Positions 1 through 64,000 of a stretch of 64,000 nucleotides of DNA are shown here, piece by piece. The position numbers and the translations under genes are program-made. Position 1 is the stretch's first letter. Each line of letters starts with the position of its first letter. The stretch comes from Alphaproteobacteria bacterium (GTDB lineage: Bacteria; Pseudomonadota; Alphaproteobacteria; Rickettsiales; SXRF01). Under the pieces are notes generated by a model that worked only from the letters and a program-made list of their open reading frames with translations, was not told the origin of the DNA and did no database searches. Location: assembly GCA_025362975.1 (NCBI GenBank), contig JANYES010000020.1, positions 18,696 through 82,695 on the forward strand. The letters are read 5' to 3'.

Positions 1-1710
1 AAACAGCAAATGATAGCGCACCAGCCACGCGCAGGTTTCGATTTCATCCTGCTCAAACCCGAAGCGCGCCGCCAAGCGCTCCACCACTTTCTCTCCCAAT
101 TCCGAATGGTCCCCGCGTCTGCCCTTCGCGATATCGTGGCAGAACAGCGACAGATACAGCACCCGGCGCATGAACACGCGGTCCATGATGCTCGACACCA
201 CCGGCACTTCCTTGCGCAGCTCGCCTTTTTCAATGCTGTATAAAATCCCCATCGCCACCAGCGTATGCTCGTCGACGGTGAACACGTGGTACATGTTGAA
301 CTGCGTCTGCCCGATAATGCGCCCGAAATCCGGGATGAAATTCCCCAGCACCCCCGAATCGCTCATGCGCTTCAGCGCGATCTCCGGCTCGTCGCCGAGC
401 AGGATTTCCATAAACAGCGCATTGGCGCGCGCGTTGTGGCGCATCTCGTCATCCACCAGATGCAGGCTGCGCCCGATAAGCTGCAACGCATGCGGATGGA
501 TGTCGAGCGCATATTGCTGCGCCACACGAAACAGCTCCACCATCAGCACCGGGTTATGCTCGAACGCCGCCTCGCTGCGCACGGATAATCGCTGCCCGTC
601 CAGTTTAAACGCGCCCAGCTTCCACGGCATATGCCACAGCCACGCCAGTGATTTCTTAGGTTTTCGTTTTTTTTCTTCTTCCAGCAGCGCGCAGAACACA
701 CGCGTCATGCTACCCACCGTGCGCACCGCCACGAAATAGCGGCGCATGAAACGCGAAATCGAATGGTTCGGCGACGGATGCTTAAACCCCATCGCCTCGG
801 CAAGCGCTTGCTGGCGGTCGAAGGTGAGCCGGTCCTCGCAACGCCCGGCGATGTAATGCAGATACACGCGCACGCGGTTTAAAAACTGCCTCGCCTGATC
901 GAAAGTTTTGTATTCATCCGCCGTCAGCAGTTGCATGCCCACCAGATCGGAAATCGCGTCGATCGGATAAATATACCGTGCCATCCACCATAGCGTGTGC
1001 AAATCGCGCAAGCCCCCCTTGCCTTCCTTCACGTTCGGCTCCAGCATGTAGCGCGATTCGCCGAATTTTTGCAGCCGCGTATCGCGCTCGGCGAGTTTGG
1101 CTTCGACGAATTCCAGCTCCGAGCCTTCCACCAGATCTTCCTTGAAGCGTTTCCACATCGACTCGAATACTGTTTTATCCCCCGCAATAAATCGCGCGTC
1201 GAGCATGTTGGTGCGGATGGTGATGTCTTCTTTGGCTTTATTCAGCGTGTCGTCGACATCGCGGTGGGCCTGCCCCACTTTCAGCCCTAAATCCCATAGG
1301 ATATAGAGAATCGATTCAGCCGCCTTGCCCGCATCTTTGGAATGCTTCGCATCATACAAAAACACAAGGTCGATATCCGAATATGGAAACAATTCCTGCC
1401 GCCCGTAACCGCCCACGGCAAGGATGGAAATCCCCGACACCTGCCTCGGCGCATAAAACTCGAACAACGCGCCGAGCAACGTATCCATCGCGCGCGAATA
1501 GCTATCGAGCATGCGCCGACTGTCGCCCTTGCCGGGCGCGGCCCCCATGAACGCCGTTTTGATTTCCTCGCGCTGTTTATCCAGCCATGTTTTGCAGATG
1601 GCGAGCACTTTCGCCTTGAGCAGTTTCTTGTCGCCACCGCGCAGTTCTTCCAGCGCCATTTTCAGGGTATGGGCATCGGGTTCGGGTTTTTTTACGGTGG
1701 ATTTGGACAT
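1..1710 (-). CDS. glnD: PII uridylyltransferase/uridylyl-removing enzyme GlnD, 3' end cut by window edge
   Basis: GlnD senses glutamine and adds or removes UMP on the PII signal proteins, so controlling nitrogen assimilation in the cytoplasm. The first 570 residues are visible, read from ATG at 1710 leftward to the window edge with no stop. Residues 100-114 hold the nucleotidyltransferase signature GGYGRQELFPYSDID, with the metal-binding D-x-D. A GlnD-type helical linker follows, and at about 522-530 comes FCHDIAKGR, the start of the HD phosphohydrolase domain that removes UMP. The rest of the HD domain and the two C-terminal ACT domains should lie to the left. Family members are about 900 residues. 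The next gene rightward is divergent, so the promoter should lie in the 43 bp between them. Identification is secure; the C-terminal part is simply not visible. Confidence 0.93.
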   Translation of the reverse strand, partial: MSKSTVKKPEPDAHTLKMALEELRGGDKKLLKAKVLAICKTWLDKQREEIKTAFMGAAPGKGDSRRMLDSYSRAMDTLLGALFEFYAPRQVSGISILAVGGYGRQELFPYSDIDLVFLYDAKHSKDAGKAAESILYILWDLGLKVGQAHRDVDDTLNKAKEDITIRTNMLDARFIAGDKTVFESMWKRFKEDLVEGSELEFVEAKLAERDTRLQKFGESRYMLEPNVKEGKGGLRDLHTLWWMARYIYPIDAISDLVGMQLLTADEYKTFDQARQFLNRVRVYLHYIAGRCEDRLTFDRQQALAEAMGFKHPSPNHSISRFMRRYFVAVRTVGSMTRVFCALLEEEKKRKPKKSLAWLWHMPWKLGAFKLDGQRLSVRSEAAFEHNPVLMVELFRVAQQYALDIHPHALQLIGRSLHLVDDEMRHNARANALFMEILLGDEPEIALKRMSDSGVLGNFIPDFGRIIGQTQFNMYHVFTVDEHTLVAMGILYSIEKGELRKEVPVVSSIMDRVFMRRVLYLSLFCHDIAKGRRGDHSELGEKVVERLAARFGFEQDEIETCAWLVRYHLLF

Positions 1711-1753
1711 AGCCCTATTCTAAACCCTTCCGGGCGCAGTTCCAGCAGATATT

Positions 1754-2701
1754 ATGGTTGATCTGGGCGATAAATACGCCGAAAATCGCGCCATGAAGCA
1801 ATTATCCGACACTGCGGCTGCGATTGCCATCATGCTGGTGGCCATGATGTGCTTTTCGGCGATGAATATCGCCATCCGCATTTTGGCGAAAACCATGCCG
1901 TCGACAGAGATGGTGCTGCTGCGCAATCTCGTAAGTCTCGGCGTCATCATTGTCTGGGAAACCCTGCGCACCCGCGCCCGCCCCACCTTCCCCACCACCC
2001 GAATCAAGGGCCATTTCTGGCGCGCGAGTGTCGGCATCGTCGCGATGGAGTTATGGTTCCACGCCGTCACCTTGCTACCGCTCACACTTGCCACGGCGCT
2101 GAGTTTCACCACGCCGATTTTCTCCACTATTTTCGCCATAATCTTTCTCGGCGAAAAAGCGGGGCTTCGCCGCTGGAGCGCCATCGCCATCGGGTTTTTA
2201 GGCGTGCTCATCATCCTGCGCCCCGGCACCGGAAGCATCGGCGCGGACGCGCTGTTCGTCATCGCGTCGTCGATGATGATGGCGGTTGCCGGCGTGCTGG
2301 TCAAAACGCTGTCGCGCACGGAAAAGCCCGAAACCATCGTGTTTTACATGGCGCTGTTCATGGTGCCGTGGTCGGCCCCGCTGGCGATCATGAACTGGCA
2401 CGGTGTCACCGCGCGTGAGTTGTGGTTGCTGCTCTGGGTCGCTATCACCTCCACGGGCGCGCATCTGCTGATGGCGCGCGCCTATAAGCGCGCCGACATG
2501 GTGCTGCTGATGCCGTTCGATTTCTCCCGTCTCGTTTTCACTGCGCTAATGGCTTACGTCATCTTCGGTGAAACCTTAGATTCCGCCACCGTCACTGGCT
2601 CGCTCATCATCGTCGCCAGCACCGTCTACATCGCCCACCGCGAAGCGCGGCTGCGCCGGGTGGTCGCCCTGGAAGCGCTCAGGGAAGCCGAAACACAATA
2701 A
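1754..2701 (+). CDS. DMT-superfamily (EamA) membrane exporter
   Basis: This 315-residue inner-membrane protein has about ten hydrophobic segments arranged as two EamA repeats, typical of drug/metabolite transporters. The first repeat carries TEMVLLRNLVSLGVI and the motif PTxxIKGHFWRAS; a glycine/proline hinge follows (GFLGVLIILRPGTGSIG). The second repeat contains the family-like AYKRADMVLLMPFDFSRLVF. Relatives export amino acids, S-adenosylmethionine, riboflavin or other metabolites; the substrate cannot be read from the sequence. The first ATG is at 1754. A second at 1793 begins MKQLSDTAAAIAIML and would place the start directly before the first membrane segment, so it is a fair alternative. 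No Shine-Dalgarno decides between them. The gene is transcribed away from glnD and stands alone. Confidence 0.85.
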   Translation: MVDLGDKYAENRAMKQLSDTAAAIAIMLVAMMCFSAMNIAIRILAKTMPSTEMVLLRNLVSLGVIIVWETLRTRARPTFPTTRIKGHFWRASVGIVAMELWFHAVTLLPLTLATALSFTTPIFSTIFAIIFLGEKAGLRRWSAIAIGFLGVLIILRPGTGSIGADALFVIASSMMMAVAGVLVKTLSRTEKPETIVFYMALFMVPWSAPLAIMNWHGVTARELWLLLWVAITSTGAHLLMARAYKRADMVLLMPFDFSRLVFTALMAYVIFGETLDSATVTGSLIIVASTVYIAHREARLRRVVALEALREAETQ

Positions 2702-2835
2702 CAAGCGAATATATAAAAAATTATACATCTACTATTTAGAAAATTGCCGCTTAAAATGCGTGCGCTTATGCGTTGACTTTAATTTATTGCCGCATGTCGA
2801 GTCGCTCGCAAAACCGACGCGTCCGGCATGCAGCT

Positions 2836-3981
2836 TTAACGGCTCTTTCCCGCCACGTGCTGCTGTAACGTCTCCACCAATCCCACACGCTTCTTCGCAT
2901 CGTCCCCGTTGATTTCCTGCGCGGCCAACTTGTGCTTGGCCGACGCCTTAAGCGTCATCGCAAGCGCATCGTGCGGCACTACGTGCTGGCGGCTGGCAAG
3001 CTGCGGCGCATACATCTGCGCGACATCTTCGAAACGTTTCGCCATGATCGGATAGTCCTGCGCATTGGGCAGCTTGCTCACGCCCGCCGAGCAGTCGACG
3101 GCGGTAACAAGCGCGCCTGCGGCTTCCAGCTGGCGCTGCATTTCCGGCACGTGCACCGCGCCTAAAATCGCCACGCAGGATTTCTTTTTTTCCTGCGCGA
3201 TGTCGGCCACGGCCTTCACCATCGCGATTTCGAATTTCGGATCGAACACCAGTTTTTCATCCATCGCACCGCCATCGGTCGGCGTGACTTTTTTACGTTC
3301 CATGTGCAGCGGATCCGCGCCGTGGAATCGCATGCCGAGGTATTTGCCCTGCATCATGGCAATAAAATCGTTCGGCATTTCGATTTTCTGCTGCAGGCGG
3401 AATATTTTCTTGTGCGGCTGCGCGCTTAAATCGGGAATCATCTGACTGATATTGACAAACGCCGCCTCGTCTTTACCCATGCCGTCGGTTTTAATGCGCA
3501 CCGGCCCTTTTTCCATGCGGTCCATGCGCGTGCGCGCCTTGGCGTCGATACCGCGCACGCCTGGGCCGTCCTGTTCGATCAACGCGTCTTCAATGCCGAG
3601 GCGCGAGGCGATGTCGGTAATCATCAGATCCGCAATCAGCGAGTTGCGGTTATTGTGCACTTCGGCGGCGAGGATGATCAGCGGTTTTTGCGCTTTATCG
3701 GCGGCGTCTTTCGCATTTTTGAGATGCGTGTACAGCTCGACATATTGCTTATCGACCACGTCCTGCGTCAGCGGCGCCGACGGCAATTGCAGTTCGATAT
3801 CGTCTTCCGCCACCGGCGCTTTTTTACCCAGCAGATAATAACCCGCCGCAATCCCCGCACCGCCCACCAGCGCAGCGATTGCCGCATCCCTGCGGCTCGG
3901 CATCCACGATCCTGATTCCGGCGTCGCCGGGGGCATTTTTTTTGGCGGCTGTAGATCGCCCTGGTTTTTGCGTTTGCTCAT
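2836..3981 (-). CDS. Membrane-anchored protein with a possible Tiki/TraB/ChaN-like fold
   Basis: A 381-residue protein of uncertain function. A proline-rich N-terminus is followed by one membrane anchor at about residues 33-52 (AALVGGAGIAAGYYLLG), so the rest probably faces the periplasm. The segment ILAAEVHNNRNSLIADLMI resembles the E-x-H-x-N motif that begins Tiki/TraB/ChaN-type folds, and CVAILGAVHVPEMQRQL resembles their second histidine block (G-x-x-H). These matches are by eye and weak, so the fold is an inference. The gene begins 10 bp after dctA on the same strand and is probably cotranscribed with it, which may mean a link to uptake or envelope physiology. To the left, about 135 bp of AT-rich sequence separates it from the convergent EamA gene. 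Confidence 0.6.
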   Translation of the reverse strand: MSKRKNQGDLQPPKKMPPATPESGSWMPSRRDAAIAALVGGAGIAAGYYLLGKKAPVAEDDIELQLPSAPLTQDVVDKQYVELYTHLKNAKDAADKAQKPLIILAAEVHNNRNSLIADLMITDIASRLGIEDALIEQDGPGVRGIDAKARTRMDRMEKGPVRIKTDGMGKDEAAFVNISQMIPDLSAQPHKKIFRLQQKIEMPNDFIAMMQGKYLGMRFHGADPLHMERKKVTPTDGGAMDEKLVFDPKFEIAMVKAVADIAQEKKKSCVAILGAVHVPEMQRQLEAAGALVTAVDCSAGVSKLPNAQDYPIMAKRFEDVAQMYAPQLASRQHVVPHDALAMTLKASAKHKLAAQEINGDDAKKRVGLVETLQQHVAGKSR

Positions 3982-3991
3982 TGTGGCATCT

Positions 3992-5308
3992 TTACAGCGG
4001 TTTCAGCACCGCTTCAACTCGTCCCGACAGCACGGCTTGCGCCTTGTTGTGGTCGAGTTCGTTTTCCCATTTGGCCAGCATCACCGTGGTCATACCATTG
4101 CCGATTAGGTTGATGATGGCGCGCCCCGTCGACATGAAGCGGTCGATGGCGAAGATCAACTGCAAGCCCACTTCAAGGCTCGGTTCCGGCATCAGATTCA
4201 TCGACGACATCGTCGCCGCCAGCACGAGGAACGCGCTGCCCGTCACCCCCGCCGCGCCCTTAGATGTGACCAGCAACACAGCAAGCAACGTCATCTGCTG
4301 CCAGAAGGAAATCGGCGTGCCGGTTGCATAGGTGATGAACAACGCGCCCATCGTGAAATAGATGCACGAGCCGACAAGGTTAAACGAATACCCGGCCGGA
4401 ATCACCAGCCCCACCACCGGCTTTGAACAGCCCAGCGCCACCAGCTTTTCCATCATGCGCGGCAGCACGGTTTCCGAAGACGCCGTGCCCAGCACGATCA
4501 GCAATTCTTCGCGGATGTATTTGAGGAATTGCCACGTGCTTAAGTGGCAATAATAACGCATCACCGGCGCTAGCACGACGAGGATAAAAACTGCGCCCGT
4601 CGCGTAAAACAGCAAGATCAATTCGCCCAGATCCTTCAGCGACCCGACACCGAATTTACCGACCGTATACGCCATCGCGCCGAACGCGCCGATGGGGGCG
4701 ACCTTGGTGATAAGATCGACCATTTTGAACAGTACGTGCGAGAAGGATTCGATCACCTCAATCACCGCTTTGGCTTTATGCGAACCGACTGCCGCCAAGG
4801 CCCATGCGAACAAAATCGCGACCACCAGCACTTGCAGGATTTCGCCTTCGGAAAACGCGCTCACCAAGGTGTTGGGAATCATGCCCATCAGGAAGTCAGT
4901 CGTCGAATGCATGGCGGCACCCGCATGCTGCATTTTTTCGTGCACGGCGGTGGTGTCCACGGAACCGGCGTCAATGTGCAGATTTGAACCGGGCTTGTAA
5001 AATTCCACCAGCACCCAGCCGATGATCAGCGCCAGCGTGGTGGTGATTTCAAACACCAGCAGCGCTTTAGCGCCCACGCGCCCGACCTGTTTCATGTTGC
5101 CCATGCCCGCGATGCCCGACACCATCGTGCAGAAAATAATCGGCGCGATGAGCATTTTGATCAGCTTGATGAACGCGTCCCCGAGCGGTTTCATCTCTAC
5201 CGCCGATTTCGGCGCGACCATGCCCCAGACGATGCCGATGATGATGGCAACGATCACCTGGAAGAACAGGCCCTTGTAAAACGGTTTATTGGCGGTATCG
5301 GCAGTCAT
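3992..5308 (-). CDS. dctA: C4-dicarboxylate:cation symporter DctA
   Basis: DctA imports succinate, fumarate, malate and related acids with protons or sodium across the inner membrane. The 438-residue length matches the family (about 430-450). Features of the glutamate/aspartate transporter (SDF) family are visible: the N-terminal IKLIKMLIAPIIFCTMVSGI, the serine-rich re-entrant hairpin GTASSETVLPRMMEKL, the GYSFNLVGSCIYF substrate segment, and the C-terminal block FIYATGTPISF...SKGAAGVTGSAFLVLAAT. DRFMSTGRAIINLIGNGMTT closes the transport core. The Tiki/TraB-like gene follows 10 bp downstream. No two-component dctB/dctD genes are nearby, so regulation is not evident here. Confidence 0.95.
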   Translation of the reverse strand: MTADTANKPFYKGLFFQVIVAIIIGIVWGMVAPKSAVEMKPLGDAFIKLIKMLIAPIIFCTMVSGIAGMGNMKQVGRVGAKALLVFEITTTLALIIGWVLVEFYKPGSNLHIDAGSVDTTAVHEKMQHAGAAMHSTTDFLMGMIPNTLVSAFSEGEILQVLVVAILFAWALAAVGSHKAKAVIEVIESFSHVLFKMVDLITKVAPIGAFGAMAYTVGKFGVGSLKDLGELILLFYATGAVFILVVLAPVMRYYCHLSTWQFLKYIREELLIVLGTASSETVLPRMMEKLVALGCSKPVVGLVIPAGYSFNLVGSCIYFTMGALFITYATGTPISFWQQMTLLAVLLVTSKGAAGVTGSAFLVLAATMSSMNLMPEPSLEVGLQLIFAIDRFMSTGRAIINLIGNGMTTVMLAKWENELDHNKAQAVLSGRVEAVLKPL

Positions 5309-5487
5309 TGGTCTCGTCCCGGTCGTTTATTGGTTAATTTTTTTGCAGACCAGTGTTTTAAGGGAAAACCGCCTCCTTGACCACCACAAAATGGGGGCAC
5401 CCGCCCCGGGGGATTTTTTAGGGGGATGGAGCGCGTGGTGATGGCGGCCTAACCTATTGATAGACTGCACTCGATTTGCTTTGGTGG

Positions 5488-6005
5488 CTATTTCTGAAGT
5501 CCGGCGGCTTCCTGCCGTTTTTTGAGGCTCTTGGCAGCCGAGACGGCGGCGCTTTCCATCTTCGTCATGCCCGTGCCTTCGCGCTCGGGCTTTTCGTCGT
5601 TAAACTTCGTATCTTTATCGAACATGAAGCGCGGGTCTTCGGGCACGAACATGGTGTAGCCCACCAAATTGGTGAGCACGCCAACATAGGCCTGCGTCAA
5701 ATCGACACCGGAAAAATCCAGCCCGGTGAAGATATCGCGCAGCTGGGTCACGTCGCCGACCACTTTAGCGCCCGGCTCCAGCACTTCGGCGAGCTTGATG
5801 CGCTCGCCTACCAGCGGATTGACGCGTTGGTGCAGCTTGCGGATGTCATCGGGCGTGAACATGTTACTTTTTTTGAAATCGGCCAGCACTTTTTCGTATT
5901 GCTTGCTGTGGTCGCGCTCTTTTTCGCTCGCGTCTTTATCGGCAGCGGTAGCATCCGTGCCATCCGCCTTGCCACGCTTGAGCTTTTTAGTTTTATCCGG
6001 AGCCA

Positions 6006-6006
<1 letters not shown>
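5488..6006 (-). CDS. Hypothetical charged protein downstream of glpX
   Basis: A 172-residue soluble protein that I do not recognise. The N-terminal 35 residues are lysine/aspartate-rich and low-complexity (KKLKRGKADGTDATAADKDASEKE), probably disordered. The central part (FTPDDIRKLHQRVNPLVGERIKLAEVLEPG... then DFSGVDLTQAYVGVLTNLVGYTMFVPEDPRF) looks folded and is mostly helical with a short hydrophobic stretch. The C-terminus is again lysine-rich. Its start codon overlaps the stop codon of glpX (position 6006 is shared), so translational coupling and shared expression with glpX are likely. There is no signal peptide. The strand opposite carries a long antisense frame that I consider a shadow. 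Confidence 0.6.
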
Positions 6007-7049
<1,043 letters not shown>

Positions 7050-7299
7050 ACGGTTTTCCCGGTTGATTTTGTAAGGCACTAGCTATGCTCCGTCAGCCCC
7101 GGCGGGTCAAGTTTTTTTACGCTTTAGCGCGGCAAATCAGGGCTCGGATGCAAAAGTTACCAGCATGGGAGAATTTAAGGTTTCGCAGTAAAAAATTGAT
7201 TAATAAAGGCATATTAGGTAAGTTTTACAAATGCTGCGCGAAGCGTTCACCAAGGACCAAGCGTCAAGCATTCCGGCCTTATGCCCCCGCGATAATTAT

Positions 7300-7338
7300 A
7301 AAAAAAGCGTCCATACCGACCGTCTCGGTGGGCGCTAA
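7300..7338 (-). terminator. Rho-independent terminator of hom
   Basis: Read on the minus strand, AGCG-C-CCA-CCGA pairs with TCGG-TA-TGG-A-CGCT around the loop GACGG, and a run of seven T follows. The hairpin begins at the hom stop codon, so it is a compact terminator that would end the aminotransferase-hom transcript before glpX. Confidence 0.7.
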
Positions 7339-8627
7339 AGCGTTTCGATACGAATCATGTAGGGTGTCTCGCTGACGGTGGCGAGTTTGGCGATGGCGTC
7401 AACGGCGCGCAGCATCGAAGATTCCTGCGTGTCATGAGTGGTCACGACCACGTTCACCGGCTCGCCGGGCTTGTGCGAATGTTGCAGGAAGGAGCGCAGG
7501 GAAATCTGCTCTTGTTTGAAAATCCCCGTCACTTCCGACAGCACGCCGGGCTTGTCGATCACACGCAGGCGCAGGTAATACGAGCTTTTTAAATGCTCCA
7601 TCGTGGAAAACGGCAGCGGATTGAGCTGCGACACCGGCAGCGTAAACGGCTTATACGCCACGCCGCGCGCGATATCCATAATGTCGGCCACGACCGAAGA
7701 CGCCGTCGGCCCCGCCCCCGCCCCGCGCCCTTCAAACAGCACGGTGCCCACCGAGTCCCCCTCAGCTAAAATCGCGTTGAACACGCCCGGCACAGTGCCC
7801 AGCGGCGAATCCATGCGCACCATGCACGGATGCACGCGTTGTTCCACGCCGGTTGGGGTCTGCGAGGTGATGCCCAGCAGCTTGATGCTGTAGCCGAGTT
7901 CTGCGGCGAATTCCATGTCGCGAAGCGTCACGCGGCGGATGCCTTCGATATACACGTCGCCGATGGAGGGCGCGCAGCCGAAGGCGAGGCTGGTTAAAAT
8001 CGCCAGCTTATGCGCGGTGTCGATGCCGTCGACATCGAAGCTCGGCTCCGCCTCCGCGTAGCCTTTTTCCTGCGCTTCTTTCAGCACGTCGTCAAAGCTG
8101 CGTTTGCTTTCCCACATCGAAGTCAGGATGTAGTTGCAAGTGCCGTTTAAAATTCCCACGACGCGCTTGAAATTATTGGCCGCCAGGCCGTCGCGCAGCG
8201 CCTTGATGATCGGGATGCCGCCAGCTACCGCCGCTTCGAACGCCAGAAGCGCGCCGGATTGCTCCGCCATCGCGGCCAGCGCAATGCCGTGATGGGCGAT
8301 GAGTGCCTTATTGGCAGTCACCACCGATTTCCCATTTTTAAGCGCCGTTTCAACCAACTCGCGGGCCACCCCTTCAGCCCCGCCGATCAGCTCGACGACC
8401 ACGTCGACTTGCGCGTCAGAAGCGATTGCCACGGGATTGTCAAACCAGCGTAAGCCACTGATATCCGTGCTGCGGGTTTTGTTTTTCGTGCGCGCGGAAA
8501 GCGCCGTAATCACGATCTCGCGCCCGGTTCGGGCTTTGAGCATCGCGGTGTGTTCGCTCAGGATTTTAAGGGTGCCGCCGCCGACGGTGCCGAGGCCGGC
8601 GATGCCGACGCGAAGTGGTGTAGTCAT
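7335..8627 (-). CDS. hom: Homoserine dehydrogenase
   Basis: This enzyme reduces aspartate-semialdehyde to homoserine with NAD(P)H, at the branch to threonine and methionine. The 430-residue length is normal for the ACT-containing type. The Rossmann motif GIAGLGTVGGGTL lies at residues 8-20. NKALIAHHG, the catalytic-core signatures GGIPIIKALRDGLAANN and GILNGTCNYIL, and the conserved EKGYAEAEPSFDVDGIDTAHKLAIL follow in order. The C-terminal 80 residues (YLRLRVIDKPGVLSEVTGIF) form an ACT domain that usually binds threonine for feedback inhibition. The gene is downstream of an aminotransferase and an unrecognised membrane protein on the same strand; the order aminotransferase-hom-glpX occurs in other alphaproteobacteria. 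Confidence 0.96.
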   Translation of the reverse strand: MTTPLRVGIAGLGTVGGGTLKILSEHTAMLKARTGREIVITALSARTKNKTRSTDISGLRWFDNPVAIASDAQVDVVVELIGGAEGVARELVETALKNGKSVVTANKALIAHHGIALAAMAEQSGALLAFEAAVAGGIPIIKALRDGLAANNFKRVVGILNGTCNYILTSMWESKRSFDDVLKEAQEKGYAEAEPSFDVDGIDTAHKLAILTSLAFGCAPSIGDVYIEGIRRVTLRDMEFAAELGYSIKLLGITSQTPTGVEQRVHPCMVRMDSPLGTVPGVFNAILAEGDSVGTVLFEGRGAGAGPTASSVVADIMDIARGVAYKPFTLPVSQLNPLPFSTMEHLKSSYYLRLRVIDKPGVLSEVTGIFKQEQISLRSFLQHSHKPGEPVNVVVTTHDTQESSMLRAVDAIAKLATVSETPYMIRIETL

Positions 8628-8645
8628 GCGTTTAAATCCTTGCTA

Positions 8646-9548
8646 TCACTTCGATTTGCCCTTGGAGGTGCTGCCGGTCTGGGCGCCTTCTTGTTGCTGG
8701 CGCTGGATGCGGCGCTGTTCTTCGCGCTCGCGGTGCGCGGCGGAGCCGGGAATGGGCGCATGCATCGGGTCGGGGCCGATATCATCGGCGAAATCGCCTT
8801 CCCTGCTTTTGATTTCCTGCACGTCGCCGCCTGTTTTATTGGCTGCCCTGTACATTTCGTAAGCCGCTTTACCGCCGAAGCCGATGCCGGTGAGCAACGT
8901 CAGCCCAAGTGTCCATTTGGCCACCAACCACGCGCGGTCGACCGTGCGCCCGCCGTTATCTTTGGTGGCCCATTTGCCGAGCTGTTCGTCGGTCATGCCC
9001 CTGTCGATAGCGGCTTGCAGAATGAGACGGCCCGCTTCCGACCCCTTGGTATGCTGCATGCCGCGCCCGCCGGGTCCGAGTTCGCCTGCGGGTCTTTTTT
9101 TCTTTTCTCCGTCTTCTTCTTCGCGTTGCGGTTCTTCGGCAGGTTCTTCAAGGTGCGGTTTTTTTGGCGTTTTGGCGCGCGGTTTTTTGGTCGGTTCTTC
9201 TGTGGGGCGGCCGCGGCCTTCGAGTTCGGCGCGCGCGAAGGCATAAAACGAGCCGGAATCGCCGCTGCCGCTTAAATCCTGATCGAGGGGGCTTTCGTTA
9301 TCCTGCCTGCCCGCTGCTGCGGCCTTGGTTTTTTCCTCATGCTTCCAGCAGACAAAAACTTCGCCGAGGCTTGGATATTGCGCAAAATGCGCGTAGGTCG
9401 CGGGCAAATCCCTCTGGTCTTGCAACGGCACGAGATGGGTTTGCGCGAAACCTTCGAGGAAAGCTTTGTCGTCAATGGTGCGTCTGCTTTCGTCGCGGCG
9501 GAAGAGAGTCAGCGCCCGTGCGAGGTCGTCATGTTCAATCGGTTCCAT
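8646..9548 (-). CDS. Hypothetical single-pass membrane protein between alaC-like gene and hom
   Basis: A 300-residue protein that I do not recognise. The start is taken at ATG 9548 (MEPIEHDDLARALTLFRRDE), which directly follows the aminotransferase stop codon; a longer open frame to 9689 runs back inside the aminotransferase and is unlikely. Residues about 1-80 look folded (a segment LPATYAHFAQYPSLGEVFVCW). Residues 95-175 are a lysine/glutamate/proline-rich disordered stretch (PTKKPRAKTPKKPHLEEP). A region RLILQAAIDRGMTDEQLGKWATKDNGGRTVDRAWLVAKWT follows, then a membrane segment (LGLTLLTGIGFGGKAAYEMY), then a charged tail. The tight spacing on both sides makes it a member of the aminotransferase-hom operon; the meaning of that link is unknown. 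Confidence 0.6.
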   Translation of the reverse strand: MEPIEHDDLARALTLFRRDESRRTIDDKAFLEGFAQTHLVPLQDQRDLPATYAHFAQYPSLGEVFVCWKHEEKTKAAAAGRQDNESPLDQDLSGSGDSGSFYAFARAELEGRGRPTEEPTKKPRAKTPKKPHLEEPAEEPQREEEDGEKKKRPAGELGPGGRGMQHTKGSEAGRLILQAAIDRGMTDEQLGKWATKDNGGRTVDRAWLVAKWTLGLTLLTGIGFGGKAAYEMYRAANKTGGDVQEIKSREGDFADDIGPDPMHAPIPGSAAHREREEQRRIQRQQQEGAQTGSTSKGKSK

Positions 9549-9549
9549 G

Positions 9550-10764
9550 TTACCCCGCCCGTTCAAGCTCGAAGATCTGCTTCTCAGCATCGCCATGCAG
9601 GAACTGGCGAATATTGCGCACGGCCTGACGGATGCGATGTTTATTCTCCACCAGCGCGATGCGCACGAAGCCTTCGCCGCCCGGGCCAAAGCCGATGCCT
9701 GGGGCTACGGCCACGTCGGCGTGCTTGAGCAGGAGTTTGGAGAATTCAAGGCAGCCGATTTTGGAATAGGCCTTGGGAACCGGCGCCCAGAGGAACATCG
9801 ACGCGTCCGGCACGGTGATATCCCAGCCCGCGTCGATCAACCCCTCGGCGAGGATGTCGCGGCGTTCCTTGTACATGCCGCGAAGGGTTTCGACGTAGTC
9901 CTGCGGGCCATTGAGCGCGGCCGTGGCGGCCACCTGAATCGGCAGGAATGTGCCATAATCGAGGTAGGATTTGATTTTGGTAAGTGCGGCGATGAGTTTC
10001 TGGTTGCCTACCGCATAGCCTATGCGCCAACCGGCCATCGAGTAGGTTTTGCTCATGGTGGTGAATTCAACAGCGATGTCTTTTGCGCCTTTGACCTGCA
10101 AGATGGACGGCGGCGGATTGCCGTCGAAATATAGCTCACAATAGGCAAGGTCCGACAGCACGTAAATGCCGTAATGCCGGCACACGTCGATCACCTGTTC
10201 GTAGAACGCAAGGTCAACCGACATGGCCGTCGGGTTGCAAGGGTAGTTGACGACCAGCGCAACGGGTTTGCGTGCGGAAGTTTCAATGACTTGTTTGAGC
10301 GCGGTGAAAAAATTCTGGTCGGGAATATTGGGAATCGACACCACGTCGGCACCCGCGATCACGAACCCCCATGTGTGAATCGGATACGACGGATCGGGCA
10401 CGATGAACGAGTCGCCGGGGCCGGAAATCGCTTCGGCCATGTTGGCCAAGCCTTCTTTAGAGCCGATAGTCACGACCACTTCCGTTTCGGGATCCAGCTC
10501 GACGCCGAAGCGGCGCTGGTAATACGCCACCTGCGCCTTGCGTAAACCCTGAATCCCCCGCGACAGCGAATAACGATGCACCTTCGGGTCTTTCAGCGTT
10601 TCGCGCATTTTGTCGACGACGTGGTGCGGGGGGGCGGAATCGGGATTGCCCATGCCGAAATCGATGATGTCGTGGCCGGAGGCGCGAGCGGCTGCCTTCA
10701 TTTTGTTCACTTCGGCGAACACGTAAGGGGGGAGCCGCTTGATGCGATAAAAATCTTCACTCAT
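9550..10764 (-). CDS. PLP-dependent aminotransferase, AlaC / LL-diaminopimelate aminotransferase-like
   Basis: A 404-residue fold-type I aminotransferase. The start MSEDFYRIKRLPPYVFAEVN is followed by IIDFGMGNPDSAPP, a typical class I substrate block. HRYSLSRGIQGLRKAQVAYYQRRFGVELDP precedes the cofactor-binding IGSKEGLANMAEAI; VNYPCNPTA and the lysine in TTMSKTYSMAGWRIGYAVG (the Schiff-base site) follow. The form of the N-terminus and the SKTYSMAGWR block fit AlaC-type glutamate-pyruvate transaminases, which are close to LL-DAP aminotransferases. Exact substrates cannot be set from the sequence. It is the first gene of the group leading into hom, consistent with amino-acid biosynthesis. Confidence 0.88.
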   Translation of the reverse strand: MSEDFYRIKRLPPYVFAEVNKMKAAARASGHDIIDFGMGNPDSAPPHHVVDKMRETLKDPKVHRYSLSRGIQGLRKAQVAYYQRRFGVELDPETEVVVTIGSKEGLANMAEAISGPGDSFIVPDPSYPIHTWGFVIAGADVVSIPNIPDQNFFTALKQVIETSARKPVALVVNYPCNPTAMSVDLAFYEQVIDVCRHYGIYVLSDLAYCELYFDGNPPPSILQVKGAKDIAVEFTTMSKTYSMAGWRIGYAVGNQKLIAALTKIKSYLDYGTFLPIQVAATAALNGPQDYVETLRGMYKERRDILAEGLIDAGWDITVPDASMFLWAPVPKAYSKIGCLEFSKLLLKHADVAVAPGIGFGPGGEGFVRIALVENKHRIRQAVRNIRQFLHGDAEKQIFELERAG

Positions 10765-10785
10765 GATCGGTATCTTTCAAATTTT

Positions 10786-13700
10786 TTAGTTGTCGTCCGA
10801 ATGTTGCTTGACGGCCTGACTGCGCGCGGAATAGCGCGAGGTCGGCATCATCTTTACCTGATCCAGCAACTTGGTGGACGGAAGAGCCGAGCTATCGGTC
10901 GATACGCTTATGACCGGAGCAGACGTTGCAGAGACCAGGGGTACAGCAGGCAGCGGGGCGCTTGCGGGCGCACCCGCCGCGACGGCGGCCGCGTTGGCTG
11001 CGGCATCGGTAGTCGCTGCCGGGGTGGCGTCCGCCTGGTCGGGAGTGATGAATTCGTCGGCGTTTTTTTTGAACAGGCGCGAGAAGAAGGAGGAATGCGG
11101 GGGTGCCGGTTCTTCGGCCGGGGCTTGCGCTTGCGCGGTTGGCTCTGCCGGGGTTTCGGTTTCAGCCTTGCCAGCGGCTGGGGCAAGCTGCGACGGGGAT
11201 GGCAGGATGGTATCTTGCTTGGTTTTCACCGGTTCGGATTTTTTTGGTACGGGAGCGGCGACCGGGGTTTCGTTGACGGCTTCTTTGGCGGCTTCTGTGG
11301 CGGGTTCGGGCTTATCCGCTTCCGGCTGTTCGGTTTTGGTGAGCAGGCGCGAGAAGAAGGACGGGTGACGCATGCCCGAGGATGATTCCGGGGCCTGAAC
11401 GGGTTCTTCTTTTGCGATTTTTTCCTCAGGCGCGGCAACGGCGTCGTTTGCGGGTTTTTCTTCGGTTTTTGCGACGTCTTCCGGCTTCGCCGCGGTTGCA
11501 TCTTTTTTCAACGAGGCGGTATTTTCTTGGACTGGCATGATTTTAGCGGGGGTGGCGAGCGTCGTGCTCGGCGCGGATGTCTGGGCGCTTTCGGATGGCG
11601 GCGGCAGCGGGATGGGGGCTTCGGTTTTGTCGGCGTCTGGCGCGTGGTGGCTGCGCATCAGGCGCGACAGGAACGACACGTGCTTGGTGGTGGGTTTGTG
11701 TTCTTCTTCGGCTGCGGCGGGTTCGGCATTCGGGTCGATCAGCTCGGCTTTAGGGGCTAGGTCGGGTTTGGCGTCGCCTTTGGCCTGTTCGATTTCGGCT
11801 TTGGTCGGCTGGATATCAGCTTGTGCCTGCGCGCCGCCCGAGGACGGCGAGAGCGAAGCGGCGGATTGGGTTTCGCTGCTGCTGTCGTTGGATTTATCCG
11901 ATTTGAACATCCCGCCGACAACCGAGAAGAACGATTCGCGCTTTGGCGCGTCGGATGCGATTTTTTCGACGGGAGCCGTGGCGGGCACGGTGACGGGTGG
12001 TGCTTCGGCGGCGGCTTTGTTGTCGGCTTTCGCTTCGGAGGCGGCATCAGCTATGGCTTCGGTTTTAGTTTCCAGCGGCGGTGTGCCATCGGCGACAGGT
12101 TTCGCTTCGGAATTCTGCGATGGGATGTCGGATTTTGCTTCCGGGGCGGCGGCGATGTCGGTGACAAACTTCGCGTCCGGCGTTTTTTCTGCGACGATTT
12201 CAGATTTTACTGCCGGTGCGGAAGCGAGATCAAGCATGGCGGGATCGGAGATCTGGCCGAGGATTTGTGCGTGGCTGGCAACCGGTTTGCTATCGGTGGC
12301 GGGCGCGGCCTGCGCGTCGGAGACAATGGATTGCAGCCAGTCTGATTTTTCAACCGGTTTTTCGGCAGCCGCGTCAACGACAGGCTTTTCCGGCGTGGTA
12401 TCGACAGTTTTGGAAGCGCCCCATTTGTTTACCCAGTCAGGCTGTTTCCGGGCGAGGGTTTCGCCGGAAAAATCCGCTGGTTTAGGCGCCGGAGTCGGCT
12501 CCCCCAGCAATCGTCCGAAAAAAGGCGGGCGTCCGAAAAAAGGCGGGCGATTTTCGGCTACCTCCGCGGCGGGCGCTATGTCGGTAGTAGAAGGCAGCGC
12601 TTCGGCGACGGGTTTTGCTTCGGATTTATTTTCCGGAGGGGTGGTTTCGGCGATGGGTTTTGATTCAGTTGGAAGCGCGGATTGCGGTTGCGGCTGTACG
12701 TTATCGGGCTGCGTCACGACGTTAGGCGTAGGCTGCATGCTATCTGACGGGCGCTGGACGCCCCAGCCTTCCCACCAGTTGGTGGGGCGAGCAGCGGGTG
12801 GCTGCGTTTGCTGTTGCGGGGCGTCGGGAACGAGCGTGGTGTTGCCGCCCGGGGCTTGATACGGCTGCTCGGGCATGCTGGTCTGCGATGCGTCGGGGGT
12901 GACCGGCGAGGTCGGTTCCGGCGTGGACGAGCGCTGGGCGCGGGCGCGCTGCATGGTTTCCCACTGGTCCTGCGTCATGATGTCGACGCCGCGGCGCGGC
13001 ACGGGTACGCCGTTTTGGGTGTCGGGGATGCTGGTGGTGGTTTGGGTGGTGGTTTGTTGCGTGTAGGTGGCGCTCGGCGCTTCTAAGCTGGCAGCGGGAT
13101 TGGCTGGTTGCGGCGGGGTGGGGGCGCGCTCGATTGTGGTGGTGGTCGTGGTTTGCTCAACCGTTGTTTTGGCGGGCATTTCAATCGGGGTGACGGATTG
13201 CACCTGCGTGGTCGGCTCGGTGGAAAGCATCTGGCGCTGCGACTGGGCAGCATCATGATCGTTCTGCAAATCCTGAATCTGCTGATCGCGGGAAGATTTG
13301 ATGCTGCGGAATTCCGAAGGGGTGGCGGGCACTGAACTCAGCGGCGCGTATGCCGCGTTTTTCTCTTCGTTGCTGATCGGGTCCGGCGCGGGTTCGGCGC
13401 GGGCTTTCCACGGGGCTTCAGATTCGTCGGATGTTTTTTTGCCGTCGGCGGGGCCGAACAGGCGGGCGAAGAAGCCGGGGCGTTCCCTGGTTTCGCCGTC
13501 AGCTTCAGGCGCGGTTGCAGCGGCTGCCACCGGAGCGGCAACCACTTCGGAGGTGGAGACGGTGGCGGGTGCCGAGCGCAGCGGTTCATTCGACGCGTAG
13601 GTCGTAGTGGTGGTCGTGGTCTGAGAGTACGCAGGTGAAGCGACGGGCGCTTGAACGGTGGCGGGCTGCAGCGCGAGGTTCGCGCTGGCGGCGTCACGCG

Positions 13701-14211
13701 CGGCGGTGTTCTGGGCGATGCGGCCATTATAGACGTTTTCGCGGAGCGGTTTGCGGATCGGGGCGATGTCGGTTTTAACCGGCGCGGGATTCAGGCTACC
13801 CAACGACGATGCAGGCGATGAAGGTGTGGCGGGCGCGCCGCCCGGCGGCGTGGCGGCGGCGTAATAATCATACGGGTCGGCTTTCATTTCGTCGGCCGTC
13901 GGCGCGGGTTTTGCCGGAATCGGCGCCATCATGGACGGCAACTGGGTAATGGGCGCGGACACCTGGTTGCGCTGGGCGCTGGCCATTTTCTGAATATCGG
14001 CGGTGTTGTACACCGGCACGCGACGTTCGCCAGTGACGTTTTGGTCCGGGCGCGAACTGCCGAAAGGATTTTTGACGTCCGACAGGCCGCAACCGGTGAG
14101 CAGCGCGATGCCGGACACGCCGGTGAGCACCAAGGTCGCGTATCTGCTGGAGCGTTTGCGGGAGTTGCGGGAGTGCTTCAAGGCCGGGCTCTTTACTGAA
14201 TGCGTTGTCAT
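10786..14211 (-). CDS. Very large disordered lipoprotein with repeated FF-x-R-L motifs
   Basis: A 1141-residue protein with an N-terminal lipoprotein signal: a basic stretch (SRNSRKRSSRY), a hydrophobic run and the lipobox LTGC with Cys41. The rest is almost entirely Pro/Ala/Glu/Lys/Thr-rich and predicted disordered. Short conserved islands stand out: PGFFARLF (245-252), PPFFGRPPFFGRLL (556-569), ESFFSVVGGMF (759-769), VSFLSRLM (845-852), PSFFSRLL (950-957) and SSFFSRLF (1040-1047). Trp-containing islands also occur (NWWEGWG, PDWVNKWG, SDWLQS). I do not know a family for it. The repeated hydrophobic-basic motifs in a tethered disordered chain suggest a multivalent docking scaffold in the periplasm. 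Codon use is like that of its neighbours. It starts divergently from phaC across a 248-bp gap. Confidence 0.75.
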   Translation of the reverse strand: MTTHSVKSPALKHSRNSRKRSSRYATLVLTGVSGIALLTGCGLSDVKNPFGSSRPDQNVTGERRVPVYNTADIQKMASAQRNQVSAPITQLPSMMAPIPAKPAPTADEMKADPYDYYAAATPPGGAPATPSSPASSLGSLNPAPVKTDIAPIRKPLRENVYNGRIAQNTAARDAASANLALQPATVQAPVASPAYSQTTTTTTTYASNEPLRSAPATVSTSEVVAAPVAAAATAPEADGETRERPGFFARLFGPADGKKTSDESEAPWKARAEPAPDPISNEEKNAAYAPLSSVPATPSEFRSIKSSRDQQIQDLQNDHDAAQSQRQMLSTEPTTQVQSVTPIEMPAKTTVEQTTTTTTIERAPTPPQPANPAASLEAPSATYTQQTTTQTTTSIPDTQNGVPVPRRGVDIMTQDQWETMQRARAQRSSTPEPTSPVTPDASQTSMPEQPYQAPGGNTTLVPDAPQQQTQPPAARPTNWWEGWGVQRPSDSMQPTPNVVTQPDNVQPQPQSALPTESKPIAETTPPENKSEAKPVAEALPSTTDIAPAAEVAENRPPFFGRPPFFGRLLGEPTPAPKPADFSGETLARKQPDWVNKWGASKTVDTTPEKPVVDAAAEKPVEKSDWLQSIVSDAQAAPATDSKPVASHAQILGQISDPAMLDLASAPAVKSEIVAEKTPDAKFVTDIAAAPEAKSDIPSQNSEAKPVADGTPPLETKTEAIADAASEAKADNKAAAEAPPVTVPATAPVEKIASDAPKRESFFSVVGGMFKSDKSNDSSSETQSAASLSPSSGGAQAQADIQPTKAEIEQAKGDAKPDLAPKAELIDPNAEPAAAEEEHKPTTKHVSFLSRLMRSHHAPDADKTEAPIPLPPPSESAQTSAPSTTLATPAKIMPVQENTASLKKDATAAKPEDVAKTEEKPANDAVAAPEEKIAKEEPVQAPESSSGMRHPSFFSRLLTKTEQPEADKPEPATEAAKEAVNETPVAAPVPKKSEPVKTKQDTILPSPSQLAPAAGKAETETPAEPTAQAQAPAEEPAPPHSSFFSRLFKKNADEFITPDQADATPAATTDAAANAAAVAAGAPASAPLPAVPLVSATSAPVISVSTDSSALPSTKLLDQVKMMPTSRYSARSQAVKQHSDDN

Positions 14212-14459
14212 ACTATCCTAATCAATTAGCAATTAGCCGCAATTACGCAAGCTCCAATTGCGGCCAAAACCAAATAGATGGTCTTGCCTTATCCAAACCT
14301 GCGCCAGCCCTCGGTTAGCGGCGCAAAGTCAGTCTTGCAATTAGCAGTTGCATCAGTATGTCTAACCTGCTTAGGTGTATAGGTATATCTTAGCGCACCG
14401 CGTTGTGCAATTAACTAATTTGCCAAAACCCCTTTAAATCCAAATGATCGTTTCTTCCC
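14212..14459. promoter_or_regulatory. Divergent promoter region between the lipoprotein gene and phaC
   Basis: This 248-bp gap separates two divergent genes and must hold both promoters. It is richer in AT than its flanks and contains several near-repeats of CAATTAGC/GCAATTA (about 14222-14245, 14337-14348 and 14407-14418). I cannot fix -35/-10 boxes or a regulator site with confidence. Confidence 0.4.
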
Positions 14460-16322
14460 ATGACCACTAAAGGCACCAAGCAAACCACCGGCGCTAGCCC
14501 GGGCGAGCAATCGGAACATAACGCGGCGGAATTTGCGCAGAATATGGCCAAGGCGGCGGAAAAATGCCAGCTGATCATGCAGGAATTCCTGTCGCGTCAG
14601 GCTGTGGACCTGACCAAATCGCCGCTGGACCCGCTGAATATGGGCGGGGCGTTTTTGGAATTATGCGCGCGGTTGATGAGCGATCCGGTGAAATTGTGGG
14701 AAAAACAGTTCGTGCTGTGGCAGGATTATATGCATCTGTGGCAGAACGCCGCGCACCGCCTGATGGGCGACGAACAGGCGCCGATGATCGAGCCGGACAG
14801 CAAGGATAAACGCTTCAAAGACGAGGCGTGGGAACAAAACGCCGTGTTCGATTTCCTCAAGCAATCCTATCTGCTCACCGCGCGCTGGTTGCAGCATTCG
14901 GTGAAGGACGTTTCAGGCATGGACGCGCACACCTCGCGCAAGATCGATTTTTACACGCGCCAGTTTGTCGATGCGCTGTCGCCGAGTAACTTCCTCGTGA
15001 CCAACCCGGAAGTGCTTAAGGCAACCATCAACAGCAACGGCGAAAACCTTGTGCACGGGCTGGAAAACCTGCTCGAAGACATCGAGCGCGGCAACGGGCA
15101 GATACGTATCAGCATGACAGACCGCAGCGCGTTCGAGGTGGGCAAGAACTTAGCGCTCACCAAGGGTAAGGTGATTTTCAAAAACGATTTGATGGAACTG
15201 ATCCAATATGAGCCGAGCACCAAGGAGGTGTTTAAGACGCCGCTGCTGGTAATGCCAGCGTGGATTAATAAGTTTTACATCCTCGATTTACAGCCGGAAA
15301 ATTCGTATGTTAAATGGCTGGTGGATCAGGGATACACAGTGTTTGTAGTGTCGTGGGTCAATCCGGACGAAAACCTGAGCCAGAAGAATTTTGACGATTA
15401 CATGGCCGAAGGCCCGCTGGCCGCGCTCGACGCGATTGAAAAAGCGACCGGCGAGACGGAAGTGAGTTTAACCGGGTATTGCTTAGGCGGTACGTTGCAG
15501 TCGATTACGCTAGCATGGCTGCATGCCAATAAGCAGCAGCACCGCGTGAAATCGGCGACATATCTGACGACCATGATCGATTTCGCGGAATCGGGCGAAT
15601 TGTCGGTGTTTATCGATGAAGAGCAGTTGAAGGCGATGGAAGCCAAAATGTCGCAGACCGGCTATCTCGAGGGCGCGGACATGGCGATGACGTTCAACAT
15701 GCTGCGCGCCAACGATTTGATCTGGTCGTTCGTGGTGAATAATTATCTGCTGGGCAAGGACCCCTTCCCGTTCGACCTGCTGTACTGGAATTCGGATTCG
15801 ACGCGCATGCCCGCGACGATGCATAGCTTCTATTTGCGCAACATGTACCAGAAAAATTTGCTGATCAAGCCGGGTGAGCTGGTGATTGGCGGGGTGCCGA
15901 TTGACCTCACCACCATCAAAACGCCGACCTATATCCTGTCGACACGCGAAGACCATATCGCACCGTGGAAATCGACGTATACGGCGACGCAGACCTACTC
16001 GGGGGAAATCCGCTTTGTGCTGGCGGCTTCGGGACATATTGCTGGCGTTATTAATGCGCCGTATAAAACGAAATATGCCCATTGGGTGGATTTCAACGAA
16101 TCGCTGTTTCCGGAAGAAAAGGTGCATGGCGGGAAAAAATATCCCAAATCGCCAGATAAATGGGTAGAGAACGCCACTGAAGTGCCTGGCTCTTGGTGGG
16201 GCGACTGGATTACGTGGCATAAGAAATTCGCAGGGCCGAAAGTGCCCGCGCGCCAGCCGGGCGACGGCAAGTTGAAGCCGATCGAGAATGCGCCGGGCAG
16301 CTACGTGAAGGTCAACGTTTAA
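14460..16322 (+). CDS. phaC: Class I poly(3-hydroxyalkanoate) synthase PhaC
   Basis: PhaC polymerises 3-hydroxyacyl-CoA into storage polyester at the granule surface. The 620-residue length fits class I enzymes. The N-terminal domain is followed by an alpha/beta-hydrolase core. The lipase-like box is GYCLGGT with the nucleophile Cys341; the other members of the triad are Asp498 in TREDHIAPW and His526 in ASGHIAGVIN. FVVSWVNPDENLSQKNFDDYM and the C-terminal PGSYVKV are typical family blocks. The catalytic set is intact, so the enzyme should be active. No phaA, phaB or phaZ is adjacent; the downstream region holds only a short possible remnant (17172-17273). The start ATG at 14460 has no clear Shine-Dalgarno. 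Confidence 0.96.
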   Translation: MTTKGTKQTTGASPGEQSEHNAAEFAQNMAKAAEKCQLIMQEFLSRQAVDLTKSPLDPLNMGGAFLELCARLMSDPVKLWEKQFVLWQDYMHLWQNAAHRLMGDEQAPMIEPDSKDKRFKDEAWEQNAVFDFLKQSYLLTARWLQHSVKDVSGMDAHTSRKIDFYTRQFVDALSPSNFLVTNPEVLKATINSNGENLVHGLENLLEDIERGNGQIRISMTDRSAFEVGKNLALTKGKVIFKNDLMELIQYEPSTKEVFKTPLLVMPAWINKFYILDLQPENSYVKWLVDQGYTVFVVSWVNPDENLSQKNFDDYMAEGPLAALDAIEKATGETEVSLTGYCLGGTLQSITLAWLHANKQQHRVKSATYLTTMIDFAESGELSVFIDEEQLKAMEAKMSQTGYLEGADMAMTFNMLRANDLIWSFVVNNYLLGKDPFPFDLLYWNSDSTRMPATMHSFYLRNMYQKNLLIKPGELVIGGVPIDLTTIKTPTYILSTREDHIAPWKSTYTATQTYSGEIRFVLAASGHIAGVINAPYKTKYAHWVDFNESLFPEEKVHGGKKYPKSPDKWVENATEVPGSWWGDWITWHKKFAGPKVPARQPGDGKLKPIENAPGSYVKVNV

Positions 16323-16324
16323 AC

Positions 16325-16933
16325 TCAGCGCGAGGCATGCCGCATTTTGGCGGGGATGTCGTGCGCCATATCGGCAATCGTTTCGGCGAGCTTTTCTTTA
16401 TCATTGGTGTGGAAATAGAGCGTGTGGCGTTCGCAGAAATGGTGCGGCTCGCGGTGGCCTTGCATGTCGGTGACGATGTAGTATTCGCCGCGCATGACTT
16501 CGGGAGTTCCATCATCCATTTCCCAGCGTAAACGTGCGGCATCGCTGACATTGGTCAGCCCGGCATGCTGGGCGATGCGGGCGAGCGCGCTGGTCGTGCC
16601 GGTGGTTTGAATGCTGCGACCTTCGGTAAAATAATCCTCAGGAATAGCGATGGTGATGCCAACCATGCCAGCGATATGTTCGGCGCCTTTGGGGGGCACG
16701 AATTCCGCCTGCACCTGCACCGGCACGCTACAGATCTCGCGCCACGAGTGTTTGAAATGCGTTGGCTCACGCACCAACGCGCCGATATCCAGCGGCTGCG
16801 AATAGGAAGCGACGTAGGAGGTGCGGTTGTGGGGGTCGTGGCGGCTTAGAGGTCGCTGACGCGCCTGGTTGAATAGCCCGTCGATCTGTGAAACGATTTC
16901 CTGTTCAAGCATAGTATCGTCAAGTCGCGCCAT
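16325..16933 (-). CDS. Hypothetical protein convergent with phaC
   Basis: A 202-residue protein I do not recognise. The start at ATG 16933 (MARLDDTMLEQEIVSQIDGLF) is preceded by a strong Shine-Dalgarno GGGGGA, which decides it over an upstream in-frame ATG at 16969. No signal peptide or membrane segment is seen. A middle block contains IAGMVGITIAIPEDYFTEGRSI and later RWEMDDGTPEVMRGEYYIVTD, then HHFCERHTLYFHTNDKEKLAETIADMAHD. Two histidine/cysteine-rich spots (EPHHFCERHTLYFH) might bind metal, but this is only an impression. It ends 2 bp from the phaC stop in convergent orientation with no recognisable terminator between them. Confidence 0.65.
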   Translation of the reverse strand: MARLDDTMLEQEIVSQIDGLFNQARQRPLSRHDPHNRTSYVASYSQPLDIGALVREPTHFKHSWREICSVPVQVQAEFVPPKGAEHIAGMVGITIAIPEDYFTEGRSIQTTGTTSALARIAQHAGLTNVSDAARLRWEMDDGTPEVMRGEYYIVTDMQGHREPHHFCERHTLYFHTNDKEKLAETIADMAHDIPAKMRHASR

Positions 16934-17171
16934 ACATTCTCCCCCGAGTGCGGTTACTGACCGATACAAGCTAGCACGGCCATACGAAAGCGATATAAAA
17001 ATCGCTTAGGACAAAGCGCGAAGCTTGATTACTGCAGAATTTCATCGGGTTATTATTTGCGAGCAGCTCAGGCCGATGCGATTGACGCTAGATTTTATTA
17101 ATAGAAGTTAACCTGTTTTTTTACTCTTGCACATGACGTGACTGGAATTTTCTGTTTCAGCGCTTAGCTGA

Positions 17172-17273
17172 ACAGCAGTCCCGGCTGATGCGCAGATCGA
17201 CACGCTCAAGGCCAGCCTGCCCGCGCCAGTGCCGCAGATGCTCGTGACGATCAAGACCCACTACGAAAAATAG
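17172..17273 (+). pseudogene. Possible remnant of a gene 3' end downstream of phaC
   Basis: After an in-frame TGA at 17169-17171 the frame runs for 33 codons to TAG, with a gene-like ending AQIDTLKASLPAPVPQMLVT and then IKTHYEK. Codon composition is like that of the core genes, and a strong terminator follows at 17317. No start codon or matching upstream frame is seen, so this may be the tail of a decayed gene. It is short, and chance cannot be excluded. Confidence 0.3.
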
Positions 17274-17316
17274 TGCGGTATCTGTTATAAAGCGTCTTCC
17301 ATGACGCGAAGGAGAG

Positions 17317-17348
17317 GCCAGCCCCAGCGGGGCGGGCTTTTTTCTTTT
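17317..17348 (+). terminator. Rho-independent terminator
   Basis: GCC-A-GCCCC pairs with GGGGC-G-GGC around the loop AGC, followed by a T-rich run (TTTTTTCTTTT). This is a strong terminator on the plus strand with no intact gene before it, which supports the reading that a former gene ended at 17273. Confidence 0.75.
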
Positions 17349-17349
17349 G

Positions 17350-17376
17350 GCCCCAACCGGGGCGGAAGTTTTTTTC
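17350..17376 (+). terminator. Second, weaker terminator-like hairpin
   Basis: GCCCC (17350-17354) pairs with GGGGC (17359-17363) around AACC; GGAAG intervenes before a run of seven T. The gap between stem and T-run makes it weaker than the preceding one. Confidence 0.4.
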
Positions 17377-17439
17377 TTCTGTGTGCCTGTTTTCCTTAAG
17401 TATCGAATAAAAAGGTGGGAGCTCCCATGCAGTTGTTCT

Positions 17440-17580
17440 TGGGCGTAATGAAAGAGTACGTGAGGTGCGTGCCGGACAAAAACTTTCGCCCACGGGTTCC
17501 CTGGTACAGTTTCCCCGTGTTTTTATGTCCGACCCCGGCAGGTACGATTCCCTGCCGTGTCGCCAAGTCTTTCATGCCTT
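17440..17580. ncRNA. Candidate structured RNA or DNA element, unclassified
   Basis: In a gene-free stretch, nested complementary segments fit a branched RNA. ATGAAAGA (17448-17455) pairs with TCTTTCAT (17568-17575) to close the element. CGGAC plus AAAAA (17473-17482) pairs with TTTTT-AT-GTCCG (17520-17531). Inside that, CACGGG (17491-17496) pairs with CCCGTG (17514-17519), with a symmetric 4/4 bubble and a CTG/CAG tip. GGCAGG (17537-17542) pairs with CCTGCC (17551-17556). I compared it by eye with 6S, SRP, RNase P, tmRNA and tRNA and found no match. The strand cannot be set. A 14-bp perfect palindrome (17615-17628) lies just to the right. Confidence 0.4.
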
Positions 17581-17777
17581 CCTAAGGTGCTACAAAACCG
17601 TTGGAAGATCTGGGTATCAGGCCTGATAAAACCCATTATGGCTTGGATTGCGTGTCCAGGAAGTGGGAAAATGATAAACCATATCGAGTGCAGTATTTCA
17701 ATGGGTTAGCGGCTGTCACAATCTGGTTCACAGGATTGTCATTGGCCCGGAACCCTAATTTTTTGCTATGATTTGGT

Positions 17778-18152
17778 ATGGAAAAATTCTTTAAACCCGA
17801 GCTTGAAAGCCTGGATGAACGCCTAACGCGCTCGACGAAGCTGAATTTTGCGCTGCCAATGGCGACGCATGCTCCCGGCGAAGCGGTGGTGACATCCGTT
17901 AAATTGCCTTCCAGCCTCTTGAACCCGCTGGGTGTAAAACGCGATAAAGAAGTTGATCGCATAGACGTGCGCACGCCGCAGGAAAAAACGATGGCTGCCA
18001 GTGGCGGCGGTCCGGACGGCGACGAGAAGCTGCGGGGCCACGCCCGCAAAACAAAGAAGGGTTACGCCGACATGGTTGAAGATGATCATAGCGACAATAC
18101 AAAATTGACACGCTTGACTCCTTGTCTTAACCCGTTCCCATTCTTTTTTTAG
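17778..18152 (+). CDS. Hypothetical protein, 3' end probably altered
   Basis: A 124-residue frame starting MEKFFKPELESLDERL with codon use (GC-rich third positions) like that of the core genes up to about 18100. The middle contains TAPGEAVV-like and KLPSSLLNPLGVKRDKEVD segments, then a charged, probably disordered region. The last 15 or so residues (TRLTPCLNPFPFFF) are read from AT-rich DNA that belongs to the antisense gene, so the true C-terminus is likely lost. I do not recognise a family. It overlaps the reverse-strand membrane protein by 330 bp. One of the two must be out of place in the overlap; the codon pattern favours this strand left of 18100. Confidence 0.5.
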   Translation: MEKFFKPELESLDERLTRSTKLNFALPMATHAPGEAVVTSVKLPSSLLNPLGVKRDKEVDRIDVRTPQEKTMAASGGGPDGDEKLRGHARKTKKGYADMVEDDHSDNTKLTRLTPCLNPFPFFF

Positions 18153-18689
18153 AATTAGCTGCATATGATTAATGACATTTTTCTTTGCAGATATGAATTC
18201 ACGAACAACCTTTTGTACCAGTTCTGGAGTTTCATTAGGTTGAGGATCTATACACGTCGCTTGAAGTTGGTCCATCAACTTAACTAGTTCGTTATGGTCG
18301 TTTTCGTTTGGATTCAATCTTAGCTTGATACGTATTGACAGCTCAATCACAACATCCGTCTTTTCATCAAACATCTTTTTTTGCTCCCCCATTGCTAAAA
18401 GTGGATGAGGCCTTTTCAATTCTTCTATCCTACCTATTGCCGTTAGCAGTTCTGAAAATTCTTTTCTAAGCTCGTCAATCCATACTTGCCTTTTAGTGGA
18501 GATATTAGAGGCTATTTGCTTGCTCGCAATTCCCCATTGCAATAAGGTACTGACAATAACGGCGAACAATGCTGTCATTGCTGTAATAATTTGGGCCCAG
18601 TCTTTCACTTCATAATGCGGCAGTTTGCCGTAGGGAAACCAAAGTAAAGCCGTTAAAACAATAAGAAAAAATAAACAACAATACTTCAT
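17823..18689 (-). CDS. Hypothetical membrane/coiled-coil protein, C-terminus probably replaced
   Basis: A 288-residue frame whose first 190 residues look genuine. There are two N-terminal membrane segments (CCLFFLIVLTALLWFPYG and IITAMTALFAVIVSTLLQ), then the block ASKQIASNISTKRQVWIDELR. That block is common in a widespread family of small membrane proteins of unknown role. A helical, charged region follows to LKKEWERVK. DNA for this part is AT-rich (clearly below the window average), suggesting transfer. After about 18110 the frame runs antisense to the plus-strand gene, and the composition becomes Arg/His-rich and GC-rich; family relatives usually end near EWERVK. I infer a truncation and read-through at a junction near 18110. 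Confidence 0.5.
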   Translation of the reverse strand: MKYCCLFFLIVLTALLWFPYGKLPHYEVKDWAQIITAMTALFAVIVSTLLQWGIASKQIASNISTKRQVWIDELRKEFSELLTAIGRIEELKRPHPLLAMGEQKKMFDEKTDVVIELSIRIKLRLNPNENDHNELVKLMDQLQATCIDPQPNETPELVQKVVREFISAKKNVINHMQLILKKEWERVKTRSQACQFCIVAMIIFNHVGVTLLCFAGVAPQLLVAVRTAATGSHRFFLRRAHVYAINFFIAFYTQRVQEAGRQFNGCHHRFAGSMRRHWQRKIQLRRAR

Positions 18690-18734
18690 AGGAAATCTTT
18701 AGCTCACGAATCAATGACGAATTAACACTTTAAT

Positions 18735-19712
18735 TTATATCGCTTCGTTGCCTTCGGGGTAGCCGCCGAGGATGGAGCCGCGAATGCCCATGTTGCCGCC
18801 GGTGTAATACAGGTATTTGGTGAAGCGCTTTTTGCGGAAAACGTCGCGGTAGCGGATTTCACCGTAAACGTAGAGCGCGTGGGTGCCAGCGAGCATTTTG
18901 GCGATCTGGTCTTCGTTGAGGGGCACGAGGGCATATTCCCATTTGTAGCGCTCGGAACCGGGGCCGAGGTTTTCTTTGGTGAGCTGCGGGTCGGAGAAGA
19001 CGAGTTCGGGCAGATCGCGCTTTAAGGGGAATTCATCGAAGATCATGTTGCCGTAGACCATGACGTCATGGGCGGGGGTCTGGCCAGTGTTGCGGATGAC
19101 GAGTTGCGAAACAGGCTGGGTGGCTGCGCTAGCGCCGTTGATTTCGGTTTGGGTGATGAAGACGTAGGCGCGAAGCTGGCGACGGGCGGTAGCCCCCGCG
19201 ACGTAGACATGGTAGCCGCCGGCTAGGGCGAGCATGAAGGTGAAGAAGGCGATGGCGGCGGTGAAAACGGCGGTCGGGTCTTTAGTCCATTGATACCAGC
19301 CGTTGGCTTCGGCGGCGATCATTTCGGCGGGGTCGTTGGCGGGTGCTACGTCGTGAACTTCACGCGGAACGGGCACGGCGGCGGGGGTTTGTGCGGGGGT
19401 GGCGACGGGTGCGGGTTTTTCTGTGGCGGTGGCTTCGCGGGGGAGCTGTACCGGGGTGGGCGGTGCGGCGGCGGCGGAGGGCATGACGAGGATGGTTTGC
19501 GGGGGGCTGACCGGTTTGGGGTCGGCGGTGCGCAGATCGGCGTCGTCTTTGTCGAGGATGGCTTGCAGCTTGCGCGTGTCGCTGCTGACTTCGGGAGTGT
19601 TGAGCTGCTTGGTATAAACCGGCCTTGTGGGCGCGGCGGTGGCGGCTTGCGCGGAGACGGTGCCAAGGAGCACGAAAGCAACGCAGGTGACGCTTAGACA
19701 GGCGTTTTTCAT
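18735..19712 (-). CDS. Hypothetical exported/membrane protein downstream of surA
   Basis: A 325-residue protein starting at ATG 19712 with a classical signal peptide (MKNACLSVTCVAFVLLGTVSAQA). A longer in-frame start at 19775 lies inside surA and is unlikely. Residues about 25-130 are Pro/Ala-rich linker. A membrane segment follows (AVFTAAIAFFTFMLALAGGYHVYVAG). The C-terminal domain (RRQLRAYVFITQTEI..., VIRNTGQTPAHDVMVYG..., ALYVYGEIRYRDVF) resembles a common C-terminal module of small membrane proteins of unknown function, in which RAY-V and N-G-x-TPA are conserved. It begins 4 bp after the surA stop and is likely cotranscribed with lptD-surA. Its role is unknown. Confidence 0.65.
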   Translation of the reverse strand: MKNACLSVTCVAFVLLGTVSAQAATAAPTRPVYTKQLNTPEVSSDTRKLQAILDKDDADLRTADPKPVSPPQTILVMPSAAAAPPTPVQLPREATATEKPAPVATPAQTPAAVPVPREVHDVAPANDPAEMIAAEANGWYQWTKDPTAVFTAAIAFFTFMLALAGGYHVYVAGATARRQLRAYVFITQTEINGASAATQPVSQLVIRNTGQTPAHDVMVYGNMIFDEFPLKRDLPELVFSDPQLTKENLGPGSERYKWEYALVPLNEDQIAKMLAGTHALYVYGEIRYRDVFRKKRFTKYLYYTGGNMGIRGSILGGYPEGNEAI

Positions 19713-19716
19713 GCGG

Positions 19717-21075
19717 TCAGCGGATGTCGATGTAGACTTCACGGTGCAGGTTGCGCATGTATTTCTGCGCTTCAAGCTCCATTTTCTGCTGGGTCAGCAA
19801 GCGGTAGACTTCTTCGTGATCGGGGGCTTTGGCTTCGACTTCCTTCTTTTCGCACAGCATGTAGAGGCGGATACCTTCAAGACTTGCAAACGGGCTGGAA
19901 ATTTCGCCGGGTTTTAAGTTGTTGGCGATGATTTTGATCGCGGGCGGGAGTTCGGAAAGCATGGATTTCTTGAAATTGACCTGGATGTCGAAATCTTCGG
20001 CGTCCTTCAGGCCGGCGACACCCTTGTCCTCGCAGCTGCCGGGGTTTTTGGCGACTTCTTCGCCGACGTGCAACATCATGTCGGCTTCTTTGGCCTGGGC
20101 GTCGGGCTTGAGTTTGAGGAGGATTTCTTTCATCAGCACTTCGGTGTCCTGCGGCTTTGCTTCCGTCTCAGGCGCGGGTTTGGCGGCTTTTTTGGCCATT
20201 GTGTGGACGTCGTAGACTTTGATGATGGTGAAGCCTTCGTTGAAACGTAAGGGGTCGGTGATCTGGCCGGCTTGCGCGTAGGCCAGAAGCTTGGCGATAT
20301 TGGGGTCGAGCTGGCCGATTTTGATCCAGAAGGCTTCGACCTTGCCGCCGTTATTGGCGGTGGCCGATGAGAAGTGGCGCGAGACCTCTTCAAAGTCGGC
20401 GCCGCCGCGGACTTCCTTCACCAGTTTCTCACCTAACTTCTTGATTTCCTGCTCGTGACCCGCCTTATCCACAGGCAAGATGATGACCGAAATTTTAAGC
20501 TCCATGACCTGCGCGCCGGGCTCGGCAGCTGCGGGTTTTTTGGCGGGGGGGACGAAATGATGCGAGGCGAGCGCGATCTCGGCGTCGCTCACGCGCACCT
20601 GCGGGCGGATTTTTTTGCCGACGATCTGGCTCCATGCCAGCTGGGCGCGAATCTGGTTGGTGAAAGTTTCGCGCGGGATGTGGTTGTCGTCGAGGAGATG
20701 GTAGACGGTGTCCTTGGGCATGCCGTGCTGCTGCTCGATACCGGCGATGGCGTCGGCGATGTCGGCGTCGGTGACGGTGATGTCGAGTTTTTTGGCTTCC
20801 TGCAATTGCAGTTTTTCATCAATCATCGAGCGCATGATCTGCGGGCGGATTTTTTCGATCACGTCGGGCGTGTTGGACAGACGCGCGTTGGCGATCAGGA
20901 AGCGGATGCGGTTATCGAGGTCGATGGACGAAATCGCATCGCCGCCGACGACGGCGACGATGCCGACGTCTCTGCCGGAGGCGTGTTGCGGGGCGATCAT
21001 GTGCGGGGCAGCAAGCACGGCGGGCGCGCTGAGCATGGTAGTAGCGAGGAGCAGGAAGATGATGCGTTTGGCCAT
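19717..21075 (-). CDS. surA: Periplasmic chaperone / peptidyl-prolyl isomerase SurA
   Basis: SurA escorts outer-membrane proteins through the periplasm. The start is ATG 21075 with a signal peptide (MAKRIIFLLLATTMLSAPAVLA). The N-terminal SurA domain has the family pattern VGGDAISSIDLDNRIRFLI and MRSMIDEKLQLQEAKKLDI. A parvulin-like PPIase domain follows (ISVIILPVDKAGHEQEIKKL to ITDPLRFNEGFTIIKVYD). A second degenerate domain lies near the C-terminus (DIQVNFKKSMLSELPPAI). An insert PAPETEAKPQDTE separates the domains. The gene is 4 bp downstream of lptD, its main client, matching the usual alphaproteobacterial order, but pdxA and ksgA do not follow. It is about 452 residues long. Confidence 0.9.
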   Translation of the reverse strand: MAKRIIFLLLATTMLSAPAVLAAPHMIAPQHASGRDVGIVAVVGGDAISSIDLDNRIRFLIANARLSNTPDVIEKIRPQIMRSMIDEKLQLQEAKKLDITVTDADIADAIAGIEQQHGMPKDTVYHLLDDNHIPRETFTNQIRAQLAWSQIVGKKIRPQVRVSDAEIALASHHFVPPAKKPAAAEPGAQVMELKISVIILPVDKAGHEQEIKKLGEKLVKEVRGGADFEEVSRHFSSATANNGGKVEAFWIKIGQLDPNIAKLLAYAQAGQITDPLRFNEGFTIIKVYDVHTMAKKAAKPAPETEAKPQDTEVLMKEILLKLKPDAQAKEADMMLHVGEEVAKNPGSCEDKGVAGLKDAEDFDIQVNFKKSMLSELPPAIKIIANNLKPGEISSPFASLEGIRLYMLCEKKEVEAKAPDHEEVYRLLTQQKMELEAQKYMRNLHREVYIDIR

Positions 21076-21079
21076 TTTT

Positions 21080-23281
21080 TTATTCCAGATTTTTGAGCGA
21101 CACCCTGAACCAGAACGACAAGGACGGCTTGATATCAAGCAGGTTAATATAATCCTTGCCGGCGACGGTTGTCAAAGTGATGCATTCGTTTTTGTAAATA
21201 AGCCCACCATAGGCCGTAACCATTTGATCATTGCGCAGGTCGCGGCTGCTCGACGCGGTGACGCTCCACTCGTCGGTCAGGTTGATGGCACCGTTGCCGT
21301 TGATAACCTCGCGGTTGCCGAGGATGGGGTCGTTATGCAGCGAAAGGTAGGAGGCGTTGATACTGTAGGGGTTTTTGTTGTAACCGGCGTCCCACTCGGA
21401 GCGGTTGGGCTTGAAGTCGGAATCGTCGAGGCGGAATCGGTAGCCGAAATTGAATGGCGCGTAGATGAAGGCCATTTTGCCGACATAGTCGGAGAAGTGA
21501 CTGGTCAGATCGTTGGAAATCGGGAAGATCGGGTCGTTGTTGACGCGGTATTCCTGACCGACGAGGAAGTCGACATATTGCTCGGATTTGAGCTGGGCCT
21601 GGCCGCGGATACCATAGCTCATGCGGGGGCCGTTTTCGATGCGGTCGTATCCGGCGAAGCGGTCGGAAGAGAATAAATTCGCGTCGGTAAATTCAGGCAG
21701 GAGCGAATCTTCGTTCGGGATTTTTTCCGGGTTGCCGCCGCCGGGGCTGACGGTCAGGTTGACCACCGGCTCGATGGTGATGGAAGATGATTGCAGGCGG
21801 TTGATGAGCGGGTAGCGCCATGTAACGGAAACCTCGGGGATTTCGCGCCCCGTCACGCCGTTATAGTGAGTGCCGTTGCCCAAGAGCACGTTGCTTACGC
21901 TGTAGACGTCGGTTCGCAGCTGTGCCTGGAACTCGATGGACTGGCCGTTGGCGGTGATGTAAGGCAGGTTCCAGCGCGCGGTGCCGGAGAGGCGGCGGGA
22001 TTCGTCGCCGGTGACGCGGTAGAGCGCCATTGTGTTGCCTTCTAAGGTCACGCGGGAGTTGTATTCAAGCGGGTTGGACTGCCATGTGGCAAAGCCCAGC
22101 GGGGCGACGACGGGGATGAGCTTGGAATTGTCCTGTCCGGTTAGGCCTTGGAACGACAGGCCCTGCACGCTGGCATACATGCGGTCTGAGTCGCCGACGA
22201 AATTGAAGCCTTCGGCGTAGATTTTCGAGGTGAGCAGGGTTTCGTTGCTGAAATTGTAGAGGTGTAGATAGGTGTCGTCGGTGGCGCGCTGGGCGCGGAA
22301 GCCCCAGTCGAAATTCTGGTCGATAATGAAGTCGCCCTTAGCGTCGTAATTGCCGCGCACCTGATGGCCGTAGGTTTCGTTGCCGGCGGCGTCGGTGTTG
22401 GGCGACGAGGTGATGGAACCTTGAAAATTCATGGCGCCGGAGTCAAATTTCTGGCGGTAATTTCCTTCCATGACAGCGCCTACTTTGCTGGTCAGGATCG
22501 GGGTGAGCGTGATGTCTTTGTCCTGCGCGATCGAGTAGTAGACAGGTTGTTTGTAGACTTCGCCTAAATTGCGCGAGCGCAGGAAGGACGGGGTGAGCAG
22601 GCCCGATTCGTTTTCGGCGCCGGGGGTGGAATGCGAAAAATACGGCGAATAGATGACGGGCGTGTCCCAGAGGGCGAGTTGGGCGTCTTCGTACCGAACT
22701 TCCTGCTTTTCGTTATCGATGGTGGCTTCTTTGGCTTTGATTGACCAGAGCGGAGATTTGTTATTGCCGTTTTCGTCGTGGCAATTGCACGGCGTGTAGG
22801 CGGCGCGGAAGAGTTTGGTGACGTCTTCGCTCACGCGGTGGGCGGCGTTGGCCACGAGCACGGAATTGTCGGACAGGCGCATTTTTACCTGATGGATGAC
22901 GCCGGCTTTTAAATCGTCCTGGAATTCTAGTTTGTCGGCGAAATAGACGTCGCCGGAGGGGGTGAGCATGCTGATATTGCCAGCGGCGTTGACGGTGTTC
23001 TGGGCTTGGTCGTAGACGAGCTGGTCGGTGACGATGACGGTGTCGCCTTGCGTGATTTCCACGTGGCCGGTGGCGGTGACGATGTCGTTATTCTGGTCGT
23101 ATTCGAGTTTGTCGGCGATGAGTAATACCGGCTGTTTTTGCGAGAAAACGGGCTCTTCGCGTATTTTTTTGGCGGGCTGCTCGGGGTCTTTCTGAAATTT
23201 GAAATTAGCGTAGGCGTCGGGCGATGCGGTGCACAGCAGGACGGACGCCAACGCGAAGGCGGCAGCGCGCGGATATTTCAT
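21080..23281 (-). CDS. lptD: LPS-assembly outer-membrane protein LptD
   Basis: LptD forms the outer-membrane channel that inserts lipopolysaccharide at the cell surface with LptE. The start is placed at ATG 23281, which gives a signal peptide (MKYPRAAAFALASVLLCTASPDAYA); the open frame to 23407 lacks one. The OstA/LptD beta-jellyroll is visible at LIADKLEYDQNNDIVTATGHV and VIVTDQLVYDQAQNTVNAAG. A cysteine pair CNCHDENG lies in the linker, then the barrel domain with SPYFSHSTPGAENESGLLTPSF. The protein ends with an aromatic strand (LSFWFRVSLKN). At 734 residues it is typical for the class. It is the first gene of the lptD-surA operon. Confidence 0.93.
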   Translation of the reverse strand: MKYPRAAAFALASVLLCTASPDAYANFKFQKDPEQPAKKIREEPVFSQKQPVLLIADKLEYDQNNDIVTATGHVEITQGDTVIVTDQLVYDQAQNTVNAAGNISMLTPSGDVYFADKLEFQDDLKAGVIHQVKMRLSDNSVLVANAAHRVSEDVTKLFRAAYTPCNCHDENGNNKSPLWSIKAKEATIDNEKQEVRYEDAQLALWDTPVIYSPYFSHSTPGAENESGLLTPSFLRSRNLGEVYKQPVYYSIAQDKDITLTPILTSKVGAVMEGNYRQKFDSGAMNFQGSITSSPNTDAAGNETYGHQVRGNYDAKGDFIIDQNFDWGFRAQRATDDTYLHLYNFSNETLLTSKIYAEGFNFVGDSDRMYASVQGLSFQGLTGQDNSKLIPVVAPLGFATWQSNPLEYNSRVTLEGNTMALYRVTGDESRRLSGTARWNLPYITANGQSIEFQAQLRTDVYSVSNVLLGNGTHYNGVTGREIPEVSVTWRYPLINRLQSSSITIEPVVNLTVSPGGGNPEKIPNEDSLLPEFTDANLFSSDRFAGYDRIENGPRMSYGIRGQAQLKSEQYVDFLVGQEYRVNNDPIFPISNDLTSHFSDYVGKMAFIYAPFNFGYRFRLDDSDFKPNRSEWDAGYNKNPYSINASYLSLHNDPILGNREVINGNGAINLTDEWSVTASSSRDLRNDQMVTAYGGLIYKNECITLTTVAGKDYINLLDIKPSLSFWFRVSLKNLE

Positions 23282-23469
23282 CCCGTTCCTTGCTGGAGCT
23301 AACAGCTCACTGGCTTGCAATGCACATTTCCTTTGAGTTCTGCGAATCCGTTGGTAAGCGACGCTGCTATTTTGGGTGATGCAACTTTCGCCTGTTGTTT
23401 TGTACATGGTGGCGGGGGGTTCGTAAACAGGGTTTTGCGGGTTTCGTGATTACCCGCCCTCACCTCTTT

Positions 23470-23579
23470 CGTCATTCCCACGAAGGCGGGAATCTAATTT
23501 CGCCTCGCGGTAGCGAGGATAAAGTTCTTTGTCGCGCAGACGGGTTTTGAATTGGATTCACACCTCCGGGGGAATGACG
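23470..23579. repeat. Palindromic intergenic repeat (REP/MITE-like)
   Basis: The 110-bp element begins CGTCATTCCC and ends GGGAATGACG, a 10-bp terminal inverted repeat. Inside are smaller hairpins such as CCTCGCGGTAGCGAGG. The words GTCATTCCCRCGAARGCGGGAATC are known as dispersed repeats in many proteobacterial genomes. Only one copy is in this window. It sits between lptD and the pet operon. Confidence 0.6.
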
Positions 23580-23591
23580 GGGAAATATGGG

Positions 23592-23634
23592 CAAAAAAAA
23601 TCCCCGGTGCTTTCGCGACCGGAGATTTTTTTCG
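23592..23634 (-). terminator. Bidirectional terminator after petC
   Basis: ATC-C-CCGGT (23600-23608) pairs with ACCGG-A-GAT (23618-23626) around a 9-nt loop. An A-run lies on the left and a T-run on the right, so it can stop transcripts from both sides. It lies just beyond the petC stop codon. Confidence 0.75.
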
Positions 23635-23643
23635 TTTATAATC

Positions 23644-24405
23644 CTAGTGGAGCTTGTTCCACAAATTGCGTTTGGCGAGGTACATGAACACGGTGAAGAT
23701 GGCGAGGAAGAGCATCACTTTGATGCCCATTTCCTTGCGTGCATCCATTTCCGGTTCAGCGGCCCACTGCATGAAGTTGACGACGTCACGCGACATCTGG
23801 TCGACTGAGGCGGTCGTGCCGTCGGCGTAGGTCACGGCACCGTCGGTCAGCGGCGGCGGCATGGCGAGGCGGCCACCGGCGATGTACGGGTTATAGTACT
23901 GGCCGTCGGCGAGTTTGACTTCTGGTGGCGGCGATGCGTAGCCGGTCAAAAGCGAATAGATGTAGTTCGCGCCGTCGTGGCGGGCTTTGAATAGCAGGCT
24001 GAAATCAGGCGGGTACGCGCCGTTATTCGCGGCGCGAGCGGCTTGCTCGTTGGCGTGAGGCGGGACGAAGGTGTCTTGCGGTTTGCCGGGGCGCTGGAAC
24101 ATGTCGCCGGCGTCGTTCGGGCCGTCGGTCACCTGATAGCTCGAGGCCAGCACTTTGACTTCGGATTCGGAGAAGCCGAGATCGGTCAACTGGCGGAAGG
24201 CGACGCGGTTCAGGCTGTGGCAAGCGGAGCAGACTTCCTTATAAACCTGGAAGCCGCGCTGGGCCGCTTGCTTGTCGACTTTGCCGAAGACGCCGTCGAA
24301 CGACCATTCCTGCTTGCGCGGGGCTTTCTGGTCGCCTTCAGCGTAGGCGACGGTGGCCGCCGCGATGGAAACGAGGGAGGTAAAAATCAGAAGGCTTTTT
24401 TTCAT
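23644..24405 (-). CDS. petC: Cytochrome c1 of the bc1 complex
   Basis: Cytochrome c1 carries electrons from the Rieske centre to cytochrome c. A signal peptide (MKKSLLIFTSLVSIAAATVAYA) supports the start at 24405; an ATG at 24417 overlaps the petB stop (TAATG) and is an alternative. The haem-binding motif is CSACHS at about residues 41-46, and the sixth ligand Met is probably in GRLAMPPPL. PPDFSLLFKARHDGANYIYSLLTGY is typical of the family. One C-terminal membrane anchor (VMLFLAIFTVFMYLAKR) ends the 253-residue protein. It is the last gene of petABC, followed by a terminator. Confidence 0.95.
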   Translation of the reverse strand: MKKSLLIFTSLVSIAAATVAYAEGDQKAPRKQEWSFDGVFGKVDKQAAQRGFQVYKEVCSACHSLNRVAFRQLTDLGFSESEVKVLASSYQVTDGPNDAGDMFQRPGKPQDTFVPPHANEQAARAANNGAYPPDFSLLFKARHDGANYIYSLLTGYASPPPEVKLADGQYYNPYIAGGRLAMPPPLTDGAVTYADGTTASVDQMSRDVVNFMQWAAEPEMDARKEMGIKVMLFLAIFTVFMYLAKRNLWNKLH

Positions 24406-24416
24406 GGTCGATTCCA

Positions 24417-25736
24417 TTAGTGGGCGTGGCTTTGCGCAAGTACGGCCTTGCTGATGCTTTCCGGCAGCGGCAGGGTTTTTTCGTACTTTGGCAGGAACCA
24501 GAGAATGAAGAAATGGGCGATGTAATAGGCAAGGCCGACGCGGCCGATGAACAGGTAGATGCCTTCTGGCGGCTGCGAGCCGATATAGCCGAGCAGCACG
24601 CAGTCGAACGCGAAGACCCAGAAGAGGATCTTATAGATCGGACGGAAGGAGGCCGAGCGGACTTTCGAACGATCGATCCACGGCAGGAAGAAGAACACGA
24701 TGATCGAGCCGAACATGCCGATGACACCGGCGAGTTTGGAGGAGACGAACACGATGTTGGTGAACGGGATGCCGATATCGGGCATGGAACGCAAGATGGC
24801 GTAGAACGGCAGGAAGTACCATTCAGGCACGATATGCGCGGGCGTGACCATCGCGTTTGCCGGGATGTAGTTATCCGGGTGGCCCAGCGAGTTCGGGGAG
24901 AAGAACACGAACCACGCGAAGACCATGAAGAACAGGCCGAAGGTGAAGGAGTCTTTCACCGTGTAGTACGGGTGGAAGGGGATGGTGTCCTGCGGGGTTT
25001 TGACGTCGATGCCCAACGGGTTGTTGGAGCCGTGGGTGTGCAGCGCCCAGACGTGGAGCACGACGACGCCGACGATGACGAACGGCAGCAGGAAATGCAG
25101 CGCGTAGAAACGGTTGAGCGTCGGGTTGTCGACGGAGAAACCGCCCCAGAGCCAGTGAACGATGGACTCGCCTACGCCCGGGATGGCGGAGAAGAGGTTG
25201 GTGATGACGGTGGCGCCCCAGAAGGACATCTGGCCCCACGGGAGCACGTAGCCCATGAATGCGGTGGCCATCATGAGAAGCAAGATGACGATGCCGAACC
25301 ACCAGAGGATTTCGCGCGGGGATTTGTACGAACCGTAGTAGAGGCCCCGGAAGATATGGATGTAGACGACGGTGAAGAACATGGACGCGCCGACGGCATG
25401 GGCGTAACGGAGCAGCCAGCCGTAGTTGATGTTGCGCATGATATTTTCGACGGAGTCGAAGGCCATGCCTGCATGCGCGGTGTAGTGCATGGCGAGGAAC
25501 AGGCCGGTCAGGATTTGCAAGATGAGGCAGACGCCAGCCATCGCGCCGAAATTCCACCAGTAGTTCAGGTTGCGCGGCGCGTAGTATTGGCTGCCGAGCG
25601 AGTGGTCGATAAAGGAGAAGATCGGCAAGCGATATTCAATCCAGTCCTTGACGGCGTTGGTTTTCGGGGCACCCTGATCGGTCACTTTATTTTGACCAGT
25701 TTGGCCACGGTTTAAATCATCTTTCATGCCTGCCAT
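24417..25736 (-). CDS. petB: Cytochrome b of the bc1 complex
   Basis: Cytochrome b carries the quinol-oxidising and quinone-reducing sites and two b haems in the inner membrane. The 439-residue protein has eight membrane segments as in mitochondrial-type cytochrome b. Visible signatures are [17 protein letters not shown], the haem-ligand helices [12 protein letters not shown] and [33 protein letters not shown], and the Qo-site [14 protein letters not shown]. It is a single unfused polypeptide, as usual in alphaproteobacteria. Its stop codon overlaps the upstream candidate start of petC. Confidence 0.97.
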
Positions 25737-25766
25737 AGTCTTTCTTTCTAGTAATAGCGGAAACGC

Positions 25767-26345
25767 TTAGCCGATCTTGACGCGGCTGTCGGTTAAGAAG
25801 CTGTATTGGGGAACGGTGAGGTTTTTCGGGGCGGGACCTTTGCGGATGCGGCCCGACGTGTCGTATTGCGAGCCGTGGCACGGGCAGAACAGGCCGCCCT
25901 TGTCGGAGCCGCCGAATTCGCCTTCGCCGGTGAGCGGAATGCAGCCCAGATGGGTGCAGACACCGACCATGATCAGCCACTGGTCGTGGCCTTTTTTTAC
26001 GCGAGCTTCGTCGGTTTCGGGGTCTTTCAATTCGCCCATCGGGACTTTGCGGGCTTCTTCGATGTCGCCGGGAGTGCGGTGGCGGATGAAGAGCGGCACG
26101 CCGCGCCATTTCACTTTGATGGTCTGGCCGACCTGAATCGGAGCCAAATCGACTTCGATCGACGAGGCAGCAAGCACGCCGGCATCCGGGTTCATGCTGT
26201 TGATGAACGGCCATGCGGCGGACGCTGCACCGACGCCAGCGAGGCCGCAGGCGGTCAGCATCATGAAGTCGCGGCGGCTGGGGTCGTGGCTTTCGGGGGT
26301 GGTGTGAGTCGTGGCGGGGGTGGCGGCGGTGGGTTTTTGGCTCAT
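25767..26345 (-). CDS. petA: Rieske iron-sulfur subunit of the bc1 complex
   Basis: The start is ATG 26345 ([10 protein letters not shown]). The open frame reaches 26423, but the added residues are unlike the family. A twin-arginine type signal-anchor ([20 protein letters not shown]) directs export with the cluster already inserted. The two cluster-binding boxes are CTHLGCIPL and CPCHGSQYD, with the extra cysteines that form the disulfide. [14 protein letters not shown] closes the domain. It is the first gene of petABC and is 192 residues long, normal for the type. Confidence 0.96.
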
Positions 26346-26477
26346 GAATCTACTCAATAAATAATAAGTCGAGCCTGTTTCTAACCAAAATACTGCATCG
26401 TTGCAAGTGGCAAGATGTTGCAAGGCGTTCGCAAGGGATAAGTCACGGCGTTTACTCAGATTTTTAAGAGTTTTGGC

Positions 26478-27216
26478 TTAACTTGCCCACTGCTGGTGTT
26501 GCTGCTGGAGATCGAGGCTGCGTTGCAATTGCGCGAGGGCCGCTTCGGCGACTTGCCGCGTGGCGGGTTTTTCGCTGTTGTTTAAGGGGATGGGCTTGGT
26601 GTGGGGCTCCTGCCCTTTTGCGGCGATGGAAAGGAAGGCGTTATCGGGGCCGTCGCTGAAGGCGCTGACGACGAGGCTGGCGGGGGAATGGGCGAGCACA
26701 TACGCGGCGGCAAGGGGCGCGTTTTCTTGGGGCGAAGCGGCGGGGTCGAGGTGGAGAAGCTGGGTTTGCATGGTGGCACGCGGCAGGATGTAAGCGCGGT
26801 CGACAACGCGCGAGGAGCCGTTGAGGGCGGTGCCGCCATCGATATGGCGCGAGGGGTCGCCCCATGCGCCTGCATAGCCGGTGACGGCGACGCTGATATG
26901 GGCGCCGGAAGTGGTGAGTGCACCTTGCGCCATCTGGCGGGCGACGGATTCGCTGACGGCTTCGTAAGTTTCGAGGTCGGCGCGGCTGACGCCGAGCATG
27001 TCGGCTTTGGCGTTGTTGTTATAGACGGCCTGGCCGCTGGCGAGCACTTCATGGGTGGTATCGAAGCTGCCGATGAGATGAGCGATGGCACCGGCGGTGA
27101 GCGACTCGGCGGTGGCGATGGTGACGTGGTGGTGCTTCGCTTTGGCGACGAGGGTTTTGGCGCGGGTGATAAGGTCACTGCCGTAGCGGTGCGCCTGCGT
27201 CTTCGGTGGAAATCAC
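26478..27216 (-). pseudogene. CinA C-terminal domain (PncC-like) gene, frameshifted or atypically started
   Basis: The long frame encodes a CinA_C / nicotinamide-nucleotide amidase-like domain. It reads DLITRAKTLV...TIATAESLTAGAIAHLIGSF, then ASGQAVYNNNAKADMLGVS, SESVARQMAQGAL, VTGYAGAWG. In that frame no ATG, GTG or TTG precedes the TIATAESLTAG block back to the stop at 27213. A GTG at 27216 directly follows the stop of the upstream small gene. It opens another frame (VISTEDAGAPLRQ) that ends at a TGA at about 27176. One base change near 27180 would join it to DLITRAKTL. The C-terminal half also carries an insert (ILPRATMQTQLLHLDPAAS) unusual for the family. Either a recent frameshift (or sequence error) or an internal start at GTG 27047 explains it. 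Confidence 0.55.
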
Positions 27217-27435
27217 TTACTGCCTGAAGGCGGCGTGGCCGAGGGCGAAGGCCCATGCGATCAGATGGTCGCCCATGTCTTTGAACACGCCGACCCAGCT
27301 ATTGGCGACGTTGACGCAAGCGTCGACGGTGTCGAGATTAAACAGGCACACGCCGAACCCGGAGGCGAATGTCATGAACGTCACGCCAGTTAACAAGTAA
27401 AAGGCGTTAAACCGTGGATCGACTGGTGAGGGCAT
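27217..27435 (-). CDS. Small putative membrane protein
   Basis: A 72-residue frame (MPSPVDPRFNAFYLLTGVTF...) with one clear hydrophobic segment at about 11-34 (AFYLLTGVTFMTFASGFGVCLF) and a second weaker one (LIAWAFALGHAAF). It ends right before the GTG of the cinA-like gene, suggesting translational coupling. I know no family for it, and its reality rests on hydrophobic pattern and spacing only. Confidence 0.4.
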   Translation of the reverse strand: MPSPVDPRFNAFYLLTGVTFMTFASGFGVCLFNLDTVDACVNVANSWVGVFKDMGDHLIAWAFALGHAAFRQ

Positions 27436-27593
27436 GGTGTGCGTTTTTTCGTAGTTGCTTGAGCTCTGGCGATGCTTGGGTTAGAAACACACCGAAACTC
27501 TATCTCTTAATTGTGCCAAATTTAGCGTCCGCCCGAAACCTGTTTTTTGAGTTGATTTTAATTATTTGGCTTAACATATTGAATTATAAGTTA

Positions 27594-28052
27594 ATGTTGA
27601 TTGCTTTATTTGAGCCGGATATTCCGCAAAACACCGGCAGCCTGCTTCGGCTTGCCGCGTGCACGGGAGTGGCACTGCATATCATCGAGCCATGCGGATT
27701 TCCATTTGATAACAAAGAGTTACGGCGCGTGGCGATGGATTATGTCGACCTTGCAAGTCTTACACGGCACGTGTCTTGGAATCAATTTCTTGTTTATAAA
27801 CAAGAACAAGGACTTAGGCTGGTGTTGTTGACGACGCGTGCGACAACCTATCATACGATCTTCGAGTTCCAGCGCAATGACGTGCTGCTTTTTGGGCGCG
27901 AATCCAGCGGTGTGCCGCAGGCGGTGCACGATGTGGTAGATGCGTCGGTGAAAATTCCGCTGGCGCCGGGCGCGCGGTCGTTGAACCTTGTGCAGGCGGC
28001 GAGTATGGTCGTCGGCGAAGCATTGAAGCAGACGGATTTATGGCCAGCATAG
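27594..28052 (+). CDS. trmL: tRNA (cytidine/uridine-2'-O-)-methyltransferase TrmL
   Basis: TrmL, a SPOUT-class enzyme, methylates the ribose of the wobble base (position 34) of leucine tRNAs. The start ATG 27594 gives [20 protein letters not shown], the exact family opening (E-P-x-I-P-x-N-T-G). [35 protein letters not shown] and the knot-forming [24 protein letters not shown] follow. An upstream extension of the open frame to 27414 has no family match. The 152-residue length is normal. It overlaps hemF by 13 bp, so the two are coupled. The gap back to the small membrane gene is AT-rich near 27540-27590 and is the likely promoter. Confidence 0.94.
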
Positions 28053-28885
28053 ACGTTTATAAACAGACGGCGCAAACGTGGTTCAGCGAATTGCGGGACC
28101 GGATCTGCGCGGAGCTGGAAGCGATCGAGACCGAAATATCGCCTGACGGCGCCGGTCGTTTTGTGCGTACGCCGTGGCAGCGCGCCGAAGGCGGCGGCGG
28201 GGAAATGTCGGTGATTAAAGGCAAGGTGTTTGAGAAGGGCGGGGTGAATATTTCCACCGTACATGGGGAATTTTCAGACGTCATGCGCAAGGAAATTCCG
28301 GGTGCCAGTGAAGACCCGCGCTTTTGGGCGAGTGGGATTTCGCTGGTGATCCATCCGGTGTCGCCGCTGGTGCCAGCGGTGCATATGAACACGCGCATGA
28401 TCGTGGTGGGGGATGGGACGAAACACTGGTTCGGCGGCGGGGCGGATTTGACGCCGGTGGTGCCGGTGGAGCGCGACACGCAGGATTTCCATGCGGCATT
28501 CCAGCGCGTGTGCGATGCGGCGGACCCGGCGTATTACGCTAAATTTAAAAAATGGTGCGACGAGTATTTTTTCCTGAAGCATCGCAATGAAGCGCGCGGC
28601 ATCGGCGGGATTTTTTACGATTATGTGAATACCGGCGAGTGGGGGAAGGATTTTGCGTTTACGCAGGAGGTGGGTAAAGCCTTAGCGACTATTTACCCGG
28701 CGCTGGTGAAGCGCCATATGCATGAAACATGGGATGATGAGGACCGCCAGCGGCAGCTTATAAAGCGCGGGCGCTATGTGGAGTTTAACCTGCTGTATGA
28801 TCGCGGCACGCGGTTTGGACTTATGACCGGCGGGAATGTCGAGGCGATTTTGATGTCGTTACCGCCGGTAGTCCACTGGGGCTGA
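28040..28885 (+). CDS. hemF: Oxygen-dependent coproporphyrinogen III oxidase HemF
   Basis: HemF converts coproporphyrinogen III to protoporphyrinogen IX using O2 in haem synthesis. All main family blocks are visible: [90 protein letters not shown], and [18 protein letters not shown] near the C-terminus. The 281-residue length is normal. The start overlaps trmL by 13 bp. It ends convergently with the next gene, overlapping it by 27 bp. Its presence points to aerobic growth, in line with the bc1 complex next to it. Confidence 0.97.
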
Positions 28886-29476
28886 GAATTTTACGTCTTC
28901 GACTTCCATGGCGCTGCGAAGCCCGCTTTCATGCCATGCTTTCATCACGCAGTCGATGCCTTGGAGCAAGGCATCGTTGACGGCGCAGTCCGGGGCGGCG
29001 GCTTTGATGTGGTGTTTGAGGATTTCCTGCCAGTCTTGCAGTTTGCCGTAAGAGCCTTCGATGCTGTCGAGCAGGCGCATGTTTTTGTAGGGCACGGTGG
29101 CAACGGTTTCGAGACGCGCGATGGCCTCCGAGAGCAGGTAACGCAAGGTATGGACGCGTTTCTTCGTGTCGGGGTGATGGCCTTCGGGCAGCTCGTCGGA
29201 TGAGGAGAGTAAATAGCTGGCGCGCAATGTGTCGACGGCTGCATCGCTCGACAGCGCGGTCAATAACGTATGCGCGCTTTCGTGGGTGTTGTCCTGAATG
29301 CGGCGGAGTTTGACCTGCGGAGATTCATTGTCGCGCAGCATTTCGTAGGAGAATTTGCTGGGGCGCAGGCGGTTAGCGGCGTGTTCTTCTTTGATGAAAG
29401 CAGTTTCGAAATCCTGCGGACGTTTTTGCGCGTCGTGCGGGTCGGTTTCGGGGATCTGGTTGTAGTCATTGGACAT
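28859..29476 (-). CDS. Hypothetical soluble protein convergent with hemF
   Basis: A 205-residue protein I do not recognise. The start at ATG 29476 ([15 protein letters not shown]) is set by a good Shine-Dalgarno GGAGG six bases upstream; an ATG at 29488 overlaps it. The protein is highly charged and helical. Readable blocks are [40 protein letters not shown] and [20 protein letters not shown]. No signal peptide or membrane segment is seen. Its 3' end overlaps hemF by 27 bp in convergent direction. An AT-rich promoter-like gap of about 170 bp separates it from the next plus-strand gene. Confidence 0.6.
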
Positions 29477-29645
29477 GGCTGCCTCCATGATTTCTTATTA
29501 TTATCAGTATACTGGAAATTTATTAATTAATATCAAACGGCTAATATTTTGTTATTATTATAGATATTATAAAAAATTATTCGTTATTGATGGCTTGGGG
29601 AAAAAATGCCATCGCAATCCTATGTGGGGCTTGCACAATAGGAGC

Positions 29646-29906
29646 ATGAAAACGATTCCGATGCTGATTTCAATGATGGTGCTATCCGGGTGTAGCTGCG
29701 TGGGCTGCGACGAATGGGCGAATTTGGATTATACGCTTGCGGAATGCGGCACGAAGAATGCGATCCTGACCACCACCGGTTGCCAGAAAAACCCGGCGAT
29801 GACGACGCACGCCGGACAGGTGAAGGCGGTGAGTAATGTCGACAATGTTGACAATGTCCATAATGATGCGTCGCATACGCAGGAAAATCAGGCGATGAAA
29901 CGCTAG
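29646..29906 (+). CDS. Small cysteine-rich lipoprotein
   Basis: An 86-residue protein starting MKTIPMLISMMVLSGCSCVGCDEW with a lipobox VLSGC (Cys16) and a Shine-Dalgarno TAGGAG just before the ATG. The mature part is short and polar, with further cysteines (CVGC, ECG, GCQ) and an Asn/Asp/Val-rich repeat VDNVDNVHND. It probably sits in the outer or inner membrane as a lipid-anchored peptide. Its function is unknown. It ends overlapping the stop of the convergent AmpG-like gene by 4 bp. Confidence 0.6.
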   Translation: MKTIPMLISMMVLSGCSCVGCDEWANLDYTLAECGTKNAILTTTGCQKNPAMTTHAGQVKAVSNVDNVDNVHNDASHTQENQAMKR

Positions 29907-31180
29907 TCGTTCTTCTGGTGATCTAAATCCATTTTTTTCGACAACCACCACAATAAAGCCAATCCCGGAAGGGCCAGCAGCGAGGCGAAGGTGAAGAAAC
30001 CTTCCCAGCCAAGGGCTTCGGCGATGCGGCCTGAGGGCGTGGACAGCCATGTGCGCCCAAAAGCGGCGAAGGAACTCAGCAGTGCGTATTGCGTGGCGGT
30101 GAAGCGGACATGGGTCAGGCTGCTCATGAAGGCGACGAAGGCGGCGGTGCCCATGCCGCCGCTGATGTTTTCGAGCGTCACGGAGAGTATCAGGAAATGG
30201 ACGTCGGCACCGAGGCGGGCCTGCACCACGAACATCAGGTTGGTGAACATATGGGCGATGCCGCAGATCCACAGGGTGCGGGTGATACCGAGGCGGAAGA
30301 CCAGCGCGCCGCCGAAAAAGCTGCCGACGATGGTGGCGATGACGCCGTAGAGCTTCATGACGGTGGCGAGCTGCTCGCCGGTAAAGCCAGTGTGCAGCAG
30401 GAAGGGCGTGGTCATGACGCCCATGAAGGCGTCGGCGAATTTATAAAGCACGATGAAGAGCAAAAGCGCCAGCCAGTGTGGGCGAGTCATGAAATCGGCA
30501 AAGGGGAGCACGACGTGCTCGCGCAGCCACAGCGGGGCGCTGAGCCGGGTTTGGGTTGCTTCCACGGCGGCGCTCTGGGGAGGTTCTCTGGCGATGAGCG
30601 TGGTGAGGATGCCGACGCCGACGAGGGTGGACATGATGAGGTAAATCGCGTGCCAGCTGATGTGGTCGGACAGGTAAAGCGGCAAGGCGGTGGAGGCGAT
30701 CATGCCGAAGCGGTAGCCGAGGACGACAGCGGCGGCCCCTGCCCCGTATTGTTCTGGTTTTAAGCTTTCGACGCGGTAAGCGTCGATGACGATATCCTGT
30801 GAGGCGGAGAAGATGGCGACCAGCAACGCCATGAAGGCGGTGTTCCAGACGTTGATTGCGGGGTCGGTGAGGCTTAAGGCGAGCAGGCTGGCTACGAGGG
30901 CGAATTGCGTGGCGAGCAGCCAACCGCGGCGGCGGCCGAAGAGCTTGCACAGAACCGGGAAATGCACGGCGTCGATCAGCGGCGACCAGAGGAATTTAAG
31001 CGCGTAGGGAGTGCCGATAGCAGCGAACAGGCCGATGGATTTCATGTCAAGCCCGGCTTTGGTCAGCCACGCGCCGAGGGTGGTGGCCGTGAGCGCCAAC
31101 GGTAAGCCGGAGGAAAAACCCAGCGCGAAGACGATGAGGATGGCGGGTTTAGAATAGACGGAGAAAAAGTTTTTAAGCAC
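29903..31180 (-). CDS. ampG: AmpG-like muropeptide MFS permease
   Basis: AmpG imports GlcNAc-anhydroMurNAc peptides for cell-wall recycling. The family opening is visible (FALGFSSGLPLALTATTLGAWLT), followed by YALKFLWSPLIDAVHFP, GRRRGWLL and the motif ASQDIVIDAYRVESL typical of AmpG. About 12-14 membrane segments are present. The open frame extends to 31231, but GTG at 31180 (VLKNFFSVYSKPAIL) has a Shine-Dalgarno AAGGAA and starts where the family starts, so I prefer it. The resulting length of about 425 residues fits the short AmpG type. No beta-lactamase or LysR gene is near. Substrate assignment follows the family and is not proven. Confidence 0.85.
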   Translation of the reverse strand: MLKNFFSVYSKPAILIVFALGFSSGLPLALTATTLGAWLTKAGLDMKSIGLFAAIGTPYALKFLWSPLIDAVHFPVLCKLFGRRRGWLLATQFALVASLLALSLTDPAINVWNTAFMALLVAIFSASQDIVIDAYRVESLKPEQYGAGAAAVVLGYRFGMIASTALPLYLSDHISWHAIYLIMSTLVGVGILTTLIAREPPQSAAVEATQTRLSAPLWLREHVVLPFADFMTRPHWLALLLFIVLYKFADAFMGVMTTPFLLHTGFTGEQLATVMKLYGVIATIVGSFFGGALVFRLGITRTLWICGIAHMFTNLMFVVQARLGADVHFLILSVTLENISGGMGTAAFVAFMSSLTHVRFTATQYALLSSFAAFGRTWLSTPSGRIAEALGWEGFFTFASLLALPGLALLWWLSKKMDLDHQKND

Positions 31181-31303
31181 TGGGTGGTTCCTTGGGTTCA
31201 AGGAGCCACCATAGGCAATCGAGTGCAGCAAATCAAACTCTTAGCGGCCCGGAAACGTTAGCTTTTGTGGTTTCGCGCTCGGGGTCAGGCGCGGATGCCG
31301 TGA

Positions 31304-31645
31304 ATGGCTTCGTCGGAAACCGTGGGGAATATGCCTTCGAAAGTACTGACCACGATGTTTACCGGCGTAAACGTAGGCTATGCCGATGCGGGGATTACCA
31401 CGCATGCAGAAGCGATTGAGCTGGTCGACAATACGCTGTCGTTTGCCAAGCGCAGCGGCGGGACGGACCGTAATGAGTACACGCCGCACCCGGCATTGGT
31501 GGTGTATGACCCGGCGCTGCAATGCCCGGTGGGCGGTAAGCTGGCGGTGGCGCTGGAGCAGCAGCTGGAACCGGTGATCTCAGAGCCGGGATTCCATTAT
31601 TTGTGCGCAAAAGAAACGGCGAATTCTCGCGGCGAGTCGTTCTAA
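31304..31645 (+). CDS. Hypothetical protein
   Basis: A 113-residue frame (MASSETVGNMPSKVLTTMFT...) I do not recognise. Readable blocks are GVNVGYADAGITTHAEAIEL and PALVVYDPALQCPVGGKLAV. No membrane segment or signal is seen, and there is no strong Shine-Dalgarno. It lies between the divergent AmpG-like gene and the convergent metH, ending 10 bp from the metH stop. Codon use resembles that of the core genes. Confidence 0.45.
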   Translation: MASSETVGNMPSKVLTTMFTGVNVGYADAGITTHAEAIELVDNTLSFAKRSGGTDRNEYTPHPALVVYDPALQCPVGGKLAVALEQQLEPVISEPGFHYLCAKETANSRGESF

Positions 31646-31654
31646 ACAATCAAT

Positions 31655-33487
31655 TTAAGCAGCTTCGGACTCGCGGCGGTCGTAGATGAGGTCTTCGGCG
31701 GCGGAGACTTCGTGCGCGGGTATTTTGTGCAGCGGGGTGATTTTGCTTACGTGGATGATGGCACCCGTGAGGCCGCGCTTGATGGCGTGGTCGAGGTAGA
31801 CGGAGTTGAGCACGTGGCGGGCCGCCGGGTTCAGGCCGAAGGAGATGTTGGAAAGGCCCAGGATGATCTGGATGTCGGGGAGTTCCCTGTGGATGCGCTC
31901 GATGGCATCGAGCGTCCACACACCTAGTTTGCGGTCGTCTTCGTTGCCGGTGCAGATGGTGAAGGTGAGCGGGTCGATCATTAAATCCGATGACGGCATG
32001 CCGTAACCTTTACAGCAGAAATCGTGCAGGCGGTGGGCGATAGCGAGTTTGCGGTCGACATCTTTGGCCATGCCTTCTTCGTCGATGGTGAGCGCGATGA
32101 CGGCAGCACCATATTTCATGGCGAGTTCCATGCGCTGGTGCGCGGGTTTTTCGCCGTCTTCGAAGTTGATGGAATTGATGATGGCTTTGCCACCGTAGAG
32201 TTTCAGCGCCGCTTCCAAGACGATAAGTTCGGTGGAGTCGATGACCAGCGGGGCGGTGATGGTGCCGCGGGTGCGCGAGACCATTTCGGTCATGTCGTGG
32301 ATTTCATTGCGGCCGACGAAAGCGGTGCAGATGTCGAGCGTGTGCGAGCCTTCGCGCTGTTGTTCTTTGGCCATGTCGACACAGGTGTCCCAATCTTCGC
32401 TGTCTTGGGCGAGGCGGAATTTTTTCGAGCCGTTGGCGTTGCAGCGTTCACCGATGGCGAGGATTGCGTTTTCCTGACGCAGTTCCACCTGCTGGAAGAG
32501 CGAGGCGACGGAAGGCACCCAGTGGTGTTTGCGGGCGACGGGGGCGGGGCGTTTTTTGGCGCCGTCCTGACGCTCCAGCATGGCGTTGATGGCGGTGATG
32601 TGGTTTTCGTTGGTGCCGCAGCAGCCGCCGATAATGTTGATGCCGTCTTCTTTTAAGAAACGTTCGAGCCAGCGGGCCATTTCGTCGGGGCCTAACGGGA
32701 AGTGGACGTGGCCGTTATGAAGTTCCGGGAGGCCAGCGTTAGGGAGCACGGAAATTAAGCGCGGCCAGTTGGAAGAAATCCAGCGTACATGATCGGCCAT
32801 TTCCTGCGGGCCGGTGGCGCAGTTGAGGCCCATTGAGTCGACACCCAGCGCATGGATGACGGTGGCGGCGGCGGCGATGTCGGAGCCGACGAGCAGCGTG
32901 CCGGTGGTTTCAACGGTGACCTGCACCATGATGGGCAGCGTCACGCCGGTTTTTTTCATGGCGATTTTGCAGGCGTTGACGGCGGCTTTGACCTGCAGCG
33001 GGTCTTGCGAGGTCTCGATGAGAAAACAATCGGCGCGGCCAGCGATGAGGCCTTCGCACTGGAGCACGAAAGACTCTTCAAGCGCGTCATAGCCGACATG
33101 CCCTAAGCTTGGCAGCTTGGTGCCGGGGCCGATGGCGCCGACGACGAAACGCTTGCGGCCGTCATGGGCGAATTCGGCGATTGCTTCGTGCGCGAGTTCG
33201 CAGGCGCGGCGGTTGATTTCCAAGGTTTTGTCTTCGAGGCCGAATTCGCCGAGGGTCAGGATGGAACCGCCGAAGGTGTTGGTTTCCACCGCGTCGGAAC
33301 CGGCGGCGAAGTATTTCATGTGCACGTCGCGGATGAAATCGGGGCGCGAGAGGTTCAGGATTTCGGAACAGTTTTCCTGGCCCCAATAGTCTTTTTCGAC
33401 TTCGAGGGTGGCGCCTTGAATTTGGGTGCCCATAGCGCCGTCGAGCAGGAGGACTTGTTTGCTTACGAAATCGAGAAAATTGCTCAT
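31655..33487 (-). CDS. metH: Methionine synthase N-terminal half (homocysteine- and folate-binding domains only)
   Basis: MetH transfers the methyl of 5-methyl-THF to homocysteine through cobalamin. The 610-residue frame holds the homocysteine domain: LLLDGAMGTQIQ, DAVETNTFGG, GLNCATGP, and the zinc-binding cysteines in GLNC and IIGGCCGTNENH. It also holds the pterin domain (IGERCNANGSKKFR, VIDSTELIVLEAALKLYGGKAIINS, ILGLSNISFGLNPAARHVLNS). It stops at AAEDLIYDRRESEAA, where full-length MetH goes on to the cap, B12-binding (DxHxxG) and SAM-reactivation domains (about 1200 residues in all). No partner lies next to it here. Split metH genes are known in some alphaproteobacteria, so the other half may be elsewhere. 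Confidence 0.9.
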   Translation of the reverse strand: MSNFLDFVSKQVLLLDGAMGTQIQGATLEVEKDYWGQENCSEILNLSRPDFIRDVHMKYFAAGSDAVETNTFGGSILTLGEFGLEDKTLEINRRACELAHEAIAEFAHDGRKRFVVGAIGPGTKLPSLGHVGYDALEESFVLQCEGLIAGRADCFLIETSQDPLQVKAAVNACKIAMKKTGVTLPIMVQVTVETTGTLLVGSDIAAAATVIHALGVDSMGLNCATGPQEMADHVRWISSNWPRLISVLPNAGLPELHNGHVHFPLGPDEMARWLERFLKEDGINIIGGCCGTNENHITAINAMLERQDGAKKRPAPVARKHHWVPSVASLFQQVELRQENAILAIGERCNANGSKKFRLAQDSEDWDTCVDMAKEQQREGSHTLDICTAFVGRNEIHDMTEMVSRTRGTITAPLVIDSTELIVLEAALKLYGGKAIINSINFEDGEKPAHQRMELAMKYGAAVIALTIDEEGMAKDVDRKLAIAHRLHDFCCKGYGMPSSDLMIDPLTFTICTGNEDDRKLGVWTLDAIERIHRELPDIQIILGLSNISFGLNPAARHVLNSVYLDHAIKRGLTGAIIHVSKITPLHKIPAHEVSAAEDLIYDRRESEAA

Positions 33488-33668
33488 TGCGAAATCAATC
33501 TAATTTGGTTATTCGCTATTATATAGGCTTTTTAGCGGCAGACTCAACAGATTAAGGACATTGCTTTATGATGTGGCTTGAGCGCGTTAACATATTGTTA
33601 ATCAAAGAAATTTTTCCGAGCATGCGCGGGGTTTCCTGCATTCGGAAAAAATGACTTTCGCGTTTTGA

Positions 33669-33914
33669 GGGATTGATGCCGGGTTTGAGCTGCATGAGCA
33701 CGGGCACAAGGCCGAGCAGGTGGCGCATATGATCGAAGTCACGTTTGTACTGACCGTGAACGGCGAGGCGAAGCTGCTTGAAACGGGCGCGATGACGATT
33801 ATTCCGAGCAATGTGCCGCATAACGGCAAGGCGATTACCAATTGCCGGATTCTGGATATTTTTTACCCGAAGCGCGACGAATATGTGTTCGATAAGGTCG
33901 AAGCCGTGGGATGA
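33669..33914 (+). pseudogene. Cupin-domain fragment
   Basis: After a TGA at 33666 an 81-codon frame encodes the core of a small cupin. It holds ELHEHGHKAEQVAHMIE (the H-x-H...E metal box), a hydrophobic turn FVLTVNGEAKLLETGAMTII, then PSNVPHNGKAI with the second-box His. It ends DIFYPKRDEYVFDKV. The first 20-30 residues expected in this family are missing, and no ATG lies upstream in frame; GTG 33720 would start after the metal box. I read it as a 5'-truncated or frameshifted gene. Confidence 0.5.
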
Positions 33915-33958
33915 TGTTTCGATAGTGTTTGGATTCGGACAGTGGCATAATCGACGCT

Positions 33959-35371
33959 ATGGTTAAATCCACTTCCCAGTTTGTCTGTCAGGCATGCGGC
34001 GCGATTCATTCGAAATGGTCGGGCAAGTGCGACGATTGCGGCGGCTGGAATACGATTAGCGAAGAAGCGGCGGTGCAAACCACGCCCAAAGGACTGACGT
34101 CCGGCAAGGGCAAGAAGGTCGAGATGGTGACGCTCGATGCCAACACACAGGATGCGGCGAGGACGTCGACCGGAATTCATGAGCTGGACCGCGTTTTGGG
34201 CGGCGGACTCGTGGCGGGAAGCGCAGTGCTGATCGGCGGTGACCCGGGGATTGGCAAGTCGACGCTGCTGTTGCAGGCGGTGGTGGCGATTGGCAATAAA
34301 GGCGTTAGCTGTTCGTATATTTCCGGTGAGGAATCGGTGGCGCAGGTGAGCTTGCGAGCAAAGCGGTTGGGGTTGACTAGCCCGAAAGTGGGGCTGGCAT
34401 CGGCAACGTCAGTACGCGATATTATCGCCTCGATCGATGGCGGAGATGCGCCGCAGGTGGTGATTATCGATTCGATTCAGACGATGTATCTGGACAATCT
34501 GGACGCGGCGCCGGGAACGGTTTCACAAGTGCGCGCGGCGAGCCATGAGTTGATTAAGCTGGCCAAGAAGCGCGGGATTACGCTGTTTTTAGTGGGGCAT
34601 GTCACCAAGGACGGGCAGATCGCGGGGCCGCGGGTGCTGGAGCATATGGTCGATACGGTGCTGTATTTTGAAGGCGAGCGCGGACATGAATTCCGGATTT
34701 TGCGGGCGGTGAAGAACCGCTTTGGCGGAACGGACGAGATCGGCGTGTTTGAAATGGGCGGCGACGGGTTGCGCGAGATTGCCAACCCTTCGGCGCTGTT
34801 CCTTTCGGGGCGCGAAGGCTCGGTGTCGGGCGCGTGCGTGTTTGCGGGCATGGAGGGGTCGAGGCCGCTGCTGGTAGAAATTCAGGCGCTGGTGGCGCCG
34901 TCATATATGAGCAGCCCGCGCAGGGCTGTGGTCGGTTGGGACGGTGGGCGGCTTGCGATGGTGCTGGCGGTGTTGGAGACGCGCTGCGGGATTCGGTTTT
35001 CGGACAAGGAAGTGTATCTGAGCGTGGCGGGCGGGATTCGCATCAGCGAACCGGCGGCGGACATGGCGGTGGCGGCGGCTTTGCTGTCGGCGCTGTACGA
35101 TATGCCCCTGCCCGCTTCCAGCGTGATGTTCGGCGAAATCGGGCTTTCCGGTGAGATTCGCGCTGTGTCGCGCACGGAATCGAGGCTGCGGGAGGCGGAA
35201 AAATTAGGATTTTCAAGTTGCTATATCCCGGATCAGACGGGCAAAAATAGTGTGTTTAAAGGTTTGACGCTCGCGTTAAAACATGTAGAAACTGTATCCA
35301 CGTTGGCGCGCCAGCTTTTCGGCGCTGTTGACAAATCTGCGGCCCAGAAAAAAGTTGGCGAATATGCTTGA
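33959..35371 (+). CDS. radA: DNA repair ATPase RadA
   Basis: RadA (Sms) is a RecA-related helicase acting in branch migration and recombination repair. Starting at ATG 33959 (MVKSTSQFVCQACG) it has the N-terminal zinc finger CQACGAIHSKWSGKCDDCGGW, the Walker A IGGDPGIGKST, the KNRFGGTDEIGVFEM block with the RadA-specific KNRFG, and the Lon-like C-terminal domain (ISEPAADMAVAAALLSAL and FGEIGLSGEIR). The 470-residue length is normal. An upstream ATG at 33929 adds ten residues before the zinc finger and is less likely. It overlaps cvpA by 8 bp. Confidence 0.97.
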   Translation: MVKSTSQFVCQACGAIHSKWSGKCDDCGGWNTISEEAAVQTTPKGLTSGKGKKVEMVTLDANTQDAARTSTGIHELDRVLGGGLVAGSAVLIGGDPGIGKSTLLLQAVVAIGNKGVSCSYISGEESVAQVSLRAKRLGLTSPKVGLASATSVRDIIASIDGGDAPQVVIIDSIQTMYLDNLDAAPGTVSQVRAASHELIKLAKKRGITLFLVGHVTKDGQIAGPRVLEHMVDTVLYFEGERGHEFRILRAVKNRFGGTDEIGVFEMGGDGLREIANPSALFLSGREGSVSGACVFAGMEGSRPLLVEIQALVAPSYMSSPRRAVVGWDGGRLAMVLAVLETRCGIRFSDKEVYLSVAGGIRISEPAADMAVAAALLSALYDMPLPASSVMFGEIGLSGEIRAVSRTESRLREAEKLGFSSCYIPDQTGKNSVFKGLTLALKHVETVSTLARQLFGAVDKSAAQKKVGEYA

Positions 35372-36062
35372 GACCCACCTGAATATTTTCGACGCAGGCG
35401 TTATCGGTGTGATGGCGCTTTCATGTTTGTTCGCGTTTTTCCGTGGGTTTATCCGCGAGGTGCTGAGCCTTGGCGCGTGGATCGGCGCTGCCATCATCAC
35501 GATTTATTATTTCCCGGAAGTGTCGGCGAAATTGCAGCCGCATTTTAAAAGCCAGGTGGGTGCGACCGGCGTAGGCACGCTGATTATTTATACCGTGGCG
35601 CTGATCGGGTTTTCGATCATCAATTCGATTATTTTGAAATACGTGCGCAGCGGCACGGAAGTCGGCATGCTGGATAATGGCATGGGTTTTATCTTCGGGG
35701 CGGCGCGCGGCGCGCTTATCGTGTCGCTGGGGTATTTCCTGATGACCATCGCGATTCCGGCGGAAAAAGAATATCCCGACTGGCTGAAAAAATCGGTGAC
35801 GCGGCCTTACGCGGAAATGGGCGCGATCAAGCTGGCTAAAGTGGCGCCAGATTATTTACGCGAAATTTCGACACTGGAGAAAAAAGCCGTGGCGGAAATG
35901 GCCGATGCCAAGAAAACCAGCGATAGCGCGCACAGCGACGGCGACGCGCCGCACCAAGCAGATATCATCGATAAAAGCGGCGCAGATAAGAACGCCGGAT
36001 ACAGCCGCACCAGCGAAAACCAGCTCGATCGCCTGATCGGCAGCAGCTCGAGCTCGCATTAA
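35364..36062 (+). CDS. cvpA: CvpA-family membrane protein
   Basis: A 232-residue inner-membrane protein with four membrane segments and the CvpA opening (FDAGVIGVMALSCLFAFFRGFIREVLSLGAWIGA). The C-terminal 60 residues are charged and disordered. E. coli CvpA is needed for colicin V production, and more recent work links the family to envelope stress; the exact role is open. The start ATG 35364 lies within radA (the stop is at 35371), so translation is coupled. purF follows, as in many proteobacteria. Confidence 0.88.
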   Translation: MLETHLNIFDAGVIGVMALSCLFAFFRGFIREVLSLGAWIGAAIITIYYFPEVSAKLQPHFKSQVGATGVGTLIIYTVALIGFSIINSIILKYVRSGTEVGMLDNGMGFIFGAARGALIVSLGYFLMTIAIPAEKEYPDWLKKSVTRPYAEMGAIKLAKVAPDYLREISTLEKKAVAEMADAKKTSDSAHSDGDAPHQADIIDKSGADKNAGYSRTSENQLDRLIGSSSSSH

Positions 36063-36177
36063 TGGTACACTCGCTGGCACTTCGTTCGGGGGCGCTACGG
36101 ATATTTAAACAACATCGCCGGACCAAGATGACGGCGACTCGCACCGCGTTCGCGAGCGAGCCCAAAGGATGGATTCT

Positions 36178-37647
36178 ATGATGATGGACGCAAGCAATCA
36201 CCCGTTCGACGACGACAAGCTGCATGAGGAGTGCGGCGTGTTCGGGATTTTCTCGCATGCGGATGCGGCGGCGCACGTGGCTCTGGGCCTGCACGCGCTG
36301 CAACATCGGGGGCAAGAAGCGGCGGGGATTGTGAGCCATGACAGCACGCATTTCTTCTCGCATCGCGCACTCGGGCTGGTGGGCGATAATTTCAATTCGG
36401 CGGAGATTATCAATAAGCTTAGGGGGCATATTGCCATCGGGCATAACCGGTATTCAACCACCGGGGACACGCTGCTGCGCAACGTGCAGCCGCTGTATGG
36501 GGATTTCAGTTTCGGCGGGCTGGCGGTGGCGCATAACGGCAATCTGACCAATGCCATGCGTCTGCGCAAACAACTGATTGATATCGGGTGTTTGTTCCAG
36601 TCGACGTCGGATACAGAAGTGATTATTCATTTGATCGCGCTATCGAAACAGGCGTCGGTTGAAGACCGGCTGATCGATGCGCTGTCGCGTATTGAGGGCG
36701 CTTACTCGCTCGTGGTGCTGGCGCAGGACCGCATGATCGGCGTGCGTGACCCGCACGGTGTGCGCCCGCTGGTAATGGGTAAGTTGAACGATTCGATTAT
36801 TTTCGCGTCGGAAACCTGTGCGCTGGATATCGTAGGTGCGCAATATGTGCGCGATCTGGACCCGGGAGAAATCGTAATTGTGGACCCCACGGGCATTCGT
36901 TCGCTGAAACCGTTTACACCGACGAAGAAGCGTTTCTGCATTTTTGAATACGTGTATTTCTCGCGGCCCGATTCGCTCTCCGAAGGGGCGAACGTGTACG
37001 AGGTGCGCCAGCGCATCGGTGCGCAGCTCTCGCGCGAAGCGCCGGTGGATGCGGATGTGGTGGTGCCGGTGCCGGATTCGGGGATTCCGGGGGCGCTGGG
37101 CTATGCGAAAGCATCGGGGATTCCTTTTGAGCTGGGGATTATTCGAAACCATTACGTGGGCCGCACGTTTATCGAGCCCAGCGACCATGTACGCCATCTG
37201 GGTGTAAAGCTGAAGCATAACGGCAACCGGGCGATGCTGGAAGGCAAGCGCGTGATTCTTGTAGACGATTCGATCGTGCGCGGGACGACGTCGAAGAAAA
37301 TCGTCAACATGGTGCGTGACGCGGGCGCGAAAGAGATTCACATGCGCATCGCTTCGCCGCCGACGACGAATCCGTGTTTCTATGGCGTGGATACACCGAC
37401 GAAGGAACATCTGCTGGCGGCGCGTTACGATATAGCGCAGATGGCCAAGCTGATCGGGGTGGACAGCCTTGCGTTTATTACGCTGAACGGAATGTATCAG
37501 GCGGTGGCGCAGATCAACCGCGATAACGCTTCGCCGCAATATTGCGATGCGTGCTTCTCGGGGGATTACCCGATTCCGCTGACCGATGCGGGCAACATCG
37601 CCAATGAGCATCTGAAAGATTCCCGCTCCATCGTGCAGGATGTGTAG
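36178..37647 (+). CDS. purF: Amidophosphoribosyltransferase PurF
   Basis: PurF makes 5-phosphoribosylamine from PRPP and glutamine, the first step of purine synthesis. The start ATG 36178 has AAAGGA eight bases upstream; ATG 36169 lies inside that site. The glutamine-amidotransferase domain begins HEECGVFGIF, with the catalytic cysteine after about 13 residues, so a short N-terminal leader must be removed as in other PurF proteins. HALQHRGQEAAGI, GHNRYSTTGD and NGNLTN follow. The PRPP-binding loop is ILVDDSIVRGTTSKKIV. The family-specific GVDTPTKEHLLAA block is present. The 489-residue length is normal. Confidence 0.97.
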   Translation: MMMDASNHPFDDDKLHEECGVFGIFSHADAAAHVALGLHALQHRGQEAAGIVSHDSTHFFSHRALGLVGDNFNSAEIINKLRGHIAIGHNRYSTTGDTLLRNVQPLYGDFSFGGLAVAHNGNLTNAMRLRKQLIDIGCLFQSTSDTEVIIHLIALSKQASVEDRLIDALSRIEGAYSLVVLAQDRMIGVRDPHGVRPLVMGKLNDSIIFASETCALDIVGAQYVRDLDPGEIVIVDPTGIRSLKPFTPTKKRFCIFEYVYFSRPDSLSEGANVYEVRQRIGAQLSREAPVDADVVVPVPDSGIPGALGYAKASGIPFELGIIRNHYVGRTFIEPSDHVRHLGVKLKHNGNRAMLEGKRVILVDDSIVRGTTSKKIVNMVRDAGAKEIHMRIASPPTTNPCFYGVDTPTKEHLLAARYDIAQMAKLIGVDSLAFITLNGMYQAVAQINRDNASPQYCDACFSGDYPIPLTDAGNIANEHLKDSRSIVQDV

Positions 37648-37656
37648 GGCTGGCTT

Positions 37657-38364
37657 ATGGCTTTACTGACAGGACGAATTGCGCTGATTACCGGGGCGTC
37701 ACGCGGGATTGGCGCGGCGGTGGCGCAAGCTTACGCGCGCGAGGGCGCGCATGTGATTCTGGTGGCGCGCGATAGCAAGGGACTGGAAGCGACAGACGAT
37801 CTTGTGCGCGCGGCGGGTGGTACGGCGACGCTGGTGCCGGTGGATTTGCGCGATTATGAGAAAATCCAGATGCTGGCGATGAATGTGGCGCAGCGCTTCG
37901 GTAAGCTCGATATTTTAGTTGGCAATGCGGGGATGCTGGGCGAGCTGACGCCCCTGCCCCATGTTACACCCGAGGACTGGGATAAGATCATGGGGCTGAA
38001 CGTGACGGCGAATTGGCATTTACTGCGCTGTTTTGATGCGGTGTTGAAACAATCCGATGCGCCGCGAGCGCTGTTCGTGACTTCGGGAGTGACCAAGCGG
38101 GCCAGCCCTTACTGGGGCGCCTATGCGGTTAGTAAGGCAGCACTTGAGTCGATGGTAAAACTTTACGCGGCGGAAAACGAGAAACAGGCGTTGCGCGTCA
38201 GTCTGATCGACCCCGGCCGGGTGCGCACGCGCATGCGCGCGCAGGCCTATCCGGGCGAAGACCCGGCGAGTTTGCCGGAAGCGTCGACGATTACGGATGT
38301 ATTCGTGAAGGCGGCAAGCCCGAGCTGCATGCAGACGGGCGAAACATTTGGAACGGGTGGCTGA
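37657..38364 (+). CDS. Short-chain dehydrogenase/reductase (SDR)
   Basis: A 235-residue classical SDR. The cofactor motif is TGASRGIG, with LVARD after the second strand, LDILVGNAGMLG (the N-A-G box), and the catalytic S-Y-K set as SGVTKRASPYWGAYAVSKAAL (Tyr-x-x-x-Lys = YAVSK). The C-terminus is short, with DPGRVRTRM in place of the usual PG-x-x-x-T. The substrate cannot be inferred. Lys/Asp pairing after strand 2 (ARDSKG) leans to NADP. It lies 9 bp after purF, and its stop overlaps the next gene start (TGATG), so it belongs to the same operon. YciK-like SDRs show a similar pattern. Confidence 0.88.
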   Translation: MALLTGRIALITGASRGIGAAVAQAYAREGAHVILVARDSKGLEATDDLVRAAGGTATLVPVDLRDYEKIQMLAMNVAQRFGKLDILVGNAGMLGELTPLPHVTPEDWDKIMGLNVTANWHLLRCFDAVLKQSDAPRALFVTSGVTKRASPYWGAYAVSKAALESMVKLYAAENEKQALRVSLIDPGRVRTRMRAQAYPGEDPASLPEASTITDVFVKAASPSCMQTGETFGTGG

Positions 38365-39053
38365 TGGAAAACTTGCTGGTATGCGCCGTCAAGGCGCTTA
38401 ATTCGTTATTTGCACCGGGGATGTTCGTGGTGTTTTTCCAGTCGATTGCACTGGCCATTGCGGTGCTGTTCGCATTTGTGGCGGGGGCGGGGTATTTTTT
38501 CTGGTGGTTGCAGCATGCGATGGGTATCGGGCTGCCGTGGTGGCTGGGCGACATGGCGTCGGCGGTGGTGGCGTTTATGTTCTTCCCCGGGATTATGCCG
38601 GTGATTGTGAGTTTCTTCGATTACAAGATCGCGTCTCTGATCGAGCGACAGGATTATCCGGGCACTACACCAGTAGTGCAAGCGGCGTTCTGGCCGGATT
38701 TCTGGCATGATGTGCGGTTTTCGCTGTGGGCGGCGGTGCTTAATATCATCGTATTGCCGCTGTATTTGATCCCGGGGCTGAACCTGGTGCTGTTTTATGT
38801 GCTCAACGGCTATTTGCTGGGGCGGGAGTTTTTCGGCATGATGGCGCGCCGGCATGTGAGCCTTGAGGCCAGCCGGACGCTCTATCGCAGCCACAATACG
38901 CTGGTGATCAGCGCGGGCATTCTGCTGACGTTACTGGCAACCATTCCGGTGATCAACCTGATCGCGCCGTTCTGGGGGATGGCGATGATGGTGCATCTGT
39001 ATCACAAGGTAAAGTTGCCGGACCCTGTGGTTAGCTACAGGCAAATTCTTTAA
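38364..39053 (+). CDS. EI24-family membrane protein, copy 1
   Basis: A 229-residue inner-membrane protein with about six membrane segments. The family (EI24, which includes CysZ sulfate permease relatives) is recognised from the pattern FFPGIMPVIVSFFDYKIASLIERQDYPG, then LNIIVLPLYLIPGLNLVLFYVLNGYLLGREFF and ATIPVINLIAPFWGMAMMVHLYHK. The alphaproteobacterial members are of unknown transport role. A second copy follows 124 bp downstream. It is coupled to the SDR gene by an overlapping TGATG. Confidence 0.85.
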   Translation: MENLLVCAVKALNSLFAPGMFVVFFQSIALAIAVLFAFVAGAGYFFWWLQHAMGIGLPWWLGDMASAVVAFMFFPGIMPVIVSFFDYKIASLIERQDYPGTTPVVQAAFWPDFWHDVRFSLWAAVLNIIVLPLYLIPGLNLVLFYVLNGYLLGREFFGMMARRHVSLEASRTLYRSHNTLVISAGILLTLLATIPVINLIAPFWGMAMMVHLYHKVKLPDPVVSYRQIL

Positions 39054-39176
39054 TTTCAAAAGGATAACTCCGCTGCGCGTCGCGCATTTTTTGTTAAGCA
39101 ATATTAAGTATACTAGAGCATGCAAGCTGCGGCTTAAGTAACTGTAGTAACAAAAAATTTCGCTGAATGGATTGGG

Positions 39177-39869
39177 ATGGATGCGCTGATTACCTCCGCC
39201 ATACGCGCTCTTCATTCCCTGGCGGCACCGGGGATGCTGGAGATTTTTGTGAAGTCCGTCGGCGTGACGGTGCTGTCGCTGATTGGGTTCATCATGGCCA
39301 ACACCCTGTTCTTTGCATGGCTGGCGCATACGCTTGCCGGCACCGCGGCCTCCAATTTCATGCCGTGGCTGGGCAGTCTGCCGCCGAGCCAGATCGCGTG
39401 GGTTTTATTTCCGGGGCTGATGCCGGTGATTATCCATTTCTTCGTCGACATCATCGCGCTACTGATCGAGGAGCGGGATTACCCGAAATCGATGCATGTA
39501 GGCGAGCAGGCGTTCTGGCCGAAGATGGCGCACGATCTTAAATTCTCGCTGTTTGCGATGACGCTTAACCTGCTTGTGCTGCCGTTATACCTGTTGCCGG
39601 GGCTGAACCTTGTACTGTTTTACCTGCTCAACGGCTATCTGCTCGGGCGGGAATTTTTCAGCATGGCGGCGCGAAGGCATATCCCGGCGCGTGAAATCAA
39701 TGATTTATACCACCGCCATTCGACGGTGATCTTCCTTGCCGGGATTGTGCTGGCCGTTATGGCCACGATTCCGATTGCCAATCTGCTGGCGCCATTCTGG
39801 GGCATTGCGGTGATGGTGCATCTGTATCACCGGCTGAAGCGGCCGGTCGTGCTTGAACGGGTGTTATGA
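39177..39869 (+). CDS. EI24-family membrane protein, copy 2 (tandem paralogue)
   Basis: A 230-residue protein clearly paralogous to its upstream neighbour. Both have (I/L)FPG(I/L)MPVI, the block LPLYL(I/L)PGLNLVLFY(V/L)LNGYLLGREFF, the ARRH motif, and NL(I/L)APFWGxAxMVHLYH. The N-terminal quarter differs most. The start ATG 39177 is preceded by GATTGGG, a weak ribosome site. The 124-bp gap is AT-rich and may hold a separate promoter. Two copies in a row point to an ancient tandem duplication with diverged N-termini, perhaps forming a heteromer. Confidence 0.85.
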   Translation: MDALITSAIRALHSLAAPGMLEIFVKSVGVTVLSLIGFIMANTLFFAWLAHTLAGTAASNFMPWLGSLPPSQIAWVLFPGLMPVIIHFFVDIIALLIEERDYPKSMHVGEQAFWPKMAHDLKFSLFAMTLNLLVLPLYLLPGLNLVLFYLLNGYLLGREFFSMAARRHIPAREINDLYHRHSTVIFLAGIVLAVMATIPIANLLAPFWGIAVMVHLYHRLKRPVVLERVL

Positions 39870-39887
39870 ACCTCTAGGGCGGTGCCA

Positions 39888-40293
39888 TGCCAATCACACC
39901 TTTGCGCGATAAGCCGCTCTGGTTAAACGTGGTGTACAGGCCGTTCAGCGTGTCGGACAAAAGCCTCGATCGTTTTAGCATCCCTGATGCTTGCTTATAA
40001 GCAGGCATTCGATGCGCGAGGACCGAAACAGATGATGAATGTGCTGGTGAAGGTCGTAGGCGTACTGGATACGCTGGTGGGTATCTGTTTCCACTGGAAC
40101 GAGGATTACCAGAAGGCATTCCGCGAAGGGTTCAACGAGGCCCTATCTCGACCCCAGCAATCTACGCATGAAACTACCGTTCAACGCGCCGAGTGCACCG
40201 TTCACGGGCCCCTGCGCCGACATGATCCGCGACCAGTTCGAGATCTTAAAAGGACGCCGCAGCGACGACGGCATCGAAGATAAGCCAGGCTAA
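39888..40293 (+). pseudogene. Gene remnant broken by two frameshifts, next to tRNA-Glu
   Basis: Three consecutive gene-like pieces lie in three frames. The first is 39888-40000 (MPITPLRDKPLWLNVVYRPF..., ending SIPDACL). The second is about 39987-40143 (AYKQAFDARGPKQMMNVLVK, then VLDTLVGICFHWNEDYQKAF and REGFNEA). The third is 40144-40293 (YLDPSNLRMKLPFNAPSAPF, then TGPCADMIRDQFEILKGRRS). Each piece starts almost where the previous breaks off, as expected for one protein of about 130 residues with two single-base indels. I do not recognise the family. It lies directly left of the tRNA-Glu used as the ICE integration site. Confidence 0.5.
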
Positions 40294-40449
40294 CGCCATA
40301 AAATCGCCCGCGATGCCCGTCAGGCGGTCGAACGAAAATAAGGAAAATCTATATATTATGAAAACTTGACTAGGACGGCACCGATGTACGCCAATTTTTG
40401 ATTGACTAAGGGGCGTCCAGTCGCGATAGTACGCCTCTTTTCAAGGCTA

Positions 40450-40524
40450 GACCCCTTCATCTAGCGGTTAGGATACCGCCCTTTCACGGCGGGTGCACGG
40501 GTTCGATTCCCGTAGGGGTCACCA
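40450..40524 (+). tRNA. tRNA-Glu (anticodon TTC), ICE attachment site
   Basis: The sequence folds as a complete tRNA. The acceptor GACCCCT pairs with AGGGGTC, followed by discriminator A and encoded CCA. The D arm holds AGCGGTTAGGA. The anticodon arm is CCGCC-CTTTCAC-GGCGG with anticodon TTC. The T arm is CACGG-GTTCGATTC-CCGTA-like. An integrase gene starts 165 bp downstream in the same direction, the standard arrangement for elements that integrate into a tRNA 3' end. Confidence 0.97.
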
Positions 40525-40582
40525 TTCCTTCTTCCGAGAAGGTTCAAAATCATCCAAACCACTTTATTTTTCATCGGTTTTA

Positions 40583-40603
40583 GGCTATGTTCACTCCATA
40601 GCC
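40583..40603. promoter_or_regulatory. Inverted repeat upstream of int, shared with the repressor control region
   Basis: GGCTATG (40583-40589) and CATAGCC (40597-40603) form a 7-bp perfect inverted repeat with a 7-bp spacer. The word TAGGCTATGT (40581-40590) recurs at 42997-43006 in front of the divergent repressor gene. The shared word suggests a common operator. Confidence 0.45.
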
Positions 40604-40646
40604 TTCCTAGGATGTTTTGCAAAATCCGGCCTTACTGGGGACATAA

Positions 40647-40687
40647 TTGGGGGCATGACATAAAATAGCTAAAGGAGATGCCCCCAA
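40647..40687 (+). promoter_or_regulatory. 10-bp inverted repeat enclosing the integrase ribosome binding site
   Basis: TTGGGGGCAT (40647-40656) and ATGCCCCCAA (40678-40687) are perfectly complementary. The 21-nt loop holds the Shine-Dalgarno AAAGGAG (40671-40677). The right arm ends one base before the int ATG at 40689. In mRNA this hairpin would block ribosome entry; in DNA it may be an operator. Confidence 0.6.
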
Positions 40688-40688
40688 A

Positions 40689-41921
40689 ATGAAGCTCTCA
40701 AATTTAGACTGCAAAAACGCCAAGCCAACTGAAAAGCCTAGAAAAATGGCTGATGGTGGTGGGTTGTACCTAGAGGTAGCGCCCAACGGCAGTAAGTACT
40801 GGCGGATGAAATACCGCTTCAATGGCAAGGAGAGCCGCCTCTCCTTTGGTCTTTATCCGGATGTATCCCTAGCAGAGGCGCGTGAAAAACGCCGTCTTGC
40901 CAAGAAAACGCTAGATGAAGGAAAGAACCCTAATGAAGAGAAGCGAATCGAGAAGCTCGAACGCCAGGTTAGCTATGAGAACAATTTTGAGAACATTGCA
41001 CGCGAATGGCATAAGGAAAAATATCATACATGGAAGCCGCTTCATGCTGCGCGGATTTTAACGAGGCTGGAAAAAGATGTTTTCCCGTCCGTGGGGGCAC
41101 GACCTATTAAGGCGATAAAGCCTATTGAGCTTTTGGCAGCCATTAGAAGAGTTGAAGATCGCGGTGCACACGACCTTGCTCACCGTACTATGCAGACCTG
41201 TAGCCAGATATTCCGCTATGGCGTTGCCACGGGCAGGGTTGAGCGTGATCCTACCGTTGATCTTCGCGGTGCATTAAAGCCGGTAAAGAGCGAAAACTAT
41301 GCTTACCTTGCTGAAGATGATTTGCCGCCGTTCCTAAAAAAACTTGAATGCTATGACTCGCATTACAACGGCCAACCACTCACCAAGCTAGCCTTTAAGC
41401 TGCTGTTGCTGACCTTCGTGCGTAGCGGCGAAATTCGTGGCGCACTATGGAAAGAGATTGATTGGGATAAAGCGCAATGGAAAATACCAGCTGAGCGCAT
41501 GAAAATGAAAGAACAGCATATTGTGCCACTTTCAAAGCAAAGCGTGGCTATATTGAAAGAGATACAGAAACTCACGGGTGATAGCTATGGTGGTTTCTTG
41601 TTCCCCAGCCAGCAGAACCCGCGAAAGATCATGAGTGAAAATACCTTCCTGCGTGTACTGGAAATTTTAGGCTACAAAGGCAAGGCAACGGCACATGGTT
41701 TCCGCTCAACTGCATCAACCATTTTAAACGAAAACGGATTTCGTTCCGATGTGATAGAGCGCCAATTAGCTCATGGTGAACGTGATCAGGTTCGCGCAGC
41801 ATATAATTATGCGCAATATCTTCCTGAACGAAAAGAAATGATGCATTGGTGGGCAAACTATATCGATAGCATCGCCATTTCTAACAAACGCCGTGTTAAT
41901 AAGATGAAACAGGGTAGCTGA
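40689..41921 (+). CDS. int: Tyrosine site-specific integrase (P4 type) of the ICE
   Basis: This recombinase integrates and excises the element at tRNA-Glu. The N-terminal domain (MKLSNLDCKNAKPTEKPRKM, then LYLEVAPNGSKYWRMKYRFN) is the arm-binding module of P4-like integrases. The catalytic residues are all present: Arg245 (FVRSGEIRG), His336 and Arg339 (HGFRSTAST), His362 (LAHGE) and the nucleophile Tyr372 (RAAYNYAQYL). The 410-residue length is typical. The start ATG 40689 follows AAAGGAG, which is held in the loop of an inverted repeat. DNA is richer in AT than the chromosome to the left. Confidence 0.96.
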   Translation: MKLSNLDCKNAKPTEKPRKMADGGGLYLEVAPNGSKYWRMKYRFNGKESRLSFGLYPDVSLAEAREKRRLAKKTLDEGKNPNEEKRIEKLERQVSYENNFENIAREWHKEKYHTWKPLHAARILTRLEKDVFPSVGARPIKAIKPIELLAAIRRVEDRGAHDLAHRTMQTCSQIFRYGVATGRVERDPTVDLRGALKPVKSENYAYLAEDDLPPFLKKLECYDSHYNGQPLTKLAFKLLLLTFVRSGEIRGALWKEIDWDKAQWKIPAERMKMKEQHIVPLSKQSVAILKEIQKLTGDSYGGFLFPSQQNPRKIMSENTFLRVLEILGYKGKATAHGFRSTASTILNENGFRSDVIERQLAHGERDQVRAAYNYAQYLPERKEMMHWWANYIDSIAISNKRRVNKMKQGS

Positions 41922-41958
41922 TTTGGTTTAATGTCGGTGCAACTGAACTGGGTCGCTA

Positions 41959-42162
41959 TTACCGGTTGCGACTGGCTTGCACGCGAGATTCTATCCAATC
42001 TTCAATTTCTCTTTCCAGCCATCCTACGCTTCGTGCGCCAAGGCTAATATTTTCCGGAAAGCGATGTTCCTTTATAAGAGCATATATACTTGAGCGACTC
42101 AAACCCGTGCGGGTTTTTACATTTTCCAGGCGCAAAATACGTGTATTGGTTTGATTGGTCAT
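41959..42162 (-). CDS. alpA: AlpA-family excisionase/transcription factor
   Basis: A 67-residue DNA-binding protein with the AlpA/MerR-like HTH pattern RILRLENVKTRTGLSRSSIY, then ALIKEHRFPENISLGARSVG and WLEREIEDWI. AlpA proteins of P4-type elements activate or act as excisionase together with the integrase. The start is taken at ATG 42162 (MTNQTNTR); in-frame ATGs at 42168 and 42183 are possible. It is convergent with int, 37 bp apart. Confidence 0.88.
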   Translation of the reverse strand: MTNQTNTRILRLENVKTRTGLSRSSIYALIKEHRFPENISLGARSVGWLEREIEDWIESRVQASRNR

Positions 42163-42255
42163 GTGCATACTAATCTCCAACAAAAATCAGTCAATATAAT
42201 GTGTGGGAGCAACCTGTAGCTATTAGCTGCTTAGATGTTCACACAAAACCATCAT

Positions 42256-42273
42256 GATAGGAATTATCCTATC
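42256..42273. promoter_or_regulatory. Candidate repressor operator (GATAGGA inverted repeat)
   Basis: GATAGGA and TCCTATC are separated by ATTA, giving a 7-bp perfect dyad upstream of alpA. The half-site recurs at 43029-43035 (GATAGGA) and 43053-43058 (CCTATC), near the start of the repressor gene. This is a plausible binding site for the S24 repressor; no direct proof is in the sequence. Confidence 0.45.
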
Positions 42274-42308
42274 AATCAACCAATCATCCGTCGGTTGCAT
42301 CCTATTTC

Positions 42309-42974
42309 TCATACTCGACGTCCTAACCATAATACTCTCCCTGCAATACGAAGGTCGTCCGGATCGATGTCCTCCATGGGCGCATACGCGGGATTGTCAC
42401 TGATGATCGCCACCTTACCTTTGGCCGGATTCATCAGGAGTCGTTTTACATAGAGATAATTGTCGAATTGCAGCACATAAATGCCATCCGTGCGCGAGGC
42501 ATTTTGGGTGCCGTCTACTAATACCGTATCACCATTTGAAAGTGTCGGCTCCATAGAGTCGCCATCCACTCTGATTACAGAAAGCTTGTCGAAAGGTGCG
42601 CTGCTAATCATACGCAGCCATTCCCTCCGAAAACTTAGGAAATGAAGGACGGATTCACGATCAGTAAGTGCACCATGTCCTGCGGATGCTTCAACATCGA
42701 ACACTGGAATATGCACAAATTCTTCCGGCTTTGGAGTGTAATCAAGCTCTCTGTGCGGTGAATCTGAGGGCAATAATTCATGCGCCTGGATACCAAGATG
42801 CTTAGCCAGATTTTTTCTGACTTCTTCATCCAGTTTTTTAGGCACACCCTTATAAAGATACTGATGCAGATAGGCAGCATTGCGCCCAATAGCAAGCGAT
42901 GCTTTCTTTAAATCCGTGACATCCGAACGCTCTTCAAAAATGTCTTTCAGACGTTTTCTTGCTGAATCTTTCAT
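42309..42974 (-). CDS. S24-family (CI/LexA-like) repressor of the ICE
   Basis: A 221-residue repressor with an N-terminal HTH (DLKKASLAIGRNAAYLHQYL) and a C-terminal S24 peptidase domain. The self-cleavage site is probably Ala98-Gly99 in EASAGHGAL. The catalytic pair is Ser140 in DGDSMEPTL and Lys177 in YVKRLL. Such proteins hold excision and transfer genes off until DNA damage triggers autocleavage. It is divergent from the small HTH gene at 43059, with TAGG/CCTA dyads in the 84-bp gap, a CI/Cro-like layout. This means ICE induction may follow the SOS response. Confidence 0.92.
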   Translation of the reverse strand: MKDSARKRLKDIFEERSDVTDLKKASLAIGRNAAYLHQYLYKGVPKKLDEEVRKNLAKHLGIQAHELLPSDSPHRELDYTPKPEEFVHIPVFDVEASAGHGALTDRESVLHFLSFRREWLRMISSAPFDKLSVIRVDGDSMEPTLSNGDTVLVDGTQNASRTDGIYVLQFDNYLYVKRLLMNPAKGKVAIISDNPAYAPMEDIDPDDLRIAGRVLWLGRRV

Positions 42975-42995
42975 GGTTTCAATTGCTTTCTAAAA

Positions 42996-43058
42996 ATAGG
43001 CTATGTCCTACGGATTAGCATATTGACCGATAGGAATCAACTCAGTAATTTACCTATC
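42996..43058. promoter_or_regulatory. Divergent control region with repressor half-sites
   Basis: Between the repressor and the cro-like gene are TAGG-CTATGT-CCTA (42997-43010), GATAGGA (43029-43035) and CCTATC (43053-43058). The first shares TAGGCTATGT with the int upstream region. The half-sites match the GATAGGA dyad at 42256. This is the likely operator set for the lysogeny-type switch. Confidence 0.45.
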
Positions 43059-43277
43059 ATGCTAAATGAACAATTTAAAACACAGATCGAAGAATTCATC
43101 CTGCGCGTGGGCATTACGCCTACGACCTTTGGCCGTATGGCGTTGGGCGATCCTAATTTTATATCGCAGCTGCGCAATGGGCGCGTCTGCTCGCTGAGAA
43201 CAGCGGAAAAAATCTGCACATTTATGGAATCCTACGATCAAAAATGGGGAGCACATCGCCATGCAGCACATAAATAG
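43059..43277 (+). CDS. Small HTH (Cro-like) protein
   Basis: A 72-residue protein starting MLNEQFKTQIEEFILRVGIT. The pattern TPTTFGRMALGDPNFISQLR and NGRVCSLRTAEKICTFM fits a small helix-turn-helix regulator whose recognition helix begins DPNFISQL. It is divergent from the S24 repressor, so a Cro-like role is plausible. A TTG at 43023 would extend it by 12 residues; ATG 43059 is more likely, though no strong ribosome site is seen. It overlaps the next gene by 17 bp. Confidence 0.65.
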   Translation: MLNEQFKTQIEEFILRVGITPTTFGRMALGDPNFISQLRNGRVCSLRTAEKICTFMESYDQKWGAHRHAAHK

Positions 43278-43656
43278 CCAGAATCCATGTTCCATTTCAC
43301 CCATTATCTTGCAACCCGCTTTTGCGGAAGGAGCGGAAAGAGGTGCCACTGTCCAGTCTCATTGCAAGCAAAGAATCTTCGTCGATGCAATGCCACATGA
43401 TGATCCAGAAACTGAGCACCGCCATGCCTTGTGGCGCGCGGTGATCAGCCAGCAAATCATGGATGCAAAAAACATATCCCTTAAGCCTGAAAAACAAGCG
43501 CTCAAAAAGCAAGCCATGGACTGGCTTTTCTACAATGAGAGCGATTTTACCATGGTGTGCGACTTAGCAGGATGGGAGCCGGACTACGTGCGCTCATTAT
43601 GCATTATTGCGCAATCGAATGCCTTTAACAAAGTAGTGCAAGTGAAGCATCTATGA
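43261..43656 (+). CDS. Hypothetical ICE protein
   Basis: A 131-residue protein of unknown function (MQHINSQNPCSISPIILQPA...). The C-terminal half is readable as AMDWLFYNESDFTMVCDLAG and WEPDYVRSLCIIAQSN. This resembles a motif of small phage/ICE proteins, in which W-D/N-x-D-F-x-x-V-C-x-L-A-x-x-x-P-x-x-V precedes the end. Its start overlaps the previous gene and its stop overlaps the next, so it is part of a coupled early operon. Confidence 0.6.
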   Translation: MQHINSQNPCSISPIILQPAFAEGAERGATVQSHCKQRIFVDAMPHDDPETEHRHALWRAVISQQIMDAKNISLKPEKQALKKQAMDWLFYNESDFTMVCDLAGWEPDYVRSLCIIAQSNAFNKVVQVKHL

Positions 43657-44012
43657 ACGACATATGCTTTTTCGATTCGGATTTCCAGTTTTTTTGTATG
43701 TCTGCCTCCATAGAGAGCGTGCGCAATGCCGTCACGGCGCGGGAGCAAATTTTTAGAGCCATTATGCGGCGTGGTGGGACTGGTGCTACCTCTTCCGAGT
43801 TAGCCGATATGCTAGGGTTTTCCTACGACATCGTGCAGTTTCGAATCTCTGAATTACATGAGCGGGACAGAATTATGGATTCTGGTCTCCGCCGCTTAAA
43901 CGCCAGTCATGACAAGTGCACCATCGTATGGGTGCTTGCCTCTTATTCATATTCACCAGTCAGTGGAGCATTTTATGGCAAAGAAAAAGCAATCCAGTCA
44001 GCAATTTGGTAA
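43653..44012 (+). CDS. Winged-helix protein of the ICE early operon
   Basis: A 119-residue protein with a winged-helix pattern REQIFRAIMRRGGTGATSSE, then LADMLGFSYDIVQFRISELH and ERDRIMDSGLRR. It is probably a DNA-binding regulator. The start ATG 43653 overlaps the preceding stop (ATGA); a further ATG at 43698 is possible and would begin MSASIESVRN. The last 38 bp overlap the next gene. Function beyond DNA binding is unknown. Confidence 0.6.
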   Translation: MNDICFFDSDFQFFCMSASIESVRNAVTAREQIFRAIMRRGGTGATSSELADMLGFSYDIVQFRISELHERDRIMDSGLRRLNASHDKCTIVWVLASYSYSPVSGAFYGKEKAIQSAIW

Positions 44013-44175
44013 TATTGTCAGTGATCTTTCCTGTTTCTTTGAAGTGGAAACCAGCCAATCGTACCATGACCAGGGCATCAGCCCTTACGGGCGCGGCTAC
44101 CGTGCAGCATTGCAAACGGTGCAGGTGAAATTGCAGGAGTCGTTCGAGGCAGCGGGACTTCTGCCAGGCGCTTAA
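43975..44175 (+). CDS. Small hypothetical ICE protein
   Basis: A 66-residue protein starting at ATG 43975 (MAKKKQSSQQFGNIVSDLSC) inside the end of the previous gene. An upstream start at 43909 would add 22 residues read antisense-like to the neighbour and is unlikely. The C-terminal part (YHDQGISPYGRGYRAALQTV) looks folded. No family is recognised. Confidence 0.5.
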   Translation: MAKKKQSSQQFGNIVSDLSCFFEVETSQSYHDQGISPYGRGYRAALQTVQVKLQESFEAAGLLPGA

Positions 44176-44217
44176 TTACAAAGAAAATATTCCGCTTAAG
44201 CTTTAAGGATCGCGCTT

Positions 44218-45306
44218 ATGAAAGTCTGGATCTGGCGACAGGCCATTTTGCGCGCGCGATTGGAACCAAGCAGCAAATTGCTGCTGTTGGCGCTCTCCAC
44301 GTACATGAATGATCATGGCGAAGGCTGCTATCCAAGTGTTGAGCAGTTATGCAAAGACACAAGCCTCAGCGAGCGAACGGTCTTTTATCACCTTAAAAAA
44401 GCCGAATCAGAAGGTTTTCTCATCAAAGACAAGCGCGAATTGCCTGGCAAGAAATGGGCAGCCAATGAGTACCGTGCCGCAATTCCGGAATTGCCCGCTG
44501 CTGCAATAGTTGCAGTAGATAGCTCAGAGGTGCAGTCAATGCACCCCATAGAAAGGGCTGCAATAGATGCACCCCATGACGCAAAGTGGGATGCAACCAT
44601 TGCAGTTGAGGGGTGCAATGGTTGCAGCGATGGGGTGCAACCATTGCATACTAACTCTTCAGAGAACTCTCCACTTAACTCTCCAATAGAATTATCCCCG
44701 AAAGGCAAAAAATCTTATCCACCGGAATTCGAGCAGTTCTGGTCGGCGTGGCCAGCAGTTCGCCGCTGCGAAAAGCCGAATGCTTACACAGCATGGCGAG
44801 ATGCTTGTAAGAAAATCACACCGGTTTCCCTGATGGCAGCACTACGGCGGTATGTACTGACCAAAGAAGCTACGGACGGCTTTGCCCCATACCCGGCTAA
44901 ATGGCTTAAGCGCGAACGCTGGCTGGAATTCACATCAGCAGAAAGTATACCCCCTCCCCCTATTTGTATAAATGCCAGCGATACGCTGGAAAATGCAGAA
45001 TGGCTCGTCATTCTACAGCATTTGCGCAGCAAACATGGCGAAGCGGTCTGCCGCAGCTGGTTTAGCCAGCTGCGGCAGATGAATAAACAAGACGGCCAGC
45101 TGACGCTGCAGGCACCGACACGCTTTGTAGCTGAATGGATAAAGAGTCACTATGCAGCTGACATCTTGCAAGCGGTGCAAAGCGTATGGCCAGACATTAC
45201 CGCTGTTCGTATCGAAGGCAGCCCTGCGCCTCAAACAAATAGGCAATTTCCTACGGAAAAGACCACTCCTGCCACTCCCGCATGGAGCGATTCCGGGCAA
45301 CAATAA
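44218..45306 (+). CDS. Composite replication-type protein: HTH, replisome-organizer-like block, DnaA-N-like domain
   Basis: A 362-residue protein with three recognisable parts. Residues 1-85 are a winged HTH of the HTH_36 kind (LEPSSKLLLLALSTYMNDHG, YPSVEQLCKDTSLSERTVFY). Residues about 95-155 are a variable linker whose DNA carries six TGCA-N5-TGCA elements. Residues about 163-240 resemble the C-terminal block of phage replisome organizers (PEFEQFWSAWPAVRRCEKPN, YPAKWLKRERWLEF). Residues about 255-330 resemble the N-terminal domain of DnaA (LRSKHGEAVCRSWFSQL, LTLQAPTRFVAEWIKSHYAA), which binds DnaB-type helicase in DnaA. I infer a replication initiator/helicase loader for the ICE. No AAA+ domain is present. 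It precedes the trb operon by 21 bp. Confidence 0.7.
   Translation: MKVWIWRQAILRARLEPSSKLLLLALSTYMNDHGEGCYPSVEQLCKDTSLSERTVFYHLKKAESEGFLIKDKRELPGKKWAANEYRAAIPELPAAAIVAVDSSEVQSMHPIERAAIDAPHDAKWDATIAVEGCNGCSDGVQPLHTNSSENSPLNSPIELSPKGKKSYPPEFEQFWSAWPAVRRCEKPNAYTAWRDACKKITPVSLMAALRRYVLTKEATDGFAPYPAKWLKRERWLEFTSAESIPPPPICINASDTLENAEWLVILQHLRSKHGEAVCRSWFSQLRQMNKQDGQLTLQAPTRFVAEWIKSHYAADILQAVQSVWPDITAVRIEGSPAPQTNRQFPTEKTTPATPAWSDSGQQ
44502..44648. repeat. Six 13-bp TGCA-N5-TGCA elements (iteron-like)
   Basis: Elements start at 44502, 44531, 44559, 44592, 44614 and 44636. The last three are TGCAACCATTGCA, its reverse complement, and TGCAACCATTGCA again, spaced exactly 22 bp. The first differs from the inverted copy by one base. 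The related word GCACCCCAT appears at 44541 and 44569, and inverted at 44630. All lie within the linker-coding part of the replication-type gene. Confidence 0.65.
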
Positions 45307-45327
45307 ATTCACCCGTCTAGGACGCTG

Positions 45328-46317
45328 ATGAATTTATTGGAACATGTCATGCCTGAGCTGGAATATGACGATAATGCCACGCATAAGAAGCGTCTGCACG
45401 AGAAGCTACGGCGCGACATTGGCCCGGCTGTCCTAAACGCATTAGCCGATCCGCGCACAATTGAGATCCTCCTCAATGCCGATGGCACCCTTTGGCAGGA
45501 ATGCCTTGGCAAAACCATGCTGCAGATAGGCAAAATGTCACCCAGCCGCGCCGAGGCAGTGATGCGCACCATTGCGACCTGTCTGGATTCGACCATTACC
45601 CGCAAGAATCCTATTCTGGAAGGCGAATTACCGCTGGACGGCTCACGCTTCGCCGGACAGCTGCCGCCGATTGTGCATGCGCCAACCTTTGCCATCCGCA
45701 AAAAAGCCAGTGCCATATTTTCGCTCGACCGTTATGTGCAGCAAAACATCATTACGGCGCAGCAAAAGAATATCATCATTGAAGCGGTTCATAACCGCCG
45801 CAATATTCTGGTCATTGGCGGCACCGGATCGGGCAAAACCACGCTGACCAATGCCATTATCCACCAGATGGTGGAAGAAAACTCCGATGAGCGGATTGTG
45901 ATCATCGAAGATACCGGCGAAATCCAATGTGCCGCCAAAAATTGTATCCAGTACCATACGACGCTGGAAGTCACCATGACGCAGCTGCTCAAGACCACAC
46001 TGCGCATGCGTCCTGACCGCATACTGGTCGGCGAAGTGCGCGGGCCGGAAGCGCTGGATTTGCTGATGGCCTGGAATACCGGCCATGAAGGCGGCGTTGC
46101 TACATTACACGCCAATAATGCTAAGGCCGGATTAGACCGGCTCGCCATGCTCATCAGCATGCATCCGGAATCACCATCTCCCATAGAGCCGTTGATTGCT
46201 GAGGCCGTGCATCTGGTCATCCACATCACCAAAACGCCGGAGGGCAGCCGCAAGGTGCAGGAGATTTTGAAAGTCTGCGGCTATGCGGCAGGAAATTATC
46301 AAACCCGTCAACTTTAA
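45328..46317 (+). CDS. trbB: Conjugal transfer ATPase TrbB (VirB11-like)
   Basis: TrbB is the hexameric traffic ATPase of the P-type mating channel. The 329-residue protein has the nucleotide loop GGTGSGKTT at residues 164-172, the Asp box IVIIEDTGEIQ, the arginine-rich TTLRMRPDRILVGEVRGPEAL, and the His box GHEGGVATLHANN. These are the four VirB11-family signatures. It is the first gene of an operon running trbB to trbN without large gaps. RP4 has the same order after trbA; no trbA is seen here. Confidence 0.95.
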   Translation: MNLLEHVMPELEYDDNATHKKRLHEKLRRDIGPAVLNALADPRTIEILLNADGTLWQECLGKTMLQIGKMSPSRAEAVMRTIATCLDSTITRKNPILEGELPLDGSRFAGQLPPIVHAPTFAIRKKASAIFSLDRYVQQNIITAQQKNIIIEAVHNRRNILVIGGTGSGKTTLTNAIIHQMVEENSDERIVIIEDTGEIQCAAKNCIQYHTTLEVTMTQLLKTTLRMRPDRILVGEVRGPEALDLLMAWNTGHEGGVATLHANNAKAGLDRLAMLISMHPESPSPIEPLIAEAVHLVIHITKTPEGSRKVQEILKVCGYAAGNYQTRQL

Positions 46318-46329
46318 CAGGAGCATTCT

Positions 46330-46686
46330 ATGACCAATACCCACAATCGTACTCTATTCACTCTTGGATTATTTGCCGTGATGTTACTCACCGTCGGCAA
46401 TGAAGCCTATGCCGGAACGGCAACCGGCGGATCACTGCCCTATGAATCCTGGCTCTCTAGCCTGCGTGATAGCGTTACCGGCCCGGTCGCTTTCTCGTTA
46501 TCCATCATCGGCATTGTCATTGCCGGTGGCGTACTGATTTTCGGCGGCGATTTGAACGGATTCTTTCGCAGCCTGATTTTCATCGTTCTGGTGATGGCCT
46601 TCCTGGTTGGCGCGCAGAATATGATGACCACTTTCTTCGGTAATGCCGCTGAAGTGGCTTCGCTCCTGCCGCTTAGCATAGCGTAG
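46330..46686 (+). CDS. trbC: Conjugal pilin precursor TrbC (VirB2-like)
   Basis: A 118-residue small hydrophobic protein. A signal peptide ([20 protein letters not shown]) is followed by the mature pilin, with two membrane segments ([20 protein letters not shown] and [21 protein letters not shown]). In RP4 the pilin is cyclised by TraF; a TraF homologue with intact catalytic residues is encoded at 56963. A Shine-Dalgarno AGGAG lies before the ATG. Position between trbB and trbD confirms the call. Confidence 0.92.
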
Positions 46687-46694
46687 AGGCTGAT

Positions 46695-47006
46695 ATGCCC
46701 TTGCGCATGATACCCATCCGCCGCGCCGGGAACCGCCATAGTCTGTTTATGGGCGGGGATCGTGAACTGGTGATGTTTACCGGGCTGCTGGCGGGCAGCC
46801 TGGTATTTGCCGCGCAGGAATGGAAAGCCACCATTTTTGGGGTGCTGCTCTGGTTTACCTCGCTGTACCTGCTGCGGCTCATGGCCAAATCCGATGCCTA
46901 TCTGCGCCAAGTCTATATGTGTCATCGCCGTTACAAGGGTTATTACCCTGCGCGTTCTACGCCTTTTCGTATCAACAGCAGAGCACAGGGAAAGCAATAC
47001 AAATGA
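46695..47006 (+). CDS. trbD: Conjugal transfer protein TrbD (VirB3-like)
   Basis: A 103-residue inner-membrane protein. The opening PLRMIPIRRAGNRHSLFMGG is followed by the family's GGDREL and two joined membrane segments. A C-terminal block ending RQVYMCHRRYKGYYPAR is typical of TrbD. It overlaps trbE by 4 bp (ATGA), showing translational coupling. Confidence 0.92.
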   Translation: MPLRMIPIRRAGNRHSLFMGGDRELVMFTGLLAGSLVFAAQEWKATIFGVLLWFTSLYLLRLMAKSDAYLRQVYMCHRRYKGYYPARSTPFRINSRAQGKQYK

Positions 47007-49546
47007 CCATATCCCTCAATATAATGATGGCCATGTCGGGTGCAGCTTTAGTGCTCATCCTGTTTGCCCAGCTGGTGAAACTTGACCGGCATAAAAAGCT
47101 TATCCGGCATCGCGCAGGAGATGCCGGGCTTGCCGATTTGCTTAACTATGCTGCCGTGGTGGATGACGGGGTAATCGTCGGCAAAAATGGTTCGCTAATG
47201 GCCGCCTGGCTGTATCAGGGCGATGATAATGCCAGCAGTACCGATGAGCAGCGCGAAATCGTCTCATACCGTATCAACCAGGCACTTTCCGGGTTAGGTA
47301 ATGGTTGGATGCTGCATGTCGATGCCATCCGGCGCAATGCACCCAGCTATAGCGACCCGGCACGCTCGCACTTTCCCGATGCGATTACGCGCGCCATTGA
47401 TGAGGAACGCCGTCGCTATTTTAATAATCTTGGTACGATGTACGAAGGGTTCTTTGTTCTTACCGTCACGTATTTTCCTCCAGTACTGGCGCAGGCTAAG
47501 TTCGTGGAGCTAATGTTTGAAGATGATAGTGACGCGCTGGATAAAAAAGCACGTACCGAACAGATATTGGAGCAATTTCGTCAGGATATAAGTGCTATCG
47601 AATCGCACCTATCGGCGGTTTTTAAGATGGAGCGCCTGAAAGGCAGGAAAGCCATTGCCGAAGACGGCACGGAAAAGACCGAAGACAATTTCCTGCGCTA
47701 TCTGCAATTTTGTGTTACCGGCCTTAATCACCCGGTATTGCTGCCATCAACGCCTATTTACCTGGATGCCTTGATTGGCGGTCAGGAATGCTGGGGCGGC
47801 GTGATTCCCAAAATCGGCCGCAAATTTATTCAGGTGGTATCGATTGAGGGATTCCCGATGGAATCCTATCCCGGCATCCTGACGCAGTTGGCGGAATTGC
47901 CGGTGGAATACCGCTGGAACAGCCGCTTCATTTTCATGGACAGCCATGAAGCTGCCGCTCATTTAGAGAAATTCCGCAAAAAATGGCGGCAAAAGGTTCG
48001 CGGCTTTTTCGACCAGGTATTCAATACCAACAGCGGGCATATCGATCAAGACGCTGCCGCAATGGTTGCAGATGCTGAAGCGGCCATTGCTGAGGTCAAT
48101 AGCGGCATGACCACGGCGGGCTATTACACTAGCGTCGTACTCCTGATGGATGAAAACCGGGAAAAACTGGAAACGTCCGCCCGGCAGATAGAAAAAGCCA
48201 TTCACAGTCTGGGCTTTGTCGCACGGATAGAAACCATCAATACCATGGATGCCTGGTTAGGCAGCCTGCCGGGCCATGGCGTTGAAAACGTGCGACGCCC
48301 GATTATCAATGCTATGAACCTCGCCGATTTATTGCCGGTTAGCTCGATCTGGACAGGCGAAAATAACGCGCCATGCCCGCTCTATCCGCCATCATCTCCA
48401 CCATTGCTGCATGGCGTAACCACCGGTTATGCGCCGTTTCGGCTGAATCTCCATGTACGTGATTTAGGCCATACCATCCTGTTCGGCCCAACCGGTAACG
48501 GCAAATCGACGCATCTAGCACTGCTGGCCGCTCAACTGCGGCGTTACTCCGGTATGAGCATTTATGCCTTTGACAAGGGCATGTCGCTCTATCCGCTGAC
48601 CAAAGCCACCGGCGGCAGCCATTTTACTGTAGCGGGCGAAAGCGATGCCTTATCCTTCTGCCCATTGCAGTTTTTAGAAAGCAGCCATGACCGCGCCTGG
48701 GCGATGGAATGGATCGCCACCATGTTAGCACTGAATGGCCTGATAACCAGTCCGGGTCAGCGCAATGAAATTGCCAGCGCCATCATCAATATGCACCAGA
48801 CCGGTTCGCAGAGTCTGACTGAGTTTGTGTCCAGCATTCAGGATAAGGACATCCGGGAGGCGTTAAAGCAATATACGGTAGAAGGTTCGATGGGGCATTT
48901 GCTGGATGCTGAAGCCGATGGCTTAAGTCTCACGGATTTCATGACCTTTGAAATAGAAGAATTGATGGGACTGGGCGAAAAATACGCCCTGCCGGTATTG
49001 CTTTACCTGTTCCGCCGTATCGAGCGCTCGCTGCACGGGCAACCGGCAGCCATCCTTATCGATGAAGCATGGCTGATGCTTGGCCATGACGCCTTCCGGG
49101 AAAAGATACGCGAATGGCTCAAAGTCCTGCGTAAGTCCAATTGCATGGTGATCATGGCAACTCAGTCCTTAAGCGATGCTGCCCGTTCCGGCATTCTGGA
49201 TGTGATTGTCGAATCCACCGCCACCAAAATATTCCTGCCCAACCTGTTTGCCCGCGATGAAGATACGGCGGCGCTCTATCGCCGGATGGGCCTCAATAAC
49301 CGGCAGATTGACATCATCGCCACTGCCACGCCTAAGCGGCAATATTACTATGTCTCTGAAAAAGGCCGTCGTCTTTACGATCTGGCGCTTGGCCCGCTGG
49401 CGCTCGCTTTTGTAGGAGCCTCCGACAAGGACTCTATCGCCGTCATACAGACACTTGAAGCGAAGTTTGGCGCAGATTGGGTAGCTGAATGGCTGAAATC
49501 CAGAAATATCAATCTTGCTGATTACCAAGGGGAGTACGTCGCATGA
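47003..49546 (+). CDS. trbE: Conjugal transfer ATPase TrbE (VirB4-like)
   Basis: TrbE is the large ATPase powering pilus assembly and transfer. Starting at ATG 47003 (MTISLNIMMAMSGAALVLIL) it has 847 residues. An open frame further upstream runs through trbD and is not used. The Walker A is GPTGNGKST at residues 495-503 and the Walker B is ILIDEAWLML with Asp687-Glu688. The N-terminal CagE/TrbE domain contains HRAGDAGLADLLNYAAVVDD. MVIMATQSLSDAARSGILDV and QIDIIATATPKRQYYYVSE are characteristic of the family. It overlaps trbF by 4 bp. Confidence 0.96.
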   Translation: MTISLNIMMAMSGAALVLILFAQLVKLDRHKKLIRHRAGDAGLADLLNYAAVVDDGVIVGKNGSLMAAWLYQGDDNASSTDEQREIVSYRINQALSGLGNGWMLHVDAIRRNAPSYSDPARSHFPDAITRAIDEERRRYFNNLGTMYEGFFVLTVTYFPPVLAQAKFVELMFEDDSDALDKKARTEQILEQFRQDISAIESHLSAVFKMERLKGRKAIAEDGTEKTEDNFLRYLQFCVTGLNHPVLLPSTPIYLDALIGGQECWGGVIPKIGRKFIQVVSIEGFPMESYPGILTQLAELPVEYRWNSRFIFMDSHEAAAHLEKFRKKWRQKVRGFFDQVFNTNSGHIDQDAAAMVADAEAAIAEVNSGMTTAGYYTSVVLLMDENREKLETSARQIEKAIHSLGFVARIETINTMDAWLGSLPGHGVENVRRPIINAMNLADLLPVSSIWTGENNAPCPLYPPSSPPLLHGVTTGYAPFRLNLHVRDLGHTILFGPTGNGKSTHLALLAAQLRRYSGMSIYAFDKGMSLYPLTKATGGSHFTVAGESDALSFCPLQFLESSHDRAWAMEWIATMLALNGLITSPGQRNEIASAIINMHQTGSQSLTEFVSSIQDKDIREALKQYTVEGSMGHLLDAEADGLSLTDFMTFEIEELMGLGEKYALPVLLYLFRRIERSLHGQPAAILIDEAWLMLGHDAFREKIREWLKVLRKSNCMVIMATQSLSDAARSGILDVIVESTATKIFLPNLFARDEDTAALYRRMGLNNRQIDIIATATPKRQYYYVSEKGRRLYDLALGPLALAFVGASDKDSIAVIQTLEAKFGADWVAEWLKSRNINLADYQGEYVA

Positions 49547-50256
49547 ATATGGCACAGCTATTCAAGGGCAAGCGGGGTTTGGCAGAAGCACCCGGCAATC
49601 CGTATCTGAGCGCCCGCAAACAATGGAATGAGCATACTAAAGGCATCATTAACGCTGCCCGGTTATGGCAGGCGGTGGCGCTTTTATGTCTTATGATCAC
49701 ACTGGCTGCTATTGGCGGTGTGCTGCATCTGGCCAGTCAGTCTAAATTTATTCCCTACGTTATCGAAATGGATAAGCTTGGCCAGACCGTGGCCGTGGCA
49801 CCGGCGCAGTTAGCCGCTCCGGTCGATCAACGTGTGGTGCGCGCCAGTCTGGCGGCCTTCATAAGCAATGCACGGCTGGTGACGCCGGATATTGCCTTAC
49901 AGCGTAAAGCCGTTTTGGCTGTCTATGCCATGATGCATGCAGATGATCCGGCAGCAGCCAAAATGACTGCCTGGTTTAACGGCAATGAGGCCAGCAATCC
50001 ATTTCAGCGTGCCGCTAAAGAAACCGTTGAAACGGAAATCGTCTCCGTCATTCCACAAACGCCGGACAGCTGGCAAATCGAATGGAATGAAAAGCTGTTT
50101 GACCGGCAGGGCGTGCCTATTGGTCAGCCGTATCGCATGAAGGCACTGGCCACGGTGGAAATAGTGCCGCCGGACGCCTCCACCACGGAGGAGAAGTTAC
50201 GGCAGAACCCGCTGGGTGTCTTTGTAAAGGATTTTAGCTGGTCGAAACAAAACTAA
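49543..50256 (+). CDS. trbF: Conjugal transfer protein TrbF (VirB8-like)
   Basis: A 237-residue bitopic inner-membrane protein. A basic cytoplasmic N-terminus with NPYLSARKQWNEHTKG is followed by one membrane segment (AVALLCLMITLAAIGGVLHL). The periplasmic VirB8-type domain contains SKFIPYVIEMDKLGQTVAV and WQIEWNEKLFDRQGVPIGQP. It helps assemble the channel core with TrbG and TrbI. Start overlap with trbE supports a single operon. Confidence 0.94.
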   Translation: MNMAQLFKGKRGLAEAPGNPYLSARKQWNEHTKGIINAARLWQAVALLCLMITLAAIGGVLHLASQSKFIPYVIEMDKLGQTVAVAPAQLAAPVDQRVVRASLAAFISNARLVTPDIALQRKAVLAVYAMMHADDPAAAKMTAWFNGNEASNPFQRAAKETVETEIVSVIPQTPDSWQIEWNEKLFDRQGVPIGQPYRMKALATVEIVPPDASTTEEKLRQNPLGVFVKDFSWSKQN

Positions 50257-50267
50257 AGGAAACGATT

Positions 50268-51152
50268 ATGAAATATACTTGTACCGCCTTGCTTCTTGCA
50301 CTCTCTCCGGTCGCTGCTAACGCCGCTGAGGATAATGAAGATGTTAACAATTATTTCAGTCCTCAGCCTGTGCTCACGTCACAGGAAAAGGCAGGCCTTG
50401 CACTCGCCGATGGCTGGAAAGCTTCGAGCGGCAAGGCTCTGAAACCAACACCCGGGCCGGATGGTGCTGTCAGTTTCCTGTTCGGGGCTTCGCAACCGGG
50501 GATTGTCTGTGCCGTCATGCAGATATGTGACATTGAGTTACAGGCGGGCGAACAGGTCAACTCTATCCATTTAGGCGATGCAGCGCGCTGGATGGTGGAA
50601 CCTGCGCTTACCGGTGCTGGCGACGTACAAATCCAGCATCTCATCATCAAGCCGATGGATGTGGGCTTAAGTACATCGCTTATCGTGACTACCAATCGCC
50701 GTACCTATCATATGGCCTTGCGCTCCACGCATCATGATTTTATGCCGCGTGTGACCTTTGTTTATCCGGAAGATGCCATGAAAAAGCTGGAAGTGGTAAA
50801 GGCAGCCAGCGAACAGGAACATACCCAAAAGACCATTCCTGAAACCGGTGAGTATCTGGATAATCTGGACTTCAATTATGCGATTGAGGGCAAAACCAGC
50901 TGGAAACCGCTGCGCGTTTATAATGACGGTAGAAAAACCATTCTGGAAATGCCCGCTTCCATGGGGCAAACGGAAGCCCCGACATTGCTGGTTGTCCGTA
51001 AAGAAGGCGGACTGTTCAGCAACGATGAACAGGTCATGGTCAATTACCGCGTGCAGCATAACCGTTACATCGTGGATGGTTTGTTCGATAAGGCCATCCT
51101 AATTAGCGGTGTGGGTGATAGTCAGAATCGTATCACCATTACCAGGGAGTAG
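50268..51152 (+). CDS. trbG: Conjugal transfer protein TrbG (VirB9-like)
   Basis: A 294-residue periplasmic protein with a signal peptide (MKYTCTALLLALSPVAANA). The VirB9/TrbG domain shows CAVMQICDIELQAGEQVNSI and LGDAARWMVEPALTG, TNRRTYHMALRSTHHDFMPR and VTFVYPED, then the C-terminal beta-domain with TSWKPLRVYNDGRKTILEMP. This protein forms the outer-membrane core complex with TrbH and TrbI. The start follows AAAGGAAACGATT. The gene order matches RP4. Confidence 0.95.
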   Translation: MKYTCTALLLALSPVAANAAEDNEDVNNYFSPQPVLTSQEKAGLALADGWKASSGKALKPTPGPDGAVSFLFGASQPGIVCAVMQICDIELQAGEQVNSIHLGDAARWMVEPALTGAGDVQIQHLIIKPMDVGLSTSLIVTTNRRTYHMALRSTHHDFMPRVTFVYPEDAMKKLEVVKAASEQEHTQKTIPETGEYLDNLDFNYAIEGKTSWKPLRVYNDGRKTILEMPASMGQTEAPTLLVVRKEGGLFSNDEQVMVNYRVQHNRYIVDGLFDKAILISGVGDSQNRITITRE

Positions 51153-51156
51153 TCAT

Positions 51157-51582
51157 ATGCAAAAAGCACTGATAGCAGCGCTGCTGCTGACCACGTTAAG
51201 CGCCTGTACGGCTCCCTATGGGAACTATGCCGCTTTACCGGATGCCACTAATGCACAATTGGCAGATGAAACCGCGCAGGAGCTGACGGTGCTTTATCCA
51301 CCAGCCCGCACGCATCTCAGCGTATCGCAACCAGTTAATGATGCTTATGGGATGGAACTGGTCAAACAGCTGCGTGAAGCGGGATATGCGGTACAGGATG
51401 ATGATAAGGAAACCATATCGGCAGCCGATACCGAACTACTGCCCATTAGCTATACCGTTGATGGCATCAGTAACGGGCTTTACCGAATAACGCTAAGGGC
51501 TAGTTCTCAAGTTTTAAGCCGGGTGTATAGCGCCACTAATGATGGCTTTGTTCCGGCAGGTTCCTGGACACGAAAGGAATAG
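51157..51582 (+). CDS. trbH: Conjugal transfer lipoprotein TrbH (VirB7-like)
   Basis: A 141-residue lipoprotein. The start ATG 51157 gives MQKALIAALLLTTLSACTAP with lipobox LSAC (Cys17). The mature part reads TAQELTVLYPPARTHLSVSQ and LVKQLREAGYAVQDDD, as in TrbH proteins. It stabilises the outer-membrane core. It lies 4 bp after the trbG stop and 2 bp before trbI. The open frame to 51109 starts inside trbG and is rejected. Confidence 0.9.
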   Translation: MQKALIAALLLTTLSACTAPYGNYAALPDATNAQLADETAQELTVLYPPARTHLSVSQPVNDAYGMELVKQLREAGYAVQDDDKETISAADTELLPISYTVDGISNGLYRITLRASSQVLSRVYSATNDGFVPAGSWTRKE

Positions 51583-51584
51583 CT

Positions 51585-52865
51585 ATGACCGATGATAATC
51601 CCATGCTTTCTTCGGAATCCTCCCCCCATGAGTTGGGTAAGCATTCTGGCGTCCGGCGCGTTAATAACCTGCCATTGTATCTGGCAGGCGGCGCTGTCGG
51701 CGCATTTCTGCTGATGATGGTGCTGGTTGGGATAGATCGTGCTAATAAATCACAGGCTACGGCACAGGCAACGCCCGTAAAGCATAGTGATACCACCCAA
51801 CTGGTGGCATCTATCACCGGCAACCGGACAGGCGGCATGGTGCCTGCCGCTGTCATGGTTCCGCCTGCGCCACCCGTACCCGCCATCACGGTTCCCATTG
51901 CTATGCTGGATGATCTGGAAAAGCCGCCTTTGCCTAGACGCTTGCAGGAGACGGCGGCGGCTGACCCGACACTGGAGCGGATCAGGCAGCAAAAAATGCA
52001 ATTATTTGAAAGTGCCGTAAAAAGCAAAACAGCGGTGCCGATTCCGGAACTCAAAACACATGCCGGTGATAGTGACCAGCGCACAAAAACCTTACAGCGC
52101 ATAGATGATGCCAATGCCGCATTCACCGCCCGCCTGGCGCAGCTTGAGGGTGGCGGCGAAGATAAGCCTGCCGCACTATCCAGTAGCCAGCGCAATGATC
52201 TGAAATCCTTTGATGTGACCAATAAAAGTGACCGCTGGCAGCTGGGTGCACAGGTAGAAGCGCCCAGAACGCCTTATACGCTCCGCGCCGGATTTATCAT
52301 ACCGGCAACGCTGATTTCCGGGATCAATTCCGATTTGCCGGGGCAGATAACCGCGCAGGTTAGCCAGAATGTCTATGATACCGCTACAGGCAAGTATTTG
52401 CTGCTTCCGCAAGGCGCTCGTCTGGTCGGCAGCTATACATCGAACGTGGCATATGGCCAGTCGCGTGTCATGGTGGCATGGCAGCGCATTGTGTTTCCCG
52501 ATGGCAAAACGCTGGATATTGGCGCGATGCCCGGTGCCGATGGCGCGGGGTATTCCGGCTTTAATGATCAGGTGAATAATCATTATGGGCGGATTTTCGG
52601 CTCTGCCATACTGATGTCGGGCATTACGGCGGGTGTTTCCATGAGTCAGAACGCGAACAGCAATGGTGGTGTCAACGCGCAGCCTACGGCCAGTTCCGCA
52701 CTCAGCGAGGCATTAGGCCAGCAGCTGGGCAATGTGACTGCGCAGATGATCAGCAAAAACCTGTCTATTTCTCCAACGCTGGAGATACGGCCCGGCTTCC
52801 GTTTCAACGTCATGTGCATCAAGGATTTGGTGCTGACCAAGCCTTATGCCTCGTTTGATTATTAG
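51585..52865 (+). CDS. trbI: Conjugal transfer protein TrbI (VirB10-like)
   Basis: A 426-residue protein spanning from the inner to the outer membrane. After a cytoplasmic N-terminus comes one membrane segment (LPLYLAGGAVGAFLLMMVLVG), then a Pro-rich periplasmic linker. The VirB10 beta-barrel domain carries TLRAGFIIPATLISGINSDL, the PGQITAQVSQNVYDTATG block, LLLPQGARLVGSYTSNVAYG, and the pore helices near SGFNDQVNNHYGRIFGSAIL. PTLEIRPGFRFNVMCIKDLV ends it. All are typical. Confidence 0.96.
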   Translation: MTDDNPMLSSESSPHELGKHSGVRRVNNLPLYLAGGAVGAFLLMMVLVGIDRANKSQATAQATPVKHSDTTQLVASITGNRTGGMVPAAVMVPPAPPVPAITVPIAMLDDLEKPPLPRRLQETAAADPTLERIRQQKMQLFESAVKSKTAVPIPELKTHAGDSDQRTKTLQRIDDANAAFTARLAQLEGGGEDKPAALSSSQRNDLKSFDVTNKSDRWQLGAQVEAPRTPYTLRAGFIIPATLISGINSDLPGQITAQVSQNVYDTATGKYLLLPQGARLVGSYTSNVAYGQSRVMVAWQRIVFPDGKTLDIGAMPGADGAGYSGFNDQVNNHYGRIFGSAILMSGITAGVSMSQNANSNGGVNAQPTASSALSEALGQQLGNVTAQMISKNLSISPTLEIRPGFRFNVMCIKDLVLTKPYASFDY

Positions 52866-52882
52866 TAACAGGAGGGAAAATA

Positions 52883-53641
52883 ATGAAACGCTTATCAGTC
52901 ATATTAGCTATAACCAGTATTCTTAGCACTCAGGCGGCGTATGCGCAGATTGCCACCATCGATGTCACCAACATCGTGCAATCAACCATCAGCGCTGAAC
53001 AGGCGGTGGCGCAAACTGCGCGGCAAATCCAGCAATACCAAACGCAACTGCAGCAACTGGAGAATCAGATCAAAAATACCACTAATCCCAGCAGTTTCCA
53101 GTGGGATAATGCCAACGCCATCATTACCCAGCTACTGGCTGGGATGAGGACACTCAATTATTACCAGACCCAGGCTGGTAGCATTGAGGCGTATTTAAGT
53201 AAGTATTCCAATGCCAGCCAGTATCAGAGCAATTCCTGCCTTTCTACCGGCTGCAATACCACACAAGTCCAGCAATTATCAGCAAATGCCTATAATGGGT
53301 CGGGCGCGCAAAAAAGCGCCAATGACGACATGCTGCGCAATATCACCACGCAACAACAGCAACTGCAAAGCGATGCCAATGATTTACAGGTGATGCAGCA
53401 GAATGCGCAAGGCTCGACCGGGCAGATGGAAGCCATACAGGCCGCCAACCAGCTGGCCAGTAATCAATCTATGCAACTGATGCAGATTCGCAGCCTGATG
53501 ATGACGCAGCAAACGGCAGAGCAGGCACGAATGCAAAGTGTCGCAGATACGGAAGCGCAGCAAACTGCCGCGCATACGGGCGCTTATGCTCCCCGCTATG
53601 CGGCCAGCCCGGCGTTCAATGTGATGGACTACACCCAGTAA
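52883..53641 (+). CDS. trbJ: Conjugal transfer protein TrbJ (VirB5-like)
   Basis: A 252-residue periplasmic protein with signal peptide (LSVILAITSILSTQAAYA). The rest is Gln/Asn-rich and helical, with coiled-coil segments (TARQIQQYQTQLQQLENQIK, NITTQQQQLQSDANDLQVM) as in TrbJ/VirB5 minor pilus proteins. The ending SPAFNVMDY is common. A Shine-Dalgarno AGGAGG stands before the ATG. In RP4 trbK (entry exclusion) would follow; here trbL follows after 15 bp, so trbK is absent. Confidence 0.93.
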   Translation: MKRLSVILAITSILSTQAAYAQIATIDVTNIVQSTISAEQAVAQTARQIQQYQTQLQQLENQIKNTTNPSSFQWDNANAIITQLLAGMRTLNYYQTQAGSIEAYLSKYSNASQYQSNSCLSTGCNTTQVQQLSANAYNGSGAQKSANDDMLRNITTQQQQLQSDANDLQVMQQNAQGSTGQMEAIQAANQLASNQSMQLMQIRSLMMTQQTAEQARMQSVADTEAQQTAAHTGAYAPRYAASPAFNVMDYTQ

Positions 53642-53656
53642 ACATTAGGACAGCAT

Positions 53657-54982
53657 ATGCAATCCTATGGCATCTATATAAGGCGATTATTCTGCATTTT
53701 GGCAGCAATTCTCGTTTATGCCTCTGAGGCATCGGCGCAGGTGACCAATGCGGGTATTCTGAATAACGTCACGACACAGTTTCATACCCAAGCTGCCAGC
53801 TGGGCCGTTGTCATGCAGGGTTATGCCACCTGGCTGTTCTGGACGCTGGGCACTATTAGTCTTGTGTGGACGGGCGGCACGCTCATTCTAAAAAAAGCAG
53901 ATATTGGCGAATTCTTTGCCGAATTCATCCGCTTTTGCCTGTTCTTCGGGTTTTTCCTCTGGCTGCTGAATAACGCCGCCGCCATTGGTAGCGCCATCAT
54001 CAATTCCCTTATCATGATGGGAGCTAATGCCAGCGGCACCGGTGTTACCAATCCATCTGGCGTGATGGATATTGGCTTCGATATTTTTAACAAAGTCATG
54101 AGCCAGACCAGTATCTGGAGTCCCACAGATAGCCTTATCGGCGCGCTCCTTGCGGGTGTTACCTTGATCGTCATCGCGTTGATTGCTGCCAATATGACCA
54201 TCATGCTCTGTTCTGCATGGATAATGCTCTATGCGGGCATTTTCTTTCTGGGCTTTGGCGGCTCACGCTGGACTTCGGAAATTGCGCTGCATTATTACCG
54301 CACGCTGCTGGGCGTAGCAGTTAGCCTGATGGCGATGATCCTGATGGTCGGCATCGCGCAGAACATCATCAATGGCTATTACAATAACCTAAGCCCAGGC
54401 ATCAATATTCCTGAAATCGCCACCATTATGGTGGTAGCGGTCATTCTCCTGCTGCTGGTCAACCGTATTCCGGGGCTGATTTCCGGCATTCTCACTGGCG
54501 CATCCTTCAACCATTCGGGCATTGGCAACTTTGGAGCAGCTTACGGCGTCGGTGCGGCGCTCGGTGCTGCCGCCATAGCCAAGGCCGCTACGGGAACAGC
54601 TGCTGCTGCGGCATCAGTGGGTGCACAACATATTGGTGGAAGCGGACAGGCTCTCAAAGCCGCGTTTCAGAGCGCGCAGCAAAATATGGCATCTCAAGGG
54701 AATAGCACATCCGGCAATACAGTGTCCGCTGGCCTGTCATCCGCCATGGGAACTGGTGCCAGTTTCGCAGCTTCCATGGGCAAAAGCCTGGCCAAAGGAA
54801 CCGGCACGGCAATCAAAGATTCCGCCAGCAATGCGATGGGGCGATTTAACGAGGCAGCCAGTCAAACCTTTCCCGGTAGAGTGGCCAGCAAAATTAGCGG
54901 CAGAGATGAATCGCCAAGTGCGATGCCTAATGCGATTGGCGCAGCTGGAGAAATTCAGGCCTTTGTTAATAAAACGCCGTAA
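53657..54982 (+). CDS. trbL: Conjugal transfer protein TrbL (VirB6-like)
   Basis: A 441-residue polytopic inner-membrane channel protein. An N-terminal signal-like segment is followed by about six membrane helices, including LFWTLGTISLVWTGGTLILK, FFAEFIRFCLFFGFFLWLLN and IMLYAGIFFLGFGGSRWTSE. The C-terminal 140 residues are Ala/Ser/Gly-rich and disordered, usual for TrbL. It takes part in substrate passage across the inner membrane. It lies between trbJ and trbM. Confidence 0.94.
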   Translation: MQSYGIYIRRLFCILAAILVYASEASAQVTNAGILNNVTTQFHTQAASWAVVMQGYATWLFWTLGTISLVWTGGTLILKKADIGEFFAEFIRFCLFFGFFLWLLNNAAAIGSAIINSLIMMGANASGTGVTNPSGVMDIGFDIFNKVMSQTSIWSPTDSLIGALLAGVTLIVIALIAANMTIMLCSAWIMLYAGIFFLGFGGSRWTSEIALHYYRTLLGVAVSLMAMILMVGIAQNIINGYYNNLSPGINIPEIATIMVVAVILLLLVNRIPGLISGILTGASFNHSGIGNFGAAYGVGAALGAAAIAKAATGTAAAAASVGAQHIGGSGQALKAAFQSAQQNMASQGNSTSGNTVSAGLSSAMGTGASFAASMGKSLAKGTGTAIKDSASNAMGRFNEAASQTFPGRVASKISGRDESPSAMPNAIGAAGEIQAFVNKTP

Positions 54983-54997
54983 GTGATGGAGGTTATT

Positions 54998-55297
54998 ATG
55001 CGACTTATTTCCTTGGCATGTTTACCCGTAATGCTCATCGCCGCATGCCCGGCCTATGCCAGTAATCCCTGCCAGACATTGCTATGCATGGCGGGTGAAG
55101 TGCTGGGCCAGAGTGGCGGCAGTGCCTGTGATAACCCAATTGCCGACTATTTTAACATTATCGGCTTTAAGCGTGGAAAGTTTAATCCTGGCCGTACCTT
55201 TACTGCGCGGCTTAATTTTCTGAATAGCTGTCCCGGCGTTTTAGGAGGCTGGCCAACACAGATTAATGCCGTCTATGGCTATGCTTTCGGGTTATAG
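54998..55297 (+). CDS. trbM: Conjugal transfer protein TrbM
   Basis: A 99-residue exported protein. ATG 54998 (MRLISLACLPVMLIAACPAYA) is chosen because GGAGG lies six bases upstream; starts at 54983 and 54986 lie within or before that site. After the signal peptide come NPCQTLLCMAGEVLGQSG, ACDNPIADYFNI and a C-terminal Cys (NSCPGVLGGWP). This is the cysteine pattern of TrbM/KikA-type proteins. The exact role in transfer is unclear in the family. Confidence 0.85.
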   Translation: MRLISLACLPVMLIAACPAYASNPCQTLLCMAGEVLGQSGGSACDNPIADYFNIIGFKRGKFNPGRTFTARLNFLNSCPGVLGGWPTQINAVYGYAFGL

Positions 55298-55299
55298 GC

Positions 55300-55746
55300 A
55301 TGATCTTCGCCGATCTGCCGCCGCAATATCAGGAACGCATCGTATGTTCCATCATGGCCTCCGTCACCTATGACGTGCCAGCCAATATTGTTCTGGCCAT
55401 CGCTGAACTGGAAAACGGCAAGCCTGGCATGTACCTGCGTAATGAAAACGGCTCTCACGATGTGGGAGTGATGCAATTGAATACACAGTATCTGGCAGAT
55501 TTGTGGGGGTACGGTATTACTGCTAAGGATGCGGCGGATTCTGGTTGCTATCCTTACATGTTGGCGACATGGCGGCTGCGCCAGCATATTGTGCATGACA
55601 AGGGGGATTTATGGACGAAAGTGGCCAATTACCACTCCCGCAAGCCAAAATATAATGCGGTTTACCGAACTAAGCTGAAAGATGTTGCAAATCGTTGGAC
55701 GGAATGGCTGATGAAGAACTTTTGTACCCAAATAGCCCACTGGTGA
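55300..55746 (+). CDS. trbN: Lytic transglycosylase, TrbN-like
   Basis: A 148-residue protein with an SLT-type core. The catalytic glutamate is likely Glu38 in AIAELENGKPG, and NGSHDVGVMQLNTQYL is the G-x-M-Q motif. The C-terminal YHSRKPKYNAVYRTKL fits the N-Y-H-S block that ends this domain. Such enzymes open peptidoglycan for the mating channel. No signal peptide is visible, as in RP4 TrbN-like proteins that may be exported by other means. It is the last gene of the trb operon and is 2 bp after trbM. Confidence 0.88.
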   Translation: MIFADLPPQYQERIVCSIMASVTYDVPANIVLAIAELENGKPGMYLRNENGSHDVGVMQLNTQYLADLWGYGITAKDAADSGCYPYMLATWRLRQHIVHDKGDLWTKVANYHSRKPKYNAVYRTKLKDVANRWTEWLMKNFCTQIAHW

Positions 55747-55852
55747 TTTCCAGCGTTTGGATGTAGGATCATTGGTAATTTCAATTATGTGAGAAACTAA
55801 TCTATTGTTACCTTATAAGAAACGATCTTGAAAGCTATACCGACGAAAACCC

Positions 55853-56446
55853 TTACGGCATATATAGCCGCTGCAATTCCAACAAAGGCTCAAAATTCCC
55901 TCGATCCGCTTCTTTAACCGCGCGTATATAATCTAAGCGTATAGGGCTTTCACGGTTCATCTCGGCTGGCCAGATTGGCAGATTCTTACCATGCTGTTTC
56001 AGCCAAATATCCGATAGCATGCGTGACCAGCGGCCATTACCATTAGGAAATGGGTGAATCCACACGGCACGGTGATGTAGGCGTACTGCTTGCTCAACCA
56101 AATCCATGCCTGTCTTATCCCAATAATGTAGATCATCGACCATTTTGCGCAGTTCTTCCTGGATCATATATGCCGGAACGCCGATATTAGGGTTTCCACT
56201 GGTTCTGACTTGCCCTGCCCATGTCCAGACGTTGCCATACATTTCTTTATGCAGCCGTGTTATCCAATCAACCTTAAAGGCGGCAGAGCGCCGGGAAGGT
56301 TTTCCCGCCAGATATTTCAATACTGCTTTGGCAATATTTTCGGCCTCCGCCACATAGAGTGCTTCTATGGTAACAATGTGCAACTTTAGCCCGGAAGCAT
56401 CGTCAATGGGGGTTGCCCCCTCTATGGTTGGGAAAACAGGCATCAC
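55853..56446 (-). CDS. Fic-domain protein (mobile mystery protein B type), probable toxin
   Basis: A 197-residue Fic protein. The active motif is complete, HPFPNGNGRW, with catalytic His131 and Arg139, so AMP (or other NMP) transfer to a target protein is possible. Blocks GATPIDDASGLKLHIVTIEA, FKVDWITRLHKEMYGNVWTW, AGQVRTSGNPNIGV and HHRAVWIHPF match the MobMystB family, found on mobile elements. The start overlaps the upstream XRE gene by 4 bp. I infer a toxin-antitoxin pair that stabilises the ICE; the target and any inhibitory helix are unknown. Confidence 0.88.
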   Translation of the reverse strand: MMPVFPTIEGATPIDDASGLKLHIVTIEALYVAEAENIAKAVLKYLAGKPSRRSAAFKVDWITRLHKEMYGNVWTWAGQVRTSGNPNIGVPAYMIQEELRKMVDDLHYWDKTGMDLVEQAVRLHHRAVWIHPFPNGNGRWSRMLSDIWLKQHGKNLPIWPAEMNRESPIRLDYIRAVKEADRGNFEPLLELQRLYMP

Positions 56447-56838
56447 GCGCTCCAGATTTTACTTTTAGGGCCAGCCATCAGCTCATAGAAAAAACGTTGC
56501 TCAACGGCTTTCGCAGATGAGCCTGTCAATCCCTGTGCTTCCAATGAAGAGGTTCCCTGTACCACGGAAGTTAGCCAGCGCGCCTTCTTGCGCGCATGCT
56601 TTTCCAGAAGCGTTTGCTCGTCAATAATCTCTTTAGGAGTCAGGTTTAAGCCTAATACCTCAGCTATTTTAGAAGCGGTTTCAAGAGAGACTTTAGCGCC
56701 GTTATCTGAAAAAAAACGCTGGATCGTAGGCAAAGAAATACCCGTCATCTCAGCAAGCCGAGTTTGACTGATACCCAGATGCTCCCGCCGCTGGTTTATC
56801 TTATGCACCATGTTTGAGATAAGAGACGATTTTTCCAT
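56443..56838 (-). CDS. XRE-family regulator paired with the Fic protein (probable antitoxin)
   Basis: A 131-residue protein with an N-terminal HTH (HKINQRREHLGISQTRLAEM, TGISLPTIQRFFSDNGAKVS, LETASKIAEVLGLNL). A helical tail ends FFYELMAGPKSKIWSA. The start is taken at ATG 56838 (MEKSSLIS); the open frame to 56907 reads AT-rich upstream DNA. It overlaps the fic gene by 4 bp, so the two are cotranslated. The role as antitoxin/autoregulator is an inference from the layout. The region upstream (56840-56960) is very AT-rich and is the probable promoter. Confidence 0.8.
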   Translation of the reverse strand: MEKSSLISNMVHKINQRREHLGISQTRLAEMTGISLPTIQRFFSDNGAKVSLETASKIAEVLGLNLTPKEIIDEQTLLEKHARKKARWLTSVVQGTSSLEAQGLTGSSAKAVEQRFFYELMAGPKSKIWSA

Positions 56839-56962
56839 ATGATTTCCGATTACCAAGCTTATTTGTTCTATTATATATGATTTATATCTAATAGTAAATA
56901 CTATCATATAAGATGTATTTTACAATTAATATCATTATAATACAGTATACTATTTCTTATTG

Positions 56963-57490
56963 TTATTCCCATATCAAAATTGGCCGAATAACACTGATAA
57001 TCCGTGACTTATCCATCAATCCAAAGTACCGGCCATCGAATGATTTTGGGCTATAGTCGGACATCAGCAACACGGAATGATCATCCAACACTGCGATGTC
57101 TGCTTTAACCGGCGATAAAGGCTTTCCCTCTAAATCCTTATCCAAAGGCTTACTGTTCGGCACAGATACACCATTGACGAATACACCGGCAGTAGTCATT
57201 TCTACATGATCATTGGCAGCAGCCATGATTTTTTTGATCATGTAGCCAGTACCGCCGGGACAAAATCCGGCGCCGATATAGCCGCGTTCTTTAGCTTGCC
57301 GGAATATAGCCGTATCGGTAGGGCAAAAGATGACCAACGCACCTTTGGTAATAGGTTCACCCGTCATCCAGTAAATGCCACGCGGATAGCTGCCGGTGGT
57401 ATTGATCCGAATTCCGGCCAGTGGGGTTGTTATGGTGACTATGGTAAGACAGGCTATGGTCGCTATGGCTATTATGCATAGTTTTTTCAT
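56963..57490 (-). CDS. traF: Conjugal transfer S26 peptidase TraF
   Basis: TraF is the signal-peptidase-like enzyme that cyclises the TrbC pilin in RP4. A signal anchor (LCIIAIATIACLTIVTIT) is followed by TGSYPRGIYW with Ser34, then Lys86 in MIKKIMA and Asp152 in SFDGRYFG. The spacing Ser-Lys 52 and Ser-Asp 118 equals that known for RP4 TraF (Ser37, Lys89, Asp155). The catalytic set is therefore intact. Its start overlaps the end of traG by 4 bp. It is 175 residues long. Confidence 0.93.
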   Translation of the reverse strand: MKKLCIIAIATIACLTIVTITTPLAGIRINTTGSYPRGIYWMTGEPITKGALVIFCPTDTAIFRQAKERGYIGAGFCPGGTGYMIKKIMAAANDHVEMTTAGVFVNGVSVPNSKPLDKDLEGKPLSPVKADIAVLDDHSVLLMSDYSPKSFDGRYFGLMDKSRIISVIRPILIWE

Positions 57491-59328
57491 GGTATACCTG
57501 CCGTTATAAGTTTATCGGTGATCTTCGGAGCCGGGACTTCCGAGCGCTTCTGGAATACGGGGTCTTTAAAATACAGCGGCTGTTGACCATAAATGGCCGG
57601 AAATCCGGCGCAATAAATCACCATATCGCCCGGTTCCTGTATCATGCCATGGCTGTCTTTTTTCGGGCCGGGCATGCGCATGCTTTCATCGACGGTAAGC
57701 AAAGGCCGCTGCACCTCCTGGAACGTGCGCGATACCTGCCCATGCATTGCGCCGATGCGTCTGCCGCTGGTGGTAATCTGTTCTTTGACAATGGTAGTCT
57801 GCCCAGTCAGTTTGGACAGGTGTTCTGCGGTTTCCAGCCGATTGGGCGGGAAAGCAGTCTGTATATGGCAGTTGGAGGTAATGCTTTCTTCCCTTCCATA
57901 GCCGGATGCCGGATTCTGCAGCTGGTTGATGTCCTGCACGATGATGTAGCATTTGATGCCGTAGCCAGCGACAAAGGCCAAAGACTCCTGCATGATCTCC
58001 AGTTTGCCGAGGCTGGGAAATTCATCCAGCATCATAAGCAACCGATGCTTATAGTGCGGCTTGTGCCTTCCATGCTCAAACTCCATGCGGTCAGCCAGCA
58101 ACCGGATGATCATATTGACCACCACGCGCACTAACGGGCGCAACCGGGCTTTATCGTTAGGCTGGGTGACGATATAGAGGCTGACCGGATTATGGTGATT
58201 CATCAGATCATGGATGCGGAATTCCGATTTGCTGACATTTTTGGCCACTACCGGGTCACGATAGAGCGATAAATAGGATTTGGTGGAGGAAAGCACGCTG
58301 CCTGCTTCCTCGTCGGCACGATCAAGCATATCGCGTCCCGCTGCGGCAACCGTTGGATGCGGCGCGCCGTTACGATGTTTATAGACTGTCATTTCTTTCC
58401 ACAATTCTACGATTGGCTTTGCCGGATTGGACAGCATGGCATCCAGCGCCGGTAATGTGGCAATCTTTCCTTCATGATGGCATTTATAGAGCAAGTGCAA
58501 CATGGTGCCGACAATCAGCGATTGCGCGGTTTTCTGCCAATGGTCGATAAGTCCCTTGCCATCAGGATCGACCAGTAAAGTGGCCAGATTCTGCACATCG
58601 CCAACCTCATGGCCGGTTCCCAGCCGGATTTCTTCCAAAGGATTAAAGCCGACGCAGGAAATCGGATTGGCCGGATCGAAGCGCAACACTTTATTGCTCG
58701 CATGTCTTTGCCGCCATCCGGCAGTCAGTTCCCATAGCTCGCCTTTGAGATCGAGGATAACCGCGCTCTGTTTCCAGCTGAGTAATGTCGGGATGACCAG
58801 CCCCACGCCTTTGCCGCTGCGCGTGGGAGCATAGCACAAGATATGCTCCGGGCCGTTATGGCGCAGATAATGGATGCGATTATCCTTATCCCGCCATGCC
58901 CCGACATAGACGCCTTCATTGCCCAGCAATGCCGCTGCTGTTATATCGCTTTTACCCGCCCAGCGTGCCGATCCGTGGATAAATTCATGGGCTACCGATG
59001 AATTGGCGGTTACGACATGCCGGAAAAAGGCCACCAGCATAAGGGCAGCGGAGACAACCAGTCCAACAGACGCGGCTTTTCTAAGCGCCATTGGATAGAG
59101 ATCATAATACTGCAATGCCCATTCCACACTCTTCCAGGGGGCATAGAGATGGTGGAAAGATTCCCCCAACGTCGCCTGATAGGCAAACTCATGGGCAAAT
59201 AGCTGTGTGGCAGATGCCAGCCCAAGAAAGAGTGAAGCGAACACCATTGCGCACTCCACCTTTCTATCAGGTCGAACTTTGCCTGTCCTTACTTGCGGCC
59301 CGATAGCATTGTTGCGTTTCTCGGCCAT
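57487..59328 (-). CDS. traG: Type IV coupling protein TraG (VirD4-like)
   Basis: TraG links the relaxosome to the mating channel and pumps DNA. The 613-residue protein has two N-terminal membrane segments (MVFASLFLGLASATQLFAH and AASVGLVVSAALMLVAFF). The nucleotide loop is APTRSGKGVGLVIPTL at residues 167-182, and the Walker B is LLMMLDEFPSLG. FNPLEEIRLGTGHEVGDVQN and GYGIKCYIIVQDINQLQNPA are family blocks. It follows traI directly (stop 59329, ATG 59328). Confidence 0.96.
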   Translation of the reverse strand: MAEKRNNAIGPQVRTGKVRPDRKVECAMVFASLFLGLASATQLFAHEFAYQATLGESFHHLYAPWKSVEWALQYYDLYPMALRKAASVGLVVSAALMLVAFFRHVVTANSSVAHEFIHGSARWAGKSDITAAALLGNEGVYVGAWRDKDNRIHYLRHNGPEHILCYAPTRSGKGVGLVIPTLLSWKQSAVILDLKGELWELTAGWRQRHASNKVLRFDPANPISCVGFNPLEEIRLGTGHEVGDVQNLATLLVDPDGKGLIDHWQKTAQSLIVGTMLHLLYKCHHEGKIATLPALDAMLSNPAKPIVELWKEMTVYKHRNGAPHPTVAAAGRDMLDRADEEAGSVLSSTKSYLSLYRDPVVAKNVSKSEFRIHDLMNHHNPVSLYIVTQPNDKARLRPLVRVVVNMIIRLLADRMEFEHGRHKPHYKHRLLMMLDEFPSLGKLEIMQESLAFVAGYGIKCYIIVQDINQLQNPASGYGREESITSNCHIQTAFPPNRLETAEHLSKLTGQTTIVKEQITTSGRRIGAMHGQVSRTFQEVQRPLLTVDESMRMPGPKKDSHGMIQEPGDMVIYCAGFPAIYGQQPLYFKDPVFQKRSEVPAPKITDKLITAGIP

Positions 59329-60921
59329 TTACATTCTCCTGCCGCGTTTGCGGATAATGCCTTGAGCATTTTCAGGGGGATGGTTATTTGCATTACTGGC
59401 AAAAAGCGCCTGCCTTTGCTGTTCCATGGCAGAATCGGCAAATACCAGGTTTAGCCTAGCACAGGCTGCTACTGCCTGCTGGCGAAACGCCTCTGTTCCG
59501 GTAATAGCCAGTTGCCGTCCGAAACGCTGCACGGCTATGTTTAATGCTGCAATAACCGCATCATCACCGGCATGTTCACTGAGACGCAATAGCTTGCCGT
59601 CATCGCGCAGCACTGTTTGCGCAATCTGGTAATGGACAGTGCCGCGTTTGGTGACTGCTTCGATTTTGCCGCCTGCATGGTAATTGAGGCGGTCAGCTAC
59701 TTCACCGCCGATGGCATTTATCCGTACTGGCGCTCTTTCGTAACGGTTGCGCAATACTTCTAATGCCTGGGTATTGCCCTCCCATGCCTTGGCTTTCAGC
59801 CAGTCATACCAGACGGCTTGCTTGCCTTTGGCGTAAATATTGCGCCAGTCTTCCTGATAATCTTGCTGAATGGCGCGGATTTCTTTAACCAAGCTTTCAG
59901 AAGCAGCATGATGCAGTACGGCTTTGGCCAGCCTGCCTCTGGTCGGCTTTATGACCGCGCGTTTCGCCTGCGCCGCTTTTTTAGCGCCTTCGACACGCCG
60001 GTCTTTCCGATGATTGGCTCGTTCCTGTAACACTGTATGCCGCTGCGTCTGCTGCAGGCGCTCGTGCTGGTATAAAGCCCATAGCTGGCGTGTATCGATT
60101 TTCGATGCCATGGGCTTTATTTCATAACTGCCGGTAATATTTGCATTTTGCGCAATGCCGGGCTGGAATGCTCCAAGCCTTTTCTCCAATGCGCTTTTGG
60201 AAAAACTGCGATTGATGGAGCTGGCTTTAGCGTTAATGCCGTTCTTGGCAGTAATCACCAATCCGTTCCCGCGTTCGGATAAGGTCAGACTATTTTTTGC
60301 CAACGTCTTATGCAGTTCATCCCAAGATGAAGCTGCCAGCAGTTCCGACAAACAGCCGCGCTTGATCCAACCGATCAGGCTTTCGATGCCTGCCGATTTT
60401 TCCATATCCTGCGCCTTGGCTTCGCCGGGCGTCATGTGGGCAATATGGTTATCGGTCGCCAGGCCATATTCCTGTTCCAGCGCCTGGCATAATTGCCCAA
60501 GAGTCTTCTTATCGAAATACGGCTCATGCGCGGTATAGCGCTGGGGGTGGATTTTATTAATGGCGATATGGATATGCGTATGATCGGTATCGTAATGCAC
60601 GGCGCTGACACGCTGGTGTTCGCTATAGCCTAATGCTTCACATACGCGGGTTTCTATGGCGTAAAGAGTCGCAGGCGTTGGGTTGTCACCTTCCCGGAAG
60701 GACAGCAGCAGGTGGTAGGTTTTATCCATCCGGGTACGGGTGTTTTTGGATTGTACCAGTTCGACTTCCTTTGCTGCCCAGTCCGGATGCTCAGCCTGGC
60801 AGTTGGTGATGCGGATTTCGCCCACGCGCTCGTTTTTACCCTGCGCATTAGTAATATACGCCACCAGTTTCGAGAACCGGCTTTTATGGGCGTTACTGAA
60901 CTCGATGCGCTTGGCAATCAT
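59329..60921 (-). CDS. traI: MOB-P relaxase TraI
   Basis: TraI nicks oriT and stays bound to the 5' end of the transferred strand. The first 130 residues carry the MOB-P motifs: nucleophile Tyr22 (LVAYITN), Ser74 (LLLSFREGD) and the metal-binding HTHIHIAINKIHP, with His116 in the H-x-H. These positions equal those reported for RP4 TraI (Tyr22, Ser74, His116). The C-terminal 250 residues hold a helical Arg/Lys-rich linker (RRVEGAKKAAQAKRAVIK) and a folded end (LRLSEHAGDDAVIAALNIAV). No primase or helicase domain is seen. It is 530 residues long. Confidence 0.95.
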   Translation of the reverse strand: MIAKRIEFSNAHKSRFSKLVAYITNAQGKNERVGEIRITNCQAEHPDWAAKEVELVQSKNTRTRMDKTYHLLLSFREGDNPTPATLYAIETRVCEALGYSEHQRVSAVHYDTDHTHIHIAINKIHPQRYTAHEPYFDKKTLGQLCQALEQEYGLATDNHIAHMTPGEAKAQDMEKSAGIESLIGWIKRGCLSELLAASSWDELHKTLAKNSLTLSERGNGLVITAKNGINAKASSINRSFSKSALEKRLGAFQPGIAQNANITGSYEIKPMASKIDTRQLWALYQHERLQQTQRHTVLQERANHRKDRRVEGAKKAAQAKRAVIKPTRGRLAKAVLHHAASESLVKEIRAIQQDYQEDWRNIYAKGKQAVWYDWLKAKAWEGNTQALEVLRNRYERAPVRINAIGGEVADRLNYHAGGKIEAVTKRGTVHYQIAQTVLRDDGKLLRLSEHAGDDAVIAALNIAVQRFGRQLAITGTEAFRQQAVAACARLNLVFADSAMEQQRQALFASNANNHPPENAQGIIRKRGRRM

Positions 60922-61274
60922 AGCTTGCTCACCTTCTCGAACAGTAAGCGTTGTGTCGCTTGAATCTCATCCAGCAGGCTATTAATTTTCGGCACGATCT
61001 GCCCCGCGCCGAATAGCTTTAATCGCTCGTCATTGGTCAGCCACATTTTGAGCAGGCCACCCAGTCGTCCCAGGTCGCCATTAATCCTGACCAGTTCCAA
61101 CCCAATGTCAGCGTCAAAGACGGCCTTGGGCTGATAGTGCAATCCGACACTGCGCAGGTAAGCGGCAACGGATAAACGGCAGTTAGTCGCATGACTTTTT
61201 ATCGCTGCCGCCTCAGCCGGAAGCACCGGCACCTGAAGCCGCCGGATTCTCTGTCTCGATGATTTATTGCTCAT
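60918..61274 (-). CDS. traJ: Relaxosome protein TraJ (oriT-binding)
   Basis: A 118-residue basic protein that in RP4 binds an inverted repeat next to the nic site and positions TraI. Start ATG 61274 has GGAGGGG before it; an open frame to 61355 would run into oriT. The family pattern is visible: RIRRLQVPVLPAEAAAIKSH, LSVAAYLRSVGL, and a C-terminal helix LGRLGGLLKMWLTNDERLKL. It overlaps traI by 4 bp. It is the first gene of the reverse operon traJ-traI-traG-traF. Confidence 0.9.
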   Translation of the reverse strand: MSNKSSRQRIRRLQVPVLPAEAAAIKSHATNCRLSVAAYLRSVGLHYQPKAVFDADIGLELVRINGDLGRLGGLLKMWLTNDERLKLFGAGQIVPKINSLLDEIQATQRLLFEKVSKL

Positions 61275-61308
61275 CTTACCCCTCCCCCCAGCCCCGCAGG
61301 GCAGGTCA

Positions 61309-61375
61309 TCGTTGAGTGCGAAGCGCGAATAAGAAAACGTAATGTTGAGTAACATTACACATCCTGCCCTCCACC
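61309..61375 (+). other. Origin of transfer (oriT), IncP-like
   Basis: Within this segment are GCGAATAAG (61324-61332), known in RP4-type oriT, a perfect inverted repeat GTAATGTT-GAGT-AACATTAC (61339-61358) as candidate TraJ site, and the nic consensus ATCCTG^C at 61361-61367. Nicking should fall between 61366 and 61367 on the plus strand. By analogy with RP4 the DNA to the right (toward 64000) enters the recipient first. Confidence 0.85.
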
Positions 61376-61536
61376 TACCTTCATCTTACAGTATGTGTTG
61401 CTTCTTCGGGAGGGGTGGACATGTAGGAAATAAAAACCCACCTCGGAATTATTCAAAGATGGGTTATAAGTCGGCTAATATTCGCTTAGTAGCATGATGA
61501 CATTTGTTACTCCACGACGGAGGCGAAGGTTTAAAA

Positions 61537-61627
61537 GGCTGGAGCCTTAAGGCTGGCAGTCAAACCCTCAACACGTAAGCGCAGCGAACGGAGCGGGCCG
61601 AGGGTTGACTGTCAGACGGCTTCAGCC
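61537..61627. repeat. Large imperfect inverted-repeat element 1 with CGTAAGCGCAG tip
   Basis: Outer arms GGCTGGAGCC (61537-61546) and GGCTTCAGCC (61618-61627), and inner arms CTGGCAGTCAAACCCTC (61553-61569) and GAGGGTTGACTGTCAG (61600-61615), form a long stem with one mismatch per arm and one bulge. The tip holds CGTAAGCGCAG (61574-61584). It lies about 170 bp from nic on the predicted leading side. A related element lies at 63426-63550. Confidence 0.55.
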
Positions 61628-61701
61628 AAAACCGCACCCCATACCCTGCTGTGTGGTTACGCATGGGGCAGGTGATGCTAAAAACATGTGTGTTGCACCT
61701 G

Positions 61702-62004
61702 TCAAAACAAGGCAAGCTGGCCGCCTTCTTCCTCGCCGTCATCATCCGGGGATGACTTGGCACCCATAATTGCCAGTGCTACCGCACGGGCGTATTCTTC
61801 CACGCTCGGCGCAGCCTCGATTTCCCACATGGGGGCAAAATGGCTCCGGTATCCGGTTTCACTTACAGGAATCCTACGGCGTGGTTCGTGCGGGCTGGTA
61901 AATTCAAAATGGGCATAGTCGGCGGTGGCAAAATAACGTGGCCGGTAATGCACCAGCATTTCCTGTGCCTCAATGGTTAAGGTAAAATGTATGTCCTGCT
62001 GCAT
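61702..62004 (-). CDS. Hypothetical ICE leading-region protein
   Basis: A 100-residue protein (MQQDIHFTLTIEAQEMLVHY...) of unknown function. Blocks YRPRYFATADYAHFEFTSPH and RRRIPVSETGYRSHFAPMWE are regular and look folded. The acidic tail DDDGEEEGGQLALF ends with a hydrophobic QLALF peptide. That tail resembles the sliding-clamp binding motif (Q-L-x-L-F), which is an inference only. It starts 4 bp after the stop of the preceding reconstructed gene, so the small genes from ardC down to here form one operon on the minus strand. Confidence 0.65.
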   Translation of the reverse strand: MQQDIHFTLTIEAQEMLVHYRPRYFATADYAHFEFTSPHEPRRRIPVSETGYRSHFAPMWEIEAAPSVEEYARAVALAIMGAKSSPDDDGEEEGGQLALF

Positions 62005-62008
62005 GGTG

Positions 62009-62222
62009 TCACGCTCCTATTTTAAAGAGGGTCGGTTGCTGGTAGCGTCCTGATGCCAGGCGCTCGTCCACAGGGCGGTGATCCTCGCGCAAGGCGTCGA
62101 ATAAGGCCAGTTGTGCGGCGAGGGTCGGCATAGGCTGCGGTCAATTGGGCGCGGCGAAGCTCCAGAATGTCTTTCCAGCGATAGGCTTTGCCTTCGATAG
62201 CAATAAAGGGTGCACGGGTCAT
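62009..62222 (-). pseudogene. Small ICE gene with a +1 frameshift
   Basis: The frame from ATG 62222 encodes MTRAPFIAIEGKAYRWKDIL and ELRRAQLTAAYA, then runs into an Arg/Pro-rich tail ending at 62022. In the next frame from about 62130 the DNA encodes PTLAAQLALFDALREDHRPV and DERLASGRYQQPTLFKIGA, stopping at 62009. Homologues I recall from mobile elements have exactly this joined form, with QLALFD in the middle. So one base is extra near 62130 in this copy, or the gene uses a frameshift. The function is unknown. Confidence 0.55.
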
Positions 62223-62455
62223 ACTGCTGCCCCTTCCGCTGCTATTATAGCTTCATGCACTTCCACCAAGACGCTACACAGGGCGTAGTACATTCTTTCT
62301 ATCTGCCAGCCTTCAAGCGCGGTAAGGGGCTGACCGTCTTCGTAAAGCATAATGTCGGTCGCTTCCTCAATGGCGGCTTCCGCTGCTGTGAGGGCTTTAA
62401 TTAACTTTTTGCAGGTTGCCATCTTGGGCTTGCCGTTCTTATTTGGGGTTTTCAT
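62219..62455 (-). CDS. Small hypothetical ICE protein
   Basis: A 78-residue, mostly helical protein (MKTPNKNGKPKMATCKKLIK...), with KALTAAEAAIEEATDIMLYE and LEGWQIERMYYALCSVLVEV. An internal ATG (MATCKKLIK, 62422) is an alternative start. It lies 3 bp after ardC and overlaps the next gene by 4 bp, so it is operon-linked. No family is assigned. Confidence 0.55.
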   Translation of the reverse strand: MKTPNKNGKPKMATCKKLIKALTAAEAAIEEATDIMLYEDGQPLTALEGWQIERMYYALCSVLVEVHEAIIAAEGAAV

Positions 62456-62458
62456 GGT

Positions 62459-63352
62459 CTATGCTCCCGCCTGTGATGATTGATAGCTATGCAGGTGATC
62501 GGCTGCTTTCTGCGCATGGCTGGCAGCGGTGAATATCGCCCGTTTGTCGTCTTTCAGGACTTTCAACCATGATACGATATAAGCGGCGTGATCCTCACGG
62601 GTCTCCGGCGTGATGCCAAGGTCGGCACACAGGAAGGCGGCACCTATTTCCGCAACGAGTTCCTCCATTGCATAACCGGAATCGGCAAAACGCTTGCGGC
62701 CTAAGTCCCGGTCGAGGCGGGTTTCGTGGCGCGTCCAGTGGGTCATTTCATGGGCAAGGGTGGCATAATAGCTTTCACCATCGCGGAATGTCGGAAACTC
62801 CGGCATCTGTACAATGTCCTGAGAAGGGCTATAAAATGCCTGATTGCCTCCATGCTTAACAGTTGCACCGGTAGCGGCAAAGAAGCCTTCTGCGGTGTCC
62901 ATCCGGTCAATATCTTTATTGATAGGTGCGATAGTTGCATAAAAATGGTCAGGCAAGCCGTCAACCTGCTCGGCATTAAAAACTGTGTATCCCTTCATGA
63001 AGGGGATAGTTGTTTCTACGTCTGCGCCTTTATCGTCGGTGCCGGTCTTCTTGAAGGTATCGGCATAAACGACCAGTGAGCCTTTTTCGCCCTTCTTCAC
63101 CTGTCCGCCAAGATCTGCGGCCTGCTTATAGGTTATCCATAAGGGGCTGTTAAAACCGCATTCCATAGCCGAAGCCCAAAGCATCAGCACATTAACGCCA
63201 CGGTAGGCTTTGCCTCCGGCACGCAATGGCCGGGATATATGTCCGGCTGCATGTCCTGATTGCCACGGTTGCAACCATGTCAGATTGCCGCGCTCAATAT
63301 CGGTAATGATTTTGTTGGTCACACGGCTGTAAATATCAAGTTTCTCGCTCAT
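62459..63352 (-). CDS. ardC: ArdC-like antirestriction protein with zincin metallopeptidase domain
   Basis: ArdC proteins bind single-stranded DNA and protect incoming DNA from restriction. The 297-residue protein has the N-terminal ssDNA-binding block (VTNKIITDIERGNLTWLQPW, RAGGKAYRGVNVLMLWASA, GFNSPLWITYKQAADLGGQV, KKGEKGSLVVY). The C-terminal zincin domain has HEMTHW at residues 201-206 and the third ligand probably in YAMEELVAEIGAAFL. It is the farthest intact gene in the leading region, the usual place for antirestriction genes. A large inverted-repeat element begins 74 bp upstream of its start. Confidence 0.92.
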   Translation of the reverse strand: MSEKLDIYSRVTNKIITDIERGNLTWLQPWQSGHAAGHISRPLRAGGKAYRGVNVLMLWASAMECGFNSPLWITYKQAADLGGQVKKGEKGSLVVYADTFKKTGTDDKGADVETTIPFMKGYTVFNAEQVDGLPDHFYATIAPINKDIDRMDTAEGFFAATGATVKHGGNQAFYSPSQDIVQMPEFPTFRDGESYYATLAHEMTHWTRHETRLDRDLGRKRFADSGYAMEELVAEIGAAFLCADLGITPETREDHAAYIVSWLKVLKDDKRAIFTAASHAQKAADHLHSYQSSQAGA

Positions 63353-63425
63353 TTCTTTGACTCCCTTGTTAATAAAAAGTTGCGCAATGCAACTTTAACT
63401 AGGCCAGCGCCAATGAGCGGGGGTT

Positions 63426-63550
63426 GGGCGTCAAGACGAACGGCGAGGGAGGGGAATCGCCCGGCCTGCACGGAGCGTAAGCGTAGGAAGGTTGGGGATG
63501 CCCTCGCCGTTCCTCGTCCCGGTCTTGATGCCCTGGGGGCTGCAAGCCCC
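63426..63550. repeat. Large inverted-repeat element 2 with CGTAAGCGTAG tip
   Basis: The left arm (63426-63449, GGGCGTCAAGAC then GAACGGCGAGGG) pairs with the right arm (63501-63533, CCCTCGCCGTTC ... GTCTTGATGCCC). There is one mismatch and a 9-nt bulge on the right. The loop holds CGTAAGCGTAG (63476-63486), ten of eleven bases shared with element 1. A second hairpin GGGGCT-GCA-AGCCCC (63536-63550) follows. It lies directly upstream of ardC. Confidence 0.6.
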
Positions 63551-63562
63551 ACTTACTTTAAA

Positions 63563-63588
63563 CAAAAAAAAGACCGCATAATGCGGCC
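63563..63588 (-). terminator. Rho-independent terminator (minus strand)
   Basis: On the minus strand CCGCA-TTA-TGCGG forms a compact stem followed by a run of T (the A-run at 63564-63571). It would end a transcript coming from the right, such as the one that once carried the fragment at 63647-63769, and isolates ardC from it. Confidence 0.6.
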
Positions 63589-63646
63589 TTACTGCTAAAA
63601 CTGATAAGTTACTGGGCGGGCACGAAGCCCGCTCAGGTGATGAGGA

Positions 63647-63769
63647 TTATTTAGTTTTGGATTCAACACGAAGGCTGGTTTTGCCGACGAACGGCATACA
63701 TTCGAGTTGAATGTTGAAGCCTTTAACATCCTTGCCGCTGCAAAAAGCTGCCGTAATGCTGGCCGCAGC
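63647..63769 (-). pseudogene. C-terminal gene fragment
   Basis: A 40-codon frame with gene-like content (AAASITAAFCSGKDVKGFNI, then QLECMPFVGKTSLRVESKTK) ends at a TAA at 63647. A stop stands directly before its first codon and no start exists, so only the 3' end of a gene remains. A terminator follows in the same direction at 63563. The family is not recognised. Confidence 0.35.
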
Positions 63770-63853
63770 TTAAGCAATTTTTTGTCTTAAAATGATACGA
63801 GATTTGAGCTATTATGTGTCAATATTTAAAATTTAAGAGCTACAAGGATAAAA

Positions 63854-64000
63854 ATGAGAAAACGCATGTTATGGATTATCGTAGGTATAGCAGTGATTGG
63901 CGCAGCGGCATGGGGACCGATGGTGAGTAGTAATGTCGAACAGGCAAAATACGAGGTGGTGGAATCGCAGGGCAATATCCAAGTCCGCGACTACGCGACG
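63854..64000 (+). CDS. SOUL-family haem-binding protein, 5' part only
   Basis: The first 49 residues are visible. A signal anchor (MLWIIVGIAVIGAAAWGPMV) is followed by SSNVEQAKYEVVESQGNIQV RDY. The phrase x-x-YEVVE-x-x-G-x-I-x-x-R-x-Y is the characteristic start of the SOUL domain. AAGGAT stands before the ATG. The frame runs off the window. It may be chromosomal DNA beyond the ICE or cargo; its orientation is opposite to the leading-region genes. Confidence 0.7.
   Translation, partial: MRKRMLWIIVGIAVIGAAAWGPMVSSNVEQAKYEVVESQGNIQVRDYAT

Follow-up and report, generated by a model that had tools for sequence, protein, structure and literature searches.

Covarying hairpin families that precede plasmid and ICE genes and may act as promoters on the entering single strand

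Promoters that work on single-stranded DNA have been studied in the plasmids F and ColIb, and the Frpo1 and Frpo2 sequences of F were reportedly the subject of work by Masai and Arai in 1997. Both have been reported to carry -35 and -10 boxes, and Frpo2 lies upstream of ssb, yfjA, yfjB, psiA, and psiB, according to PMC9849209. Frpo-like candidates have also been sought by BLAST with five known Frpo/ssi sequences and a -35/-10/UP consensus, as set out in PMC11541004. Folded single strands can serve a different purpose as well, because folded sso sequences are read by RNA polymerase into primers in F and many plasmids (PMC4595007).

The DNA analysed here (the window, a stretch of 64,000 nucleotides at the end of a contig in a 3.26-Mb genome) contains an ICE that begins at a tRNA-Glu gene (40450-40524) with an integrase, and it includes VirB- and TraG-like open reading frames (ORFs) that were named by eye from the ORF list. 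When an att repeat of the tRNA-Glu gene was sought in the window, no common word longer than 12 bases was found. The ICE encodes a TraI relaxase (59329-60921) and a NikA-like TraJ (60918-61355). Its oriT (61339-61368, plus strand), recognized from the sequence and a motif scan, contains GTAATGTT-gagt-AACATTAC, which is an inverted repeat. The nic motif is of the IncP type, reads CATCCTGCC, and starts at 61360 on the plus strand. We assign the cleavage point by analogy with RP4, and on the same analogy we take the plus strand to be the one that is cut and transferred, moving rightwards from oriT. This agrees with the original prediction, which had two hairpin elements flanking the leading region. 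With the nic motif on the plus strand at 61360, both elements fall within that region. The region holds element 1 (61537-61627, plus strand), a 100-amino-acid ORF (61702-62004), ardC (62459-63352, coding for an ArdcN domain and a zincin-like metallopeptidase), and element 2. The two genes are on the minus strand, and thus the claim that all leading-region genes have this orientation holds for the two ORFs that have known or conserved relatives. The 100-amino-acid ORF has no Pfam match at E 0.001, and its homologues are listed with PF27190.

Both inverted repeats are present where they had been predicted, and each folds better as a single DNA strand than its dinucleotide shuffles (z -3.55 for element 1 and -3.21 for element 2, with 1 of 200 shuffles as good in each case). 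The words CGTAAGCGYAG and ACGGAGCG are indeed found in both loops. Element 2, first called as 63426-63550, forms a main hairpin on the plus strand at 63426-63533 that is built from basal arms (63426-63437/63522-63533), an outer stem (63435-63449/63501-63515), and an inner stem (63460-63467/63489-63496). Its family core, GGGGAATCGCCCGGCCTGCAC (63451-63471), departs from the consensus by one change and holds most of the 5' side of a bubble. At the apex is the mini-hairpin GC-GTAA-GC (63475-63482) with a GNNA loop, where most relatives have a GNA loop. A small hairpin, GGGGCTGCAAGCCCC (63536-63550, plus strand), adjoins the element, and by eye similar G-rich hairpins follow several element-2 relatives. 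Element 2 is single-copy in its genome, and the ardC gene of a second ICE in the same genome (locus L004) has no element 2 according to the covariance model R1, which is described below.

The placement of element 2 close upstream of ardC is likewise confirmed, in that the R1 match (63428-63515, 83.9 bits) ends 75 bp before the ATG. A small leader hairpin (63376-63396) lies between element 2 and the ardC ribosome-binding site. On the other side, upstream of element 2, is a terminator-like hairpin with a T run (63570-63590, minus strand) that would shield ardC from upstream transcription. Between this hairpin and the ardC ATG, no sigma-70-like site is listed.

Element 2 belongs to a widespread family. 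BLAST with element 2 gave matches in 61 plasmid records, 26 of them typed as non-mobilizable. A scan of the fetched loci for the core GGGGGATCRCCCGNCCTGCAC, with four changes allowed, yielded 18 copies with no change or one, and the reversed pattern used as a control gave two matches in 498 kb. The alignment of these 18 seed copies has an outer and an inner stem around a near-invariant bubble. Model R1 produced 48 matches up to E 1 in a search of 37 sources, and after the two weakest (23.8 and 18.7 bits) were dropped the family stands at 46 copies in 28 of the 37 sources, counts that are not frequencies because most sources were chosen for matching the element. The search left out L001-L003, L008-L013, L018-L037, L041, and L052-L062, which are sub-stretches or loci with weak element-1 matches. 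Copies occur on plasmids of alpha-, beta-, and gammaproteobacteria, and they share the near-invariant core within covarying arms. Over 48 rows (45 distinct), 94.2% of the cells are paired. Double-change cells number 187, whereas shuffles give 55.3 and slid controls never exceed 58.

Among 385 genomes of the class to which the window belongs, 7 carry the core with up to one mismatch, at 11 sites in all, and none carries the reversed pattern. One viral contig among 2.9 million carries the exact core, and the element-2 copy of locus L039 has no match in 50,697 phage records or in 20,395 Escherichia coli records. Relatives of the ICE picked by TraI (L005-L007 and L014-L017) have neither an R1 match nor an element-1 match (blastn, E 0.01). 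None of the open-licence papers searched contains the core in any of four 17-base spellings, and no title among those listed concerns such an element. No known RNA family accounts for the elements either, since a search of window positions 56000-64000 and five further loci with Rfam at the gathering score passed only traJ-II and group II introns. The traJ-II RNA (RF01760) overlaps the same oriT region of the window (61290-61369, minus strand) and is also found in L047, but it differs from the elements in place, strand, and sequence, and it precedes traJ.

These results bear on the notion that the hairpins are intrinsic terminators, insulators, or scattered REP-like repeats. Hairpins in intergenic DNA would suit such roles, and a terminator-like site does lie beside element 2. 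On the minus strand, TTTT comes directly after element 1. However, neither foot of element 2 has a T run (a terminator listing is blind to hairpins with long loops), and the polarity of element 2 relative to genes and its conserved core also speak against a terminator or repeat. Because the core is confined to so few genomes and sites of the class, element 2 is not a dispersed repeat. We therefore consider this group of explanations very improbable.

What the copies have in common is their position relative to genes. By script, a gene start was found for 44 of the 46 element-2 copies, and in 34 of these it lies 66-105 bp from the hairpin. In 11 of the 44 the distance is 74-76 bp, and 39 of the starts are ATG. 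On the far side of the element, which served as a control, an ORF start was found for 36 copies, with six at 66-105 bp and none at 74-76 bp. Some scripted starts differ from the annotation: for two that the script placed at 32 and 33 bp, the annotated distances are 68 and 75 bp, and for one placed at 136 bp the annotated distance is 190. Element 2 of L048 is separated from the next gene by a transposase gene.

Anti-restriction genes are among those behind element 2. ArdC is encoded behind at least 9 of the 46 copies, and other copies precede genes for ArdA, RadC, DUF2958, ParB-like, PF03230 antirestriction, N6_Mtase, DUF3846, and MerR proteins, as well as for some proteins without a Pfam family. 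In L047, near-identical cassettes with element 2 precede ardC and an N6-methylase gene. Each of the 28 leaders examined between element 2 and its gene also contains an inverted repeat beside the ribosome-binding site, a count made with no chance control, and this repeat is strand-neutral (17 versus 17).

Element 1, with the core ACACGTAAGCGCAGCGAACGGAGCGGGC from 61571, represents a second family of which 13 copies are known. Homologues lie at the same place in L004 (86%) and in L051 of genome G402 (90%), directly before a gene on the opposite strand, which in L004 is a DUF6876 gene. Most of that gene is absent from the window, where element 1 no longer directly precedes an intact gene. Remnants of the corresponding L004 region (8901-9400) match window positions 61428-61551 on the minus strand by blastn, in one segment of 77 bp at 77% identity and another of 34 bp at 82%. 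BLAST of plasmid records gave 13 matches for element 1, 10 for its L004 copy, and 12 for a Mesorhizobium copy, and eight stretches were taken from these matches, in addition to L049. The 13 copies share ACACGGGAGCGNAGCGAA-GGAGCGGGC, with small changes, inside arms that differ. When a strict spelling written from them was reversed as a control, it matched nowhere in 1.08 Mb. A looser pattern was discarded (252 matches versus 253 for its reversed control). For six arm pairs that we named from the alignment, 79.5% of cells are paired compared with 60.5% after shuffling, and 15 double-change cells compare with 6.4 in shuffles and up to 10 in slid controls.

The second family has the same relation to genes. 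By script, 9 of the 13 copies have a gene start 73-107 bp from the core, and two more have annotated starts at 109 and 89 bp, such that 11 of 13 fall at 73-109 bp. The exceptions are the window and L086, whose copy faces no gene. The first small gene behind element 1 is succeeded by one for a DNA methyltransferase in L079, L083, and L085. The elements had been described as related, and this was correct only in part. Both families carry the apex CACGGRAGCGNAGCGAA, which contains a GCGNAGC mini-hairpin, and both are placed before genes, and so the words that they share are more than chance. However, they are not one family by R1, which has no match to element 1 and finds only 63428-63515 in the window.

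Spacing of this kind helps to judge whether the elements could be priming sites of the sso/ssi type, at which the folded transferred strand would recruit primase or RNA polymerase for second-strand synthesis and not for expression. The strand logic would be the same, several element-2 copies can lie along one plasmid, and CTG is invariant in the CCTGCAC of the 18 seed copies. Moreover, some plasmids with element 2 carry Toprim/primase-like genes, and the sso precedent noted at the outset provides a known mechanism in F and many plasmids. Yet priming needs no set distance to a start codon, and such a distance is seen in most copies of both families. Duplicated cassettes before different genes also fit expression better. 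For these reasons, a priming role appears quite unlikely to be the main explanation.

The orientation of the elements could be compared with the direction of transfer in some loci. An IncP-type nic motif was sought in 10 loci and is convincing in seven: the window, L004, L043, L044, L045, L047, and L064. Six of these loci bear element 2, and 13 of their 15 copies share the strand of the nic motif and lie in the direction of transfer, one of them (in L047) 23.5 kb from nic. There are fewer independent cases than this count suggests because L044 and L045, and likewise L043 and L064, are close relatives. In L046, L048, L049, L063, and L066, which were judged by relaxase strand alone, 9 of 9 copies are opposite the relaxase strand. 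For element 1, the strand is that of the nic motif in two loci, the window and L004, and opposite that of the relaxase gene in L049 and L082. The two inverted element-2 copies (L043, plus strand, 10320; L064, minus strand, 15848) are opposite the predicted transferred strand. They represent one homologous site adjoining oriT in two Caulobacter plasmids, and the gene behind them, which is MerR-like, runs the other way. The original prediction was to be abandoned if such elements showed no bias in orientation and lay elsewhere than in leading regions, or acted only as terminators. This is not what we find, but two copies are inverted and the element-1 copy of L086 faces no gene.

We examined which strand is more apt to fold with 33 element-2 copies that are less than 85% identical. 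Paired columns read on the element strand contain 39 G.T and 8 A.C cells. The inner stem holds 27 G.T and 4 A.C cells, and shuffled columns give 25.4 and 4.2. The outer stem has 11 G.T and 2 A.C cells compared with 30.9 and 27.6 in shuffled columns (one-sided binomial p 0.019), but the plain difference between G.T and A.C is reached by 143 of 1000 shuffles overall and by 116 of 1000 for the outer stem. By folding energy, the element strand is preferred in 29 of the 33 copies before correction for composition, and after correction this preference is absent (-2.49 observed, -2.74 shuffled, p 0.34). Because composition explains the 29 copies, we do not use folding energy as a strand test. For element 1, the plus strand is favoured over the energy baseline in 3 of 3 copies, but these are so few and so closely related that we give the result no weight.

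GNA and GNNA loops closed by two G-C pairs form extremely stable DNA mini-hairpins, with a Tm of 78 C for GCGAAGC, as reported in PMC4686876. Of the 33 copies, 18 have a GNA loop with two or more closing pairs, compared with 1.4 in shuffles and a maximum of 7 in 2000. The simpler word CGNAG occurs in 22 of 33 copies and CTNCG in none. We rely on the closed-loop count because some CGNAG matches, including that of the window, do not lie in the loop and because CTNCG is rare in shuffles too (0.8). Taken together, the evidence that the element strand folds in preference to its complement is moderate at best.

This strand evidence is pertinent to another explanation, namely that the elements act from double-stranded DNA or as mRNA 5' leaders, whether by binding a regulator or by controlling translation, and have no function as single strands. 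The near-fixed distance to the ATG and the further inverted repeat at the ribosome-binding site would be expected of a leader, and the corrected folding energy shows no strand preference. The best argument for a double-strand leader comes from the two inverted copies, which keep the gene geometry and not the strand geometry. However, no sigma-70-like promoter is listed upstream of element 2 within the insulated stretch. The mismatches of the outer stem, like the GNA loops, favour the strand that is complementary to the mRNA, and no Rfam family was matched. On balance, we regard a purely double-strand or mRNA leader as unlikely.

If the elements are promoters, they do not resemble Frpo1 and Frpo2 in their boxes. 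The original prediction pointed to TTGAC in each left arm in the ardC direction, and this word is present there on the minus strand. It is not a family feature, however, being found in 3 of the 27 element-2 relatives examined, which rules it out as a promoter box. At the foot of an arm, TTGAC would set the -10 box outside the duplex. The best TTGACA/TATAAT pair in element plus leader scores a mean of 6.5 of 12 compared with 6.9 in shuffles, as judged from 27 of the 46 copies, chosen for spacing. Because no boxes stand out above shuffles, element 2, if it is a promoter, is not of the Frpo1/2 -35/-10 design. The covarying hairpins, near-constant gene spacing, anti-restriction genes, and strand of most testable copies support the proposed Frpo-type reading, whereas the lack of sigma-70 boxes and the scarcity of TTGAC do not. 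It is also weakened by the two inverted copies, the corrected folding energy, the L047 copy far from nic, the 26 plasmid records typed as non-mobilizable, the ardC of L004 that lacks element 2, and the L086 copy.

A promoter on single-stranded DNA is nevertheless the best reading because of the spacing, the strand, the anti-restriction genes, the lack of an ordinary promoter, and the existence of two families with the same layout. We somewhat favour the view that element 2 is a copy of a covarying hairpin family that precedes plasmid and ICE genes and is predicted to act as a promoter on the entering strand. The plus strand would be nicked near 61366 and would enter the recipient 5' end first, such that ardC and then element 2 become single-stranded on entry. 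Element 2 would fold into its arms, an asymmetric bubble (AGGGGGATCR opposite GANR), the inner stem, and the mini-hairpin. Its bubble between two duplexes perhaps resembles an open promoter, and RNA polymerase might load on this duplex with its ready-made bubble. Transcription could start inside the bubble and run leftwards across ardC, with the plus strand as the template and the AGGGGGATCR side being read. ArdC would then be made before the second strand exists, thereby providing early protection, and expression would presumably be shut off once the DNA is double-stranded. Element 1 may have had the same role for the gene that is now decayed in the window.

More broadly, we tentatively propose, with somewhat less than even confidence, that the two families constitute a second class of promoter for single-stranded DNA, independent of the first. 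In this class, a pre-opened bubble or conserved loop would replace the -35 and -10 boxes, the caps would be of the GCGNAGC type, and cassettes before anti-restriction and other genes of conjugative plasmids and ICEs in three proteobacterial classes would form an early regulon triggered by entry. If true, early expression from the strand that enters would have more than one origin and architecture, and the elements would provide a sequence tag by which early and anti-restriction genes could be located. It also raises the question of whether RNA polymerase can initiate at a bubble in single-stranded DNA that has no promoter boxes.

Several known systems can be compared with these elements. Like Frpo1 and Frpo2 (PMC9849209), the elements are leading-region hairpin cassettes before early genes, with more than one per plasmid and the transferred strand as the template. 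ParB-like and antirestriction genes are also present in the F leading region, and its ParB-like gene has the same two Pfam domains as the ParB-like proteins encoded behind element 2. Model R1 has no match up to E 10 in F positions 50000-67500. Unlike Frpo1 and Frpo2, the elements have a near-invariant bubble and GNA mini-hairpins and do not have -35/-10 boxes. They share with the candidates in PMC11541004 the status of predicted single-strand promoters upstream of leading-region genes, anti-defence genes included, but both families lack the -35/-10/UP consensus that was used there for searching. Finally, sso1 of ICEBs1 (PMC4595007) is likewise a folded single strand in an ICE and lies downstream of oriT. 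However, sso1 has its place downstream of the gene for the relaxase, and its function is second-strand synthesis, whereas the elements described here occur as one copy per gene at a near-fixed distance.

The genome to which the window belongs carries a further ICE (C16:28000-45000) that is related to the one in the window, with identities of 60% for TraI, 79% for VirD4 and 90% for ArdC. Its oriT resembles that of the window, and element 1 is present, with a DUF6876 gene sitting between the two. Element 2 was not found in this second ICE with the covariance model of the element-2 family. In the stretch where the right end of the window's ICE may lie (63600-64000), similarity between the two ICEs past ardC ends, by eye, near 63755. 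A SOUL-like gene, also recognized by eye, begins at 63854, and the contig ends where the window ends. When an att repeat of the tRNA-Glu gene (40450-40524) at which the ICE starts was sought in the window, no common word longer than 12 bases was found. Elsewhere in the window, a gene for a Fic-domain protein adjoins one for an HTH protein (55853-56907, minus strand), a toxin-antitoxin-like pair.

Copies of the hairpins also occur in plasmids. Element 2 adjoins oriT in inverted orientation in two Caulobacter plasmids (L043, 10320-10404, plus strand; L064, 15848-15933, minus strand), where it precedes a MerR-like gene directed opposite to the leading genes. In the locus L047, two cassettes (14900-14994 and 30200-30294) are near-identical from the hairpin through the ribosome-binding site and precede different genes, ardC and an N6-methylase gene. 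A Mesorhizobium plasmid carries both families on the same strand, element 1 at 1345 and 3854 and element 2 at 21590-21675, with a gene behind each.

A relative found by TraI similarity (89% identical) has an oriT near-identical to that of the window and, shortly past it, a transposase-like ORF noted by eye; neither element 2 (family model) nor element 1 (blastn, E 0.01) was found there. The oriT region itself is overlapped on the minus strand by the Rfam traJ-II RNA (RF01760) in the window (61290-61369) and likewise in L047 (6653-6752).
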